Source: Mesodorylaimus sp. YZB2_4 (Eukaryota > Nematoda > Enoplea > Dorylaimida > Dorylaimidae). From it: 64,000 bases of DNA. Of the stretch, positions 1-64,000 are shown piece after piece (position 1 is the stretch's first letter; each line of letters opens with the position of its first letter). The position numbers and the translations under genes were made by a program. The notes below the pieces were generated by a model. That model ran no database searches. It had not been told where the DNA came from and saw nothing but the letters and a program-made list of their open reading frames with translations. The DNA is taken from the NCBI GenBank assembly GCA_030248295.1, contig JASANH010001652.1, forward strand, positions 124,001 through 188,000. Reading direction: 5' to 3'.

Positions 1-969
1 TTCGCGAATGGACATGGAACCGTCGTTGAAAAAGTTCGTGATCAAAATTCGATACCGATTCTCGTTGACAGTGTCCATGCGCAGTGATCGGACGGCTCGG
101 TAATTGCAGAACAGATGGAGGCAGGTCAGGATGAAGAACAAGGTCCAGACCAGGGTCGTTTTTCCCGAGACCATTGGCATCAGCAAGAAGCTGCATATCA
201 GGGCGGACAGATTGACCAAGGTCTCCTGACTACCGTCCTTGGCCGACACATCAGCGAGGTTGTTCCGGCGGGCTTGGTGCTGGGTAAGAGCTGCCCGGGT
301 GGCCCCACCAGCCACACCCACGATCGAACGGCACACGCTCGAGAAACAAACCATGTAAATAAATAATGGCTAAAACAAAAAATTGGGTCATTCCTGCAAC
401 TCGCGTTCGCAGTGGTACCAGCCCCAGCAAGCACCTAGCTCGGTTTCTTCTGCAAGTTGCACATTCCCCGTCCCTGCTCTACTTTCTCTTACCTTAAAAT
501 AAGGAGTCAAAATGTCCATGAAGATCGCTGTGTCATTCAAAATATCAGCAGCCAGCCTCCATTTCTTCGAATCACAATCTAGTTTCGATCCTTTGGCCCA
601 AGCGAAGGCGATGCGGCCCACCATGCCGGCCCCGTCCTTCAACAACCAAGTCAAGGTGGCCGCCAATGCTGTGGCCGACTGGTCACCCACCCCGACGCTC
701 TTCAGCACAGCTTCGGTGGCCAGAGTGCCGGTCAAGCTGCTGCAGAATGCCTGCAATGTGTCCCAACATTGGTACTCTAGATAGTCTTCAGTGACGCTGT
801 CGGGGTAGCCCTGGGGAAGGAAGACGTCACGAAAAAATGCCCGCAATGAAAACCGTTTGAGCGCCTGGTCGTGCTTCTGAATTTCGGATAATCGATTGGA
901 GCCAGCTTGGAAACGATACGTGGACTGCTTGTCCGACCCGTAATACTCGACGATCAGATCGTGCGACAT
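1..969 (-). CDS. RUSF1: RUS family protein, RUSF1-like (partial, 3' part beyond left edge)
   Basis: This is a RUS1/DUF647 family protein (C16orf58/RUSF1 in mammals). The molecular role in animals is poorly defined; plant relatives act in UV-B and root signalling. Coding exons are 493-969 and 1-369, joined in phase 0, and the C-terminus lies beyond the window. The protein starts at the ATG at 969. An earlier in-frame ATG at 1005 lies before a splice acceptor (977-978), so I prefer 969. Diagnostic stretches are LPQGYPDSVTEDYLEYQ, the run around GDQSATALAATLTWLLKDGAGM, KLDCDSKKWRLAADILND, and in the second exon VAGGATRAALTQHQARRNN followed by ADVSAKDGSQETLVNL. All match the family closely. Two hydrophobic stretches follow in exon 2. 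The gene sits head-to-tail behind FCSK, with 268 bp between FCSK's stop and this start. Confidence 0.93.
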
Positions 970-1237
970 GACGATTCTGAAAAGGCGATAAGCTATCAGT
1001 GACACACTGGAGCTTAACTATCGCACGCTGCAATCGCGTGACATCCACGCAATCGCGACCGCCACCTGATAACACTGGATGATAAGACTTCTGGTGAGAA
1101 GTTCCGACTAGCAGCTTCATACAAATCAACCAAACAGCAACACTTTAAAATTTTATTGAAGAAATATTGTGACCATATCCTGAAAGGATCAGATAAGTAG
1201 ACAGCTGATGTGGTCACCGCCACCGCAATACCTTAAA

Positions 1238-4200
1238 TTAAGATGCACCCCTGATTTGCATTGTCTCACTTTGCAATAGACTGTGATCCACTCGCACTGT
1301 ATGGACACTCATTCCCGAACTCTGCCCGCCCTCCTCCGCCACCACTCCCTCAATATCCACCTTGCTATCTGGCCGTGTGGTCATCAAATACAAGAATCCA
1401 CCCCCACCAGCGCCGGCCAGCCATCCGGCCTGAATAAGGCCCCTGCCATACAGCTTCTCTAACAACCGAGTGACGCGTTCTGGTTCACTTCCTCCACCAG
1501 CCATCAGTTTCTTCTGTTCCCAGTACTTCCGAGCGCACGAAGCAGCTGTTGGCCAGTCGCCTTGAGCAAAGGCTACCTTGGCTTGTTCGGCGTTGGTGAC
1601 CAGGTCGCCCACAGTACGCACGATCTCGGGCTTACGGGCGTACCAGCTACGGACCACTTCCTGAAACAAGGGTTGGCTACAGCACCGACAGACCAGTCGA
1701 CAGAAAAGACGATGCGGCTGCTAGATATCCGCAGGGGTCACTGTTTCGTGAGTCAGATGAACATGGGAAACCTTATGCCATTCTTGTCTGATCCAGACCT
1801 CAACCCAAATCAGAACCAAGAAAAACCCAATCTAAGTTTAGATTGCCCTCAATCAAGTCCTTGCTTACCTGCAGCAAATTCTTAGCCAGCCTAGTCTTCC
1901 CAGTGTACACCACCAATAAGTGCTGATTCAACCACGCCTGCTGCTCCTCGGCTAAAGGCACAGGTTCCACAGTCAGCCTTGGTCGACCGCATGCGTGAGT
2001 CCAAGTCGTTTCGCTTTCGAAGCGTCCAATTTTCACACCAGGGCACAGACCTCCGACTTGATCTTGCCATCCGCCGCCAGTGGTCAGCAATTGTTCAACA
2101 TAGAGGACCTAAAAAGATGTGAGCAGCTATGCTCTTGACTGAAACCATATTTCAGAACACAAGAATCGGGCAGTTGGCACGAGGCGATGCTGTGGCGAAA
2201 TTAAAACAGCTTGTTGCAAACAGGCAATGGATAAGGCATATAATGGTCAACTGCCACATTCTGTCACAATGTGTAAAATATGGTTGCGGACACGGATTTC
2301 ACCCAATAACGACTTACAGCGTTCAATATGGACTCCACATCGGGCTCCACTCCAGTCGTGGCCTTCCAGATGGATGCCACAATGCATCCAGCAAGAATGC
2401 TACTGGAACCCATTCCTGAAATGGCGATCCATTGTGACATGGGGTCTAAGCAACTCGGCGTCTCATCTCACCTGATCCGTGTGGCAAGTCAGACCAGGCA
2501 GTGACTTCGAACCCGCCTCCCCAGTCTTCCAGCAGCCTCTGATTCAAGGGCCGACCATCCCCGTCGTTGTTCGGATTCACGATTTCAGTGCACACTAACG
2601 TTGCACACACCAACGCACCGGGAGCACCAGGGTTGTTATAGCGACGGACTTCGTCCAATGACTGCAGGCGGATGCGATCGACGACTTCGCCGTAATGAGT
2701 GGTCACAATGACGATTTCGGGTTCGTGCAGACGCCTGCATACGGCTCCGATTGGTCGCTAAAAACAGTGCAATCGAGAATATGCTGGACTAAGTACTGAT
2801 AAAGAATCTATTGACAGCTTGCATTTGGTAAGCTCCTAACCGAGCAAACGTACAGTAGAGGGCAAAGACCTAGGTGCCAGGGATCTTCGAATTTGGGTCT
2901 CCCAATTAGTACTCTGACCTCGTGCAGCTGCCAGTAGCCCCAGATGACACTAAAGATGAGCCTCACCTGGGGACACTCTTCACGAGACCCACAGTATAAT
3001 CCTGAGATTCTGCAATCACAGTGATCCATCCCTCCCATGGCTTTGTCACCTACTCACCTTCTCATCGACCATCACAGCGATATTCAAGACAGCCCCTCCG
3101 TTCTCGTACGTAATAGGAGGTGTGTCAGACCATCCGCCCGACCAGTCGATTCGTGCAGCCGCCTGCACTTTGTGACCTTCATTTTCGCTGAACTGCCGAT
3201 GATCGCCGGTCGCCAACTTGCTCCCCGACTCGCGAATTGGTCTGATATACTTTTTCACACTGTCCATCACAGTGCGCCGAGTGAAAATCTGCGCCGCCGC
3301 TTCATAATGACGAGCAGCTCGAATGAGACGATCGGGCCGAGAGGACCAACGCGATCGAAGATTAGACATTCGTCGAATACCCGATTCGAGTTTTCCATCC
3401 TGCATACACGTTTAGCGATTAAAAAATGCTACTGAACAAATGGAAGAAGCGAAAGGGCATCCACTATTTTTCAGGTTTGGCTATCTAACACTGCATTTTA
3501 TCCGCAGGCAATGTGACATCTCCAGAACTACTGGCCGCCAAAAATCGCTCCCGTATCTAATATTTGCCTTGTGCGCGCAAAAATGGAAAGGCCTAAACCA
3601 TTTTGGTGACCGGAAATCCATGACTGACACTCAAAATTCAGATAAGAGGTCGCCTCAGATGCACATGGCAGATGACACACACCTCTAACATTCGCAAAGC
3701 GTCCAACCATTCGGCATTCTGCGCCGGTCCACTTCGTAATCCACCGTGCCCATACGACCAGAATCCTAGAGTGTCGGCGATGCAAGAAAGAGCGCGACCA
3801 GTGATGGACGTTGATTGACATTCGATTGCGACTGTAAAGAAATCATTCTCACGACCAATTACACCAATCAGCTGCTGACTATCCCAGACAAGAAACTGTG
3901 TCATCTGGACCGGCATAGCAGCAACAATGATCTGCCACTTACTCTGATCCAAGTGGTTCAGTAATTCTTGAGCGAACCCGTCGATGCACGAGTTGAGAAA
4001 TATTGGGAGCAGACATTCGTGCCGATTGTTCTTTAATACGTCATTGACAATCAATAGGTTGAATCCGAAACTCTGCAGCCTGAAAAAGCATAACTTATGA
4101 TTATGGGCTCACTGAATGCAACGGAAAAGAAAGTTTCCGATTTTTACGTCTTCCAACATATCAAAATCGAAATTCGCACAAAAATTCAAATTTAAAGGTG

Positions 4201-6065
4201 GAAAAGATATCATTTATAAAAAGAGCAAGACGGTAACAGCACCTGCTAGCGACAATTCGCTCGTTTTAAATTAATAATCTTAGGGGTGGGGTAAGACATT
4301 CACAACCAAGTAAGGTCTACCCCACTATGCCCATCCTGGTAATGCTGCGGTGAACTGCACGTACCGCTTGTTGTGGAGCGCTGCAGCCTCGCCATCCACC
4401 TTACTAGTCATCGACGCACCACCACTGGCACCATTTCCATCTTCGGAATGTGTCAAGCGATTCGTACAATAAGACCCGCCAAGTCGTTCCAAAACTGGAA
4501 TGCATTCTGAACGAAACCGATCCAAATCTGGTCCATCGTCAATGAAATAGTGATAATATAGAAATGGGAATAATAGGACTCGACTGGAATAATTGCTCAG
4601 AGCTTTCCATATGAACCCTCGGGCCAACTTCACAGTATTCTCGTCCGCCATTCGATTCCTGGAATCCCTGTCCGTCGCTCTCATATAAGGCAATGAACTG
4701 ACATGGCCGCGTGCGAATTCAGATTCTGTACTTTTTGTGAACGTGGCGGCCAGAAAGTCGAAGAAGAAAGAGAGCTAAAAGAACAAAAAATAAATTTATC
4801 TCTTCTGAATAGAATATGCAGTGTTACCTGTAAACTCAAGGCACCAGTGTCCACTCCCAAATACGTACAACGGTCCAAGGGTGTTTGCAAATGTAACAGC
4901 GATTCCACCACCATCGGTTTCAGATGTACCAGAGCCAACACCAAGGCCACGTGACCGTTGTGACTGGGCAAACGGCAAGGCGATATCTGAGCGAGTTTAC
5001 CTCGATACACGATTTCTTCAGGTTTTCCCTGCATCGAAAAGGAATTTTAAGACGCGCTGTCTCCTGAGTACCTCGTAACACGCACCTGTTCATTCAGTCG
5101 ATACACGCCGTGTTTCTCGGCAGCGTACTCGGGACTGACTGGGATGCTAATCAGCAAGATATCGGCTTGCTCGTCTGGGCTGCGCACAGATTGCACGGTC
5201 TGCTGATCCAGGACCAGGAAGCTGTCGGCGCCGCTGACCCACAACCCGTTGCCACGTCCACTATGCTCGGCCAATGACGTGACTGTCAGATACGTTTGCA
5301 ATAAGGGAGTCAGGGAAACTCGACAGTTACTCGGGCTGATCCAACCGGCGCCATCAGGCAATGTCAGAAATGCTGCTGCGCCGCACGGTTCGTTTCGGTA
5401 GTGGCGACCCTAACGAGACAGCTTGGCTAGTTTCACAATTGGCTTTGCTGCGAACAATTAATGCGCTTACCACGTGCATGACCAGAACGCGAGCATCTCT
5501 CAGCACATCGGCCGCCAAAACGCTGAATCCTTTGGCCGCCGATAACTGTTCCGTCACGACCAGAATTGCATTGAGTGTGGCACTGCCGCTGCCCAATTCC
5601 GGACCCGGGTCTTCGACTACTATGATTTCTGTCGATGGTGAGAAGACGCCTTTCTTTTGCCATAGGCGCAATTCTAAGGAGAAAATAACAATGGAATGAG
5701 AAATACTGGGCACCACTACTACAACACAGTGCAAAGGTCAGCATGCCCTCGAATTTTCCTGTCTTGCAGCTGCTACAAGCGCATGCATGACCACTCACAC
5801 TGCGCGTTTCAGCAGCTTCTAAGCACGAAGCGGTGCAGATATGCGCTTTTCGAGCTCGGAGAACATATCAAGTCGGGATATGCACTTTGCAGCAAGATTC
5901 TTGCTTCAAGTCGGAAAGTCAAACAAAATTGTGTACAACTTGCAAGCAGAAAATGCACCCACAACCGGCCAGGCGTATCATTCAAGCAAGCTCACCCTGA
6001 TGATATGCTGCAGCCAAATCAGCGCCCGCTCGACAGGTCAATGCTATCGCTGACCACTGCCACAT
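1238..6065 (-). CDS. FCSK: L-fucose kinase (fucokinase), 11 exons
   Basis: Fucokinase phosphorylates L-fucose to fucose-1-phosphate in the cytosolic salvage route to GDP-fucose. Exons, 5' to 3': 6065-5996, 5673-5471, 5409-5086, 5028-4828, 4774-4365, 4079-3683, 3399-3058, 2757-2472, 2415-2318, 2108-1869, 1660-1238. All phases agree and give 997 residues. The N-terminal half has the fucose-pyrophosphorylase-like motif [12 protein letters not shown] and [11 protein letters not shown]. The C-terminal half is a GHMP kinase: [12 protein letters not shown], the ATP loop [15 protein letters not shown] (split by an intron), [13 protein letters not shown], and the final [14 protein letters not shown]. 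Human FCSK is about 1084 residues. Most of the shortfall is in the middle, where the exon ending at 4365 joins directly to the exon starting at 4079. Identification is firm; individual exon borders are inferred from splice signals. Confidence 0.94.
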
Positions 6066-7207
6066 TTTGAAATTTGCCCGATGTTTTACGAAAAGGTCAA
6101 CTCTTTCTAGGAACTTGCAGGGGGCGTTGTCTGCTAGGCAACGTCATCGCGTTGATGCGCAGGTTCAACTATGCATATCAAAAGTGTGCGAATTTGAACG
6201 CATTAGTAATTTAATTGAGTATAATTAAAGCTGTAATTTTAAACTCATGCAGCCGTAACATAACGGTTTATTTATTGCCATTTATGAGTTCCAGTCTATA
6301 AAATGCAAAAAAGTTTGTCATATGGCGTCCAAAAACTAGTTCTCAGCACGTCTTGTCGATGTTAGTGCACCCGCTATCTTTTCCATCAAGCTCATTCCTT
6401 TTCCGGCTCATTCGAATATGAATGCTTTCGCTAGCCAATTTCAAGTGGCCTTTCTCAATCCTGTTCCTTCTTCTTTTGAAAGCCTGCTGTGGCGACCCCA
6501 TCTCGTCAAGATTGAAACGCGATTTTTGCACGTGTCAGGTGGTAAAAACCTTACTGATGAATTATCGTACTTATCATCGAATCCAAGCTCCGTGTGTGAC
6601 TAACGATAAGCGAGTTAGAAAGGCAGTGGGTGTACTCGCAGCAAGGTTGCCGCTATTCTCTACACCCTTCCGCCCTTCATTCACTACTTTCCCACACCAA
6701 TACATGGTATTCTCGGTCTGCTAAGCTAGCATTGTCAACAAAAATGTGCGAAAGTCGATTAGCTAGCTCGGCCCAACATTAAAATTCAACGGTTAGATTG
6801 TACTGTATGAGCAAGATATAGATAGCGAGTTGATGGCGTCGTGCGTGACCTGGAATACTCAAACGCGGACTACTGATCGATTTCAACAACCTATGTAAAT
6901 GATGGATAGCGGATTGAATTTTTATTTGATGTATTCGATTGCGTTTTAGTGAATGGCAAGAAATAATGAGGTTGGCCTGCCTGATTGTGAGTCTGCGATG
7001 ACTCCACTGTCAGTCGTTTCTGATACACCTCGCCGCAGCATTCCCTGATTACACCTGGCATTGTTGTAATAATCCTCAGTACACATACTTCCATTTCACT
7101 CGGACACCGGCTGGATCAAACTCGTTTGATCCCTTTATAATGACAACCAGTTAAATCAAGTGACGTCTAGTCATCACTTGAATCTTTTTCCCGTCGCATA
7201 CTGAACA
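6066..7207. other. Divergent intergenic region between FCSK and the LicD-like gene
   Basis: This 1.1-kb stretch separates the start of FCSK (minus) from the start of the LicD-like gene (plus), so it should hold both promoters. It is AT-rich with several short open frames that resemble nothing. Recognisable signals occur only at the right end, around 7113-7180. No repeat was recognised. Confidence 0.5.
7134..7141 (+). promoter_or_regulatory. TATA box of the LicD-like gene with adjacent inverted repeats
   Basis: TTTATAAT lies about 66 bp before the ATG at 7208, which would place the transcription start near 7165. A perfect inverted repeat, GGATCAAA (7113-7120) and TTTGATCC (7125-7132), ends two bases before the box. 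A second one, CAAGTGA (7157-7163) and TCACTTG (7174-7180), spans the expected start site and contains a CRE-like TGACGT. Function is inferred from position. Confidence 0.45.
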
Positions 7208-7942
7208 ATGTGGCTTCTATCTAGAAGGTTATGTTTTTTCAAATTTCGTACACTTTTCATTTTGATAGTGGTTTGTTTGGCCATTTATTGCACTTTTGTG
7301 TATTCTCCTTACGTCTACGAAGTAGCTCATGGCGAACTGCCGTGCTATGCCAATGAGTCGACCCGCCACAATCTTCGGCATATGCTATTCGCATTTCATC
7401 GTCTTATGATTCGTGAAAACTTGACTTATTGGATCGATTACGGTACCTTGTTGGGCAGCACCCGTCGTGGTGGCATGATTCCCTACGATCACGACGGCGA
7501 TATCGGCTATTTGTACAGTGAACTATCCAAAGTTGGTGGCATTGTGGCACCGGCCTTGCACCGCGATTACGGCGTGTCACTGAACGAACATCGACCTGTA
7601 CAAATGCAATTTCAGGGAACCATGGTGGATTTATTCGCTTATGCAACTTACGACGCCATTGGACGACCTGTACCCGACGGCAAGAAGAATACCACATTGA
7701 CCAGAGCCTTTTTTCGAGTGTCCGAATCTTTCGAACAAACTTATTCGGATATGAATGTAGAAGATGTTCTGCCAACCCAGCCGTGCCCGTTCGAGAATGA
7801 ATGGCTGATGTGCCCGAATAATCCGAGTGTCATATTGGCCACAAGGTACCCGTACACTTATCCACACATTAAAATTCCTTTCAAATTGCGCTGCTATTTA
7901 AATGTTTTCAATTTATTTAAAATAATGGTTTACGGATCGTGA
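7208..7942 (+). CDS. LicD / fukutin-family type II membrane protein
   Basis: The single-exon frame of 244 residues begins with a short basic cytoplasmic segment and a signal anchor at about residues 14-35 (TLFILIVVCLAIYCTFVY). A lumenal LicD-type nucleotidyltransferase domain follows. Its signature is WIDYGTLLGSTRRGGMIPYDHDGDIGY at about residues 77-103, with the D-x-D-x-D-like acidic cluster that binds metal; MVDLFAY follows at about 140. Fukutin, FKRP and bacterial LicD share this fold and transfer ribitol-phosphate or phosphocholine. The substrate here cannot be read from the sequence, but a Golgi location is likely. A potential splice donor (ACAAG then GTACCC) near 7845 could truncate or redirect the C-terminus. 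I saw no convincing downstream exon, so the gene is given as one exon. The stop is 28 bp before a MITE target duplication. Confidence 0.82.
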   Translation: MWLLSRRLCFFKFRTLFILIVVCLAIYCTFVYSPYVYEVAHGELPCYANESTRHNLRHMLFAFHRLMIRENLTYWIDYGTLLGSTRRGGMIPYDHDGDIGYLYSELSKVGGIVAPALHRDYGVSLNEHRPVQMQFQGTMVDLFAYATYDAIGRPVPDGKKNTTLTRAFFRVSESFEQTYSDMNVEDVLPTQPCPFENEWLMCPNNPSVILATRYPYTYPHIKIPFKLRCYLNVFNLFKIMVYGS

Positions 7943-7970
7943 CATTTACTTGGAAGAAATTTTGGTACTC

Positions 7971-8330
7971 GTCCTTGTCAAGTATGGGCAAGGGGGAGGC
8001 AGGGGGTAAGCCCCCCTCCCCGCAATCATAGGTCCAGCAGGAAGAAAGAAAAGGAAGCAAGCAAAAGCGATCTGGGCTGGACCAAGCCCTGGCCTCCAAG
8101 CACAGGCCAGTAGTCCAGCCAGCCTACAGTACTGTATGCAAAGAGTCATGCAACTCACTCGACTCGACCCAAATCTGACGACCTGGCCTGACCTGTCTCA
8201 CACGCGATCGCGATCAGATCAGACGATCTCAAACGCGCTCACACGCGATCAGATCAGGCGATCTGATCTGACCTGATCTCTACCCCTTCCCCCTCTAACC
8301 CAGCCGACCTTGCCCATACTGGGTCCTTGT
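7971..8330. mobile_element. hAT-like MITE with 8-bp target duplication
   Basis: The element body is 7979-8322 (344 bp). Identical 8-bp flanks GTCCTTGT occur at 7971-7978 and 8323-8330. The inner ends are inverted repeats: the left begins CAAGTATGGGCAAGG and the right end, reverse-complemented, begins CCAGTATGGGCAAGG. There is no coding capacity. The interior is rich in GATC palindromes (about 8200-8280) and includes the 12-bp palindrome TACAGTACTGTA near 8127. Eight-bp duplications with short terminal inverted repeats are typical of hAT elements, so this is read as a non-autonomous copy. Confidence 0.75.
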
Positions 8331-8445
8331 TAATAGACGAAGTGCAACGATGATCAGTCCAATCTTCTACAGAGAATCAATCCAGTTCTCCGAGTCGGAT
8401 TCCTTAGGGGAGAATTATTGAGAGCTTTAATTTTGTACGGAAGGG

Positions 8446-8605
8446 GTGGGCACCGTCTGTCTCTCTCACTCATGCACCTGGTGAGTGTTGGACTGCGTCC
8501 AGGCTAACCATTTCGTACACATGTATACTCGTAATGTGTGCCCTCTCCCTCGAGTGCGCCTACCCGTTTGATGAATCGGTTTCGGCAAAACATGAACATT
8601 CATTT
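8446..8605 (+). mobile_element. Degenerate tRNA-derived SINE (family 2)
   Basis: The 3' part (about 8540-8600: CCCTCGAGTGCG, then AAAACATGAACAT) matches the 3' part of the SINE at 39.25-39.42 kb, which reads CCCTCGAGTGCA and AAAACATGAACATGAA. The 5' part, beginning GTGGGCACCGTCTG, resembles the tRNA-like head of that copy but has a decayed B box. Boundaries are approximate. Confidence 0.5.
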
Positions 8606-10593
8606 TGTCCTGGTTTTATTTGAGTTTCGGACTTGAAACTGCTGTAAGAGAGCGGAAAATAAAATTAGGATACCGCTGAAAGTTCCTCGATAGGAACGTA
8701 TGACAAGTTCAACAGGTGTCTGCCTGCAGATAAGCACAGGCGTGCAGGTGCCCACGGGCTTATAATAGATGCAATATAGGGCATGTACAGTAAAAAAACA
8801 CATTCGCTGGACATATTCGAAATCTCATAAGTCCACTCATCTTATAAGTTTGAAATCCTATAACCCTTTCCGCTTTTTTAAGAGAGATTGGATTTATTCA
8901 AGTGGAGTTAAACAAAGACTCTGAGATTAAAAGTGATTATTATTCTCAGGCACTAAATGCTATTTCAGCAGGCGCAGGCTCATGAAAAATATGCCGTTTC
9001 CTCCACCCAATCAACAAATTTATGCTTGCTAATACCAGTTTTTGTTTTTATGATCGTGAAGCGTAACAGCAAAACACATGCGCTAGCTTCATCTGATAGG
9101 CCAGAATTTGGTGCCAATTGCCGATCAAGTTTTATTGCTGCTCATCGAAAGCTTCTGCAGAAAAAATACATGCTGCTTTCTACGAGTACTGGAAACTGCG
9201 AATCATACCAATCATCCTTTAGAAACGCAGTATCATTTTTACGGTAGCCATTGCTATGCCATATTTATGTGTTTTATTGCAAAGGAGCCTTCAGATCTTC
9301 TTACTTCCACAGCAACTGTCAGTGAATAAATCACGGATGCACGAGTGATCGACAGTCAGGTAGAGAAGGTGTCTCGCCTTGTTTTCTCAACACCCCGCGG
9401 CTTTTTGGCATCAAAGTGCAAAATATATCTTGAGTTGCAAGCGAACACACACAACACTAATGTCTTTTTCTCCTGATGCCTATTAGCTCGCCTTGACTCT
9501 GAGCAAGCCTTTTTAACCTAACGTTATGTCCTCTAAAAAGCATGAGAGCGATTTTTCGATATTTGCTTGAGCGAGTTGAAAGCGCAAACTGTGAACACAA
9601 TATTCGACGAGGCGTTTGATAAAGCAGAAAGAAAATGTTTTCTAGCCTCTGTGAGCAATTTAATTGACTTTTACTCCTTGGTTACCTTGACCGACGCTCA
9701 CGTATAACAGACCATTGACGGATAAGAGAAGAGAAAGTGCACGATTTTCATAAATTTTTTATGAGCAGTCGATAAATGTTTGAAAATAAGGCAGAAACTT
9801 GCCTTCAGTCTTTTTCAAACATGGTTCGAAACATGAGCTGACTTTTATTATTTATGTGTAGGCGATTCTGGACGATCGAGTGGCGAAGAGCCCTGGAGAT
9901 GTGTCATTGCGGATGCTGTGCTTCCTACAGTACAGAGACATGGGGAGGTAGAAAAGTTGCGTGAAACAGTCCTCGTCTCAACCAAGTGGGGTCTCGCTTA
10001 AGTAACTCAGTCTTCCCTAGCTGCGCACGCCATATTTGCTCGCACGGCGGGTAGCTCCCACGTGGGCAGTTGAGTGACACCCGATCCCTCAGGGCAAGCA
10101 GGTAAAAGCCAGTTTTATTTAGGTTGTGTTTTTCTGGCAACTTGGTTCTGCTCGTTAATTTTGTCCTATTCATGAGCGATGAATAAGGGGTTCTGGTGTG
10201 CGGTGGACGCTTTTTCAAGGGGCGACGTTGGGAGCGGGGATTGCAAATCGATCTGGAATAATTGTATTCGACTTGGTGTGGAAATGCCAATAGACGGAAA
10301 GGGTGTCTCATCGGCGGCGGGTAACCAAGCGCGCATTGGGCAAGAATGTCCTGGTCGCTGGGTGACCGCACAAAAACTGCTTTTACCTAGCCGGTCGATC
10401 CTACCTCGCCGGTTTGCTCGCAGGTTCGTCTCCAGGCACTCAAATACCAGTTGTCCATATCTTTGATCGAGCAGACTGGCTTTGGCTGACTTCAACTGGC
10501 AGTGGCCACCCGAATCGTTGCTTACATCCTCCTTCTCCGCCACCCGACCAGCAACGCAGTTTCCAAATCGGGACTCCGATCGGCCAGTGCATA

Positions 10594-13500
10594 ATGGCTA
10601 AACCAAAACCGGAAGTAAGTGCCTTTTACAACAAGCACGAACTGCCGTCCGAAACACCACAGTTCATGAACGACGGTGTACGCCGGGTCGACTATGTGCT
10701 CATGTACGAAGAGGGAGGCAAAGCCGAAGAAACGCACTCGCAACAAAATACGAGCAAAGAAAAGAAACAGAAACACCACGTCGACGAGACCAAGCAACGC
10801 GCCTTTTTTGAAGAGAATTTGGCCAAGGAAGGCCTCGAACTCGAATATGATCGACGCAATGCCAAAGGTGGCGGAGACGGCGATCCTAAATCGAACGACG
10901 CGTCGAGCGAGGTGGCTGTATTTGTCAAAGTGCACGCCCCCTGGTCAGTTCTATGCCGATGGGCCGAAGTACTGAAAATCAAAATGCCCCTACGTCTAGT
11001 CGATCGGTTCGATATTACCAAAACGCAAAATGCCAGTAACACTGACGCCAGACGCGCCAATACTCGCCAGTTCGGCTGGACGAAAGGAGCCACGCCAGTA
11101 GTGGCACCCGGAAATGGTCAAGAAGCTGAAGAAAATGATGGCGAGGAGCTTTTTGAAGGCCCTTTAACTGGCAAGCCCAACTTTGTCACAATGCCGTTTC
11201 AAAGGAAACGTATCGATAAGTTTGCTATTTTTGACCCGGATACGTTTTTTACGCCTTCGCAACGGCAAGAAATCGTGTACGAAGTGCTTCAGAGGGCGCG
11301 CAATGATCCGGACGATGACAAAAAGAGAGGTATCGAGGCCCTGTTGGAAGAGAAGGTCTACAGTGCCGCTCTCCCGCTCCACGATGGCGATTTCCTGCTC
11401 CCCGACGACCTGCCCATGTCCCAATGGTGCAACAGGCAACGCCTGCGCTACGTCTGGGCATCCTGGTCATCCTTCTTCAAGCAACAGCCCTACGAATTGA
11501 TTCGCAGGTAGTGAACTTGAGTATACTATTTTTTGCTGGCCCCCCCTGCTCATGCATTGTGAGGAGAAAGCGGCTGCGCTAATTACGCCACAATAGTCCA
11601 TGCACATCTCGTATGTAAAGTGCATCCCGGGCACCACTTGCATAAGGCGGAGCATTTGCAGCAGAACATGCCAGTGCATGCAATAATTATGAGGGGGACA
11701 ACAGGTTGTCTCCACTTCGTTGCTGGCAAGGTGGCCGTGCCATAATCCATCCCTCTTTTTCCATTACAGCTACTTTGGAGAGAAAGTGGCTTTTTATTTC
11801 GGTAAGTTTTTGTGTTGCGGAAATGATCTGAGAATCTGAAATGTCTTCTCGTTCAGCTTTTTTGGGTTTCTACACACGATGGTTATTATTTCCGACCATC
11901 ACGGGTTTGTGCGTCCTGTTGTACGGCTGCTTCTACCAGGGCGACGATCACATTGTGGAGGACATCTGTAGCGATGAGCCAGGCCACGCCGGTCACCGCT
12001 TCGCATGTCCCGTGTGTAAACCACCCAATTGCGAATTCGAAAAGTTGGCTGCGGGATGCGAGAATGCGGAATGGGATTATCGTATGGACAACGAAGCCAC
12101 ACCGGTAAGCCCGCTGCGAAACATCTGAGGAGAACAGGAAAAAAGCAATTATTGTTGAGTAGGCACTAAATCTATTTTCTAAATTGGTTTTTGTCAGCGA
12201 TGGCGTCATAGACCTCAGATAAGCGTCATCGAACCTTGAACTGTGTCTCTCGTGATTAACTAGCTGAGGACACAAAGTGCATGTGACAGATCGGTTGTAT
12301 CAGTGAAGCGTATCAAACATTTATCGCCATTTCAGGTAATGGCCGCCTTGACAATCATTTGGGCGACAGTTTATTTGAAAGCATGGAAAAGAAGGGAGGC
12401 CGTGTTAGCCTACGAGTGGGATACTTATGACCTGGAGGTGGAAGACGATATAATCAGGCCCCAGTACGAAGAACGGGCACCAGCCAGGCATAGAAATTTT
12501 ATCACTCGCGAAATAGAACCCTACGTTCCAAAAAGGACGAGGTAAGCAAACAGAGGGTACAATTTGTTGGAGTGCTACAGTAGGGTTCTCAAAGATGAGG
12601 CTACGGTAATGGGCAAAAAAGGCCCTATTAGCACCGGGAAAGAGATATGTAGAAGCTGAAATGGTTTTTTTGAGAGTGAAATATTTCCTGTCGCCTCGAC
12701 AACAAATCGCAAGATTTAGGAAGATGATCGGATAAGAGGTCGTGGATGGGGATGACGCATTCTGCATTCACAGCATGAGTATATACTCGCCTCCGCTCAT
12801 TGCATGACTTCCATCCGTGCATTATAGACAGCAGCGTCAGTTACTGCACATAAGCCTGCAAGAACACAAAGCATGCTATAAATAAAAGAAGTATTAAGCC
12901 CATAGTATAGTTCCATGCGATGCGTCAAGTAAGCGTGCGATGCGACACTTTTGAGTGAACTGACTATGTAAAAAGGCGCCTAAAACGTTGCATCGCGAGC
13001 TTATTTTACGCATCGCATCGAACTGTACTTCCAGCTTTAGGTGTAGATGTGACGAGTACTAATCAAGGCTGGCCTGGCTGACTGGTCATTTTCCTGCATC
13101 TCGCGCTTATCATTTTATGATATTGTTGGCTCTCTTAGATTCTGGTGGAAATTTCTGTCCAGTTTGGTCACTTTGTTTATGCTGCTCCTTGTCACTGTGG
13201 CACTGGTCGTACTCGTGCTAGCTCGTATCGCCTTGTACGGGGCTCTTCGTAATTTGCACGTGCCCAAATACACGGAAGTGGCTCGCATTCTGATCCACGT
13301 GGTCATCCTCGGGGTGGTCATGCTCTTCGATATTATTTACGGGTGGGTGGCCGAAAAGTTGACGTCGTACGAGTGTCCGCGCACACAGACCCAATGGATC
13401 AGCAGTTTCCTCTGGAAGTTATTCATTTTCGAATTGACTAACGATTTCGTACCTATTGTCTACGCCGCATGGATCAAAGGCCGAGTATCCAAAACACCCT

Positions 13501-15161
13501 TAGAATTAAATATGTTTACCGAATTGTGTGAACCAGGTGAGTCCAGAGTCAGGCGAGCCCTCATGCCCGAATCAATTCCGGGTGTGTTTTCAGGAGGATG
13601 CATGAACGAGGTAACAGAAGTGATCGCCTTCCTTCTCTTGGGACGTCTGGTGGTCGGTAATACGACCGAGATAGGCATACCCTTCCTCAAGCAAATGTGG
13701 GCCAGAACACGCGCAGGAAAGTCAGAAAATTCTGGGCAGTCGGAAGCGCAGAACGACAGCGGTGCTCACCGACAGTGGGTCCACGATGCCAGTGCAGAGC
13801 AGTTGGAACTCGACGGTGTAGCTGAGGAGTACATGGAAATGATGGTACGATCTGGGCTGGATTACAGAACATGGAACTAGGCGTGTGAATCCTTGGCCAG
13901 CCCTAGGAGGAGCATGAGCTAGCCAGAGGGTGGTCTAAGCGACAGGAACGACCCCACGCAGTCCGGCACCTCGTGTCAGTTGATTCGTCAACCACACACA
14001 AGGGGACTTTAGACTCCAGAGTCAAGGAGCAGTCGCACGTGTCGGCCCTGACGGAGGTTCTGAGGGTCCTACATTGACGCAAGTCGCCAAGAATGTAATT
14101 TAGACTGGGAACTCAATACCACTTACCAAACGGCACTTGGCCTCTAGCGATTCCTCGGCCTCGTGTCTGGTCCTGACCTAGGAGAACAGACCAGCTCTCT
14201 AACCTCGATAGAAACAGACAGGCATCCACGGCTATTACATCAGCGGCCGAACGGGCTGTGTGGTTCCTATCGGCTAAAGTCTTATCAGACGAATGTGACA
14301 CGGAGAAAATGGATTCCATAAGAAGGACTTCGCGGTGTCTTCTGACATATTTTCCATTTTAGGTTCAGTTTGCTTTTTGTACTCTATTTGTGCCAGCACT
14401 GCCCGTCGCCCCGCTCGTCTGTTTGGTTAATAATTTATGTAAGTCGGTTCAGTAGTCCGTCAGTCCAGTTTAGAATTCTACATTTTCCATTCGTTTTAGT
14501 GGAAATACGAGTGGACGCTATCAAATTCATAATTCATCGTCGGCCATTACCGATTCGTTCACCAGGCGTGCAAATCTGGAATAACTTTCTTGATATCGTT
14601 TGCAAATTAGCCGTAGTGTCGAACGCTGGTCTGATCGCCTTCACCAGCGACACGTTGCCTCGCCTTTATTATAAATATGCGAAAAATCATGGGGAATCGT
14701 ACGAAGGATTCCAGCAATACACTCTCTCCAATATATCGGCCGAGCACTGGCCTGAGGAAATTCAAGAAATGATGCACCACGAGAATATCACCGCATGTTA
14801 TTACAATGATTATCGCAGCCACGAGCCGCCCTACCCCGTCACGCAGGAATGGTGGGAAACGTGGACTGTGCGCTTCGCCTTTTTTGGGATGTTCGTCGTG
14901 GTGGCTTTCACTTTCCAGTTCATGTATAACTTCATCGTGCCCGACGTGCCCGGCCATGTCCGTATGCAAATACAACGTCGTCGGTACGTACTTTCCAAAG
15001 GCATGGAACAAGCGGCCGCTGTCGATTCGTCTGAACGATGGCTAAAGCAGGCCATACAGACGAAACCACCAGGCTCGGCCACCTCCGAGCGAAGAAAACG
15101 GAAGCCGGACGGTGACGCCGCAAGCATAGGACCCAACGTGTTTGTTGAAGAGCTGAAGTAA
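10594..15161 (+). CDS. Anoctamin (TMEM16 family), 8 exons
   Basis: TMEM16 proteins are Ca2+-activated chloride channels or lipid scramblases in the plasma or ER membrane. Exons are 10594-11507, 11770-11801, 11857-12104, 12336-12541, 13139-13536, 13594-13844, 14363-14438 and 14500-15161. Phases agree and give 928 residues. The cytoplasmic N-domain contains DGVRRVDYVLMYEE, followed by a KYFGEK-type entry, seen here as ELIRSYFGEKVAFYF. Family hallmarks are WKLFIFELTND before KGR, the loop GGCMNEVTE, EYMEMMVQFAFCTLF, NNLLEIRVDAIKF (the acidic Ca2+-site pair E and D of the helix) and FTSDTLPRLYYKY. The N, E and D positions used for Ca2+ binding look conserved, so Ca2+ gating is likely. The 32-nt second exon is very short. 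The start at 10594 is a choice: the frame is open upstream and a further 5' exon is possible. Channel versus scramblase activity cannot be told. Confidence 0.93.
12906..13027. mobile_element. Small Tc1/mariner-like MITE in an anoctamin intron
   Basis: The element is about 118 bp (12908-13025) flanked by TA on both sides. Its ends form inverted repeats of roughly 38 bp. The left end begins TAGTTCCATGCGATGCGT and the right end, reverse-complemented, begins CAGTTCGATGCGATGCGT; a few mismatches follow. TA target sites and a CAGT-type end are typical of Tc1/mariner derivatives. It lies in the intron between the exons ending at 12541 and starting at 13139. Confidence 0.7.
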
Positions 15162-18100
15162 TTCAGGTCGAAGAGAAGAATATGATAATGTGTGTATAAA
15201 TGGACCATGTTTATATGATATATTCGCCAGATATTATGGCTTCCCGAAAGAATGCGATGATGGGGAAGGTACAGGACTGATACACGTATCTGATACTGGT
15301 GTCCGCGTGCTGTTACCCTGGCGCTTGAAAACAAAATATTGTGAGGCGCGCACAATCGGGGGCTATTGTGTCAGGTGGCAGTCTAGGTCATGCCATACCT
15401 GATATGCTTGCCTCCATACCTTATTCGACATGCATTCTAACATTGACAGATGCCATAAACGCCCTCCACCGAGCGCAGATAAATTTACCAGCTAATATGA
15501 CAGCGATATCATGCGTATGTGCCATACACTAAATACAACAGCCTACTGTCAACGTGAGTTGCTTTGTCCGTGAGAGAAAAGGGAATGTGGGCACTATTTA
15601 GGCTAATGTATTCGAGAGTTCATCGAGCTGCCTCAACAACAAAATGATTTTCCAAGTTGCTAGGAGAGGAGCCGGGTGGAGTTCCCTGGTTATGCACTCG
15701 AGCGGATTGGTGACAAGAGAGGGCGTTCTTTATTCGCGGGAATGCTCGGGTGGCTTTCGCAAAATTGATTAAGGACACGAACTTCGGGACTTCTGATGGA
15801 ACACATAGTTGTGTTCCTTGGGTCACGATCGGATATCTAATTATGTATATTGTGGGCATACGAGCGTGACTGTCTTTGCTCCAACGCCCACAATAGCCCA
15901 AACAGGACAGGAAGTTTCAATGTTTGTGCAGGGGCATACACAGCATTCCAGAGTCGTAGAATGCCGTAGCTACATCGAGAAGAGGTAAGCATGTGATCTG
16001 CGTACATGCAAACGTGACTCGTTTGTTGGACTAACATGCAATCAGCACGCCAGCACGCGTGCCCGGTATCGTGCTCCATGCTCGGTTCCCCATGTTTGCC
16101 ACCTCGCTGCTTGCTTGAGGTCGTACCGCAGAAAGACAGATGTGCCAAATGGTAAGCGCAGGCCTGGAAAGTGGTACCGAACGGATCTCTAATGAATATA
16201 AAGGGGACCACGAAAGACACTTGGCCGCATTCTAATTCTTGCACTGTTGAGGCCTGAAAACGAAGACTGACGGTGGAAGTCAGTGTCTTATTTATCCGCT
16301 AACAGTGAGCCCAAGCCTTCCCCTCGCCTGTTTGCACAATCCTCGGGAACAAGCGCCCTCACTCGATGCACCCCCTTTGCCCCCTCGACGCCCCATCCCT
16401 TTGTTCAAGTCGTGTTCTCGCAGTCGACGAGCTATGCTTTTTCGTGTAATTCATAATTTTTTCACCTGCTTTCCAGCGCTTTTTCTTGGAACAAGGATGC
16501 AGTGAAACGGGCACTCTGCTTGCGTACACGTCATTAGGTCTGTCGGGCAGAGCGCGCGATGATGATTGAGGAAATGTTTGCATTGGTGGAATGTTTTGTG
16601 AGAAGCAGCAGACCGAAACACCATTTGCTAAGAAGAGAAAAACTGGAATGCGCATCTTCCTTCTCTACTTACTCCCGCTTGCATTCCTCTCGACCACGTA
16701 TTTGCAGAACTAGGTTTTCACGGACGCAGCTTCTTCGGCCAGTGAAAATATGCTTTAGCCCCAGAAACAACACCAGCAGCTGACAAGCACGTTGACACGA
16801 AACACACCTAAGTAATGCCAAAGACCAAGTCCGACTTGCATTCTTCAAAGAGCATTACGGACTGATGAATGAAACATTCGGATTCACTTCTGCCAACCGG
16901 CAGGCGGTGGTGTCCGTGCTAAAGGTCGTATGTCTCCTACAGGTTTCTGTCAGCTAATTCTAGTTTGCTCAGCACTGGTTTGCTTTTCACGTGAATCCCT
17001 CGATGCAGTGCAGATGAAGCCAAGAACTGTGTAAGCATCCTAGTTGCCTTCATGAAGGCACCTTTGATCGTCTTCTTCAGTCAGCCGCCTTTTTTCCACT
17101 TTGGCGTCTGGTTCTGTCTGCTTCATATCACCGAGTCACGGTGATAAAGCTCCTTTTTCGTGGCGGGTGTCCGATTGGGATTTGCTAAATCATGTTCCTA
17201 TCGTAGCATTTAGTTTGGGGATCAATGGGGTAGTCGAGGTCTTGATGGGCCTCAGGGCCGTTTATAGGCCAATTTGTCAATAGCAAAGCCTAAATGTTAG
17301 TCGATATGCGTTTTTTATGGCGGAGCGTCGGAGCGTGAAAATAGAAGAGACGAATCGGGTAAACCGTATGTTTTCCTTTTCTCATAAAAACAATGCAGTC
17401 CTCTTCTCTTTTAACCGCAGACTTAATTTTTCCCCAGGGAAAACGTCCGGATGACATTGCTACTCGAAATGGGTCCATTAGATGGACGTTGGTTTCCGCA
17501 AATGAGTTTCCTGGAGGCTTCAACGGTCATCACGATGCTGTGTTAGGACTAAGGGGGCTTGGAGGGGGGGAGGGGATTGGTGTCGATGCTTCCTGGTTTT
17601 TATTCGCTGCTGAGTTGTCAGACACAATTCAGTTCCAAGCATCGCCGCGTGGTCTTTTTCCCGAAACATTGAGCCGGGTATGAGTCAAACACCCCTTCTA
17701 CAGTGCAGTGGATTGGTGTGTACCAGTGCTACGGCCTGCGATGTCTTCTAGAGCGATTGTGAAGGATTAGTTCTTTCGAAAGTGGTCGAGCAGGGTGATT
17801 CTAATGTGAACACCCACCCAGGCAAGCTGTCTCATCGTGCTCATGGAAAGCTTCTTTCTTTCCGTATGTACTGTAGGCTGTAGGGAGGGGCCTGGTGTGT
17901 GCTCTCTTGTTATGAGATACCTAATTGAACATAGACTGGCACCATGTTTTCCTGTCGACGTGTCGTCAGGAATTCATAGTGGCTATTATCCATACAGTGT
18001 TCGCATCCTGCCTGCATCACGTCGCCCATGGCAGCTCTGCAATCATACCCAGATGAACCTAAGCAACTTGAGCCAGTCGGTTCGAGATGCTTCTCATTTT

Positions 18101-18707
18101 TGTGTGCCCAGTCAACGGACCTTATTTGTCCTCACACGCATCGTTTCAGATTTGTCTTGATTTTCTAGTGCAAACAAAGTACGGAAAGAGTGAGAGAGAA
18201 AAACCACGGGCTCAAATTTCCGTCATTCCAGTCCAGATTCGCTAATCGGCTTACACTCTGCGAGGCGGACTAGCTCGAGCTGTTGTCAATTGAGGAAAGA
18301 AGACATCTGATATCTCGAATCGCCATTCAGACAGGAAACGGAGGCAGCTGTTTCTTGTTCAGACATCTATTCAAGAACATTGCAAAGTTACAAATCCAGA
18401 TTACGTAGCACACTCACTTCCTCTATCGAGAAGAAAGGCGGAAAAAAGGGACTATATTTGCCCATTTGTTAGAGGGAGCCAGTTCTTGAGGGCAGCCTGA
18501 AGAAGTGCATTGTTTTTCAGTTATATTACCAAGCGAAACTAATCCATCTTCTGCCCCCATTATTCACCCTTGACTCCGACTGCTCGTGTTTACACGTGAC
18601 TCTTCCGTGGAGCATACATAAAGGGCTCGAGGTGGAGTTGAGCTTACCGTTAGTTCCTCACTCGGAGTTCCGATTTGAGACTTTCCATTTCGAAGTGTTG
18701 ATTGAAT
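15162..18707. other. Intergenic region, no gene recognised
   Basis: This 3.5-kb stretch lies between the anoctamin stop and the calmodulin-like start, both on the plus strand. Scattered frames of 60-135 codons exist on both strands, but none shows a domain, signal peptide or consistent splice structure. A TATA-like CATAAAG near 18614, about 95 bp before the calmodulin ATG, is the only regulatory signal I would note. Confidence 0.5.
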
Positions 18708-20670
18708 ATGGCCAACGGTGGAGGCGGAAACGGAGCGGTCTCGCTCATGGAGCACGCCGACGAGGTGATCAAACAGCTAACACCAGAAGAAATTGATGAG
18801 TTCAGGGAAGCTTTTATGATGTTCGACAAGGACGGCAATGGAACCATTTCCACAAAAGAGTTGGGTGTGGCCATGAGATCTCTCGGACAAAATCCCACCG
18901 AAGGCGTAAGTCATGTGCAAGAAGTCTTCATGGGGTGGTACTGTATGTTTGGGTCGCTAAGCTGACAAAGGGTGCTTTCCTTCCAAGATATACTGCCAGG
19001 GCAGTCCAGATCCCCGTGCTCCCTTCACAAGCACTCAGCGAGTATTATGATAGGATAGTTATGGACGGGTGAGCAAGTGTGGCGGCCAGATGTCCATGCC
19101 ATGTGACCTTGTGACCCTTGTCGTTGCGCCCTGTAATCAACTAAATGTCAGATGTCTGCCCTGAATAATGCTAGGTCTTGTTTCTTGAAAATATCATGAC
19201 CTTTTCTCTCTCCATTCATTCATATGTAACCCTGTCAAAGCCAGCTCGCAAAGGGTTTCAATAAGCAAGGTATTAGCATTTAATTTCGAATTCAAACTCA
19301 TAAAATATGGTGACTTTGCCTCCTGCGCTTGTCTGTCGGCACTATCTTTCATTGATTTATTTTGTGTTTTTCAGGAGCTTATAGAAATGATCAATGGTAA
19401 GCGTGGCATTTTTGTCTTTAGCCTTATTTAGAATTTTCAAAGCACAGTACCTTTCAGAAGTCGATATCGACGGTAACGGACAAATTGAATTCCCTGAATT
19501 TTGTGTGATGATGTAAGTGTCTGTTATCAGCTCGTTACCGTGCAGTGATGGCGATGGGCCTGTTTCAGGAAAAGGATGATGAAAGAGACAGATTCCGAGA
19601 TGATTCGTGAAGCCTTTCGGGTATTTGATAAGGTAAGTTGCGCAGCAGTGTATGGGGCCTCTTTACCAGCTCCTCTCCTTTGAACCCTTCATGCAAACAG
19701 CTCATGTCACGGGCCCATCAGGCTCGTTTCTCGGAAGGATGTTCCTTCCCATGAGTCTACACTGCCAGCTTCTTTGCAAGTACTGCTGACTTTGCTTCCG
19801 GAAAGGCTAGCCTGTCAAAGTGCATATGTACTCGTAACTGTGGCAGTGAGGGGCAAGCAAGCAGCATGTCATGGGCTGCCCACATGCGAAATACTGACAT
19901 GAGGGCGTGGGAACACAAGAAAACTTTCCGTCTCAACTATTATTTCTAATCGGAACCCTCTCCCGGTTGCGCAATTTGAGTGAAAGGCACCCACTACTAG
20001 GTTACGGTTCGGTGGGGGTCGCGTCAGGCCAACCAGTCGATATGACGATGATCTACATTTACATTTGTGATTTCAGGATGGGAATGGTGTCATTACAGCA
20101 CAGGTAAGTGCCTCACGAGTCCCCCCAATATCCCTTTTTGCCACTCTGGGATGGATGTGTAATTGACTCCCTTCTTGCTCGCTTTCATCCAAGCTTCCAG
20201 ATGTTTTCTGGGGTGCCTCTAGATCATCGGGATTTTTGGGATTCAAAAGCAGACCAGACTACAAAAACTTTTGTCTGAAGGCAGATTCTAACGAGATGAT
20301 TTCGTTTAAGGAATTCCGTTACTTTATGATGCATATGGGTATGCAGTTCAGTGAAGACGAAGTGGACGAAATGATCCGAGAGGTATGTCGGCCGGCGCCG
20401 ATATTTAAATTAAGGTTCTTTTCAAACCTAACTTTTACTTCTTGCGGCCCATTCATGCGCTGAATTCCTGTTTTTATGGGTGATGGCATAGGAAGGAGAG
20501 TGAAAGGAAACTGTAGGAATTCTATATAGTGTCTTTCATTATAGGTCGATGTGGATGGTGATGGTCAGATCAACTACGAAGGCAAATTTATTTGGCTCGA
20601 TTGTTTTTGATCAATAACAGTCTGGCTACTTTCTCTTTCAGAATTTGTACGAATGATGACAACTCGCTGA
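18708..20670 (+). CDS. Calmodulin-like protein, CAL-1 type, four EF hands, 8 exons
   Basis: This is a calmodulin-related Ca2+ sensor of 167 residues. Exons are 18708-18905, 19375-19396, 19458-19512, 19569-19632, 20077-20103, 20311-20382, 20545-20581 and 20642-20670. The N-terminus has a Gly-rich extension ([11 protein letters not shown]) before the core, absent from canonical calmodulin. Four EF loops are complete: [36 protein letters not shown] and [12 protein letters not shown]. Core strings such as [20 protein letters not shown] and [20 protein letters not shown] match C. elegans CAL-1 closely from memory. Two exons are tiny (22 and 27 nt). The last intron (20582-20641) uses a GC donor: the sequence is TACGAAG then GCAAAT, and ends TTTCAG. 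Joining there gives [11 protein letters not shown] and the stop. The target of this sensor is not deducible. Confidence 0.93.
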
Positions 20671-21304
20671 TTTTATCGGGATTTGTCTGATTCCCTTCAA
20701 TATTTTCCTGTGCTCCAAAAATGTAGAATGAAACGTTTTTCATCTTTTATGTAAAAGAGCTTAACATCACACTTACTGTATGTCCTGCTTAGACTAGGGT
20801 CACCTGGTCTGAATGTACATCCTTGTATTATTTTAGGTTGTAACTCGGCTATGTCGATCGTCTGGTATACTTTCTCTACTTGAGTCATATATGCATTTTT
20901 GTGCCGCGCTAACGCGTCTGATGAATGTTGAAGGAAAATAGTACCATCTAAAGCGTGATGGGGGGACATTTGATTCTGTGTGCTCTAGTGACAGTAGAAC
21001 TGATAATAATGCTCCTGAGCCGGAGTCTGAATGTCTTTGGCTCTACTTCGGCATTCCATCCAGAACACTCTTCCTCTCGAGAGGCGCAATGTTGATCTGC
21101 ACCACGTTTGCAATGCCTGTATGAAATCGAACAAATGACGCATTCGCACCACCTGGACTGGAATGTGGGAATGCCCCCTACGACTTTTAATTTTCTACCC
21201 CGCATGCGCAACTGTATAGCTTTGATAGGTCGCCTATGTCACATATCCTGCCATGAGACCAGCATGAACCTTTAATTATGTCAACCGTTATCACTTATCA
21301 CGGA
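20671..21304. other. Intergenic, convergent 3' ends
   Basis: About 630 bp separate the calmodulin-like stop (plus) from the stop of the membrane-protein gene at 21305 (minus), so both 3' UTRs should lie here. No repeat or further gene was recognised. Confidence 0.5.
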
Positions 21305-22242
21305 TCAATGAGACATAATCGGCCGAGCTGCTGTCGCCTTGATGGTCGACCTTACTTCGGGTGTTTTTGACATTTGAATTGAGATCGAATCGCTTCGTAT
21401 GACCATGCTGGGTATTTGGACTGTAGTTGATCTGGTCGACGGGGTGATGCTAGCCACACTTTGAGACACCTGAGGTGTTTGAGAGATGGATGCCGACGAC
21501 TGCGATAGGTCCATTTCTTCGTAGGTATGCGACGCGGTGGGCCCTGCGGGCACGGTGACAGTAAACATTTGATGGTGGATGCTCTGCAGCACAGGCGGAA
21601 TGACACTGATATTCGGATCAATCGGAGCTAATTTAGACGTTACGTAGTCGGACGGTTTCAAATAAACGTCCTCGTCATCTTCCGTTGATCGACCAGGGCT
21701 AGAAAGGAAACCAAAGCCATAAATGGGATTGCTCTCAATGTGCTGACACGCAAGCGGGACCTGGCTTACCTCTTGGCTGTCTTCAGATTGTGCTGCGACA
21801 CTGATACATCCATTCTGAGTCCCTTATTTGACGGATTCGCCTGTGCCACTGTGCCAATCTTATTCCGACCATCAAATTTGCTTTAAAAGCAAACAATTTC
21901 TTTTGCCGGGGGTCACAAAGTTACAGCCCTTACGTACCCACGCAAATCACCATCCTTATAGTGTTCACCGTCAGCACCCTTCGCTTGAGCTCGCGTTGCT
22001 GGAGCTTGTGAAAACGACGATGTCGAGCTAGAGCATCCATCCCTTTCCACGTCGATCTGTTTCTTTCCGCCTTCTGCCACCCGCTGTTTGCTTTTGCAAC
22101 ACACACAGAGAATTAACGCCATGCTTGGTACAACGAGTAGGACGCAGACAGAAATGAGGCTGATTAAGAAAATTGGTGAGCTTGAGCTGTCCAGCCATAT
22201 CGAATCGTCCCACGAGCCAGTCTCCCGCAACACGGCAACCAT
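21305..22242 (-). CDS. Single-pass membrane protein, tandem paralogue 2 (unrecognised family)
   Basis: I do not recognise this family. Exons are 22242-21938, 21814-21770 and 21698-21305; both introns are phase 2, giving 247 residues. The N-terminus (about 25 residues, MVAVLRETGSWDDSIW) has no cleavable signal. One membrane segment follows at about residues 24-50 (IFLISLISVCVLLVVPSMAL) and ends in a Cys-rich, basic juxtamembrane stretch (CVCCKSKQR), suggesting an outside N-terminus and a cytoplasmic tail. The tail carries an acidic-tyrosine motif TEDDEDVYLKPSDYV (Tyr near 129 and 135), the core KLAPIDPNISVIPPVL, and HTYEEM near 176, then a Ser/Thr-rich end. The same motifs, order and intron phases occur in the neighbour at 22970-24133. 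YEEM fits the YxxM type bound by SH2 domains of PI3-kinase; that role is inference. The start Met could lie upstream; a splice acceptor precedes it by about 45 nt. Confidence 0.68.
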
Positions 22243-22558
22243 GCTCGAACCATGCGCTTTGTGGACTGGCACCAAGTCTGCCGGTTGTCTGATGGTAAGT
22301 ACACAGCGTGCTTTACACTGCCAGGCTTGATGTCTTACAGGCACACTTGGTGGTTGGCTGGCTGAGGCATTACTATAAGTACCAGCGACCTCTTACGTAC
22401 ATCCGAAGAAATTTTTGCTTGACTTTTTACTCCTCTAAAGCGCATTTGCTGTCTTTCTTGAGGAAGTATCAACGTAAGCATGTACAATTACGTGCACCAC
22501 CACAAATTTCGCGTCAACGCAGATTTCATACCGCCATAAAAACACCAAGCAAAGGCAT

Positions 22559-22571
22559 GGGGGGGGGGGGG
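22559..22571. repeat. G13 homopolymer
   Basis: Thirteen consecutive G, next to the 3' end of a minus-strand SINE. One of three long G/C runs in the window. Confidence 0.9.
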
Positions 22572-22690
22572 CGAAGGGACAAATTATACGCGAAACGATG
22601 TGCCGGGCCAGGAGTCGAACACTCGATCGTAACTGGGCACCTGGCGCGAGAGGCAGACGCCTAACCCACACCAGGCCATTAAGCCGGTAT
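22572..22690 (-). mobile_element. tRNA-derived SINE fragment (family 2, minus strand)
   Basis: Read on the minus strand, the segment has an A-box-like GTGGGTTAGGCGTCTGCC and the B box GTTCGACTCC (plus strand 22611-22620, GGAGTCGAAC). It resembles the copy at 39.25 kb, which has GTGGGCTATGCGTCTGCC and GTTCGACTC. The ends do not form a proper acceptor stem, so it is read as a SINE head, not a tRNA gene. It lies between the two tandem membrane-protein genes. Confidence 0.6.
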
Positions 22691-22969
22691 CAGCCACGGG
22701 CTGAGTTGGTATGTTATCAACCCAAGTTTACCTTCGGCACTGTTTCCGGTACTATCGTTTATCACCTCACAAAATGAATAATCAAGTTAGAAAAGGGACC
22801 AGACGCTTAGTGTACATGTACATATACTGGACTGCAGGTGCGAGTACTGCATATATTTCTTGATACTTCCTGCATATCTACAAAATAATGAGGCATTTTC
22901 TCCTTTTGATCGTATCGTTGACATGGACAGGGCCAATACTCCAATCCTACGCCACACTCGACATCACCT

Positions 22970-24133
22970 TCATCGCCCTGAGATCATGCGTTTTTTCTTT
23001 CTGTCACTTGACGCTCTCTTTTTTTTCTCGCTTCTCATTCTGGTTTTCTTTGTAACTTTTACCTTTTTAGTCTTCTTATCTCTAGCAGCGGATTGCTTTG
23101 TGGTCGTTTTCGCTTCGCTTTTCTTGACTGTTTTGGCGGTAGACTTTTTCCCTTTTTTGCGCCTATTTTTCATCGTAGTTTTGCGGGCAGGTTTTGCTTT
23201 AGGCTTTTTCTTCACGATCACAGTCGGCTGTCCCTTAGAAAGAGTAGTCGTGTGAGGACTGACACTGGCGATGGGTGGAGCGGTCAAATTCGGAGCAGAC
23301 GTTTGATTTGCAGAGACTTCAGCCGATTTTGAAGAATTCAAAGGCTTCAGTGAGGACGGAACATCTTCGTAAATATGCAGATCACGGACGCAGTCTTTTT
23401 GAACGATCGACGCATTTTGTAGCAGCAACGGCGGAATAACCCTAACGTTCATGTTGATGGGAGCCAATTTTTCCAGCACGTACGGACGCATTTTCAAATA
23501 GATTTCGTCGTCGTCTTCCGAAAGTGTAAGTGATGCAATTCTGAAAAGATTCAAAGACATTAGCCGGAATCTTCGGTATGTTTTGCTTACTCATACGTTT
23601 CGAGGTCCAATTTTTTTATTTTTGATACTGGCACGCTCTTCGGCACGTCATTCGCCTTGTTCTTCTCGACTTTCGCCGCCACAATTTCGGAACTATGATA
23701 AAAACGAGCAATAATGCGCATAAAACGATCTGATTTTGGTTTTGAAATGTCAAAACTCGCCAGCTCACCGTTTTGGACTCAGCGGTTCCTTCAAGTCCGT
23801 GCTGAAGCCTACAGGCACTGACTGTACAAACTTTTGGTATTTGCTCGGCGATTTTGGTACAATTATAGATATTGATTGAATTTTCTCCGATTTCAGTTTC
23901 TCTGGCAACGGTCGGCGCATCGATGTACCACTACGCTCTCCAGATAAATCTCCAGAAGCTACAGGTTGCTCTTGGATGCGCTTATGGCCCCGCTTACAGC
24001 ATGCACATGCCACTGAAACTGCCATCAAGGAAACTGCGACAATAATGGAACTGATTGCGGCAATAATCATTGAATTCGTCGACGTTGAATCGCCACTTAA
24101 GTTACTGGCCTCCACACTGAAGATCGGGGCCAT
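22970..24133 (-). CDS. Single-pass membrane protein, tandem paralogue 1, Lys-rich tail (unrecognised family)
   Basis: I do not recognise this family. Exons are 24133-23769, 23692-23591 and 23540-22970; both introns are phase 2, as in the neighbour, giving 345 residues. A 20-residue N-terminus (MAPIFSVEASNLSGDSTSTN) precedes one membrane segment at about residues 21-46 (MIIAAISSIIVAVSLMAVSV), then CACCKRGHKR. The tail holds SEDDDEIYLKMRPYV (Tyr near 170 and 176), KLAPINMNVRVIPPLL, and HIYEDV near 213; the order and spacing match the paralogue. Unlike the paralogue, the last 90 or so residues are very Lys-rich (for example KKKPKAKPARKTTMKNRRKK), ending in ISGR. That tail could bind acidic lipids or nucleic acid, or act as a nuclear signal if released; this is speculation. 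The membrane topology is inferred from charge (positive side inside). Confidence 0.7.
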
Positions 24134-25526
24134 GCCTGCAGCCGCTGTTCAGGAGCCACCGAGGGGTGAATGTACAAAATATATAAGCCACTGTCGAGCA
24201 GCCTTGCGTCCTATCTGCTGCACACTGCGACCATTGTAGACACTGTACAATCCTTGAAAAGTAGAGTAGACCAGCCGCTATGCTGTGCTCTGGGCTCCAC
24301 ATCATTGATGCTCATTTTCGTTTTCTTCCATGTCCTTATGTAGTGAAGCGTGCGAAGTGAATTTGGCTCCACAGCATCTTTGCGCCGCCGCAAATATTTG
24401 TTGCAGAGACTGAGTATGAAGACTTTTCATATTCAGCAGCACACTAAATCCAAATTTGGATCATGTGTGTACAGTATTTCCAACCTCGCGAATTCTGTCG
24501 CTCGAGTAGCCAGGCTTTTTATCAAAGCCTTCAGTACTGCACATATGTGGTTTAGGTTTGATAAAAAAAGGGCGTTCCCAGTGTCTGCATAATCTTTTTC
24601 GCTCGGGTGGACTCTTGTACGGCATGGCTTGACATGCCGCCAGGCATCAAGTTGACAAGTCTTATCGAACACACCACCGCCTGCGTTCATTCTCATTAAT
24701 TCTTGGTCCCTCGTTAAGTTTGTCCGAGTGAGCATTGCCCAATGTCTACGTGATGCTCGATCGCATTCTTAGCCAATGTTCCTTTAGCGGATCAAAGTGA
24801 AACGACCTATGCTCAGTGCGATTATGCTTGATCAATAGCAGGTCGCAAGGATAAGTGAATGCAAAACGGACGGAAAAAATTGTTCCTTTCCATGCGGGTG
24901 TCATCAAAGCCAAGAAGGTTTTTCTGTGAGTGTCGTATCTCTCGATGCATACGACAGTTTTTATTGAGTGCGCCTGCTTCTACCCTTCCCATGTAGCTGA
25001 TATGTACCCGCTTTTGCTGATTCTCTAAATGAAATGGCGAAGTTAAATTGAGAAAATCGACGGCACAAGCAATTGAATAATTTTAAATCATCTTGTCTGG
25101 GATCTGCGTTTTTTCTGTTAACGCACAACCGACTGGCAAAGTGACCTTTTCTCAACGACATAAATTTGAATTAAAGATTAGTCGGCGTCTGGATAGCTTC
25201 GCTCGGTTTGGTCGGAGTAGAAACGGCAGGGGTGACTGCCTAGCAGGCTAATGGATATTTCTTGTTGGATGGGTGTATGGTTAGTCCTTTAATAACGTCT
25301 CAGCGACGCAAGGCCAGGCTTGGAAAGCAGGATACGTAGGCCACATGTCACGGTCAGGTTGGGAATGTTATAAGTATGCTGAGCAAAAAAATTAATGCAA
25401 TGTGTGGCTCTAAGATGTTTCGATCACGCGTTGAATGGAAATATTCTTTACGGTTCTTTTGCTAAATATACAGTAAGTGTCAGTCAGCAGCTGACTCGGA
25501 CTTGCCAACTTTTTTACCTTTTCAGA

Positions 25527-25544
25527 TTATACTGTACAGTATAA
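25527..25544. repeat. 18-bp perfect palindrome containing TACTGTACAGTA
   Basis: TTATACTGTACAGTATAA is its own reverse complement. It looks like two TACAGTA ends joined head to head, as could arise from Tc1/mariner-type termini or an excision scar. TACAGTA also occurs about 60 bp upstream, near 25472. Confidence 0.6.
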
Positions 25545-26008
25545 GGAAAACCACTGGCAGAATTCAGTCAGTTTTTGTGTTGGGCGACGGCCGGGCGGGC
25601 GGGGACTCAGGCAAATGCTAATAAATCCTTGGATAGCGCGGAAGGAAACTGGCAATAATGCGGCTACGAGAGGGGAAGCGATCGAAACGATCCCCTTTCA
25701 GCATGCCTTTTCCTCTAACTGGGGTCCTTTCTGTCAGGTAAGACTTCCTGTGGCCTGCCTAGGGGAATAGCTGTTGATATTGTATTTGTGACAGCCACTC
25801 TTTGCATTAGTTAGATGTTCTCCGAAGTTGAAAAAAAAAATATCGAGTCTTTCCATTTTGAAGTAGTCAGATGGACGGAGTAACCAAAAGCTTCAATGGC
25901 TACTTCTTGAGTTTAGGATCGGAGTGCCATCGAAATATTGGACGTTCTTGTTCGACATCAAAATGAGCGCGAAACCGAGGTATGTGCATGGATCTTTATG
26001 AATTACCC

Positions 26009-26024
26009 GGGGGGGGGGGGGGGG
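26009..26024. repeat. G16 homopolymer
   Basis: Sixteen consecutive G after CCC, in intergenic DNA. Such tracts are prone to replication slippage; the exact length could differ between individuals or through sequencing error. Confidence 0.85.
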
Positions 26025-27331
26025 TTACAAAGTCTGGTATAATAGCAAAAATTGTAAGCTGTGCTTGGAATATGTCACGTGAGACGTGTAATATATGTAA
26101 TGTCGATTGTGGCCAGTTTTCAGGCGCTAAAAAGCTTCTTAAAGGCACATCGCAAAAATATGGCTTCGCGCAGTTTTTTTTCGATTAGTGATATGAAGCT
26201 GTTGCATTTGTTGAAATTTCTTTTTTCCAAGTTACGACTGCCCGCCAGCACACCACGTGACATCTGTTTCAAATGTAGCCTAACAAACAGTCAATAAGCC
26301 TTTGCACCCGAGCCGCAGCTGACGGCTCGTACCTGGCCTGACAGTCAGTCTTTGACCACTACACATCAGTCTTTTCGCTGAATAGTCATTAACTGACCTG
26401 AAACTGCACGATGATGCCACAACTGCGCAGTCCATGGCCAATTTTTTTCTCTAATTCGAGCCTTTTCACACGAGTAGGTATCCCAGAGGCATATATGTAA
26501 ATCTGCGAGTTCCTCATGCCTAATGAGAGATTGACGGGAAAAGATATGCCAACTGACAGCCAGCAAAGCCACGTAGTGAGTCGGGCGAGATCAGGAGATG
26601 CATAGCAGACATGGTGCAACTTACCCGTCGTTTAGGCAATGCAGCCTAAAGGTGACTGGACATAATGGAATGGACCTCGATACGATTCTTTGCGAGATTT
26701 TGCGCTATGGTGGTGCTGACTATGAGACCCAGTCTATGCTACAGTACATTTTGATGGCCTTCGAGATAACCATAGTGACTATGGTTTCTTCTGTTGCACC
26801 CTCATCGAATATTTTCGCTTCATTGGCTTTTATGTTTGACCTAAATTATGAATGCGCGGGGAGTAGTTCGTGCCCGAGACCTATTAGCTGTTATGGATCT
26901 ACTTTCCGTTCTCGCCTTACCCTCCCACTTAACCCGCTCTGAGGGCCCAGAGTACGTTCTTTCTATCAGTCCGTCCTTCGACTGAAACTGTGCATCTATG
27001 GCTTTGCATCAGGACCTTGTCTTGAACTATTTTCGTAGAAAAGAGAATAAAATTGGACTAATGATGTAAGTGCGTCTTGAACTTTTTCCCACTCAAAATC
27101 GGGGAGGCGTGTGCTGGAGGATCTAAAAGTCGCGGATTTCACGCAGGCACTGTTTTGATCACTCGAACTGGTGAGCGCTGTTAGCGGACATCCTTGCATA
27201 ATGCTATCAGCCACTTATCAGTGCGTTATTCATAAGCAAGTGTTCTAAAAATGATATGCGCTCAGTGCACAAATGGTGAATGGCCGGTGCTCAATTGCTT
27301 ATTTTTCTTCAGGCGTTCGTCTGAAAGTAAT

Positions 27332-28261
27332 ATGATGGCCAAAACTGTGCCACCCATATCTCCTTCCCATCTTCGTATTCCCCCGCCGCCCTCATTCGGA
27401 GCGTTCAGTCGAAAAAGTGCCGACTGGTCAGCCAGCTCATCGGGCGGTCCTCGATCGAGTCTGCTTACTGGCAACAGACGCTCTCAAACTGAACTGACTA
27501 TCGTACTTATGGGATCGGCCAGAGTGGGCAAGTCGGCCATTGTGAACCAATTTTTGCACGGGATTTTTCAAGAAGAATACAAGGAAACTTTGGACGAAAT
27601 GCACTGGATTGAGTATGATGCCACGTCGCCCAATTCGGGGCCACTCATATCGCCTAATCCGGTTCAAGAAAAGAATCCTAAACACGAGCCGAGCGACAGC
27701 AATGTGGGAATATTTCTACTTAAAATAATTGACGCTGCGGGCAGTCGGGAATTCATTGGAATGAGAAAGCTGTATGAGCAACAGGGCGATGCATTTATTC
27801 TGGTTGTTTCGATCGATGATTTAGATTCGTTCGAAGAAGTCAAAGTGATTAGAAAAGAAATTGACGAACGAAATCGCAAAAATGCGCCCGTCATCGTTGT
27901 GTTGACCAAAATCGATCTAAGAGATCAAAGTAAGGAGCTGCCGGTGCGAACTCAGCAAGTGCAGGAGTTCGCCACAGAAACGGGATCACTGTTCGTCGAA
28001 GCCACGGCGACCAAATATGAATCGGTGGCTGATATCTTCCAGCATCTCCTAGAACACCACTCCTCCATTCCGTCCACAGCCGAGTTAAAATATCGAAGGA
28101 AATCAGTACCAGTCAGTTTGACTGTCAATGACTTCGCACCCTTGAAAGGACATCACCGACCACGCGGTAGTGCGATCAGCGACCACGAGCACGATATTCC
28201 CGAAGAAGAGGACGAACAACAAACTGAGGACACCAAACGAACTGGTTGTGTTTTGAGTTGA
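27332..28261 (+). CDS. Ras-like small GTPase with C-terminal CAAX box and insert
   Basis: The frame encodes 309 residues. An acceptor (27311-27312) lies 19 nt before the first ATG, so at least one 5' UTR exon, cis or trans, is likely. About 50 Ser/Pro-rich residues precede the G domain. G1 is GSARVGKSA; the switch I region FQEEYKETLDEMH has a Thr at the expected place. The G3 box is DAAGS (usual DTAG) with no Gln at the catalytic position, G4 is TKID, and G5 is EATATK (usual ETSAK). Between strands 2 and 3 there is an insert of about 22-30 residues (around SPNSGPLISPNPVQEKN) that ordinary Ras proteins lack. The protein ends CVLS, a CAAX motif expected to be prenylated, so it should act at membranes. 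The long tail containing RRKSVPVSL recalls the RASD (Dexras/Rhes) group, but subfamily assignment is tentative. Confidence 0.87.
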   Translation: MMAKTVPPISPSHLRIPPPPSFGAFSRKSADWSASSSGGPRSSLLTGNRRSQTELTIVLMGSARVGKSAIVNQFLHGIFQEEYKETLDEMHWIEYDATSPNSGPLISPNPVQEKNPKHEPSDSNVGIFLLKIIDAAGSREFIGMRKLYEQQGDAFILVVSIDDLDSFEEVKVIRKEIDERNRKNAPVIVVLTKIDLRDQSKELPVRTQQVQEFATETGSLFVEATATKYESVADIFQHLLEHHSSIPSTAELKYRRKSVPVSLTVNDFAPLKGHHRPRGSAISDHEHDIPEEEDEQQTEDTKRTGCVLS

Positions 28262-31200
28262 ATATTTTATGGTCGACTTGGGTTCACCTGGGGCTACAGT
28301 AGTGTGTATAGGGTCGTATAACGATAGTTATGGGCTTGGTAGCGTGTCAGCCGACTGGTGCCATGCAATGGTAGAAGTGGATCAGGAAGCAGTCGATTCG
28401 TGCTTACTGTATTAAAGTGCATACCAGTAAGCTCCATGTATACCATGTAAATATGAACCATAAAGTGTGCGCGCGGTGTGGTCCAGTGCATGAACTGCAT
28501 ACATCGTGGGCCAAGTTAACGAATCGTCAGTTTATGCTCCTAGCCGATGACATACCATCACGAAATGTAGGCCCGCTCCATACTGTATGTTTGTTTTGCA
28601 TGGTGTGGTCACACGTTTATCAGCCTGCCCTTGCAAATGCTTATGCACAGGTTCACCCTTGCTTATGGCCTTGCCCTCCAGGTTCACGATTGACTTAGCC
28701 CTTACTTATGCGTCGACTGCCAATTAGCTCAGTGTTCATGCAGGAATCCTCGATCAATGATGAAGCATCCCCCCCCCCCAGAACGGCCTAGCAATCTCGA
28801 GACATTTAAAACATGAAAAACCAGCCGTTTTAGCTGCTGGCGAAAACAGTCATCAGCCTATTTGATGAGGTTTTGTCCTTATCCTTACCACATCTACAGT
28901 ATAGCCCGTCGCATCAACCCGCCTTCAAGGTGCATCCCAACACTCGGTCATTCTCCGCTGGGTAAAAACAGGGACACGGTATTCTAAACTGTGTGTAAAA
29001 AAGAATCCCCAACGCCCCCACGCAAATTGGGTATTTTTAGTACCGCTACTTTTAGCGATGAGTTTTTCGAGAGCTTACAAAAATGGTTCCTGTTGCTACA
29101 TAGTCGAGCCCAGTTTCGTAGTTCCTTTTGGCTCGGCAGCACGTTGACTCTGCTGCCGTCTCTTTCATGCAGCTATCTGGACATTTCGCGATTGTCCTTG
29201 CACGTGAATTTTATAGGCCTGGATGCATTGCATGGGCGCCGCGGAGGCTTTTGAGAGGGTAGCAATCGGTCTGCTCTGTTACTCGAGCATGCGATCTTTA
29301 ATGGGGAGAACTTTGAAGAAATAAGTGCGTACTCTGCTCCTGAATATAATGCAAAGCATGCTCACATACGAGGAGGCATGTCATTTTAGGTTCAACACCT
29401 GGCCTTTTGTTCCGTCTCCTGAAGAGCACAAAAATATTTGCGCATCTGCCCAGGGTTCACTTATTTTTCTTGAAATGAAGGGTAGCATGTGGCCTTGCAT
29501 ATTTATGTTTCCGCTTTTTTTCGGACAATGCAACCTAGGAGGTAGCTTCGTTCATCAAAGTTGTCAGGGTTATGATATCCCTCTGATTTTCTGTAAAGCA
29601 CGTTCCTAACCTTTTCAAACTACTGAATTAATTTTTTTTATGCCTCAGCGTGAACTGCCATTTGGTTTTTGACTAAACCATACCAGCAGTAGACTGGAGA
29701 TTTGCGTGGCTCACGATCTGAAGACGCCAAGATAGGCTTCCAAAAAAAGCCGCGATTCCTGCCTTGGTGATCTGTCTTACCGTCAGATAAAACCATCTTG
29801 ATGACTATTTAGCTTTTTCTACGTTCAGTTGACATTTCCGTCCTCTTAAAATTAAAAATGCATGAAACAGATTTCAACCGAAGTTTGCGAAGGTTAAAAA
29901 ACTATGTCGAACCTCGGCTGTGCCTGGGTGTGCGATTATCAGACCTGTGATCTTGCGCAAACAAATGTCGCTAAGGAAGGACCAGCTGAGCAAATGGTAG
30001 TGGTGAACTGTCATCATCTGGAACCAAAAAATCTACCAAGTAACATGCACAAAAGATATCGCATATTTCAGTCTGATATTTCGAAATAATATCTTGAGCG
30101 AGATGCCATTGATGGAGGCATTTCGTCAGCGATGAAAGGCAGACTGCAGTGCCAGTTCAGTGATGAGACAAGGAAGACATGCCTAACAAACTGTCGGCAG
30201 AATGTTAAAATAGACATAATTCGATTTCGTCTCGGACAAGAATATCACACTTCTTGGATTAGCCTATTTGAATAACGCTATAATAACGGGCTAATCCTTA
30301 CTGAACGACGGTTTTCCAAAAAAAACGCGCCTTGTTTTGTATTCGCCCCATTTGTCATTGACGACATCTGACCGCTTGCATCAATTATGTCCTTATTTCC
30401 GTTCCGTTAAAAGTCCTTTAAAGATTCAATGCTGGCTTATAATTAGCAACGAGGATTACGGCTTCGTTCGCATGATACGCCTTGCTCGGCGTCAAGCTTT
30501 GTCGATCTAGTTTTAGCCAATCATTAGTTTCGGACAAAGCTGAACTACGTATGAAGGTGGAAACCTGCAAAGCTTACTCTGGAGGGTTGGGCACAGGCCA
30601 GAAAAACACGCCTACTGTATCTCAACTAACGGGTAGTACGCCCGCCCGAAGCTTATCGGCTCCTTGGAATAGAATCGCGTGGGAGACTGGAAACAAGCCC
30701 TAACTACGGGCACGAGACTCCGGAGCAGAGGCTGTAAGGGGGAGGCTGCTAATAAGAATAGATACCATAAGTAGCACGGGGTGTTTCGGGCGATCAACAC
30801 TGAATCGACGTCAAACGAACTGGAAGGGGCATATGTTAGGGATGGAGTGTGCGTGAGAAATGGTCAATCGAATTTGCTGGCTGAGATAAAAATTGAAGCC
30901 TTGATGACCAAATATGGAATTGGTTAGCTTGTTGAGGCAAAAACATTGAAAGCGAGCGTGGGCGAAGTGGGAACAAACATAAATCGAGCCGGGTCTTGAC
31001 GTCAAACAGTTTCCGTCGGCGCCTACGTTCCCGCGGGATCCAGCGGACTGAGACAGAGTTTCCATTAATTCTGAGGGCACTCGGCTCGACTGACGTCACT
31101 CGTAGTTGGCCAGCCCCGCTCGGTCCCCCTCGACACCACAAAGTTTCTCTTATTTACTCGCCATTTCATTCACGCCTAACATTAGCCGAGCCATATACGG

Positions 31201-33395
31201 CTCTCCTCCGCCCACCCTTCCTGGCACGATCAATGAAGGCCTGGCTCCGGCTGGAACACGAGCCCGACAGCTGAGCACTTATGCAAACTAGCTCCCTATT
31301 CACACCGCCTACGCAATCCGGACCGGTCCATGTAGGGCACGGCTTAACGTGTCGACCTTGCTGCTGTGTTGGATATGAAGACGGCAGCTCGGTGAAAGGA
31401 GATAAAAGCATGAATTTCATAGACGGCATGCAGTTGGTGGAGGTGTCGAATCGATACCACGCACAGTCTGCCACCACCAACAGCGATCATCTGTCAGGCG
31501 GAGCGCGCATGAAATAAAAAAACCAGGGGACCAGAACGCAAACACTTTTTTACAGCTAATTAGCGCCCACTCCGAGAGTATTGGGCATCGGGAGCGGGCA
31601 TATGAGAATGGAAGGATTCATGGATCGATTTTTCATCACGTCATCCCGCAGAGAAATAAAGAAAGGGTTCTAGCTCGTACGCTTGGTCGCCCTTCGAAAT
31701 ATCCGCCCACTGGCTAGGTTCAGCTTCGTGGCGAGGGAAGAGGCCATTTGCGTCATCAGGCTGGGTGTGTACCCTCGAGCGTGGACGCATAGAGCCTCAT
31801 TCAACTCGCCAACTTCGACCGAGCTGCTGTGTCTAACGCCCGCTCTCAACCCGCGACTTCATTCTTCTTTCCTTATCGTAAAGGGAAAAAGAACTTGGCT
31901 TACTTCCTATTTTGAGCTGGATCCGTCGACTCCCTGAAATCAGCGAACATACGCTTTCGAGCGATATTTTCAAACACGAGTGACCAGAACTTCTTGAGCG
32001 AGTCTCGCTCCCGTTCACGTTTGTCCACTATTGTCTCAGAGTCTAGCGATTCCGACTCGGACATGCACGAAAGAACAGCCACGTCCACTTACTGTACATT
32101 TCGTCGACCCAGCATCAAGGTAAGCTGAGACCACTGGTCATCTTAGTCATCACGTGACTCACACTGCCCTCGTCCACGACTCTATGTTTTTATGTGTCGT
32201 GCCAGTCCACGACTGACACCGCGGCACTTACACTGATCGTGAGTTGGCACTCATTCATAAGACTGGCTGAGGCTACTTTCTGGGCTTCCTGTAAACATGT
32301 AGCTGAAGCCCGCTGGATATGTGCTTGGCTGCCTGATCTCCTGATGGGGCCTTGGTTTTCGTGCGGCTTGTTGCTTCTCGACTGACGATAAATAGGGGAC
32401 AGCTATAAAACCAGTTCGTGCCAGAGTACGTCATTGAAAAGTTCAATTTTGTCGCGTAAAAAGTTTGATTTGAAAACAGGAAACAGCGTGTTGGTGAATA
32501 GAAACTAGAAATTTCCTTGCTTTTTCTCGTTTTGTTCTGGATTCGTGGCGGCGGCGTGTTTTCATTATCCCAAGTCGTAGATTGTGGTGTGATGGGATAA
32601 CTGAACAGGCAGGTGCGCGATAAGGGCAATAATCGGGAACCAGTGCGTGTTGGGCGGCGCGGAGGGCCGAGTGTCTACTGTACTTACTGGCAGGGGCACG
32701 CCCACGCCTGGATCTTTCGAGAACGTCATGTAGCTTATTTGTGCAGCGAAGCCGGGCCGGGGCGCATCGACGATTGATTCCTGCCACCAGCCGTTTCCAT
32801 TCACGGCTACCATCTAGGGGCGCACTTTTTCAATAAAATTCACTTTAGCATTGCTAGATGGATTGATGCGTTTTGGAGGCGCCAGGTGGCGCAGTGCACC
32901 GCCGTTCTTTAAAGTCTTCCGCCCTCGCTCTACAAACGCATTCATTCGAACGGGCGTCGTCGACTGCAGCATCGCATTGCCGTATTTGGAAGAGTCAGTC
33001 AGTTTTTACCGTCCGACCGACTCTTGCGTCGACGTCGTCAATTTCGCTTTCATTTCTGACGTCGTCGATTTGGGCCTTTTTTGCTTTGGGAAACGGGCAT
33101 GGGTTTACGTTCAGGTCTGAATCGTAATCACCGTCAGTATTGCAATCGACCCCGTCGGCAGTATAATGTAAATAGGTTTGGAGAAAGACTAGGCTAGATT
33201 TCTTCTTCGCCCAGGAGCAGTCCACCCGTGATGCCTGTCTGTAAGGAGCTTTACTCTCCGACTTGACTTTCCCGTGTCGTTGCCGGATGGCTGGACTTAA
33301 CGGACTGTAATCTTGCGATCAGGCTGTTCACGAACACGTGTAATAAATCGAGGTCGCTTTTTCTTCACATTTTTCTTTTATCTTTTTAGGTCAAG
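28262..33395. other. Intergenic region upstream of TENT5, no gene recognised
   Basis: This 5.1-kb stretch contains a C11 run near 28769-28779 and several TACAGTA motifs. Between about 30.9 and 32.9 kb the sequence is more GC-rich, with many frames of 60-120 codons on both strands but no domain. TATAAAA at about 32405 could be the core promoter of TENT5, with a 5' UTR intron ending at 33389. Nothing else is supported. Confidence 0.45.
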
Positions 33396-35587
33396 ATGAA
33401 TGACGAGCCGATGAGCATGTTGAGAAGAAGTCAAGCTTATTTGTCGCACGAACAGGTAAGAGTGTAACTGAATTACGATCCTGCTTTGTCGGTTGCCTAG
33501 AGCTGTGGTTAGGGGACGTCAACGAACAGTGTCCAAGTGCAGGTTCGATAAAGCAGTGGGCTTCGCATTGAATATATCAGGGGTGTGCAGAATCATCGTG
33601 TTCAGCGAGTGTTCACCTGCCGTCGTGTCTTTTTTCTATGACTTGCGCGAATGCACGCCAGAAAACGGAGATCAGTGTACGCAAAGTACACTTCTCACTT
33701 TTTTCAACTAAAAGTCCTGAGCTAAATTCCAGAGTCGGTATTTAGGTCGCAGCACTGAATTTGTTCATGGTCAGTTTGTATTATTGACAGGGCATTCTCG
33801 CTTGGTTTCACCCTGCTCACTCAAAATTGACTGGAGCAGAGCGGTATTTAGAAAGAGTCGGCCTAGTTGAGTGCTCTTTTTGTGAATGCGACCACGTCTG
33901 TTTCGACATTTAGGGGGCGTATTAAATGTCAGTTGATGACGAGCCGACCCAGTGAACTTTATCAATATGCAAAAGACAAGGAACCTTCTCAGACAAGCAA
34001 TAATGACTGATGCACACTGGAGTGATTGATAGGTCGAAGAGGTTGGTGTTCGTAAATATAGCGTCGATCAATCAGATGAGGGGTAAAAAATAAACAAGGC
34101 GTACCTGGCATTGCACGGGCGGGGGCCCCTGCAGACATCATAAAGTTAAGGCTTATCAGTTGGCGGGTCTTTCTTGTGGTAAGTCCTTATCACCTGTCAT
34201 CCTTACATTTCTGACGTCAGGAAACACTTGTCACACAGGGTATGAATTTTAGGTGGAACGACTGTTGGATGTGATGAACGAGGAGATCGACGTGCACGGA
34301 CGAGGCAACTTCCCAACCTTGCATCTGACCCTGAGCACCTTGATCAAGCGCGTTCAATATCGATTAAGCGAACGTGACATGAACGTAAAGCAAGTGAAGA
34401 TGAACGGAGGAGCGGCCAGCTTTATCTTGGCCTCGAGGGATCTGCCCTATACCGACATCGATCTGATCTTCGGTGGTGTCGACTTATCGCAATCGACGAA
34501 CTTCGAATCAGTCAAGGATGCCGTGTTGGAGGCGTTGATCGACTTCCTGCCGCCGTGCACGAACAAGTCCAAGATCACGCCAGCGGCCATGAAGGAGGCG
34601 TATGTGAAAAAGATGGTGAAAGTGTGCGACGAGGACATGTGGTCACTGATATCATTAAATAATGATCTCGGCCGGTTCATCGAATTGAAATTTGTGCATC
34701 GCATGCGCAGACAATTCGAATTCAGCGTCGATTCGTTTCAAATTCATTTGGATTCGGTGTTGGACTGGGACGGAGATGATGAGAGCAGTCAACAACCGAG
34801 TGCCATTCGGGCCAATACTGTGCAAGGAGAACACATGCGTTCATCAGGCCCAGTGGCCGCCATGCCCTTGGTCTTGGCTGAATCAGTCTACGGCGACTTT
34901 CGATCAGCGCTCAGGCATTTGAATAAAATGCTAATCGATACGACCGAGCCAGAATTGATCAGAGGCGGCGGATTGCTCAAATATTGTCAACTATTGGCGC
35001 GCGGTTATCGACCCGCCCGCGCTGGTCAATGCCGTTCGCTGGAGCCATACATGTGTTCACGGTTTTTCATCGATTTCCCAACTGTTCTCGAGCAACAAAA
35101 GAAACTCAAGGCCTACATGGACAATCACTTTCGCGGAGACACGCGAGCCAAATACGACTATTTACTCCTACTCTATCGCGTGGTCGACGAAAGTACGGTG
35201 TGCTTGATGAACCACGATCGCCGCCTGACGCTGTCCATGATCAACTCGATGGCCTGCGACCTGAACACGCGCATGTACTACGAGGAACAACGACGACAGG
35301 CACTGCTGGCAGCCAAGGCGTTGTCGGTGCAGGCCTCGTCAACAACCGCGTCCACACGGTCCACAACGCCCACCACGTGCACGTGGACCAGCGGCGACAG
35401 ACGCACGTCCATGGAGAACGAATCGTGTCCAGGAGAGTGGTCGACAAAGACGGGCGGTGAACAAGCGAGTCCAGTGGCAGCTAATAATAATAACGAGACG
35501 GGCGATTCCGAAGGTCGACGACAAAGGCCCAAGCAAACTTTATTATACGTGCCTCCCAATGCTTCCTATTGGATTAAGGTTGTATAG
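33396..35587 (+). CDS. TENT5: TENT5 / FAM46 non-canonical poly(A) polymerase, 2 exons
   Basis: TENT5 proteins are cytoplasmic poly(A) polymerases of the nucleotidyltransferase superfamily that extend tails on selected mRNAs. Exons are 33396-33455 and 34253-35587, joined in phase 0, giving 464 residues (MNDEPMSMLRRSQAYLSHEQ, then VERLLDVMNEE). The family pattern is clear: VHGRGNFPTLHL; NGGAASFIL (the Gly/Ser nucleotide motif); YTDIDLIFG with the catalytic D-x-D; VDFLPP-like IDFLPPC; ITPAAMKEAYVKKMVKV; ELKFVHRMRRQFEFSVDSFQI; GGGLLKYCQLLARGYRP; YMCSRFFIDFP; VVDESTVCLMNHDRR. The last 90 or so residues are Ser/Thr-rich and lineage-specific. A splice acceptor sits 6 nt before the ATG, so the mRNA 5' end comes from a further upstream exon or a trans-spliced leader. 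C. elegans has one such gene; vertebrates have four. Confidence 0.95.
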
Positions 35588-38500
35588 GGTTACGCGGGGC
35601 ACGGATAACAAAAACATGAAAAAACGGGCGAGGAAAATGTATTTTTAAGTGTAAGGGTGTGCAGTAAGGATTCTGAGGGGGCCCTATCTAAAAGGCATTT
35701 ATTGATTTTTGCTTGAGGCAAGCAGATATGGTAAGCACAGTTTTCAGTTTTTCGTTCGCGTTCCCATGTGAACCGCAGCGATTTCTGATTTTTATTCTTT
35801 ATGCGTGCTATTTTATGAAGTATCGAATTTTTGAGCTTTTCTATTTTCTGAGGTTCCTTTTTATCAGACTCGGCTGGCTTTTTCCGGGACACAAGGTTTT
35901 TTATTCACCCGATTAGGGGTAGGTAGTTAGCTTATTTGTGCATTTCCTTCAAATAACGGGTGGAAAACAGTATAACGAATCAAGTTTTCTTGATCACACA
36001 TAAAAAGGGTGTGGCTATTCCAAGCGGGCGAAAGACCTAAATACGTATCAATCTTGACTTGCCTTGTTTTTTCTTTTTCTCAATGTCCATATATACTTCA
36101 TCATTCACTCGATGAATGACTTCAATCAAAGGGCAATGACAAAAACAAATTCTCGAGTAAATGTTCCGGATGATTTTTTCCTGGCAGTCTTTAAGATGTT
36201 GGTTCTTGTTCGAAGCGTATCTTTTTTCGAACACGTATTCGTACGTACTGTAGGGTGCCAGGCGCGCGATGAATGGTATGGGTGATAAAGCGCAACTTGG
36301 CATGCATTCTTCGAAAAGAAATTCAAGCGGGTATGAACTGTGGCTCTTCTATTTTATGTATTCGTCCTGGGCGGTGCCGGTTTTATACGTTTTTGTTTCC
36401 TCTCGTGTTATAAGTACATGATGTGTCCGAATGCGCATCTTGTGCAGCGATCATTATCTTATAACCCAAGGGCTGCCCTGGAAAAGGCTACGGTTTGTAC
36501 TTGCGTCATCAATGTTTTTTGTATTTTTTCATATTCGGGCCAAATAATATTGGTTTCCTATTCTATGGGTTTATGTGCATTTTTTAAAATAAGAATGCAC
36601 CAGCTAGGGAGGACGGAAATCAGAGCTTGTAAAAGAATGTACCATTTTGTAGATGTAGTGCGGATTGTCAATTGGTTTCTTGGCTTGGTATTCTTGTCGG
36701 AAAGGATTAAAAAAATTTGGCCCAAGTTGTACCGTGATGACGCATTCAACCTGCTCTTCACACAAAAGCTGCATTCATCAAGATGAAATGAGTTCGATGA
36801 AAACTTGATATTCTGCCTGCTATCCCCTGCCCTTGTGAGAGAAAGTGGTTGTTAGGCTACCCAAAATGGGACAATGCCGCTATTGAATCCTTCGAAAATG
36901 TGAACAGACACACAAATCCGCCCAGGTCGATTATTGTTGCTTGGACCATCATTCACACACACAGTCAACAAGTCTTCCATTCACTCTTTGTGGCACTCGT
37001 AGCACGGACGTACTGATATGGATTTTCTGGAATCCGAAGGGGCCTATATAGTGTTGGTGAATGCACAACGCCTACGCGTTTTTTCACTTTCGAATCAATT
37101 TCCGACTAGGCGAAAGCAATTCGAGGCACGAATGCGTTCGTACGCGTCTAATTACGTTGGGCCAACGACAGCGCAGCGGAAGGAAGGAATGTTGTTTTTG
37201 GCGAGTTTCTTCCAAGGATTCACTCTCTTTCCCCTCTCGCCGATCTGATCGTGAGCCAGTGCGACACTCTTTGTTGTGCTTCCCTTCTTGACGTACTTTC
37301 GCGCCTCCCACCCCGTGGGGCTTTAATTAAATTTTTCCCCCTTTATGTTATGCTTACACAAACTGAACGGCACGGCTGTGAGCGGACTCCGAGACAAGAA
37401 GAATAGCTGGAGGAGGACTCGCCAGACTACGTATCCATTTTGGTACCGAGACCCAGCCAGAAATACACAGAAAATTGCGAGGATGTTAGAAAGGGGAGAA
37501 AAGGATCTGTCAGATCGACGTAACATTCCAGAAACTCTGCGGCGAAGAGGGGCCATCACAGATGCATGGGTCTGGTGCTAGCTGACGCAATTAAAGTGTC
37601 AATGTGCTAATGCCCCAGGTGTCCTGCAAAAAGGGTGGCGTGTGACACGAAAGAGAGAATAGCAATCCACTGTTTGCGCCTGATGGAACTCCCATCTGAA
37701 AACTACAATTTATTCACGCAAGCAATAATTTGGGAGTTCTGGTCTTTTATCTCTGGCCCGAATTTCATTATACAGTATTCCAAATGCCAAATCCAGTTTC
37801 CATTCCATCTTTGCATCTCGCCTCCACCAGACTGGTAGTGATTCCTGCATAGGATGTGTAATCTAGCCAGACAAAAAGCCTACTTGTGCCCCACATTGCC
37901 CTTGCTAGGGCCCTAAAACTTTTCAAATGCTTCGCCGTGGAGAAATGGTCTCTTTTTGCTATGACGGAGTCTTCATAAACGGTACTGCGAGTGCCCTCTT
38001 CCCTGCAAAAACAGTAGGTGTCTTCTTCGCCGAATCGAAAGCAGCAGCATCCATAGTCGCTTCCTCATTGGCTCGAATCAGCATGCAGTGTCTTGACGAC
38101 GGGCCAACAGTTCGCTCGAGGAGATTCATAATTAACGCTTTCAACACAGACGTCAATGCCAAAGAAACTAGAGCAGCTTTGGCGGCGACCCAGCCTTGTC
38201 CATGCGTCACATTATTGGCATTTTCTTCAGGGATTATGAAATTAACGAGAAGTCCTCGGGGTCGTAATTACGTTTTCTCTTTGCAATCCGCCATGTAGCT
38301 ACCTTGCGACCGAGGATTCTCATGGGCACTTGTAGCCGAAGTACCAAACCCCCCACTCGTAGTCTACAGGGCCGAGAATAAACCCTCCCTAAAGCTCAGC
38401 CTCATGACGCACATTTTTGATTAGAAATTCAGAATAGAAAAATGAGCAGGTGCACTTCTGATGGAAATCTCGCAACTAAAAGGGCCATTTCTCGGACAAG

Positions 38501-39249
38501 ACCTTTGCGGGACCATGCCCGTAGCTGTCAAGCAATGGGGAAAAGGAAAAAGGGGTCTTTAACATATTTAGCCAAGTGCTAAAAACCCGCGCGCGAAGAA
38601 ACACAAGAATCTAACAAGTTACTGTAGATGTCGCTGGGAAATGATCAAGCTAATCAGGCTCTCAGGTATGAAATACAAATGCGAAGCCGAAAGGAAATGG
38701 GCACAAAGGCATAATAAGCTGCCTAAGAAAAAAATGGCTTATAAAACGCGACTTTCGAAAATGATACATTTTATTTTAATCAAACATGGGAGCAGCTCGA
38801 AACTAACGAGCCAGTCGTGGTCTTGGAACTCAAGTCAAGACCTGCAACGAGATTTTAATCCGGGTAGTATGGGGCTGCAAAATTTTGGATTTAGCTGATA
38901 ATGCGTTGGTTCCAATTGGCTGCTGTATAATTAATAGGCCGGGCGTAGGACAAACAGAATTTGTCAGGATTACGCAGATGCCATGTTTCAAGCGTGGGTG
39001 CGCGCACTCGAAGGGTAGGGAAGGCACAGAATCCTGTGGGTCGGTGCAAAAAAAAGTACTTGTCAGGCCAAAACGTGAGACAGTATGCCTGCCCTTTGAC
39101 GCTCCTGACGCCACAAGAGGCAGAAATTTCCGAAAATTCTGAATCATCACGACATGGACTCACACGTACATACGCTTACGATTAGGCATGTCCTTTTACC
39201 TTAATTTTTAGGGTCGTAGGGTCCCCCGAGTCCCTAGCTCCCCCTGTGT

Positions 39250-39425
39250 ACGCGCCTGTGGTGGGCTATGCGTCTGCCATTCACGCCAGGGACACTGTTA
39301 CGGGCGAATGTTCGACTCGCGGTCTGATAAATCATTTATTAAATGTAATGTGCCCCTCCACCCTCGAGTGCACATAAGCGTTTGTGAGGTGGTAAAACAT
39401 GAACATGAACATGAATGAAAATTCT
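39250..39425 (+). mobile_element. tRNA-derived SINE (family 2)
   Basis: The head has an A-box-like region (GTGGGCTATGCGTCTGCC) and the B box GTTCGACTC at 39310-39318. The body is short and the 3' end is a simple repeat of ATGAAC units (39397-39417). Copies on the minus strand at about 22.6 kb and in decayed form at 8.45 kb share head or tail sequence. No target duplication was identified. Confidence 0.65.
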
Positions 39426-40221
39426 AGCCATTTATGAGATCCTTCGTGAATACTCATTCGTCAATTTCAGTTTCCAGCCTTTAGGGTCGTTGAAAAATTA
39501 TAGCAAGACTTACTCTCATCTCCATAAAAGTGGTTTCCGACGACCATAAAGGTGGAACAACTAAACCTGATGCATGAGGCCACAATAAATCGGAAAAAGT
39601 CGCAAGAATTGTTATTCGAATCGGTTTCCATTATGATCCACAGCCGCCTTAATAATCAATGTTCTGCCCCTGATGAGCCATACACCTCCACTGCTGCGCT
39701 GGCATTGGTCCAAGGGCGTTTGGAGTGAACATCAGGACGTACCGCAAGCAATTCGATGCGGGCGTTGAAACATGATGGCTCTGGCCGCAGGACTTTTTAA
39801 GATGGTAGAGGATTTTTATTGAGACTGCCAATGAAAAGTTCAGCGACCGCAGCACAGACTGAAAGTTTTGAGATGCAAACTCGGCAGACACATCAATTCA
39901 TCTATTTTTGGTAGAGTTTAAGAGTTTTGAATCCGCTCAGTGTTGGGCCAATTCTTCACTGCTGAGCTTGAACGAGCCCAGTTTTACGTGGTTAGGCTTT
40001 CTTTGAACAATTTTACCATTTTGTATGAAGATGCCTTGAGACACGACGAGTGGACTTCTCTCTTTAGCGCAAACCAGCTTGAGCCGTCTCAGTTTTTCCA
40101 GGTTGGGCGCACTGGGCACGCACCCGTTGGGGGACCAAAGTAAAAGAGTGCCTTTAGTTCTATCATGGTGCCCATGATTTTTGTAACAGTCGCTTTATTA
40201 ATGTTTCTGATATACAGCGAC

Positions 40222-40680
40222 GTAGTGATCGTGCGGCCGCGGTGGTGCAGCGGTTCGGCATCCGTCTCTCCGCATTGCTTGGGAGCGAGTGGCTGGACTC
40301 GTCCCGGGTTCGATCCCCGGTGATATGGAGGTCGGTTTGCGAATCATAAACCCTCGCTGATCTTGCACGCCAGGCCGTGGGTGACTCACCCGGTACCGTC
40401 GATGGATTGGAGAGATTGGAGAGACGGAAGTCAAACAGGTTGACAAGTCTTGGCTGGCGAACACCGACAGGGTTCCCAGCCCGCCTGCCATCGTCCGAGG
40501 AAGTCAGTGTCCTGTCCAGGATGCCCTAGCGTGGAGGAGCTCCTAGTGGAGACAAGGAGAGGGGCTGCTGTGAGTGCCAGTCTGAGCACAGCCTTGCTTA
40601 GAAGGTCTGACTGTTGGCCGGCGATGGGCAAAACGGGCTTCGGCCCACAAAAATTAAACAAAACCAAAAAATGTAGTGAT
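40222..40680 (+). mobile_element. tRNA-derived SINE (family 1) with 8-bp target duplication
   Basis: The body is 40230-40672. GTAGTGAT flanks it at 40222-40229 and 40673-40680. The head has A box TGGTGCAGCGG (40243-40253) and B box GGTTCGATCCC (40307-40317), about 50 bp apart. A central segment follows, including AATCATAAACCCTCGCTGA, CTTGCACGCCAGG and GTGGGTGACTCA, and an A-rich tail closes it. Related copies lie in introns of PDE8 (47.7 kb) and UBA2 (62.3 kb). Confidence 0.8.
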
Positions 40681-42492
40681 TTTAACTCTCAGATACACAC
40701 CATTTTTTACTGCCAAAACATTTCTCCAAATCATACAAGCAGAGTTTAATTTTTCTGGTGTAAAATTATGGAATAGCATTGATTCGGATAGCTTTGTATA
40801 ATTTTGAAAGTCTCATTGAAGTGTTTCAGGTATAAGTAAAGCATGATGATGATGAAAGACTGCCTGCTGAAACTGTCTGAAAGAATTTTCAAAATAGGTA
40901 GACCAGATCAAAATAAGTTACAGATCAATATGCACAACTGTCAAAATTAATTCTGTCTCGGTCGCTATAATCAATATTGAGTGATTAGTGATCGTCTCGC
41001 CCAGAAACTGTTCCAAACAGTAAACATTGCATCTCGGCGTCCTGCATCCCAAGTCCCAGTGTCCAAACGGAGCGTCCTTGTTCTCCACGTTCGAGCACCC
41101 CGCGACCTATGGCCTCTCGCATATTTCGAATCTATACCCTGCTAGGCAGACATGTGTCGACGCATCACATACTTCGATGATACAAACGCCTCCGCTAGAC
41201 GCTAAAAAAGTTACTTTTAAGCCTTGCATACTAAATCAGTTATGGGGAAATCTTTTCCCAAGGAGAATCACGAAGCGTGCTCTGTACTAATGATCCCTGA
41301 GCATTCGCACACGTGAATTGGATACAGACAGTCAATTTCTAAGTAGGTGAAAAGGGTTTAATTTCTATCGGATATCGCGGTATCCTACTCCTTGGTTTCA
41401 TTCATCGCAGGCTAAGGCTAATTAGTCCGGTATTTCCTCGACTGCACAGCCAGAAAAGTAAAACCAAAGTTGTTTCTGTACAGCATGTTTTGCGTGCGAG
41501 CGCCCACATACGGCCAATGCTCACGCTTTCGTTGCAGTCACAAGCGGATGCTGCCGCCGGGTTTGACTCGCGTCTAGCAGGGTACAAATTTGAAATATGC
41601 TGGCCTGTCACCATCAGTCACGCTGTTCACTATTCGCTGTGCACTCCACGCGGAAACGCCAAAGCGCACTTAGATCGTGGGATACAAAGGCAATGAAATA
41701 AAACAAAATTAAAACACAAAACGTCAAGTCAATTGAAAAATTGCATGTCGCAATCAATAAAATTTCTCTCATTTCTCAGTGACTAGCCCGCAATAATGCC
41801 TCGGCGGTGTAGTCATATCGAATCTTCGAGCATCGCTAGATCCTAGATCTGCAATCCAGGGCCTGTGTTCCTGAGTATCATACTGGAATCGGTTGGCAAA
41901 TATTTTGAGCTGAATTCTAATTGGCGGTGTTTTCAGCGGCAAATACGTGTCTTAAAGAAGACTATACGCTGCTGGGAAAAAACAAGCGGGAGCAGCGCTT
42001 CCACAAATCCCCTGAATTCGAAGCCGGTGTCGATCGAAATGGGATATACGGGCCTCTTTCAGTCCCGCTAGAATCAGCAATGTCAATGCTGACTGGAATT
42101 CTATAAGATGCCGAAGATCGTCCAGGTCAAAATGTCCTGTGAACCGGAACGTTTCCACGCACGTATGCTATAATTATTATAGCCTGTTGTGAGAACAGTC
42201 ATGAAACGATAGATGGCCACACGCACGCACTTTTCAGCATGTGAATCGTGCAAGCAACTCTTCTCACCTATGGGCCCCTATCTTGTAAGCTCACGGTCAG
42301 CCACCATCGAAATTCTATTGGCTTCGCGCAGACGGACGAGGATTTATGGTACTTTATTTTCCAAAGCATACAAGACAGGTCATGACGCATTGGATGATCT
42401 GCATTCTAGCCAGCACACAGCATCTGATACAACATAAAAACAAGATCCCTGCAGCGAAGTCACATTGCACAGCGGATCATGATCGACGAGGG

Positions 42493-43271
42493 TTAATAGG
42501 AACGAGGTTGAGGGTTGCCACCTTCGTAGCCCTGTTGTTGTTGACCGTATTGAGGCGCTGGGGCCGGCGGCAGCTGCTGGCTACCGTGCCTGCGCTTGGA
42601 CATGGATCGAGGTCCGTTCTGAGCTATTTGAGAGCCCTGATACATAGGAGCCGCGCCTTGAGCGCCGTATCCACCTTGGCCCATATGTCCGCCACCGCCG
42701 CCGCCGAACCCCATGGCCTGCGGATTCGCGACGCCACCTCCAGGTTGCATTGCCGCCATTCCGGGTGTCTGCCCGTGCATTGGTCCCATGGCCTGCGGAT
42801 TCGGACTTGGTTGCATCGGTGCCATACCCCGAGGATCGCCAGTCGCTCCCATTGGATATCCGCCCATAGGGGGATGGCCTTGACCGTATTGAGGATAGCC
42901 GCCCATGACCGGACCACCCATACCTGGAGGATATCCACCCATGGCCGGATTCATGCCGAAACCCATCTGCGGATCGTAGCCAGCGCCCATTCCGAATCCC
43001 ATTCCTGGTCCTGGTGCGCCACCACCGAAATGCCCGTAAAAGCCGTAACCGCCAGGACCGAATCCAACGCCACCGTAGCCGCCTGGGGTGTATAGTTGGC
43101 CATAGCCTTGTCCACCGTGCCTACCGCCGCGATTGTGCATTCCGGCGGAGCTTTCAAGCAATACTAGCACCAAGCACAGCTAACGCACTCACGAATGACA
43201 GGCTGATAGGGAGCAAGAAGGCTGGACTAGTTTGCATTGCCGGATACCCTGCTGCCCGTTGGACTGTACAT
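42493..43271 (-). CDS. Predicted secreted Gly/Met/Tyr/Pro-rich low-complexity protein, 2 exons
   Basis: I propose two exons, 43271-43248 and 43179-42493, with a 68-nt intron, encoding 236 residues. The first exon gives MYSPTGSR; the second continues LCLVLVLLESSAG, so a classical signal peptide (basic start, hydrophobic core, small residues at the cut) appears only after splicing. The mature protein begins near MHNRGGRHGGQGYGQ and is almost entirely low-complexity: repeated GYGG, GFGMG, MGGYP (four or more times), NPQAMG, and a Gln/Pro-rich end (PQYGQQQQGYEGG). There is no Cys. Such composition fits structural secreted proteins (cuticle, eggshell, silk or glue) or phase-separating proteins; which one is unknown. 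A minus-strand TATATA at 43379-43384 lies about 108 bp before the ATG. The second exon frame is firm; the first exon is inferred. Confidence 0.66.
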
Positions 43272-43378
43272 TCTCAGTCGGCTATTTGTCACTGCAGTGT
43301 ATTTGGCATATTGCTCGTCCAGAAAGCCTGTTCGCGCTTGCAATGCTTTAGTCTTCAGTCTACATTCCATATGCGGCA

Positions 43379-43384
43379 TATATA
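43379..43384 (-). promoter_or_regulatory. TATA box of the secreted low-complexity protein gene
   Basis: TATATA on the minus strand lies about 108 bp upstream of the proposed ATG at 43271, giving a 5' UTR of roughly 80 nt. Function is inferred from position. Confidence 0.35.
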
Positions 43385-43705
43385 CGTGGGGGCATACAGC
43401 ACCACTTCCTGACGAAAGGGCGAGGTGCGCATAAGGAAAGACTAAGGTTTCTGGGCGAGCGACGTGATCACATTTTCGAAAAGGTCGAAATGAGGCCAAT
43501 AGAAAAAGCAATTCACGCTGGTTAGTACGGTCGGTCGTAAATCAGTTGGAACAGTCTCGCGGGGAGTGTTCACCTGGAATGGCCGATGCGCTTTGCTAGT
43601 CCGAGGAAGCTACGATTTTCTTTTTGCGATGTCAACGGGTCCGGCGGGGTGCTAGTCGAAGCTAAAGGGGCGGACTCCCTCGGGCGCGGGTCTCGCTTTT
43701 ATTAT

Positions 43706-43942
43706 TTAGCCGGCGGCCTTGGAGCCCTCGGCGGTTCGCTTGGTCGCCTTCGACGTGTCATCAACGGCATTATGGCCGAGCAGTAGCCTAGTCGGCGCCT
43801 TTCCGCCGAGTCCCGCTGCTTTCATCGTTTCACCCAGCTTCGTCGTGCCCGCTTTCGCTCGTGCTGCTGTTTCTGGCGCTGCTGATCTTTCTTCTACGAG
43901 CGAGTCGAGCGAACGAGCCTTATCCGTAGACCCGGTGAGCAT
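43706..43942 (-). CDS. Possible small Ala/Lys/Gly/Thr-rich protein (uncertain)
   Basis: A 78-codon minus frame from the ATG at 43942 reads MLTGSTDKARSLDSL onward and ends GSKAAG. It is basic and lacks hydrophobic stretches or a domain. In support, TATAAAA occurs on the minus strand 58 bp before the ATG (44006-44000), and an AATAATAAA-like A/T stretch follows the stop. The opposite strand is also open here, so this could be chance. I do not recognise it. Confidence 0.25.
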   Translation of the reverse strand: MLTGSTDKARSLDSLVEERSAAPETAARAKAGTTKLGETMKAAGLGGKAPTRLLLGHNAVDDTSKATKRTAEGSKAAG

Positions 43943-43999
43943 ACCTCCCGCCACACCCGTGTCCAAGCGAGTCCGAGGGAAGGCCCGAGTTTTATCTAG

Positions 44000-44087
44000 T
44001 TTTATAGCAAACAAGTCGGCCTCTATTCCGAATCGCCATTGGCATCTTTTTCGTCCATTTCCATTTGCGGGTTGGTACAGTATATAA
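44000..44087. promoter_or_regulatory. Divergent TATA boxes: PDE8 (plus) and a minus-strand transcript
   Basis: TATATAA at 44081-44087 (plus) lies 132 bp before the PDE8 ATG at 44219. TATAAAA on the minus strand lies at 44006-44000. The two are about 75 bp apart and point away from each other, the layout of a short bidirectional promoter. Only the plus-strand gene is certain. Confidence 0.4.
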
Positions 44088-44218
44088 GCCGAGTGAAGAG
44101 AATCATTGGATATCTATTTATGGGAGTCATGTTTGGCTAAGGCGACGGGGAAAAGTTGCTCGGCCAAGGCAGGACACTTGTCTCTGGACGGACCTTCTCG
44201 AGTGGACAGTACTCGATT

Positions 44219-47200
44219 ATGGGCAATTGTCCGTGCTGTTGCAATGCTCGTCATCGAAGCTCTGCGTCGGGCGGAGGCGAGAGGAGCATGATATTCGCCA
44301 AAAGGAACAGTTGCTACATGGTAAGTAAGTGTCCATTGCCTGAGCTTATCGATCGAGATACGACAAATCCTCGTCGTGCCTCACATTCAAGACCGCACGA
44401 AGTGCAGTGGGAAAAATTCTTGCGTTTGTCCTTTCTTCAATTGAATAACCTTCCGCTAGCTTGCTTATTTATGGCAGGTGCGGGCAGGTGTGCAACTCTG
44501 CCCATTCTGGCGAGACTCTCAGTTCGGGTTTGTACTGACAAGAGCGACCAAAAAGGGCACGGCACGAGTCTACTTTTTCAAGGAACAAAGCAGTGCGGTA
44601 AAATTGGGATGTGCGTGGGGCAATAAGTACGCTATGCCACACGGAAACGGCCCCGACTAGCATATTTCGATCTCGTTGCTTTGAAAACAGGTAACATATC
44701 CCGGCTTACACATTTAGGGCGTATTAGGTTTCACGAGTTTGACTGTTTTCGCCAGGCCGCCCTCGGCTCACTGGGCCGCTTAGCCGAGCTTATGCAAACA
44801 TTGTGAATGAGGCGCCTTTTGCAGCTTTTCCTAAAAAGGCAAGACATTGGTCACCGGGAAATTGGTGGGATTGTGCGTGTGTGCGCGAGTGGCCCCGAGG
44901 GGACTCCTTGTGGACAGCATACTGAGTGAGGTCGATTGGATTGTTTCACGTATCAGCTGCTCGAGAACTCTGGTCACGTTCGTGTCCCGTCATTTCCCCG
45001 TCGATCGTAATCAGTGCTCGAGGAAAGGAGGGGCCGTGAATGGGGTGCTCGAGGAGTCGGCCCCCGAATCGGCCTATCTACTCTCTCTTACTCACTGATC
45101 TGCGACGGCACGAAAGCTCAAGTTCTTCTTCAGATCTTTTTCAGGGCATTGGCGCGTCGTCGCCCGGTCGAGGCCCCCGTCTTGTGATTAGGGAGGGAAG
45201 ACATGCTCCTTGCTTTTTCTTATATTCTCCTCTCCGCAGCGTGCCTCGTTTTAATCGCGTGGGACGTCGAGGCGTTCGCTACCAATAGGGGGCTTAGCAC
45301 TAGCTGTAAAAGGACAGAGATTTCTTCGATTGAGCGGGGCAGTAGCCAGTTGCTTGTCTAAACACGTAGGTGCACTTTAGTTTTTCTTCAATCCTCATCG
45401 TGTTTTCGAGAATGTGGTCGGAATACATGGACCGATATGGGTGTTATCCATTCGGCGGATTGTGTCGCTTTTTGCGAGATACATCTCGGAACGTCATGCA
45501 CGGCGATGGGAGCAGGACGAGCAGGTCGGCTTCGTCCAATGATCAGTGCTGCCACGCGTATCATCGATGCCGCTCTTCGCCCGCCGATGAAGAGTTGGAG
45601 AGAAGACACGTCGATTTGGTACGTGGCCAAAGGGTGCATCACTGCTGCCGGGACTGCCAGCGCATAAAAAATTACGTTCATCGTTTTTTATTAGGCTTAT
45701 AAAAACAAAAGCAGTAATTCCATTGAATGGAGCGAGGGCTAAGTGAGGCGAAGCGTACATCACTCGAGGGCGTGTTGACAAACTAGATGACCCATAGGAC
45801 TTGTCAGGTGACAAGATAATGCCATGCCACTTCGTCATGCGCCCTAATGAGGCGAAGGCGAACGAGGAAGCTCCCCAAATTGAGTGCCTGTACTCGACCC
45901 AATGTCCACAGACAGTGCTTATTGACTTGCCCACAATCGTGCAACATTTTCACATCCGTTTTTGTCCGACCTATAATTTTTAGAAATTTTTTAAATGTCT
46001 GCCGAACTTTTTCCAGTGGTTTGATCAAGTGGCTTTAGATTTACATGCCGCATTTTTTTGAAACACGATGCGGAGGAGTTTGATGAAGTACCTCTGCTAT
46101 CTGGCCTCCCATTCGCCCCGGGCGCAGCTTTTCCTTTCGATGAGTAAAAGTCGATTTCGTTAAAAGTTTTTCGCATCTCATCGAATGGGAAAGGCTTCCA
46201 TATTTAAGGGCATAGAGGATAGCGGACTTGGCCGGGTCTCGTTAGCGGAACGTGCTAGTGGCCAGAAGAGGCGTTACAACGATGAGCTTTTCAAAATGCA
46301 CAATACAAAATGAAGGTCGCCTGCTGATCCACACTTTGAGAAAAACACGGCCTTCCGCCTTCCTATCGGCTAAAGTCGCTTTATTGAGGCTGTTTTCGTG
46401 CCTTTTCCAATGTGCGCTTTCACTTTTAATAAGGCTATTTATTTGGTAAAGGGCTTTTGAGAAACATGAAGATTGCGGACTGATCTTATCAAGATGTCTG
46501 ACTTTATGACAAGGGTTGACATTTCTCGAAAATACATTTGATGTCTCATTAACGCGAACGCGCTTGCGTCTTATCTGCTCTCTTATGGCAGCCATAGAGC
46601 CTTGATCATCATCACTGTAACTGAGAGAAAATATTTCACTGACTTTGGGTGCAGTTGTCCTGATCAGCAGGAATAACCTATCGTTGATTCTCTTATCGGT
46701 TTGTCTTTCAACATCGACGGCAGGGTATGTGAGGGTGCTGAATAATCTTGCTCTGGAGTCCAGCTGAAGGGTCTATTTTTAGTTGTCGCATCATCACCTA
46801 CCACATTCTGTTGCAGGCTATGAACAAGGACGAAGGAGGAGGCAACGCGCACGAAGGAGAGAAAGTCATCAAATTCGGACCCATGCTGTTAAGGGAACCG
46901 TCCTGTCGTTTCGTAAGTAACCTTCGTCAAACCCTATTGGCCTAATGAAAAATCTGACCGTAGGATCATGCCTTTCGCAGGCGTTGCTAGTGGCGGCGAG
47001 TGTGGACGATGGCTTTTTTACCATGCAAAATGTATTGGCCAAAGCTGGATGGCAGTCGGCCGTGGCCGCATCGGAAGATGAAGCCGAAGAAAGGATAGCG
47101 AAACTATGGCCTCATATGATAGTCGTCGATGCCAGAAAGTCTTCGATGGTTAGACAGAAGAAGGCATCATTCAGTGTGGAGGACATGATAAGGTAAGACT

Positions 47201-50200
47201 TAGGAATGTCATTACAAAAAATAGGATCGGTGTCAATTATCTCTGTCCAACATTTTTGAGCGCTTCATGCATACTATCACACAATGGAGAATCAAATTGC
47301 AAGCCCCGTCCTACGCTATGTGAGCAGTGTAGCCATAGGCTTCTATGGACTTTCGTGGATTAATGGCATTATCAAATAGCAATGAGATGAATTAGGGTCA
47401 ATGTACGAGGCCAATAGTGGCGATCCCTTGCTTCTACATGCCTTATCAGGACATAATGGGAAGCAGAATTAAACTTGGTTCATTTTGCAGGAAACTACGT
47501 GTATTGACTCAAAATGACGGCACTGTCGTACTGGCTGTAGTCGACAAGTAAGCGGATTGCGAGACCATGATGACCTAAAGAGGCGTGCTGCTGTCGGGTT
47601 AGAGTGAAACAGTGCTTTAAAACCCGAATCGGATGGAAAATGGCATGAGTCCATCAAGAGACGATGAAGCTGCGGCCGCCGCAGTGCAGTGTGCTTGGGT
47701 GTTTGTCTACCCGTTTTGCTTGGTAGCGAGCGGCTGCACTCGTCCAGCGTTCGATCCCCAGTGACGTAGGCTGGTTTATGAATCATAAACCCTCGCTGAC
47801 CTTGCGCGCCGGTGACTGACTCGGTGCTGTCGAAGTGCTCCGAGCGGAGAGGGAAGCCAAAGGAGTAGACAGTCTCGGCTATCGAACAGTGCCCGCCATT
47901 GTCCGAGGAACCGGGTGTCCAATCCAGTATGCCCTCGTGTGGAGATGCTCCTGGTGGAGACGCACAGACACGCTGCTGGTCCTCCCTCACAGCCTCGCTC
48001 ATGTGGTAGGTGTGTTTGGCCTGCGGAGAAGGTAGAGTGTCTGGGTGCCTTTACTGGCCATCTTATACACGTAGCATGATGTGGTTGCCTCGACTGGCCG
48101 CCGCATACAGCGTATCAGTTGCCTTCGTTGGCCGCTCGATACGCTCCTCCTGGCGAGGCTGAAACCCGCCAGGTTGATGTCTCAGCCACCTAGGACTAGG
48201 TGACCGGCCCTTGGCCCTGCGGCACCTTTTCTAATGTAAGGCTGTTCCGCCTATTACACTCAGAAGGTTTGACTGCTAGCCGCCTAGAGGCGAAAGGGGT
48301 TCGTTCAACTGGGCTGAGTCCCTGAAAAGCAAAGCACACAGTCCTCATTTTTCTGGTAATTTTTAAAAGAGACGCGGAAGCTGTCTTGCCTGAATCTACA
48401 GTACCTTCACCTCCCTCACTTTCCAAGCTTCGCTTGATCAATAAAGCGTTCATTGTTTTCCTTTAAGGATTCTATATGAAGACTGTCAACAACGGGAACT
48501 GATCGAGTCTGGTGCGTCAAAGGTATGGCTCTTTTTCTGTATAAGTAAAGCTCTATCGATCAGACATTTTAGATCTTAAAATGCTGTCCACGGGCATTAG
48601 CCGACGAACTTGTTTGGATCGAACAATGCGTTCTGCCTTTACAGCATCGACTAAGGTCTTGTGTTGGTTTATTCACTGCTCTGGAACATGTGGAGTGTGC
48701 GGTCGAGATAACGAGCTTCAACCGAATGGTGCAGGTAAGATGCTGATAGGCTAGCCCTTTATAATTTCTTCGAACGTACTTTTCCCATCCCTCATACATG
48801 TTGTACATGAGTTGTAGCTTTCCTCCCACAAATGTCCATCATTTTAGTATGTAAATGGCACTTACGAACAATTGACCGGATGTCACAAGGACGATGTCCT
48901 CGGTACGATGTCGTCTGATCTGAGACGGAAGTCATTGCCTAAAGAAACGCCGGGCGTTCGAACAGCGGCCGCCACGCCTGTCAATGCCATGAAAATGACC
49001 ACCTTGAAAACCACGGCTAACGACCAAAGGAAAGGACGCACAGTAAGTAGGATGACCTGCGGGCTATGGTCAAGATGCTTCTCAGCTGATGCTGTAGGTA
49101 AGCCATAGGATTCTTGGCCACTATGACCCAGATCTTGCAATGCTGATGAGTTGATAATCAATTTCGATCAAGTGATAGCACGTCAGGGAGAAGTGCTGTT
49201 GTGAGCACCAGTGAACTTAATACTTATTACATGGCATTAGGTATTGACCATTCCCGAGTACTGTGCCTAATTCTAAGAGTCGATTCACTCAGATCTTACA
49301 TTTTTTACCAACTAAGGGTGGTCTTTTCATAATTGGTCTAGCACCTAGCACATAACAGCACCACGGGGTCTGTTTCTTGACTTTGTCCGTCTCATTTAAC
49401 ACGTGTTTTTGCAAATGTCGTAGTTGTCCCCCGGGTGTATGCTTGTTAACGAAGCTCCTTTGTGCCGGGACATGACACTGTCCAACATTTATTAGTCGAG
49501 GAGCAAGTGAGTCCGTTTTCATAATTTTTATTCTCTGCAGGTCTCTGCCGGAGCAGTGGGGCCGTGCACTGTGGCGGGTGTTGATAAAGATGGGCCAAGG
49601 GAATACAGTAACGAAGCTAATAGGTACACGAGACCCGCCTCGCCTCGACCAGCTTCCTCCTTACCCACGCATACGTTAACCGAAGCGGTGGCCTTGTCCG
49701 CCGCCCCGTCGACGTCATCGGCCCCCCTACCATCCGCGGACGAAGATGGACTGGAGGAGACGGAAGCGAATGGTTGGAAATGCATAAACGCACCAGGACC
49801 ATCCAAGTCAGCCAATCAGATTAGGGTCACTTTGAATACTTGAACGAGAGGATCCTTTTTATTTAGTCAGCATCAGTTTGTGTATTTGAAGAATATGAGC
49901 GGTGCCGATGGCTCGAAGAGTGGTATGTGCTTCTTGCATCAGAGCACGAGGACGCGATGTGAGCAAGGTGGTCATTTTAGGATTCTATCGACGGCAACCT
50001 TCAATACGATTCCCCAATTCCACTGTGGACACGCCTGTCACCGAAGTGAGACCTCGCAATGAGTCCAATGTCCGCAGGTCCACATTTTCTCACTCCAGAA
50101 ACGTTTGCTTCAGATTATTGCAATATTACGAGACGTACAGAAACGATGCGGAAATGACGAATCCATTCAAGCACCCATACAAAAAGTGGTCAAAATTCTC

Positions 50201-52776
50201 AATTCGACAGAGCTCTACTCACCATTGATAACACGATTCAAACAAGGGGACAAGGTGGCATCCGATTTGTTCGGGGGTTTAGTTTTGGTAAGCCTAATTG
50301 AAACTGTGTTTTCGAGGGAACGATGCGACCATATTCTCCTTGTTAGAACGGCCCTGTCTCAGCCCTACATCGATCTCGAAAGACTTCTTTATCAGAAACC
50401 ATGCGGGACCATCACCACAGTAAGTCGTAGGTGTTGATCGAGCTGGCATGTGGTCGTGGTAATGAGTAGTAGCTAGCACTCTGCGGTGGACCGGTCATGC
50501 CAGGCCGCACAGCATGCGGATCTTGAGGGGTAGTCACATTGATCCAACACTTGCGCACGCAGTGAGCTCGAGTGACAGCATTGAGTGACAAAATATGTCA
50601 TTCCGAGTATGTGACAGCAAAATCCCCTCCTTTTCTCTTCGATCACACGGCGCCTGGTGTTGCAATGTTTCTTCACCTGCCACTATCCGAGGCAGCAGAG
50701 ACATGTTTCCTCTATATGACTTGCGTGACACGCGGGGCCATGGGTGTGGGCAGGTGTCTATCGACGTGTCCAACAAGGGACCACCGAAGCAGATGGTCAT
50801 GATTCAGGATTCTTCAGGATTCTGGAAGCAGATGGTCATGATAACCTTCGACCCTGCTTTCAGAGGGTGCCCGAAACGAATCAGGCATCCTACGTTGCAT
50901 GTCTCCCGATGTGCGGGCCGCGCTGCAATCAGAAGAAACGTGGCAATTTGACATATTAGAACTGGAAAGGCTAACATTCCGAAGGTTGTCTTTTCGTTAC
51001 CTTGTTTTCGAGTGTTAGTTCTAAGGAGTGATTCCTTCTAGGCCACTCGTACATCTGGGCATGAAGATATTTCAGCGTTGGCGAGTGGACGGCTTCCTGC
51101 AGTGCAGCGAGTCGTGCATGCGGGCTTGGCTGGAAGTGATGGAAGCTCACTACCATTCCGACAATTCTTATCACAATTCCACACACGCGGCTGACGTCTT
51201 GCAGGCGACGGCGTATTATTTGGGCAAGGAGGCCGTGGCTGTAAGTGGTCGTGGTTGTGCTGCCTCTGTGCCATTGAATGGGTTGTACTTCTTTGCAGAA
51301 CATGATCGAGCACGCGGATGCAGTGGCGGCACTGCTAGCGTCGGTTGTGCATGACGTGGACCATCCTGGAAAAGGCAGTGCATTCCTTATCAATACCAGA
51401 CATCCATTGGCTTTGCTCTATAACGATGTGTAAGTAGTCATTGATGGCGTAGGCCTCATTGCCTCAGGTCCATCATTTCCCAGCTGACTGTGAGTGAAAA
51501 GAGGGATCTTTAGTCACTCTTATGGTGACCAGAATTCAATCATTTCTTGGTCATGATAATATTTCCAAGGTCTGAAGCGAGTGATATGATAGGGGGTTCT
51601 TATCAGTACCTGACGCGGGTGAGAATTATGCTATCCTATCAGTGGTTTAGCGCCTTTGTCCTTGGCGCATAAAGGCTGGTTGGTCTTATCATTCGTCCTT
51701 CCCAACTCTTATGGTCTTATCAGCTAGACGACCCCGCCCTGCCGCCTTGTCCCCGTCCATCACTACCCGTGTATTTTCAGATCGGTTCTGGAAAGCCATC
51801 ACGCCGCCCTGAGTTTTCAGTTATCACTAACTGATCCACGCATCAATATTTTCTCGCGCTTGAGTCGTCAGGACTTCTTGTCACTTAGGAAGAGCGTGGT
51901 GGACATGGTGCTGGCCACGGACATGAACAGACACTTTGAGTATTTGGCCAAGTTCCAGCAGACCATACTGTTGGGGGCAGAAGTGAGGAGAGTGGGGCAC
52001 CCAGTTGGCAACGTGAGCAAGCAGTTATCGTTTCAGGAAACGGGTACACCGCCGCCCGACAAGGACCGCATCGACCCTCGTAAGATCGTGTGCCGTATCT
52101 TGATAAAGTGTGCCGATGTCAGCAATCCGAGTCGTCCGTGGAATCAGTGCAAGGAGTGGGCGTATCGGATTGTGGAGGAGTATTTCGTGCAGGTGAGTAT
52201 CCTTGCAATGGTACACTAGGCATGACCGCCCATGTGACCGGGGTTCTAGACGGCCGAGGAGCGTGCCAAGGGTCTGCCACTTACCATGGAAGTCTTCGAT
52301 CGCGATACGTGCAATGTGCCGTTGACTCAGTGCAGTTTCATCGATATGTTCATCAGAGAAATGTTCAGAAGTTGGTGCAGTAAGTCTCGAGTCAGGTTTC
52401 GGGTGTTTCGTGTCTGATGTGCCCCTTTGCAGAATTCGCTCGCATGCCAGAAATTGAAGCTCAAATCGAAGAAAATTACCAAAAATGGCAGGAGGAAGCG
52501 AAGATGTGGCCTAAGCAAAGGATGATGGAGTACAGTCGTATCCAGGCCTACATGAAACACAGGCACAGTTTCCGTCACATCGTGAGCGTGGACAACAGTC
52601 GTTCGAGCATTGATTCGATCGGTTCAGCCCCACCAGCTTTGGCCACCCACCATCACCATCCACCACCAACTAAGGAGACATCACCGCTGGCCACCATAGA
52701 TGTCAGCGCGGAGACTCACGTTTTGGAGACGACGCCAGAGAGTCCGATCATATTGACAGCGCCTGGATTGGTTTGA
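44219..52776 (+). CDS. PDE8: cAMP phosphodiesterase PDE8, about 19 exons
   Basis: PDE8 enzymes are high-affinity cAMP phosphodiesterases. Exons: 44219-44320, 46817-46912, 46981-47192, 47491-47547, 48468-48522, 48645-48734, 48848-49042, 49541-49825, 49871-49922, 49981-50045, 50099-50287, 50347-50419, 50864-50984, 51042-51240, 51299-51429, 51781-51982, 52037-52192, 52250-52379, 52433-52776. This gives 917 residues, or 935 if the 54-nt intron 51983-52036 is retained. The start MGNCPCCC suggests N-myristoylation plus palmitoylation, as in mammalian PDE8. A receiver-like domain follows ([23 protein letters not shown]), then a PAS domain ([34 protein letters not shown]), the linker RRQPSIRF with TPVTE, and [11 protein letters not shown]. 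The catalytic domain has [16 protein letters not shown], the metal motif [33 protein letters not shown] and IVEEYF. The PAS domain carries an insert of about 75 residues (rich in Ala/Ser/Pro) encoded by 49541-49825. Confidence 0.94.
47671..48040 (+). mobile_element. tRNA-derived SINE (family 1) in a PDE8 intron
   Basis: The copy begins near GCGGCCGCCGCAGTGCAGTG and has B box GTTCGATCCC at 47749-47758. It shares AATCATAAACCCTCGCTGA, CTTGC-CGCC and later segments (GTCCGAGGAA, CCAGTATGCCC) with the copy at 40.2 kb, but is clearly diverged. The 3' limit is uncertain; no target duplication was identified. Confidence 0.7.
50786..50842 (+). repeat. 18-bp direct repeat in a PDE8 intron
   Basis: GAAGCAGATGGTCATGAT occurs at 50786-50803 and 50825-50842, with a 39-bp period. 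It lies just before the acceptor of the exon starting at 50864 and looks like a small local duplication. Confidence 0.75.
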
Positions 52777-54100
52777 CAAAGTGACAGTGTACACAGCTCA
52801 GGATGAGTCTCCTCCGTCAGTGAAATAGTTGCTAAGCCAAGTAAACTGCATCCGAGTGTTTCGTACGCTTGACTGGTCGTGAGTTTTGAAAATGATTGCT
52901 TTTTCATTTTCCAATAGTCTTGCACCCAGTGAGTATCGTGGCTTGTAAAGCATGGTATGCGATAATAATATTTTATGCGCCACTTTACGAAGTTATGTTT
53001 AAAAATGTGTCGAAATGCTATGGCAGCTTCTTCAGAATGGTTGGTGTGTGGTCTCTAAACGTAAGGCCAGCTTAGGTCCTTGTGCAAGTCACAAACCATT
53101 TGAGGCCCTAATTGCTGGAAACTCGGGGTCATTCATGAACGGTCCCTGATGATCACCCGACCCCTCGAGCACAGCGAAATCACATCAATTTGATAGACCC
53201 TGACTAAAAGGCCACAGGGGCACGCCTAAGCCAAAGCTGAAGCCTTTTTAATTAGAAAAGCCACTCGGCGAGATTAGCTATATGATAGAGCAGGGAGCCG
53301 ACTTCACTATAAGCTTGTGGGCTACCACAGTATTCGAGCGTGACATAAAACTAGGCATAGCAGAGGTGAAAAGCATAACGTATCATAAACAATGCTGGGC
53401 ACTAGGTGAACTTATCGTTAGTCCAAGGCGCAATCGTGCTACTGAAGCATCTATCATGAATGCAGGTTCACTACTCGCTATATCACCGCTTTTATTATTT
53501 TCTGACTTCCCAACTTGAATCGAGCCCGTTTTGTCGAAGCCCCATCAGACAAAGCAGCAGGACGGGTGGAGACTGTGTTCGCAGAAGAAAAACTATGGGT
53601 TCCAGCGATAGCCTGGGACGGCAGGCTACGCCGGCTACGGCGCGGTGTCTCACATATGCGTTCAAGCCACAATGTGTGCCATAACGAGCAGGCTGTGAAC
53701 TAACTGTGCACCGGATGCTTTTCGGTATATTTTACAAGCAAGCAAGCAAAATAACTCAAAGCCCATGCGCCCTTCATCGTCAGATACACTCCATATCTAA
53801 CGTGCTACTCTCACAGCCGAACTGCATATCAATGAAACGGGGAGCATGCGCACATCACTGCCTCCTATTTGCTTAGACGCCTATGAGGTCGGAGGACGAC
53901 GCATTGGCGGCACCAGCCTCCCTCAGACTGGTTAGAACTGGCGACGCTGATCCTCGCCTGACGATAAGAGGCTTATGGGCCCTATTGATCGCACGCTCAG
54001 CTCGTCCCTCTCACTTGCACACACACTTCGACTTGGACTTACGTGTAGGACGCCTCGTTTTCTGCCGAGTCAGTGGATGTGCGTATTGCTCGTCGAAGAC
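52777..54100. other. Intergenic region between PDE8 and the Myb/SANT-like gene
   Basis: This 1.3-kb stretch holds the PDE8 3' UTR and the promoter of the next gene. Frames at 53282-53518 and 53478-53703 overlap on both strands and match nothing. The GC-rich patch 53520-53700 could be an old repeat, but I could not relate it to the SINEs here. Confidence 0.4.
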
Positions 54101-55042
54101 ATGGCAATCGCAATAACTCCCTCAATAATGGCTATTCCAGTCGAACAAGAAATTAGACGTAAACCAAATTTCACTGATTTTGACAAGGCCTTTCTTATTG
54201 ACCAATATGAACAGTATAAGAACATTCTGTCGTGCAGAGGATGCGACGGTGGCACAAATCGAAGAAAATTGGAAGTGTGGAATACGATCGCTAAAGAATT
54301 AAATGCTCGAAATCCGAATGTACAACGATCAGCACGAGATGTGAAGAAAAAGTGGGAAAATCTAGCATCTCAATCGCGTAAAGAATTGACCGATTTTTGT
54401 CAAAATCAGCAAAATGGTACTTTTGTATCGCCTCCATCCGCAATGACCTTGAAAGTGTTGGAGTTGATCGAAGATATCACGCTGTATAGAAATGAAGAGG
54501 GGGTAGTGGAGAGGAAGGAAGGACAGGACGCAGCCAATTTTGGCCAGCCTACGTTTGATTCGTTGATGTTCAAGCAGGAAGCCAGTAATTGGGAGAACGT
54601 GCTCAATGACGACGATGGGTCGAAGGAAGTGGGTCCGGAGGATATGACGCAAGCGCCTACGGTCACACAACCCAAGCCAGAAATGAGTGACAGAGTCCCG
54701 TCGCCCACACTCCATCACTCGCATCCGGAAACCACAGCCACTAACGATAAGCAGCCCGACCAGACAGTGTCCGTCACATCAGGCAGGAAACGCCATTCCT
54801 CCAGCTCATCGTCCAGCTGCCAGAAGACAGTCAGTGCTTGCACGTGCACCTGCCCCCGGCATCAACATTTACAGGGATCACAATCGGGAAACGATCACGA
54901 AACAATCGATTACAAAATTAAAAAGATGAAATTGCTAAAAACGCAACTGGAAACTGAAAAGTTAATGTTGGAGAAGCAGAAATTGGATTTGGAAATACTC
55001 TTCTTGAGGAAGAAATTCGAGGATGGAAAGAACACTGATTAA
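54101..55042 (+). CDS. Myb/SANT-like DNA-binding protein with C-terminal coiled coil
   Basis: The single-exon frame from the ATG at 54101 encodes 313 residues; the frame is open further upstream (ATG at 53975), but that part has no protein-like character. Residues about 15-105 form a Myb/SANT-like domain of the type seen in zeste-like and transposon-derived regulators: FTDFDKAFLIDQYEQYKNIL, then NRRKLEVWNTIAKELN, then RSARDVKKKWENLASQSRKEL. The three helices with conserved aromatic residues fit the family. The middle is acidic and Pro/Ser/Thr-rich with a Ser run, a short Cys/Thr stretch (CTCTCPRH) follows, and the last 45 residues (KIKKMKLLKTQLETEKLMLE onward) form a clear coiled coil, suggesting dimerisation. 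It is probably a nuclear DNA-binding protein. A domesticated transposon origin is possible but not shown. Confidence 0.8.
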   Translation: MAIAITPSIMAIPVEQEIRRKPNFTDFDKAFLIDQYEQYKNILSCRGCDGGTNRRKLEVWNTIAKELNARNPNVQRSARDVKKKWENLASQSRKELTDFCQNQQNGTFVSPPSAMTLKVLELIEDITLYRNEEGVVERKEGQDAANFGQPTFDSLMFKQEASNWENVLNDDDGSKEVGPEDMTQAPTVTQPKPEMSDRVPSPTLHHSHPETTATNDKQPDQTVSVTSGRKRHSSSSSSSCQKTVSACTCTCPRHQHLQGSQSGNDHETIDYKIKKMKLLKTQLETEKLMLEKQKLDLEILFLRKKFEDGKNTD

Positions 55043-56918
55043 TATTGTTTATAAGATAGATAGGAAGGTTATATGCTTGCTTTTGTGTGATTGGTATGAA
55101 TGACAGAATAGACTGGTTAATCCTTGAAATACCTCGGCTATTGTTGAAGCATAGAGCAGATTGGTTCCCCTGGGTGCTTTATCCACAGTCAGCAAGGATC
55201 CTATCTAAAATGTACCACGACCCTGCCAGCAAGACACTGGAATTAGCTTTGACATCAGGAGTGGACCTAATATGGCTAATTGGCAAGAGGCTAGAAATGA
55301 CAATCTTGCGTGTGGTGTGTATCGGGTGCGCTATAAAGAATGACCCTGTAACATTTTGTCTTCTACGGGCCTTATTAGGCAAGTTATCGCGGTAAATCTT
55401 ATACCATTGTGTTCAGCATTCAATTCTGAGTTAGCTTGGCCTATTTAATCTGCCAATACAGTATATTCACCATTATAGTAGTTTCAGATAGGGGTTTACT
55501 TTAGCTCAAGCAGTGGATGGGCGATTCTTGCAACCACACGTTCGCCAAAAATATGGCATTTTTAGCCATACAGTACCTGCTAAACTGATCAGCATTAAGG
55601 CATGGAAAACAGCAAGCAGACCACATATGCAGTACCACAGTACAAATCCTTGTCCCAATCAGAGGGCCATCAGGAACAGCGCAGGGTAGGGCGCCCTAAA
55701 CACGCGCTTGTGCGACTTTTACTCAAGGGTGTCGAGAGAATAGGCTAGTCAGTGGACCACAGATAGTAGAAAGGGGGAACTGGCACGCAGGACGCAGACA
55801 ATAGAACTGCAAGATGGGGTCTTTTCTTGAGGGCATGAGCTCTAGTCCCTCCATATACACAACGGCTATAATTATTTATCAATCCTGCCCTACGGTGGAA
55901 AGCTAGATATGTAACTTGGAGAAGAGAGCTAGCGATCCCGGACATTCCCTCTTATTCGTCTTTTGTTACACCTTCGGCTACCTCCTTAAATGACGAGCTC
56001 CCAATGACCAGCTTTGACCAAACCACCAAACCGGCCGAACCGAACCATGACCAAGCCGCTAGCCTACAGTATACCATTTCACACTGAGTGACAGTGCTAA
56101 AATAAATAAGTTATCAGTTCAAAAAGCTTCTGGTGAAATGGCATTGATAAACCAGGAACTATCCTGTGTGTCTCTTGATCTTCACTGCAATAGAACAAGC
56201 TGTTTAACTTTGCTACAACTTGTCTGTTCTAGCCTGACTGGCGGCAAGAAAACTGTCACCAATTTCGATCCTGGTTCGGTAAGAATAGCCCAGTTCGGCT
56301 CCTGGTCCAGCTACAAAAGCCGGTTCTGCCGAGCCTAGCCAATTGAGGCTGCGGCACAGATTGCTTCCTACTGGTCGGTATCTGTGCCACGGACATCTGT
56401 CAGTGGTGAGGAATCTACGGACAAAAATCGGGCATTTACGTTTTCGAGTGTGTACATGTTCGATCATTTTGGGAACTGGAGCTATTCCAATGCCAGTGGA
56501 AGGACTTTACGCGCCTGTTTATAAATGACACTTGCGCTCTTTTTTTGTCTGCTTTGCCGCTAACACCTGATTTTCTCATATGCAAAATCTAATAAAGAGA
56601 TGGGTACAAAAATAAAAAATATGAAGATTCAACAAAAAGGCAGCCTTATTCAGTGCGCACAATATTTAATTTTTAAGCTCCCGCCTTAAGAACAGTAAGC
56701 ACGTTAGAACCTGTGAGGACCATTCCAAAAAGACGTGGTGCGGCAGCAGCTGTGCGCAACTAGGCGCTCTGCGAAAAATTGCATTTTCATCGTTTCGTTC
56801 GACGAGCAAGACGATTTAGGAGAAAAGAATTGGATTTGGAATCTTTCGGCTGTTTCAGTCGAAGCTTTTAGATTTGACAGCCGATTTTTTCGCAAAATCC
56901 TCGAAAAGGCCGTTAAAT
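55043..56918. other. Intergenic region upstream of PSMA4
   Basis: This 1.9-kb AT-rich stretch lacks a recognisable gene. Several copies of TACAGTA/TACTGTA lie between 55.4 and 56.1 kb, with more in the PSMA4 first intron. The PSMA4 promoter should lie in the last few hundred bases. Confidence 0.4.
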
Positions 56919-58618
56919 ATGGTAAGAAATCGAAAAATATTTCATACCATGTTCTGAGGTCTAAAAGCGTCGTAGTACTGTAGGCTGTAGTGCAGCTAAT
57001 ATAGGCCTACCGAACAGGGTGATGAGGCGGCATGTTTACAGTATGTGCTTATGTAAACCATTCTTTGTAGTCTTTGATTGCGTCCATGTCAATACGTAGG
57101 CCGGCATAGGTACTCATTTTAGCAATGAAATGTTGGGGCCGAGTTAATCTGATCTACCCTACGTATTTTTCCATGTACAGTATATGTTTCTATATTTGCT
57201 ATGTATTTTACTCGTGAATCCTTCCGTAGGATTTACTCTACTTTATCGTGGCGTAGTTGCAGGTATGAGGTAGGAAGCTAGTCTTAGGGGCGAAAGGCCA
57301 TCATGTGCTGTACCCGAACCTAGGCCTTTTTGAGAAGCCCGAGTTAATTTTTCGTCTAGGTGCTGTACCCTATAGGCTTAGCCTATACCTACGCTAACAC
57401 TCTTAACAGGCCCATGTCATTTCAGGCTAGACGTTACGATGCTCGAACGACCATTTTCTCGCCGGAAGGTAAGATACATTCCGAATTCCTGTTCATTGCG
57501 TTCTTGAAGCCTATGCGTGTTCCTTTAGGCCGATTGTACCAAGTGGAATATGCGATGGAGGCGATCAATCACGCCGGAACGTGCTTAGGCATTCTAGCTA
57601 AAGACGGAATCGTATTAGCGGCGGAAAATCGGAATGTGCATAAATTGTTAGACGATAGCGTCTTTTCTGAAAAGATCTACAAATTGCACGAGTACGAAAT
57701 TTAATATAAATCTATTCATTTTTCTTCTTGTTAACGAGTAGTATTTCAGCGATATGGCTTGCGGTGTTGCGGGTATCACGGCCGATGCTAACGTCTTGAT
57801 TACCATGCTCAGGCAACACGCCCAACGGTAAGTGCTTTGTGAACTGCCAATCAGGGGGTTTCTAGATCGTATTCTCCTTTTTCAGCTATCAGTTGCAATA
57901 CAGCGATCCCATTCCATGCGAACAACTCGTCCAGTACGTTTGCGATCATAAGCAACTGTACACTCAGTCTGGCGGTAGGTCCTGTCAGTTTATTCTTAGC
58001 CCGCGTTTATCAACAGAGGCTATGTTTTAGGGAAACGTCCTTACGGTGTTAGCCTGTTGTATATGGGCTGGGATCGTCAATACGGATTCCAGTTGTATCT
58101 GTCAGACCCGAGTGGCAATTACGGCGGATGGAAGGCTACGTGCATTGGAAACAATAGCCAAGTAAGGAAGTCATCTGGTTGGGCGGAGCTAGAAGTTAGC
58201 TTGGTCTCGTTCCCCTTATTGTTTAGTCCACATTGGTCAGTGCTACGGTCGTTTCTCAAACCTGAGTAGTTTCCTTCTTATTTCCGATTTCAGGCTGCTA
58301 TTTCAATGTTAAAGCAAGATTACAAAGAAGGCGAGACGAAATTGGAAGATGCCTTGAAGTTGTGCATGAAAATTTTAAGCAAGACGTTGGACGTAAAATT
58401 GTCGTCGGAGAAGAGTAATTATAGCTTTTTGTTTAGATTCCTTCTCTAATCCCTCATTTTCAGTCGAGATAGCTACTTTGACTCGTAAAGACGATAAATC
58501 GGTGATTCGTGTATTGCCAAAGGCCGAAATCGATCATCATATTCAGGAGCACGAAGAACGAGAGAGGCAACGTGAAGAGCAGGAGGCTGCCACACGAAGT
58601 ACCCGTCTGCCAAAGTGA
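56919..58618 (+). CDS. PSMA4: 20S proteasome subunit alpha type-4, 8 exons
   Basis: This is a non-catalytic alpha-ring subunit of the 20S proteasome. Exons are 56919-56921, 57426-57468, 57529-57691, 57750-57827, 57886-57974, 58031-58161, 58294-58414 and 58464-58618, giving 260 residues (human 261). I start it at an ATG followed directly by a donor (GTAAGA), so the first coding exon is only the Met codon and the protein begins [16 protein letters not shown] as in other animals. The alternative, the ATG at 57414, would give MSFQARRYD. Family features are [58 protein letters not shown], the run around [30 protein letters not shown], and a charged tail ([13 protein letters not shown]). The 504-nt first intron is much longer than the others. 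The RPS17 start is 286 bp downstream on the same strand. Confidence 0.95.
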
Positions 58619-58858
58619 TGCATTTGCGGATGGTAGATGAAAATATTTTGTTTACCCGAGGGTTTTGTGATTTCGCTTTGCGCTCTGTTCTTGTTGAGGA
58701 AATGTACTCGGGGTAAAATGTGTAGTAAAGCTGGGTTTTTCTGATTATAGCATCTTGAGAACTCCGCCGTTCTTTGCGGTTATAATATCCTTGTTCTGCT
58801 GCGAAATCTCTAATTGCACTTTTTGTTTCTAGTGCGGTTCGCTTGGTTTTTTCATTAA

Positions 58859-59768
<910 letters not shown>

Positions 59769-59943
59769 AATGGAGCGGCAAACGAACGAGACCTGTCGTT
59801 GTCGTGGTGGATTGAATTATTGATTTGATGTTGAAGTAAAAGTTGATTGCGGAGAAAGGACAGACTGCATTCAATTCAATAGGAATAAGAGAACAAAGAT
59901 GAATTAAGTAATACCAAATACCCTGGTACACAAACACCGTTGC

Positions 59944-62900
59944 CTAGCTCGGTACTTTAGCCCTCTTCGTCCCATTTTCCTGTTCTACGCGTATCTCTTC
60001 GGCTTTACGTTTCTTTGCGACGACAGCATCGACCGGGACCTCATTTTCTTCCATAATTATCAGATCGTCCTCGTCTTCTTGGAAATTAGCTGAAAAAACT
60101 TGGTGTAGTGATGGTAAATGCTCAGCTGTGGTGTACGTACCTGACGCACCCGCACTGGCCGCAGCTTCTTCCGGTTGTGCCTTGAGAGAGCTCGTGTCAG
60201 TGAGTATCTCGTATTCGGTGTCTTGAGGTAAATCGATTCTGAAGCAAGCAAACGTCATGAGAGGAAGACCCGAAAATAATTTGTACTTACGAATGAATAA
60301 TGGTCAATCGTAATTCGTATTGTTGCTGAAAATCATCGCATTTCAAACGCGTGCCGTCTTGCACGCCCAGTTCTTTTAAAGTTTTCATTTGAAGCTCTGA
60401 AACAAGATAATTGCGTGCGACGAAATCATTCGTGGTCGAAATGGAATGTCACCTTTTGTTTCCTCTTCATCACTCGAAATAATGATCCTTCCCGAATTAT
60501 CGTCCACTTCCACATCGGGTGCTACCATGTTCAAGCGTTGTTTCAAAACCTGAAGAAAATATTGAGAATGCGTTAGCTAGTAATCGATAACACTTCTGGA
60601 TATCCTATATCCAGCCACACACAGGATATCAGGCCTTTAGTCAGATCTACCAAATAGTAGCAGCGCAAGTTTTGCACTTAGACGATATTATAGCTTCAGG
60701 CCAGCATCGATCGGTCCACCGATCCGAGGGGTGGACTGGTTTCCGATCCAATCCGACCGCTGGATCAGCCGGATCGGTAACTAAGATTTTTTGCGCTTTA
60801 TCTGCTGGAAAATGATAAATTGTGGCATACTATGATGAGAAAATCCCCTTTTTTTCTCCCAAATCAGCATTTAATCCCACTTTCAGGCGCTGGTTAATTT
60901 TGCTGTGCCCTTTGGAGTGGTCTGACAGAAAGTGACAGCGAGGAAGCAGAACAGGCTGGTGAGGACTCGTTGCCAAACACATCAAGCCCACTGCTCTAAA
61001 CAAAATTTTGAAGCGGATCAGTCGGATCGGATCAGGATCCAGGCCTTGGGCTGGATCGATCGATGCTGGGCGCTTCAGGTTCCGTAGCCGTCGAATGCGC
61101 TGTCTGTATAGTGCGTGGCTATACTGTAGATAAAGTACGACATGACATAGACCAGTTTTCAGACAAAACTTATAGACAGATCTGGTTCATTTTGCGCATC
61201 TTACATCCCGAATCGAACACTAAATCTAATCGCTTCTTGAAAATTCCTGCACCTACCCATTACTAAATAATTGAAAGTCTACAAATCTTACAAAGAAACC
61301 TAGAAGCCTGTGTTTCTTATCACAAGTAGCAAATTATAGGGGTGAACATAAAATGCGTTGTGGAAAGTTCGAGCTGGTCAACCGTGACGAGTGATCTTAT
61401 GAAGAACAGTTTCTTCCCTCTCTTATCACGGGCAAAATGTCCAGCGATATGGCCACTATGCTTTATAGATAACCTGACTGCGCGGCTGGATGCCGCTCAA
61501 GCTTTACTTGCAGAATCCGTTGTATGTTCAGCCCCAATAATTTGGAGCTTGTTCCGACATTGGTTCAAGTCCAAGCAAGACCAGACTCCCACTTGTCCAC
61601 GTCTCGTCAATCAAATAAGTCAAAAGCGTGGATTTCAAATTCAAAAAACTCATCTTACCTTCTCCGCTAAAGCTTGAACAGTGACCGTGGTGCAATCCAA
61701 TTTAACAATCACCTACAAAAATATACTCTTATCTTTTCTATCCATATAACGCAGCAAGCACCATGCCTCACTTCTGGTTTCGACGAACACACGTAACATT
61801 TCGGATTCGGGGGATCCAAACTCGAAGCGGACAGCAATCTTCCAATAGAGTGGGGATTTTGGGCAAGGAATGTCTGAAACAAGAGACACTTTGATTCCAA
61901 CTCCACCACGGTTACACTATCAAGGCAGCACCCACCGTAACACAATCTTTCAAACGATCAGTCAAAACTTTGACAGCCTCGACCACGATCAAGCCCGCAA
62001 TGATAGCATTGGTCGTCGCAATAGCCGGAATTATATTGCCTGCCATAGCTAAAACGAAACATCCGTATCTAATTGGTGTCCAGAATAAAACACGGTTCAA
62101 TCTACCTTTCACATCAAACCGAGATTTCTTTTGGATATGAAAACAATGCGCGCGAAGATTAGCGCAAGCGGTAACGAAATTTAGGCACAAATCGTCATCC
62201 TAAAAACAAACGGCCACTTTATTAGATAGTTCAGACAACCAATCCTCCCACCATAGGACCCATATTATTCCCAGGATAAAGCAAGTGTGTTCGGCCGCGC
62301 CAAAGCCAAGCCGCCTCAGCGGTGTAGATCAGTCAAAGGCGTCTGTCATGATTTGCTTGGTAGAGCTGGAAGGAAACCGTCCGGCCTGGGTTCAAATCTG
62401 GTCGTCTGAGAACCCAGTGAAGTTCTCTTTTGAGCCTTGTACGCCAGGTGGTGGGCAACTCAAACTCACACCCTGACCTCTCTGGAGTCGATAAACGAGG
62501 AGAGCCCCTAAAGAGAGGGGAGGCTCTCCAAGGCGGATCCCCTCAACAGGAATTACCCGCCCGCGGGGCAATTGCCCACATCGCGCATGCCATGCGTCCC
62601 AGGCAAACCGCAGTCGATGGCAAGATAGTGCATACCAAACACGCAGTAAAAGAGTCTATAATCGACCCTCCTCTAAAACGAACACGATGGCTAAAAAACT
62701 TTTAGTAGATATGAAAAATGACTGAAATTCCTGGCACCCAACATATTTTTTTCCAGAAAAATGAGAAATGTTCATTTTATACCTGATATAGAATTTGGGT
62801 ACAAAAACCAGCTATATTTGTTTGAGTTACAGAGAATCGACGTTTTGTGCTTTATCGAATTCAAAATATTTCAGCTCCCACCCAGATCGGAAGCCGCGGC

Positions 62901-63970
62901 AAAGACATAAGCCTCATGTTTAGAAACCAGGAAAAATTCTACTTACTTTGTCCCAAACCAAATCTTCCTTCGTTTCCAATGCACGAGCCTTCAAAGCGCC
63001 GATGCATTCAGCGAACACTTGACGACATTGGTCAACTGACCAAACGCGCTGATCTTCCAACGAGTCGAACGAATCCACAGAGGGGTCTAGAAACGAAAAA
63101 ATTTTTGCGAAAAATGATGCACAAAAAAAGGAATAAATCACAGAGATCGCAGTGGCTTACCATCAGGCTCCACTTCACTTTTCCAAGATAACGGCTCGGG
63201 TGCTCTTCGCTTTTTCCATAGATTCGCCATTGATAGCAAGTATTTGATATCTTCGTCGAAAAACTAAAATTCAGGAAAAAACAACACATTAACTACGAAT
63301 CCAAGAGCAACGCAAGCAAGTCCAATGTACGCATGGCAAATGACACTAGGAAGTGTAAGGGATATGTGATGGGATTAGACTAGTCATATCGAGATCGGAT
63401 CGGGATCAAGTATTTGATAGTTATGATCATACGATCATACAAATCTGCCGATAAAAATTATAAAAAATGTGAACTCACGCAACAAGTCAGACATTATTGT
63501 AATCAAAGTTATAGTATGAGTAACCGAGTATGTAAGTCCCATCTAGGGCATAGAAACTAACGGTCAGCGCTCCGCTAGCCACTACCTTGCTGATTCCCCA
63601 TGCTAATTTGAATCCACCCACCCATCCTGGCACTGGTCGAAACGTAATTCGGGATCGGGATTCCAAAGAATGCTGGCTGGGATAAAACCACTGTGCTCCA
63701 AAAATCTAACTGGGAATCTCTAGTCGACCAAACAGCGTATTGATGCTCTATGCAGGGTCGACCATAGCCTCAAATTCTCAAATTCAAAAAGAGAATACGC
63801 ACCTTCTTGAACAACATAGCCGGCTCGTAAGCATTGTCAGCCGCCCACGTTCGAGTTGAGACCCGATGACTGCCGACAGCCATCTCGGAGCCCGAGCCAT
63901 TATTTGCCACAGAATCGTTAACTCCGTTGCCTCCGTTTGCTGCACCATGTTCAGAAGATTCCTCTGAAAG
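59944..63970 (-). CDS. UBA2: SUMO-activating enzyme subunit 2 (partial, 5' part beyond right edge)
   Basis: SAE2/UBA2 pairs with SAE1 to activate SUMO and carries the catalytic Cys; that part lies beyond the window. Exons, 5' to 3': 63970-63803, 63263-63161, 63086-62947, 62199-62106, 62048-61936, 61873-61772, 61712-61659, 60549-60453, 60396-60291, 60238-60141, 60089-59944. Matches to the family are [93 protein letters not shown], and [16 protein letters not shown] with the zinc CxxC. The ubiquitin-fold domain ([12 protein letters not shown] onward) follows. The C-terminal tail has an acidic SUMO-interacting-like [10 protein letters not shown] and a basic nuclear signal KKRK. The intron 60090-60140 is 51 nt, in frame and free of stops, so it could be retained. 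Introns also hold a SINE and a hAT-like MITE. Confidence 0.95.
60693..61079. mobile_element. hAT-like MITE in a UBA2 intron, 8-bp target duplication
   Basis: GCTTCAGG flanks the element at 60693-60700 and 61072-61079. The body (60701-61071, 371 bp) starts CCAGCATCGATCGG, and its right end, reverse-complemented, reads GCCCAGCATCGATCGATCC; the terminal two bases are offset. Subterminal regions are full of GGATCGG/CCGATCC units. There is no coding capacity. It resembles the 7.97-kb element in size, duplication length and GATC-rich interior, but the terminal repeats differ. Confidence 0.7.
62286..62700 (+). mobile_element. tRNA-derived SINE (family 1 related) in a UBA2 intron
   Basis: The head has an A-box-like GCGGTGTAGATCAGTC and B box GGTTCAAATC at 62389-62398. 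The tRNA-like head differs from those at 40.2 and 47.7 kb, but the middle CTTGTACGCCAGG then GTGGGCAACTCA matches their CTTGCACGCCAGG and GTGGGTGACTCA. The 3' limit is approximate. It lies between UBA2 exons in antisense orientation to that gene. Confidence 0.6.
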
Positions 63971-64000
63971 CTGGTGTTTAAAAATAATATTCGCAAAATA

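Follow-up and report, generated by a model that had tools for sequence, protein, structure and literature searches.

An unnamed family of nematode single-pass membrane proteins with a strongly constrained tyrosine module

Two neighbouring genes of the dorylaimid nematode Mesodorylaimus sp. YZB2_4 raise the question of what a short tyrosine-containing module, kept in two otherwise dissimilar tails, may do at a membrane. We analyzed the window that holds them, a 64,000-nucleotide stretch of contig JASANH010001652.1 (C34 below, positions 124001-188000), within a genome of 145 Mb in 1067 contigs (assembly GCA_030248295.1). A first-pass annotation had described two adjacent minus-strand genes with three exons and two phase-2 introns each, and its coordinates, strand and GT-AG splice sites all proved right. 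As read from the sequence, the exons of gene A would join 23769..24133 (MAP start, 22-residue N-terminal part, membrane segment and CACCKR stretch), 23591..23692 (a linker, phase 2 on both sides) and 22970..23540 (tyrosine module and Lys-rich tail), all on the minus strand, into a product of 345 aa. Those of gene B, on the same strand, would join 21938..22242 (MVAV start, membrane segment and CVCCKSK), 21770..21880 (again a linker with phase 2 on both sides) and 21305..21698 (tyrosine module and Ser/Thr-rich tail) into 269 aa; the MVAV start has no upstream in-frame Met in its ORF. All four introns are GT-AG and phase 2, measuring 76 and 50 bp in A and 57 and 71 bp in B. An operon of A and B was considered and rejected, as 728 bp separate the genes and an upstream element of its own precedes B.

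Each protein has a single hydrophobic segment, at 24011..24067 in A (minus strand; residues 23-41, mean hydropathy 2.58) and at 22102..22158 in B (minus strand; residues 29-47, mean hydropathy 2.87). The net charge on its N-side is -2 in A and -3 in B, and the 15 residues past it carry +3 and +4, respectively; directly after it stand C-A-C-C-K-R in A and C-V-C-C-K-S-K in B. The proposed short N-terminus, one membrane segment and basic Cys-Cys stretch were thus borne out in both genes by these charges and motifs. The divergence of the tails was also confirmed: Lys makes up 33% of the final 90 residues of A (Lys+Arg, 44%), and Ser/Thr 36% of the 69-residue tail of B.

The module lies at 23360..23518 in gene A (EDDDEIYLK to HIYEDV) and at 21512..21682 in gene B (EDDEDVYLK to HTYEEM), both on the minus strand, and aligns as EDDDEIYLKMRPYVLEKLAPINMNVRVIPPLLL...HIYEDV with EDDEDVYLKPSDYVTSKLAPIDPNISVIPPVLQ...HTYEEM. 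The local score of the two third exons is 128, which none of 1000 shuffles reached (mean 37.7, sd 6.4, maximum 72), so the module is common to A and B and not a product of chance. In a model built from a two-sequence alignment, exon 3 of B appears disordered (mean pLDDT 49.7, pTM 0.11).

When A, B, two further members (C28b and C1) and a hand-made consensus were searched against the genome as protein queries, the module turned up in six genes: A and B on C34, C28a and C28b on C28, and the single genes C42 and C1. The tandem pair proposed earlier is therefore real, though not isolated: C28a and C28b form a second one in the same order as A-B, making it one of two pairs in a six-gene family. The consensus search gave these six at E <1e-6 and one extra place at E 2.34, where no module was seen, and in a profile hmmsearch of 287 kb of genomic DNA (duplicates included) the six were above the inclusion threshold. 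In our hand-built models, every one of the six genes is split into three exons by two phase-2 introns and encodes a single membrane segment and a C-x-C-C. Their 12 introns are 50-76 bp long, 11 being GT-AG and one, the first intron of C28a, a putative GC-AG intron through which the frame stays open. The six proteins have calculated masses of 26.0-37.8 kDa and one segment each with hydropathy >=1.6 (the only basis on which membrane segments were called), with 22-28 residues and a charge of -1 to -3 on its N-side and +3 to +7 on its C-side.

Exon-3 scores were reached by none of 1000 shuffles in 14 of the 15 pairs, and by 1/1000 for C42-C1. N-terminal scores, which the membrane segment alone raises, were reached by at most 2/500 shuffles in 14 pairs and by 36/500 for C28b-C1. 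The full-length protein tree separates A, C28a and C1 from B, C28b and C42 with support 95/96 (module-only, 93/95), although it has six rows and a long-branch warning, and 47 of 500 shuffled labellings are equally clustered. Each tandem pair thus appears to hold one gene per subtype, so the simplest history would be a single pair origin, later copied as a unit. We also compared the flanks with the window (25 kb at C28, 8.5-9 kb at C42 and C1). Synteny of the C28 region was rejected: the family genes match, and some other matches (best E 2e-14, window positions 56063-56335 with L014) resemble dispersed repeats.

Within these proteins, constraint is strongest in the module. Over the 15 pairs its dN is 0.18-0.66 (39-40 codons), whereas the C-terminal remainder gives 0.93-2.78, the linker 1.02-2.54 and the stretch from the N-terminus through the membrane segment and cysteines 0.61-1.17, a contrast that is partly built in because the module was delimited by its conservation and alignments elsewhere are poor. 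Module dS is above 1 in six pairs, 0.67 in one and not computable in eight. With six homologous genes and the lowest dN in the module, the idea of duplication with selection on this module is supported. Invariant in all six members are C, CC, D, LK, Y, K, P, L, H and Y; KLAPI and VPP are present in most. Two of the three module tyrosines are invariant, and the first, in YLK, is Phe in C28b and C42 and hence not essential. The last motif reads H-x-Y-(E/D/Y)-(D/E)-(M/V/F/L), with E/D at +1 in five members (C28a being the one without an acidic +1) and D/E at +2 and M/V/F/L at +3 in all six. The suggestion that this motif is a YxxM (PI3K-type) site does not hold in general, since +3 is Met in only two of the six (B and C28b).

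We next consider known families. Neither A nor B has a Pfam match over the cut-off, and at E up to 1 Pfam listed nine families across the six module proteins, the best at E 0.007 (FAM176, for one of the six); none of the nine is a LAT-type adaptor, and DUF236 (PF03057) is absent from them. TMEM154, Prominin and the other Pfam names were rejected as below the cut-off where one was shown. The module profile found no PDB chain at E up to 10, and the B module found one chain, at E 0.36. Within Pfam and PDB, then, the earlier impression that no known family carries the module stands, and the six form a real, constrained and previously unlabelled family. A narrow search of one open library found no literature on nematode single-pass proteins with SH2-related tails.

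The surroundings were also compared with Pfam. Among ten open frames of the window, nine have a match, and none shares a family with A or B; the matches are LicD, anoctamin (two frames), EF-hand, Ras-like, NTP_transf_7 (presumably of the TENT5/FAM46 type), PDE, Myb/SANT and UVB_sens_prot. Pfam PF01060, which we take to be the nematode-restricted TTR-52 family, has 27 matches in the genome, all over the cut-off, and none in 14 control genomes; these controls have no SH2 match either and so provide no test among animals.

The searches also gave weak hits at 40 distinct places outside the six genes (counted by hand), of which we examined 23 (L016-L020 and L023-L040). At 17 of these, a frame begins with Met-Ala-Pro (MAP) and continues with a short head, a membrane segment and a cysteine motif, C-x-C-C in 16 and C-G-S-C in L027. 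No in-frame Met precedes the MAP in 13 of the 17, whereas L027, L032, L035 and L037 have one upstream, and in 15 of the 17 query residues 1-3 lay outside the alignment by which the gene was found. The six misfits are L020 and L038, with no such gene at the hit, L031 and L039, with another start, L034, which begins MSP, and L036, which begins MAL. Among 959 first-Met ORFs of at least 50 aa in the DNA examined, 20 start with MAP, and 18 of these are such membrane genes, including the five MAP members of the six. No tyrosine module was seen in the 17 MAP genes within the DNA stretches examined, and ten of the weak-hit proteins (eight MAP proteins, L031 and L039) gave no Pfam match over the cut-off. 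L017, which has the MAP start, membrane segment and C-x-C-C without the module, shows a DUF236 repeat at 18.7 bits, below the cut-off of 25. All in all, the six appear to form a single branch of a larger and quickly diverging group, the MAP-TM-CxCC genes. L018 also contains TTAGGC-type repeats; TTAGGC is the nematode telomere unit.

About 75 nt before the ATG of gene B lies an element, GCAGTGTAAAGCACG (22307..22321, minus strand), and a weak version, GCAGTGTGCAGCAGA, precedes gene A (24214..24228, minus strand; score 9.8 against a threshold of 11). The core TGTAAAGT stands at -72 to -80 in C28a, C28b and C42, gene B carries TGTAAAGC at -75, and C1 carries TCTAAAGT further up. With a matrix made from nine sites chosen by eye, we scanned 250 nt upstream, on either strand at threshold 11, of 17 held-out genes (15 MAP genes, L034 and L036; L016 and L025 were left out as near copies of L017 and L026). 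Twelve of the 17 reached the threshold, compared with 4.3% among 6000 randomly drawn windows (binomial p 1.9e-13, a value weakened by near-copies among the genes and by the choice of training sites by eye) and 1 of 17 in the reversed control; the orientation is forward in only four of the twelve (L030, L032, L035 and L036). The common element suggests, from sequence, that MAP-TM-CxCC genes may be co-regulated. The exact 12-mer AGTGTAAAGTGC has 433 copies in the genome versus 34 of its reversed form, but none of four sampled copies (1 kb, one side) precedes an evident gene start, and we rejected a sperm regulon defined by it; the copies may partly sit in dispersed repeats. A simple promoter reading is opposed by these four copies, by the bare core TGTAAAG, which is not enriched in the DNA examined (59 versus 68 reversed), and by the weak version before gene A.

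What, then, could such proteins do? We tentatively propose, with a probability of roughly 40%, that A and B are membrane-anchored SH2-docking scaffolds, perhaps of the male germline. The short N-terminus would face outward and one helix would cross the membrane, with the C-x-C-C beside Lys/Arg at the juxtamembrane position probably palmitoylated. The disordered tail would then expose an acidic patch followed by two invariant tyrosines, in the candidate docking sites (Y/F)LKxx-Y(I/V) and H-x-Y-(E/D/Y)-(D/E)-(M/V/F/L). Once phosphorylated, perhaps by a cytoplasmic tyrosine kinase, these tyrosines would bind SH2 proteins of the pY-acidic-acidic-hydrophobic type, which would assemble a signalling complex at the membrane, while the divergent Lys-rich or Ser/Thr-rich end might recruit a separate second partner for each paralogue. 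Gene structure, homology, topology signals, module constraint and predicted disorder come from computation; two invariant tyrosines with acidic +1/+2 and hydrophobic +3 make a phosphotyrosine role plausible; and palmitoylation, phosphorylation, SH2 binding and male-germline use are what we infer from these. SH2 matches over the cut-off number 75 in the genome, counted by exon and so belonging to fewer genes.

The closest comparison for such docking is with vertebrate adaptors, which have a short outer part, one membrane segment, a CxxC in some (LAT, LIME, NTAL and PAG, while LAX, SIT and TRIM lack it) and SH2-docking tyrosine motifs, as described in the available part of PMC2803307. LAT, PAG/Cbp, NTAL and LIME, as portrayed there, resemble our family in a short head, one segment, juxtamembrane cysteines and a long tail with several tyrosines. 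All six members have a short outer part, a single segment and a CxxC within their C-x-C-C. They differ from LAT-type adaptors in having three cysteines rather than two and one conserved module of 50-60 residues, and no sequence similarity was seen with Pfam or with the PDB module profile. By analogy, the likeliest of the mechanisms considered is docking like that of LAT-type adaptors, though the proteins appear unrelated.

The evidence for use in the male germline is weak. According to passages of PMC8480184, the signal of DUF236 genes in C. elegans or P. pacificus peaks in sperm-related regions, and L017 carries a sub-threshold DUF236 repeat, which together give a germline hint; the likeness is confined to L017, DUF236 being unlisted for the six module proteins. 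C. elegans SPE-12, SPE-19 and SPE-29 are single-pass nematode proteins like ours, with 255, 300 and 66 aa in the passages available from PMC10136096, and are compared here by description only. In the part of PMC4105102 available, the SH2 tyrosine kinase SPE-8 has a disturbed membrane localisation in spe-12, spe-19 and spe-27 mutants and a near-normal one in a spe-29 mutant.

A different reading of the same germline hints (DUF236 and the upstream element) would make these proteins sperm-surface or membranous-organelle components with charged, disordered tails that act in membrane remodelling or cytoskeleton contact, the module binding a fixed non-SH2 partner with phosphorylation irrelevant. The conserved residues other than tyrosine (LK, K, P and L) suggest a peptide bound as such, and a first tyrosine replaceable by Phe fits this as well. 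On the other hand, two of the three tyrosines are invariant in all six members and stand in an SH2-type context while most other positions vary. SPE-56 of C. elegans offers a precedent, being a nematode-restricted single-pass protein whose cytosolic tail is disordered and for which a palmitoylation site is predicted, but its membrane segment is at residues 218-233, not near the N-terminus, and the available text (PMC13070043) describes no tyrosine module. We consider this reading somewhat unlikely.

Vertebrate DAP12 pairs with NK receptors, and the short heads could likewise belong to signalling subunits that join C-type-lectin-like receptors within the membrane. Single-pass genes of this type lie on both flanks of the C28 pair; one is head-to-head with C28a and has HTYSNVPSSL in its tail, near the HIYEDVPSSL of A, and the TGTAAAG core stands 76-137 nt upstream of four of eight lectin-like genes (L043-L050). 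However, such neighbours occur at only one of the four family loci: the C28 lectin-like protein has 33 matches in the genome, but C34 and C42 hold none of them and C1 a single one, more than 600 kb away. The membrane segments of the six also lack charged residues. Homology of the lectin-like tails to the module was not supported, since in each of 18 comparisons (three tails by six members) at least 4/1000 shuffles reached the score, the lowest being 4/1000, the next 16/1000 and the rest at least 105/1000. Pairing of this kind therefore seems improbable.

Still less probable is that the family consists of organisers like MPOP, its phosphorylated module marking the sperm leading edge, recruiting a kinase and starting MSP assembly, an analogy drawn from function in Ascaris and not from sequence. 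In Ascaris sperm, MPOP is an integral membrane protein that carries phosphorylated tyrosine at the leading edge, brings in a kinase and nucleates the assembly of MSP, as far as the available passages of PMC4105102 and PMC3203103 describe it; it is likened to our proteins by this described function and differs in size (48 kDa versus 26.0-37.8 kDa). A C. elegans homologue had not yet been found as of 2014, according to the part of PMC4105102 consulted. If this reading were true, the MAP-TM-CxCC genes would supply the sperm membrane with a quickly diversifying kit of docking tails, all controlled by the same promoter element. A role in adhesion or guidance as an EVA1-type (FAM176) co-receptor is very improbable, because the match of B (E 0.007, 16.6 bits against a cut-off of 31.5 for PF14851) spans residues 26-138, outside the module, in one of six members, and probably reflects the membrane segment and basic stretch, as a lectin-like protein also matches weakly (E 0.21).

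Returning to the docking scaffolds, the six genes represent an unnamed nematode family of candidate docking proteins at the membrane, marked by a tyrosine module under strong constraint. Nematode sperm contain many SH2 tyrosine kinases, with 29 SPE-8 paralogues in C. elegans by the account available in PMC4105102. If the germline reading is true, the module would offer a concrete peptide in which to look for SH2 binding, and membrane targets of sperm kinases would become directly testable; if it is false, the family would still be a clean case of a short motif kept amid divergence.

Genes of the wider set, in which a Met-Ala-Pro start is followed by a short head, a membrane segment and C-x-C-C (MAP-TM-CxCC), were located in stretches L016-L019, L023-L030, L032, L033, L035, L037 and L040 of the same genome. 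Their tails look dissimilar from one another, several being Lys-rich or Pro-rich. One member, a single-exon protein of 118 aa (L017:3261-3617, plus strand) with a near copy in L016, contains N-E-Y-I-E-M, and its C-terminal DPNYRSLVGVDNNF stretch matches the nematode DUF236 repeat (PF03057) below the cut-off (18.7 against 25 bits).

A second group of single-pass genes, which we call C-type-lectin-like as a reading of the residue pattern in their predicted proteins, is expanded, with 33 matches in the genome (E ≤1, query counted). Members lie on the minus strand at L013:2116-3288 and L013:7205-8305, with further loci in L043-L050, and most apparently lack introns. At five of the eight loci read, the tail carries Y-S-N-(V/L) C-terminal to acidic residues. 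For the two members on contig C28, the Pfam listing (E ≤1) included no lectin family; the nearest PDB sequence to one C28 member was struthiocalcin-1 (E 0.03).

Separately, the window holds a low-complexity reading frame rich in Gly, Met and Pro (42496-43179, minus strand), whose start is possibly signal-like; a Pfam scan of this frame returned nothing at E ≤0.001.

The 12-mer AGTGTAAAGTGC occurs, for example, upstream of the module relative on contig C42 (in L014) and of a lectin-like gene in L044. Across the whole genome of this nematode, we counted 433 copies versus 34 of its reversed form, approximately 13-fold more. This 12-mer may possibly serve as a promoter element, or may belong to repeats.
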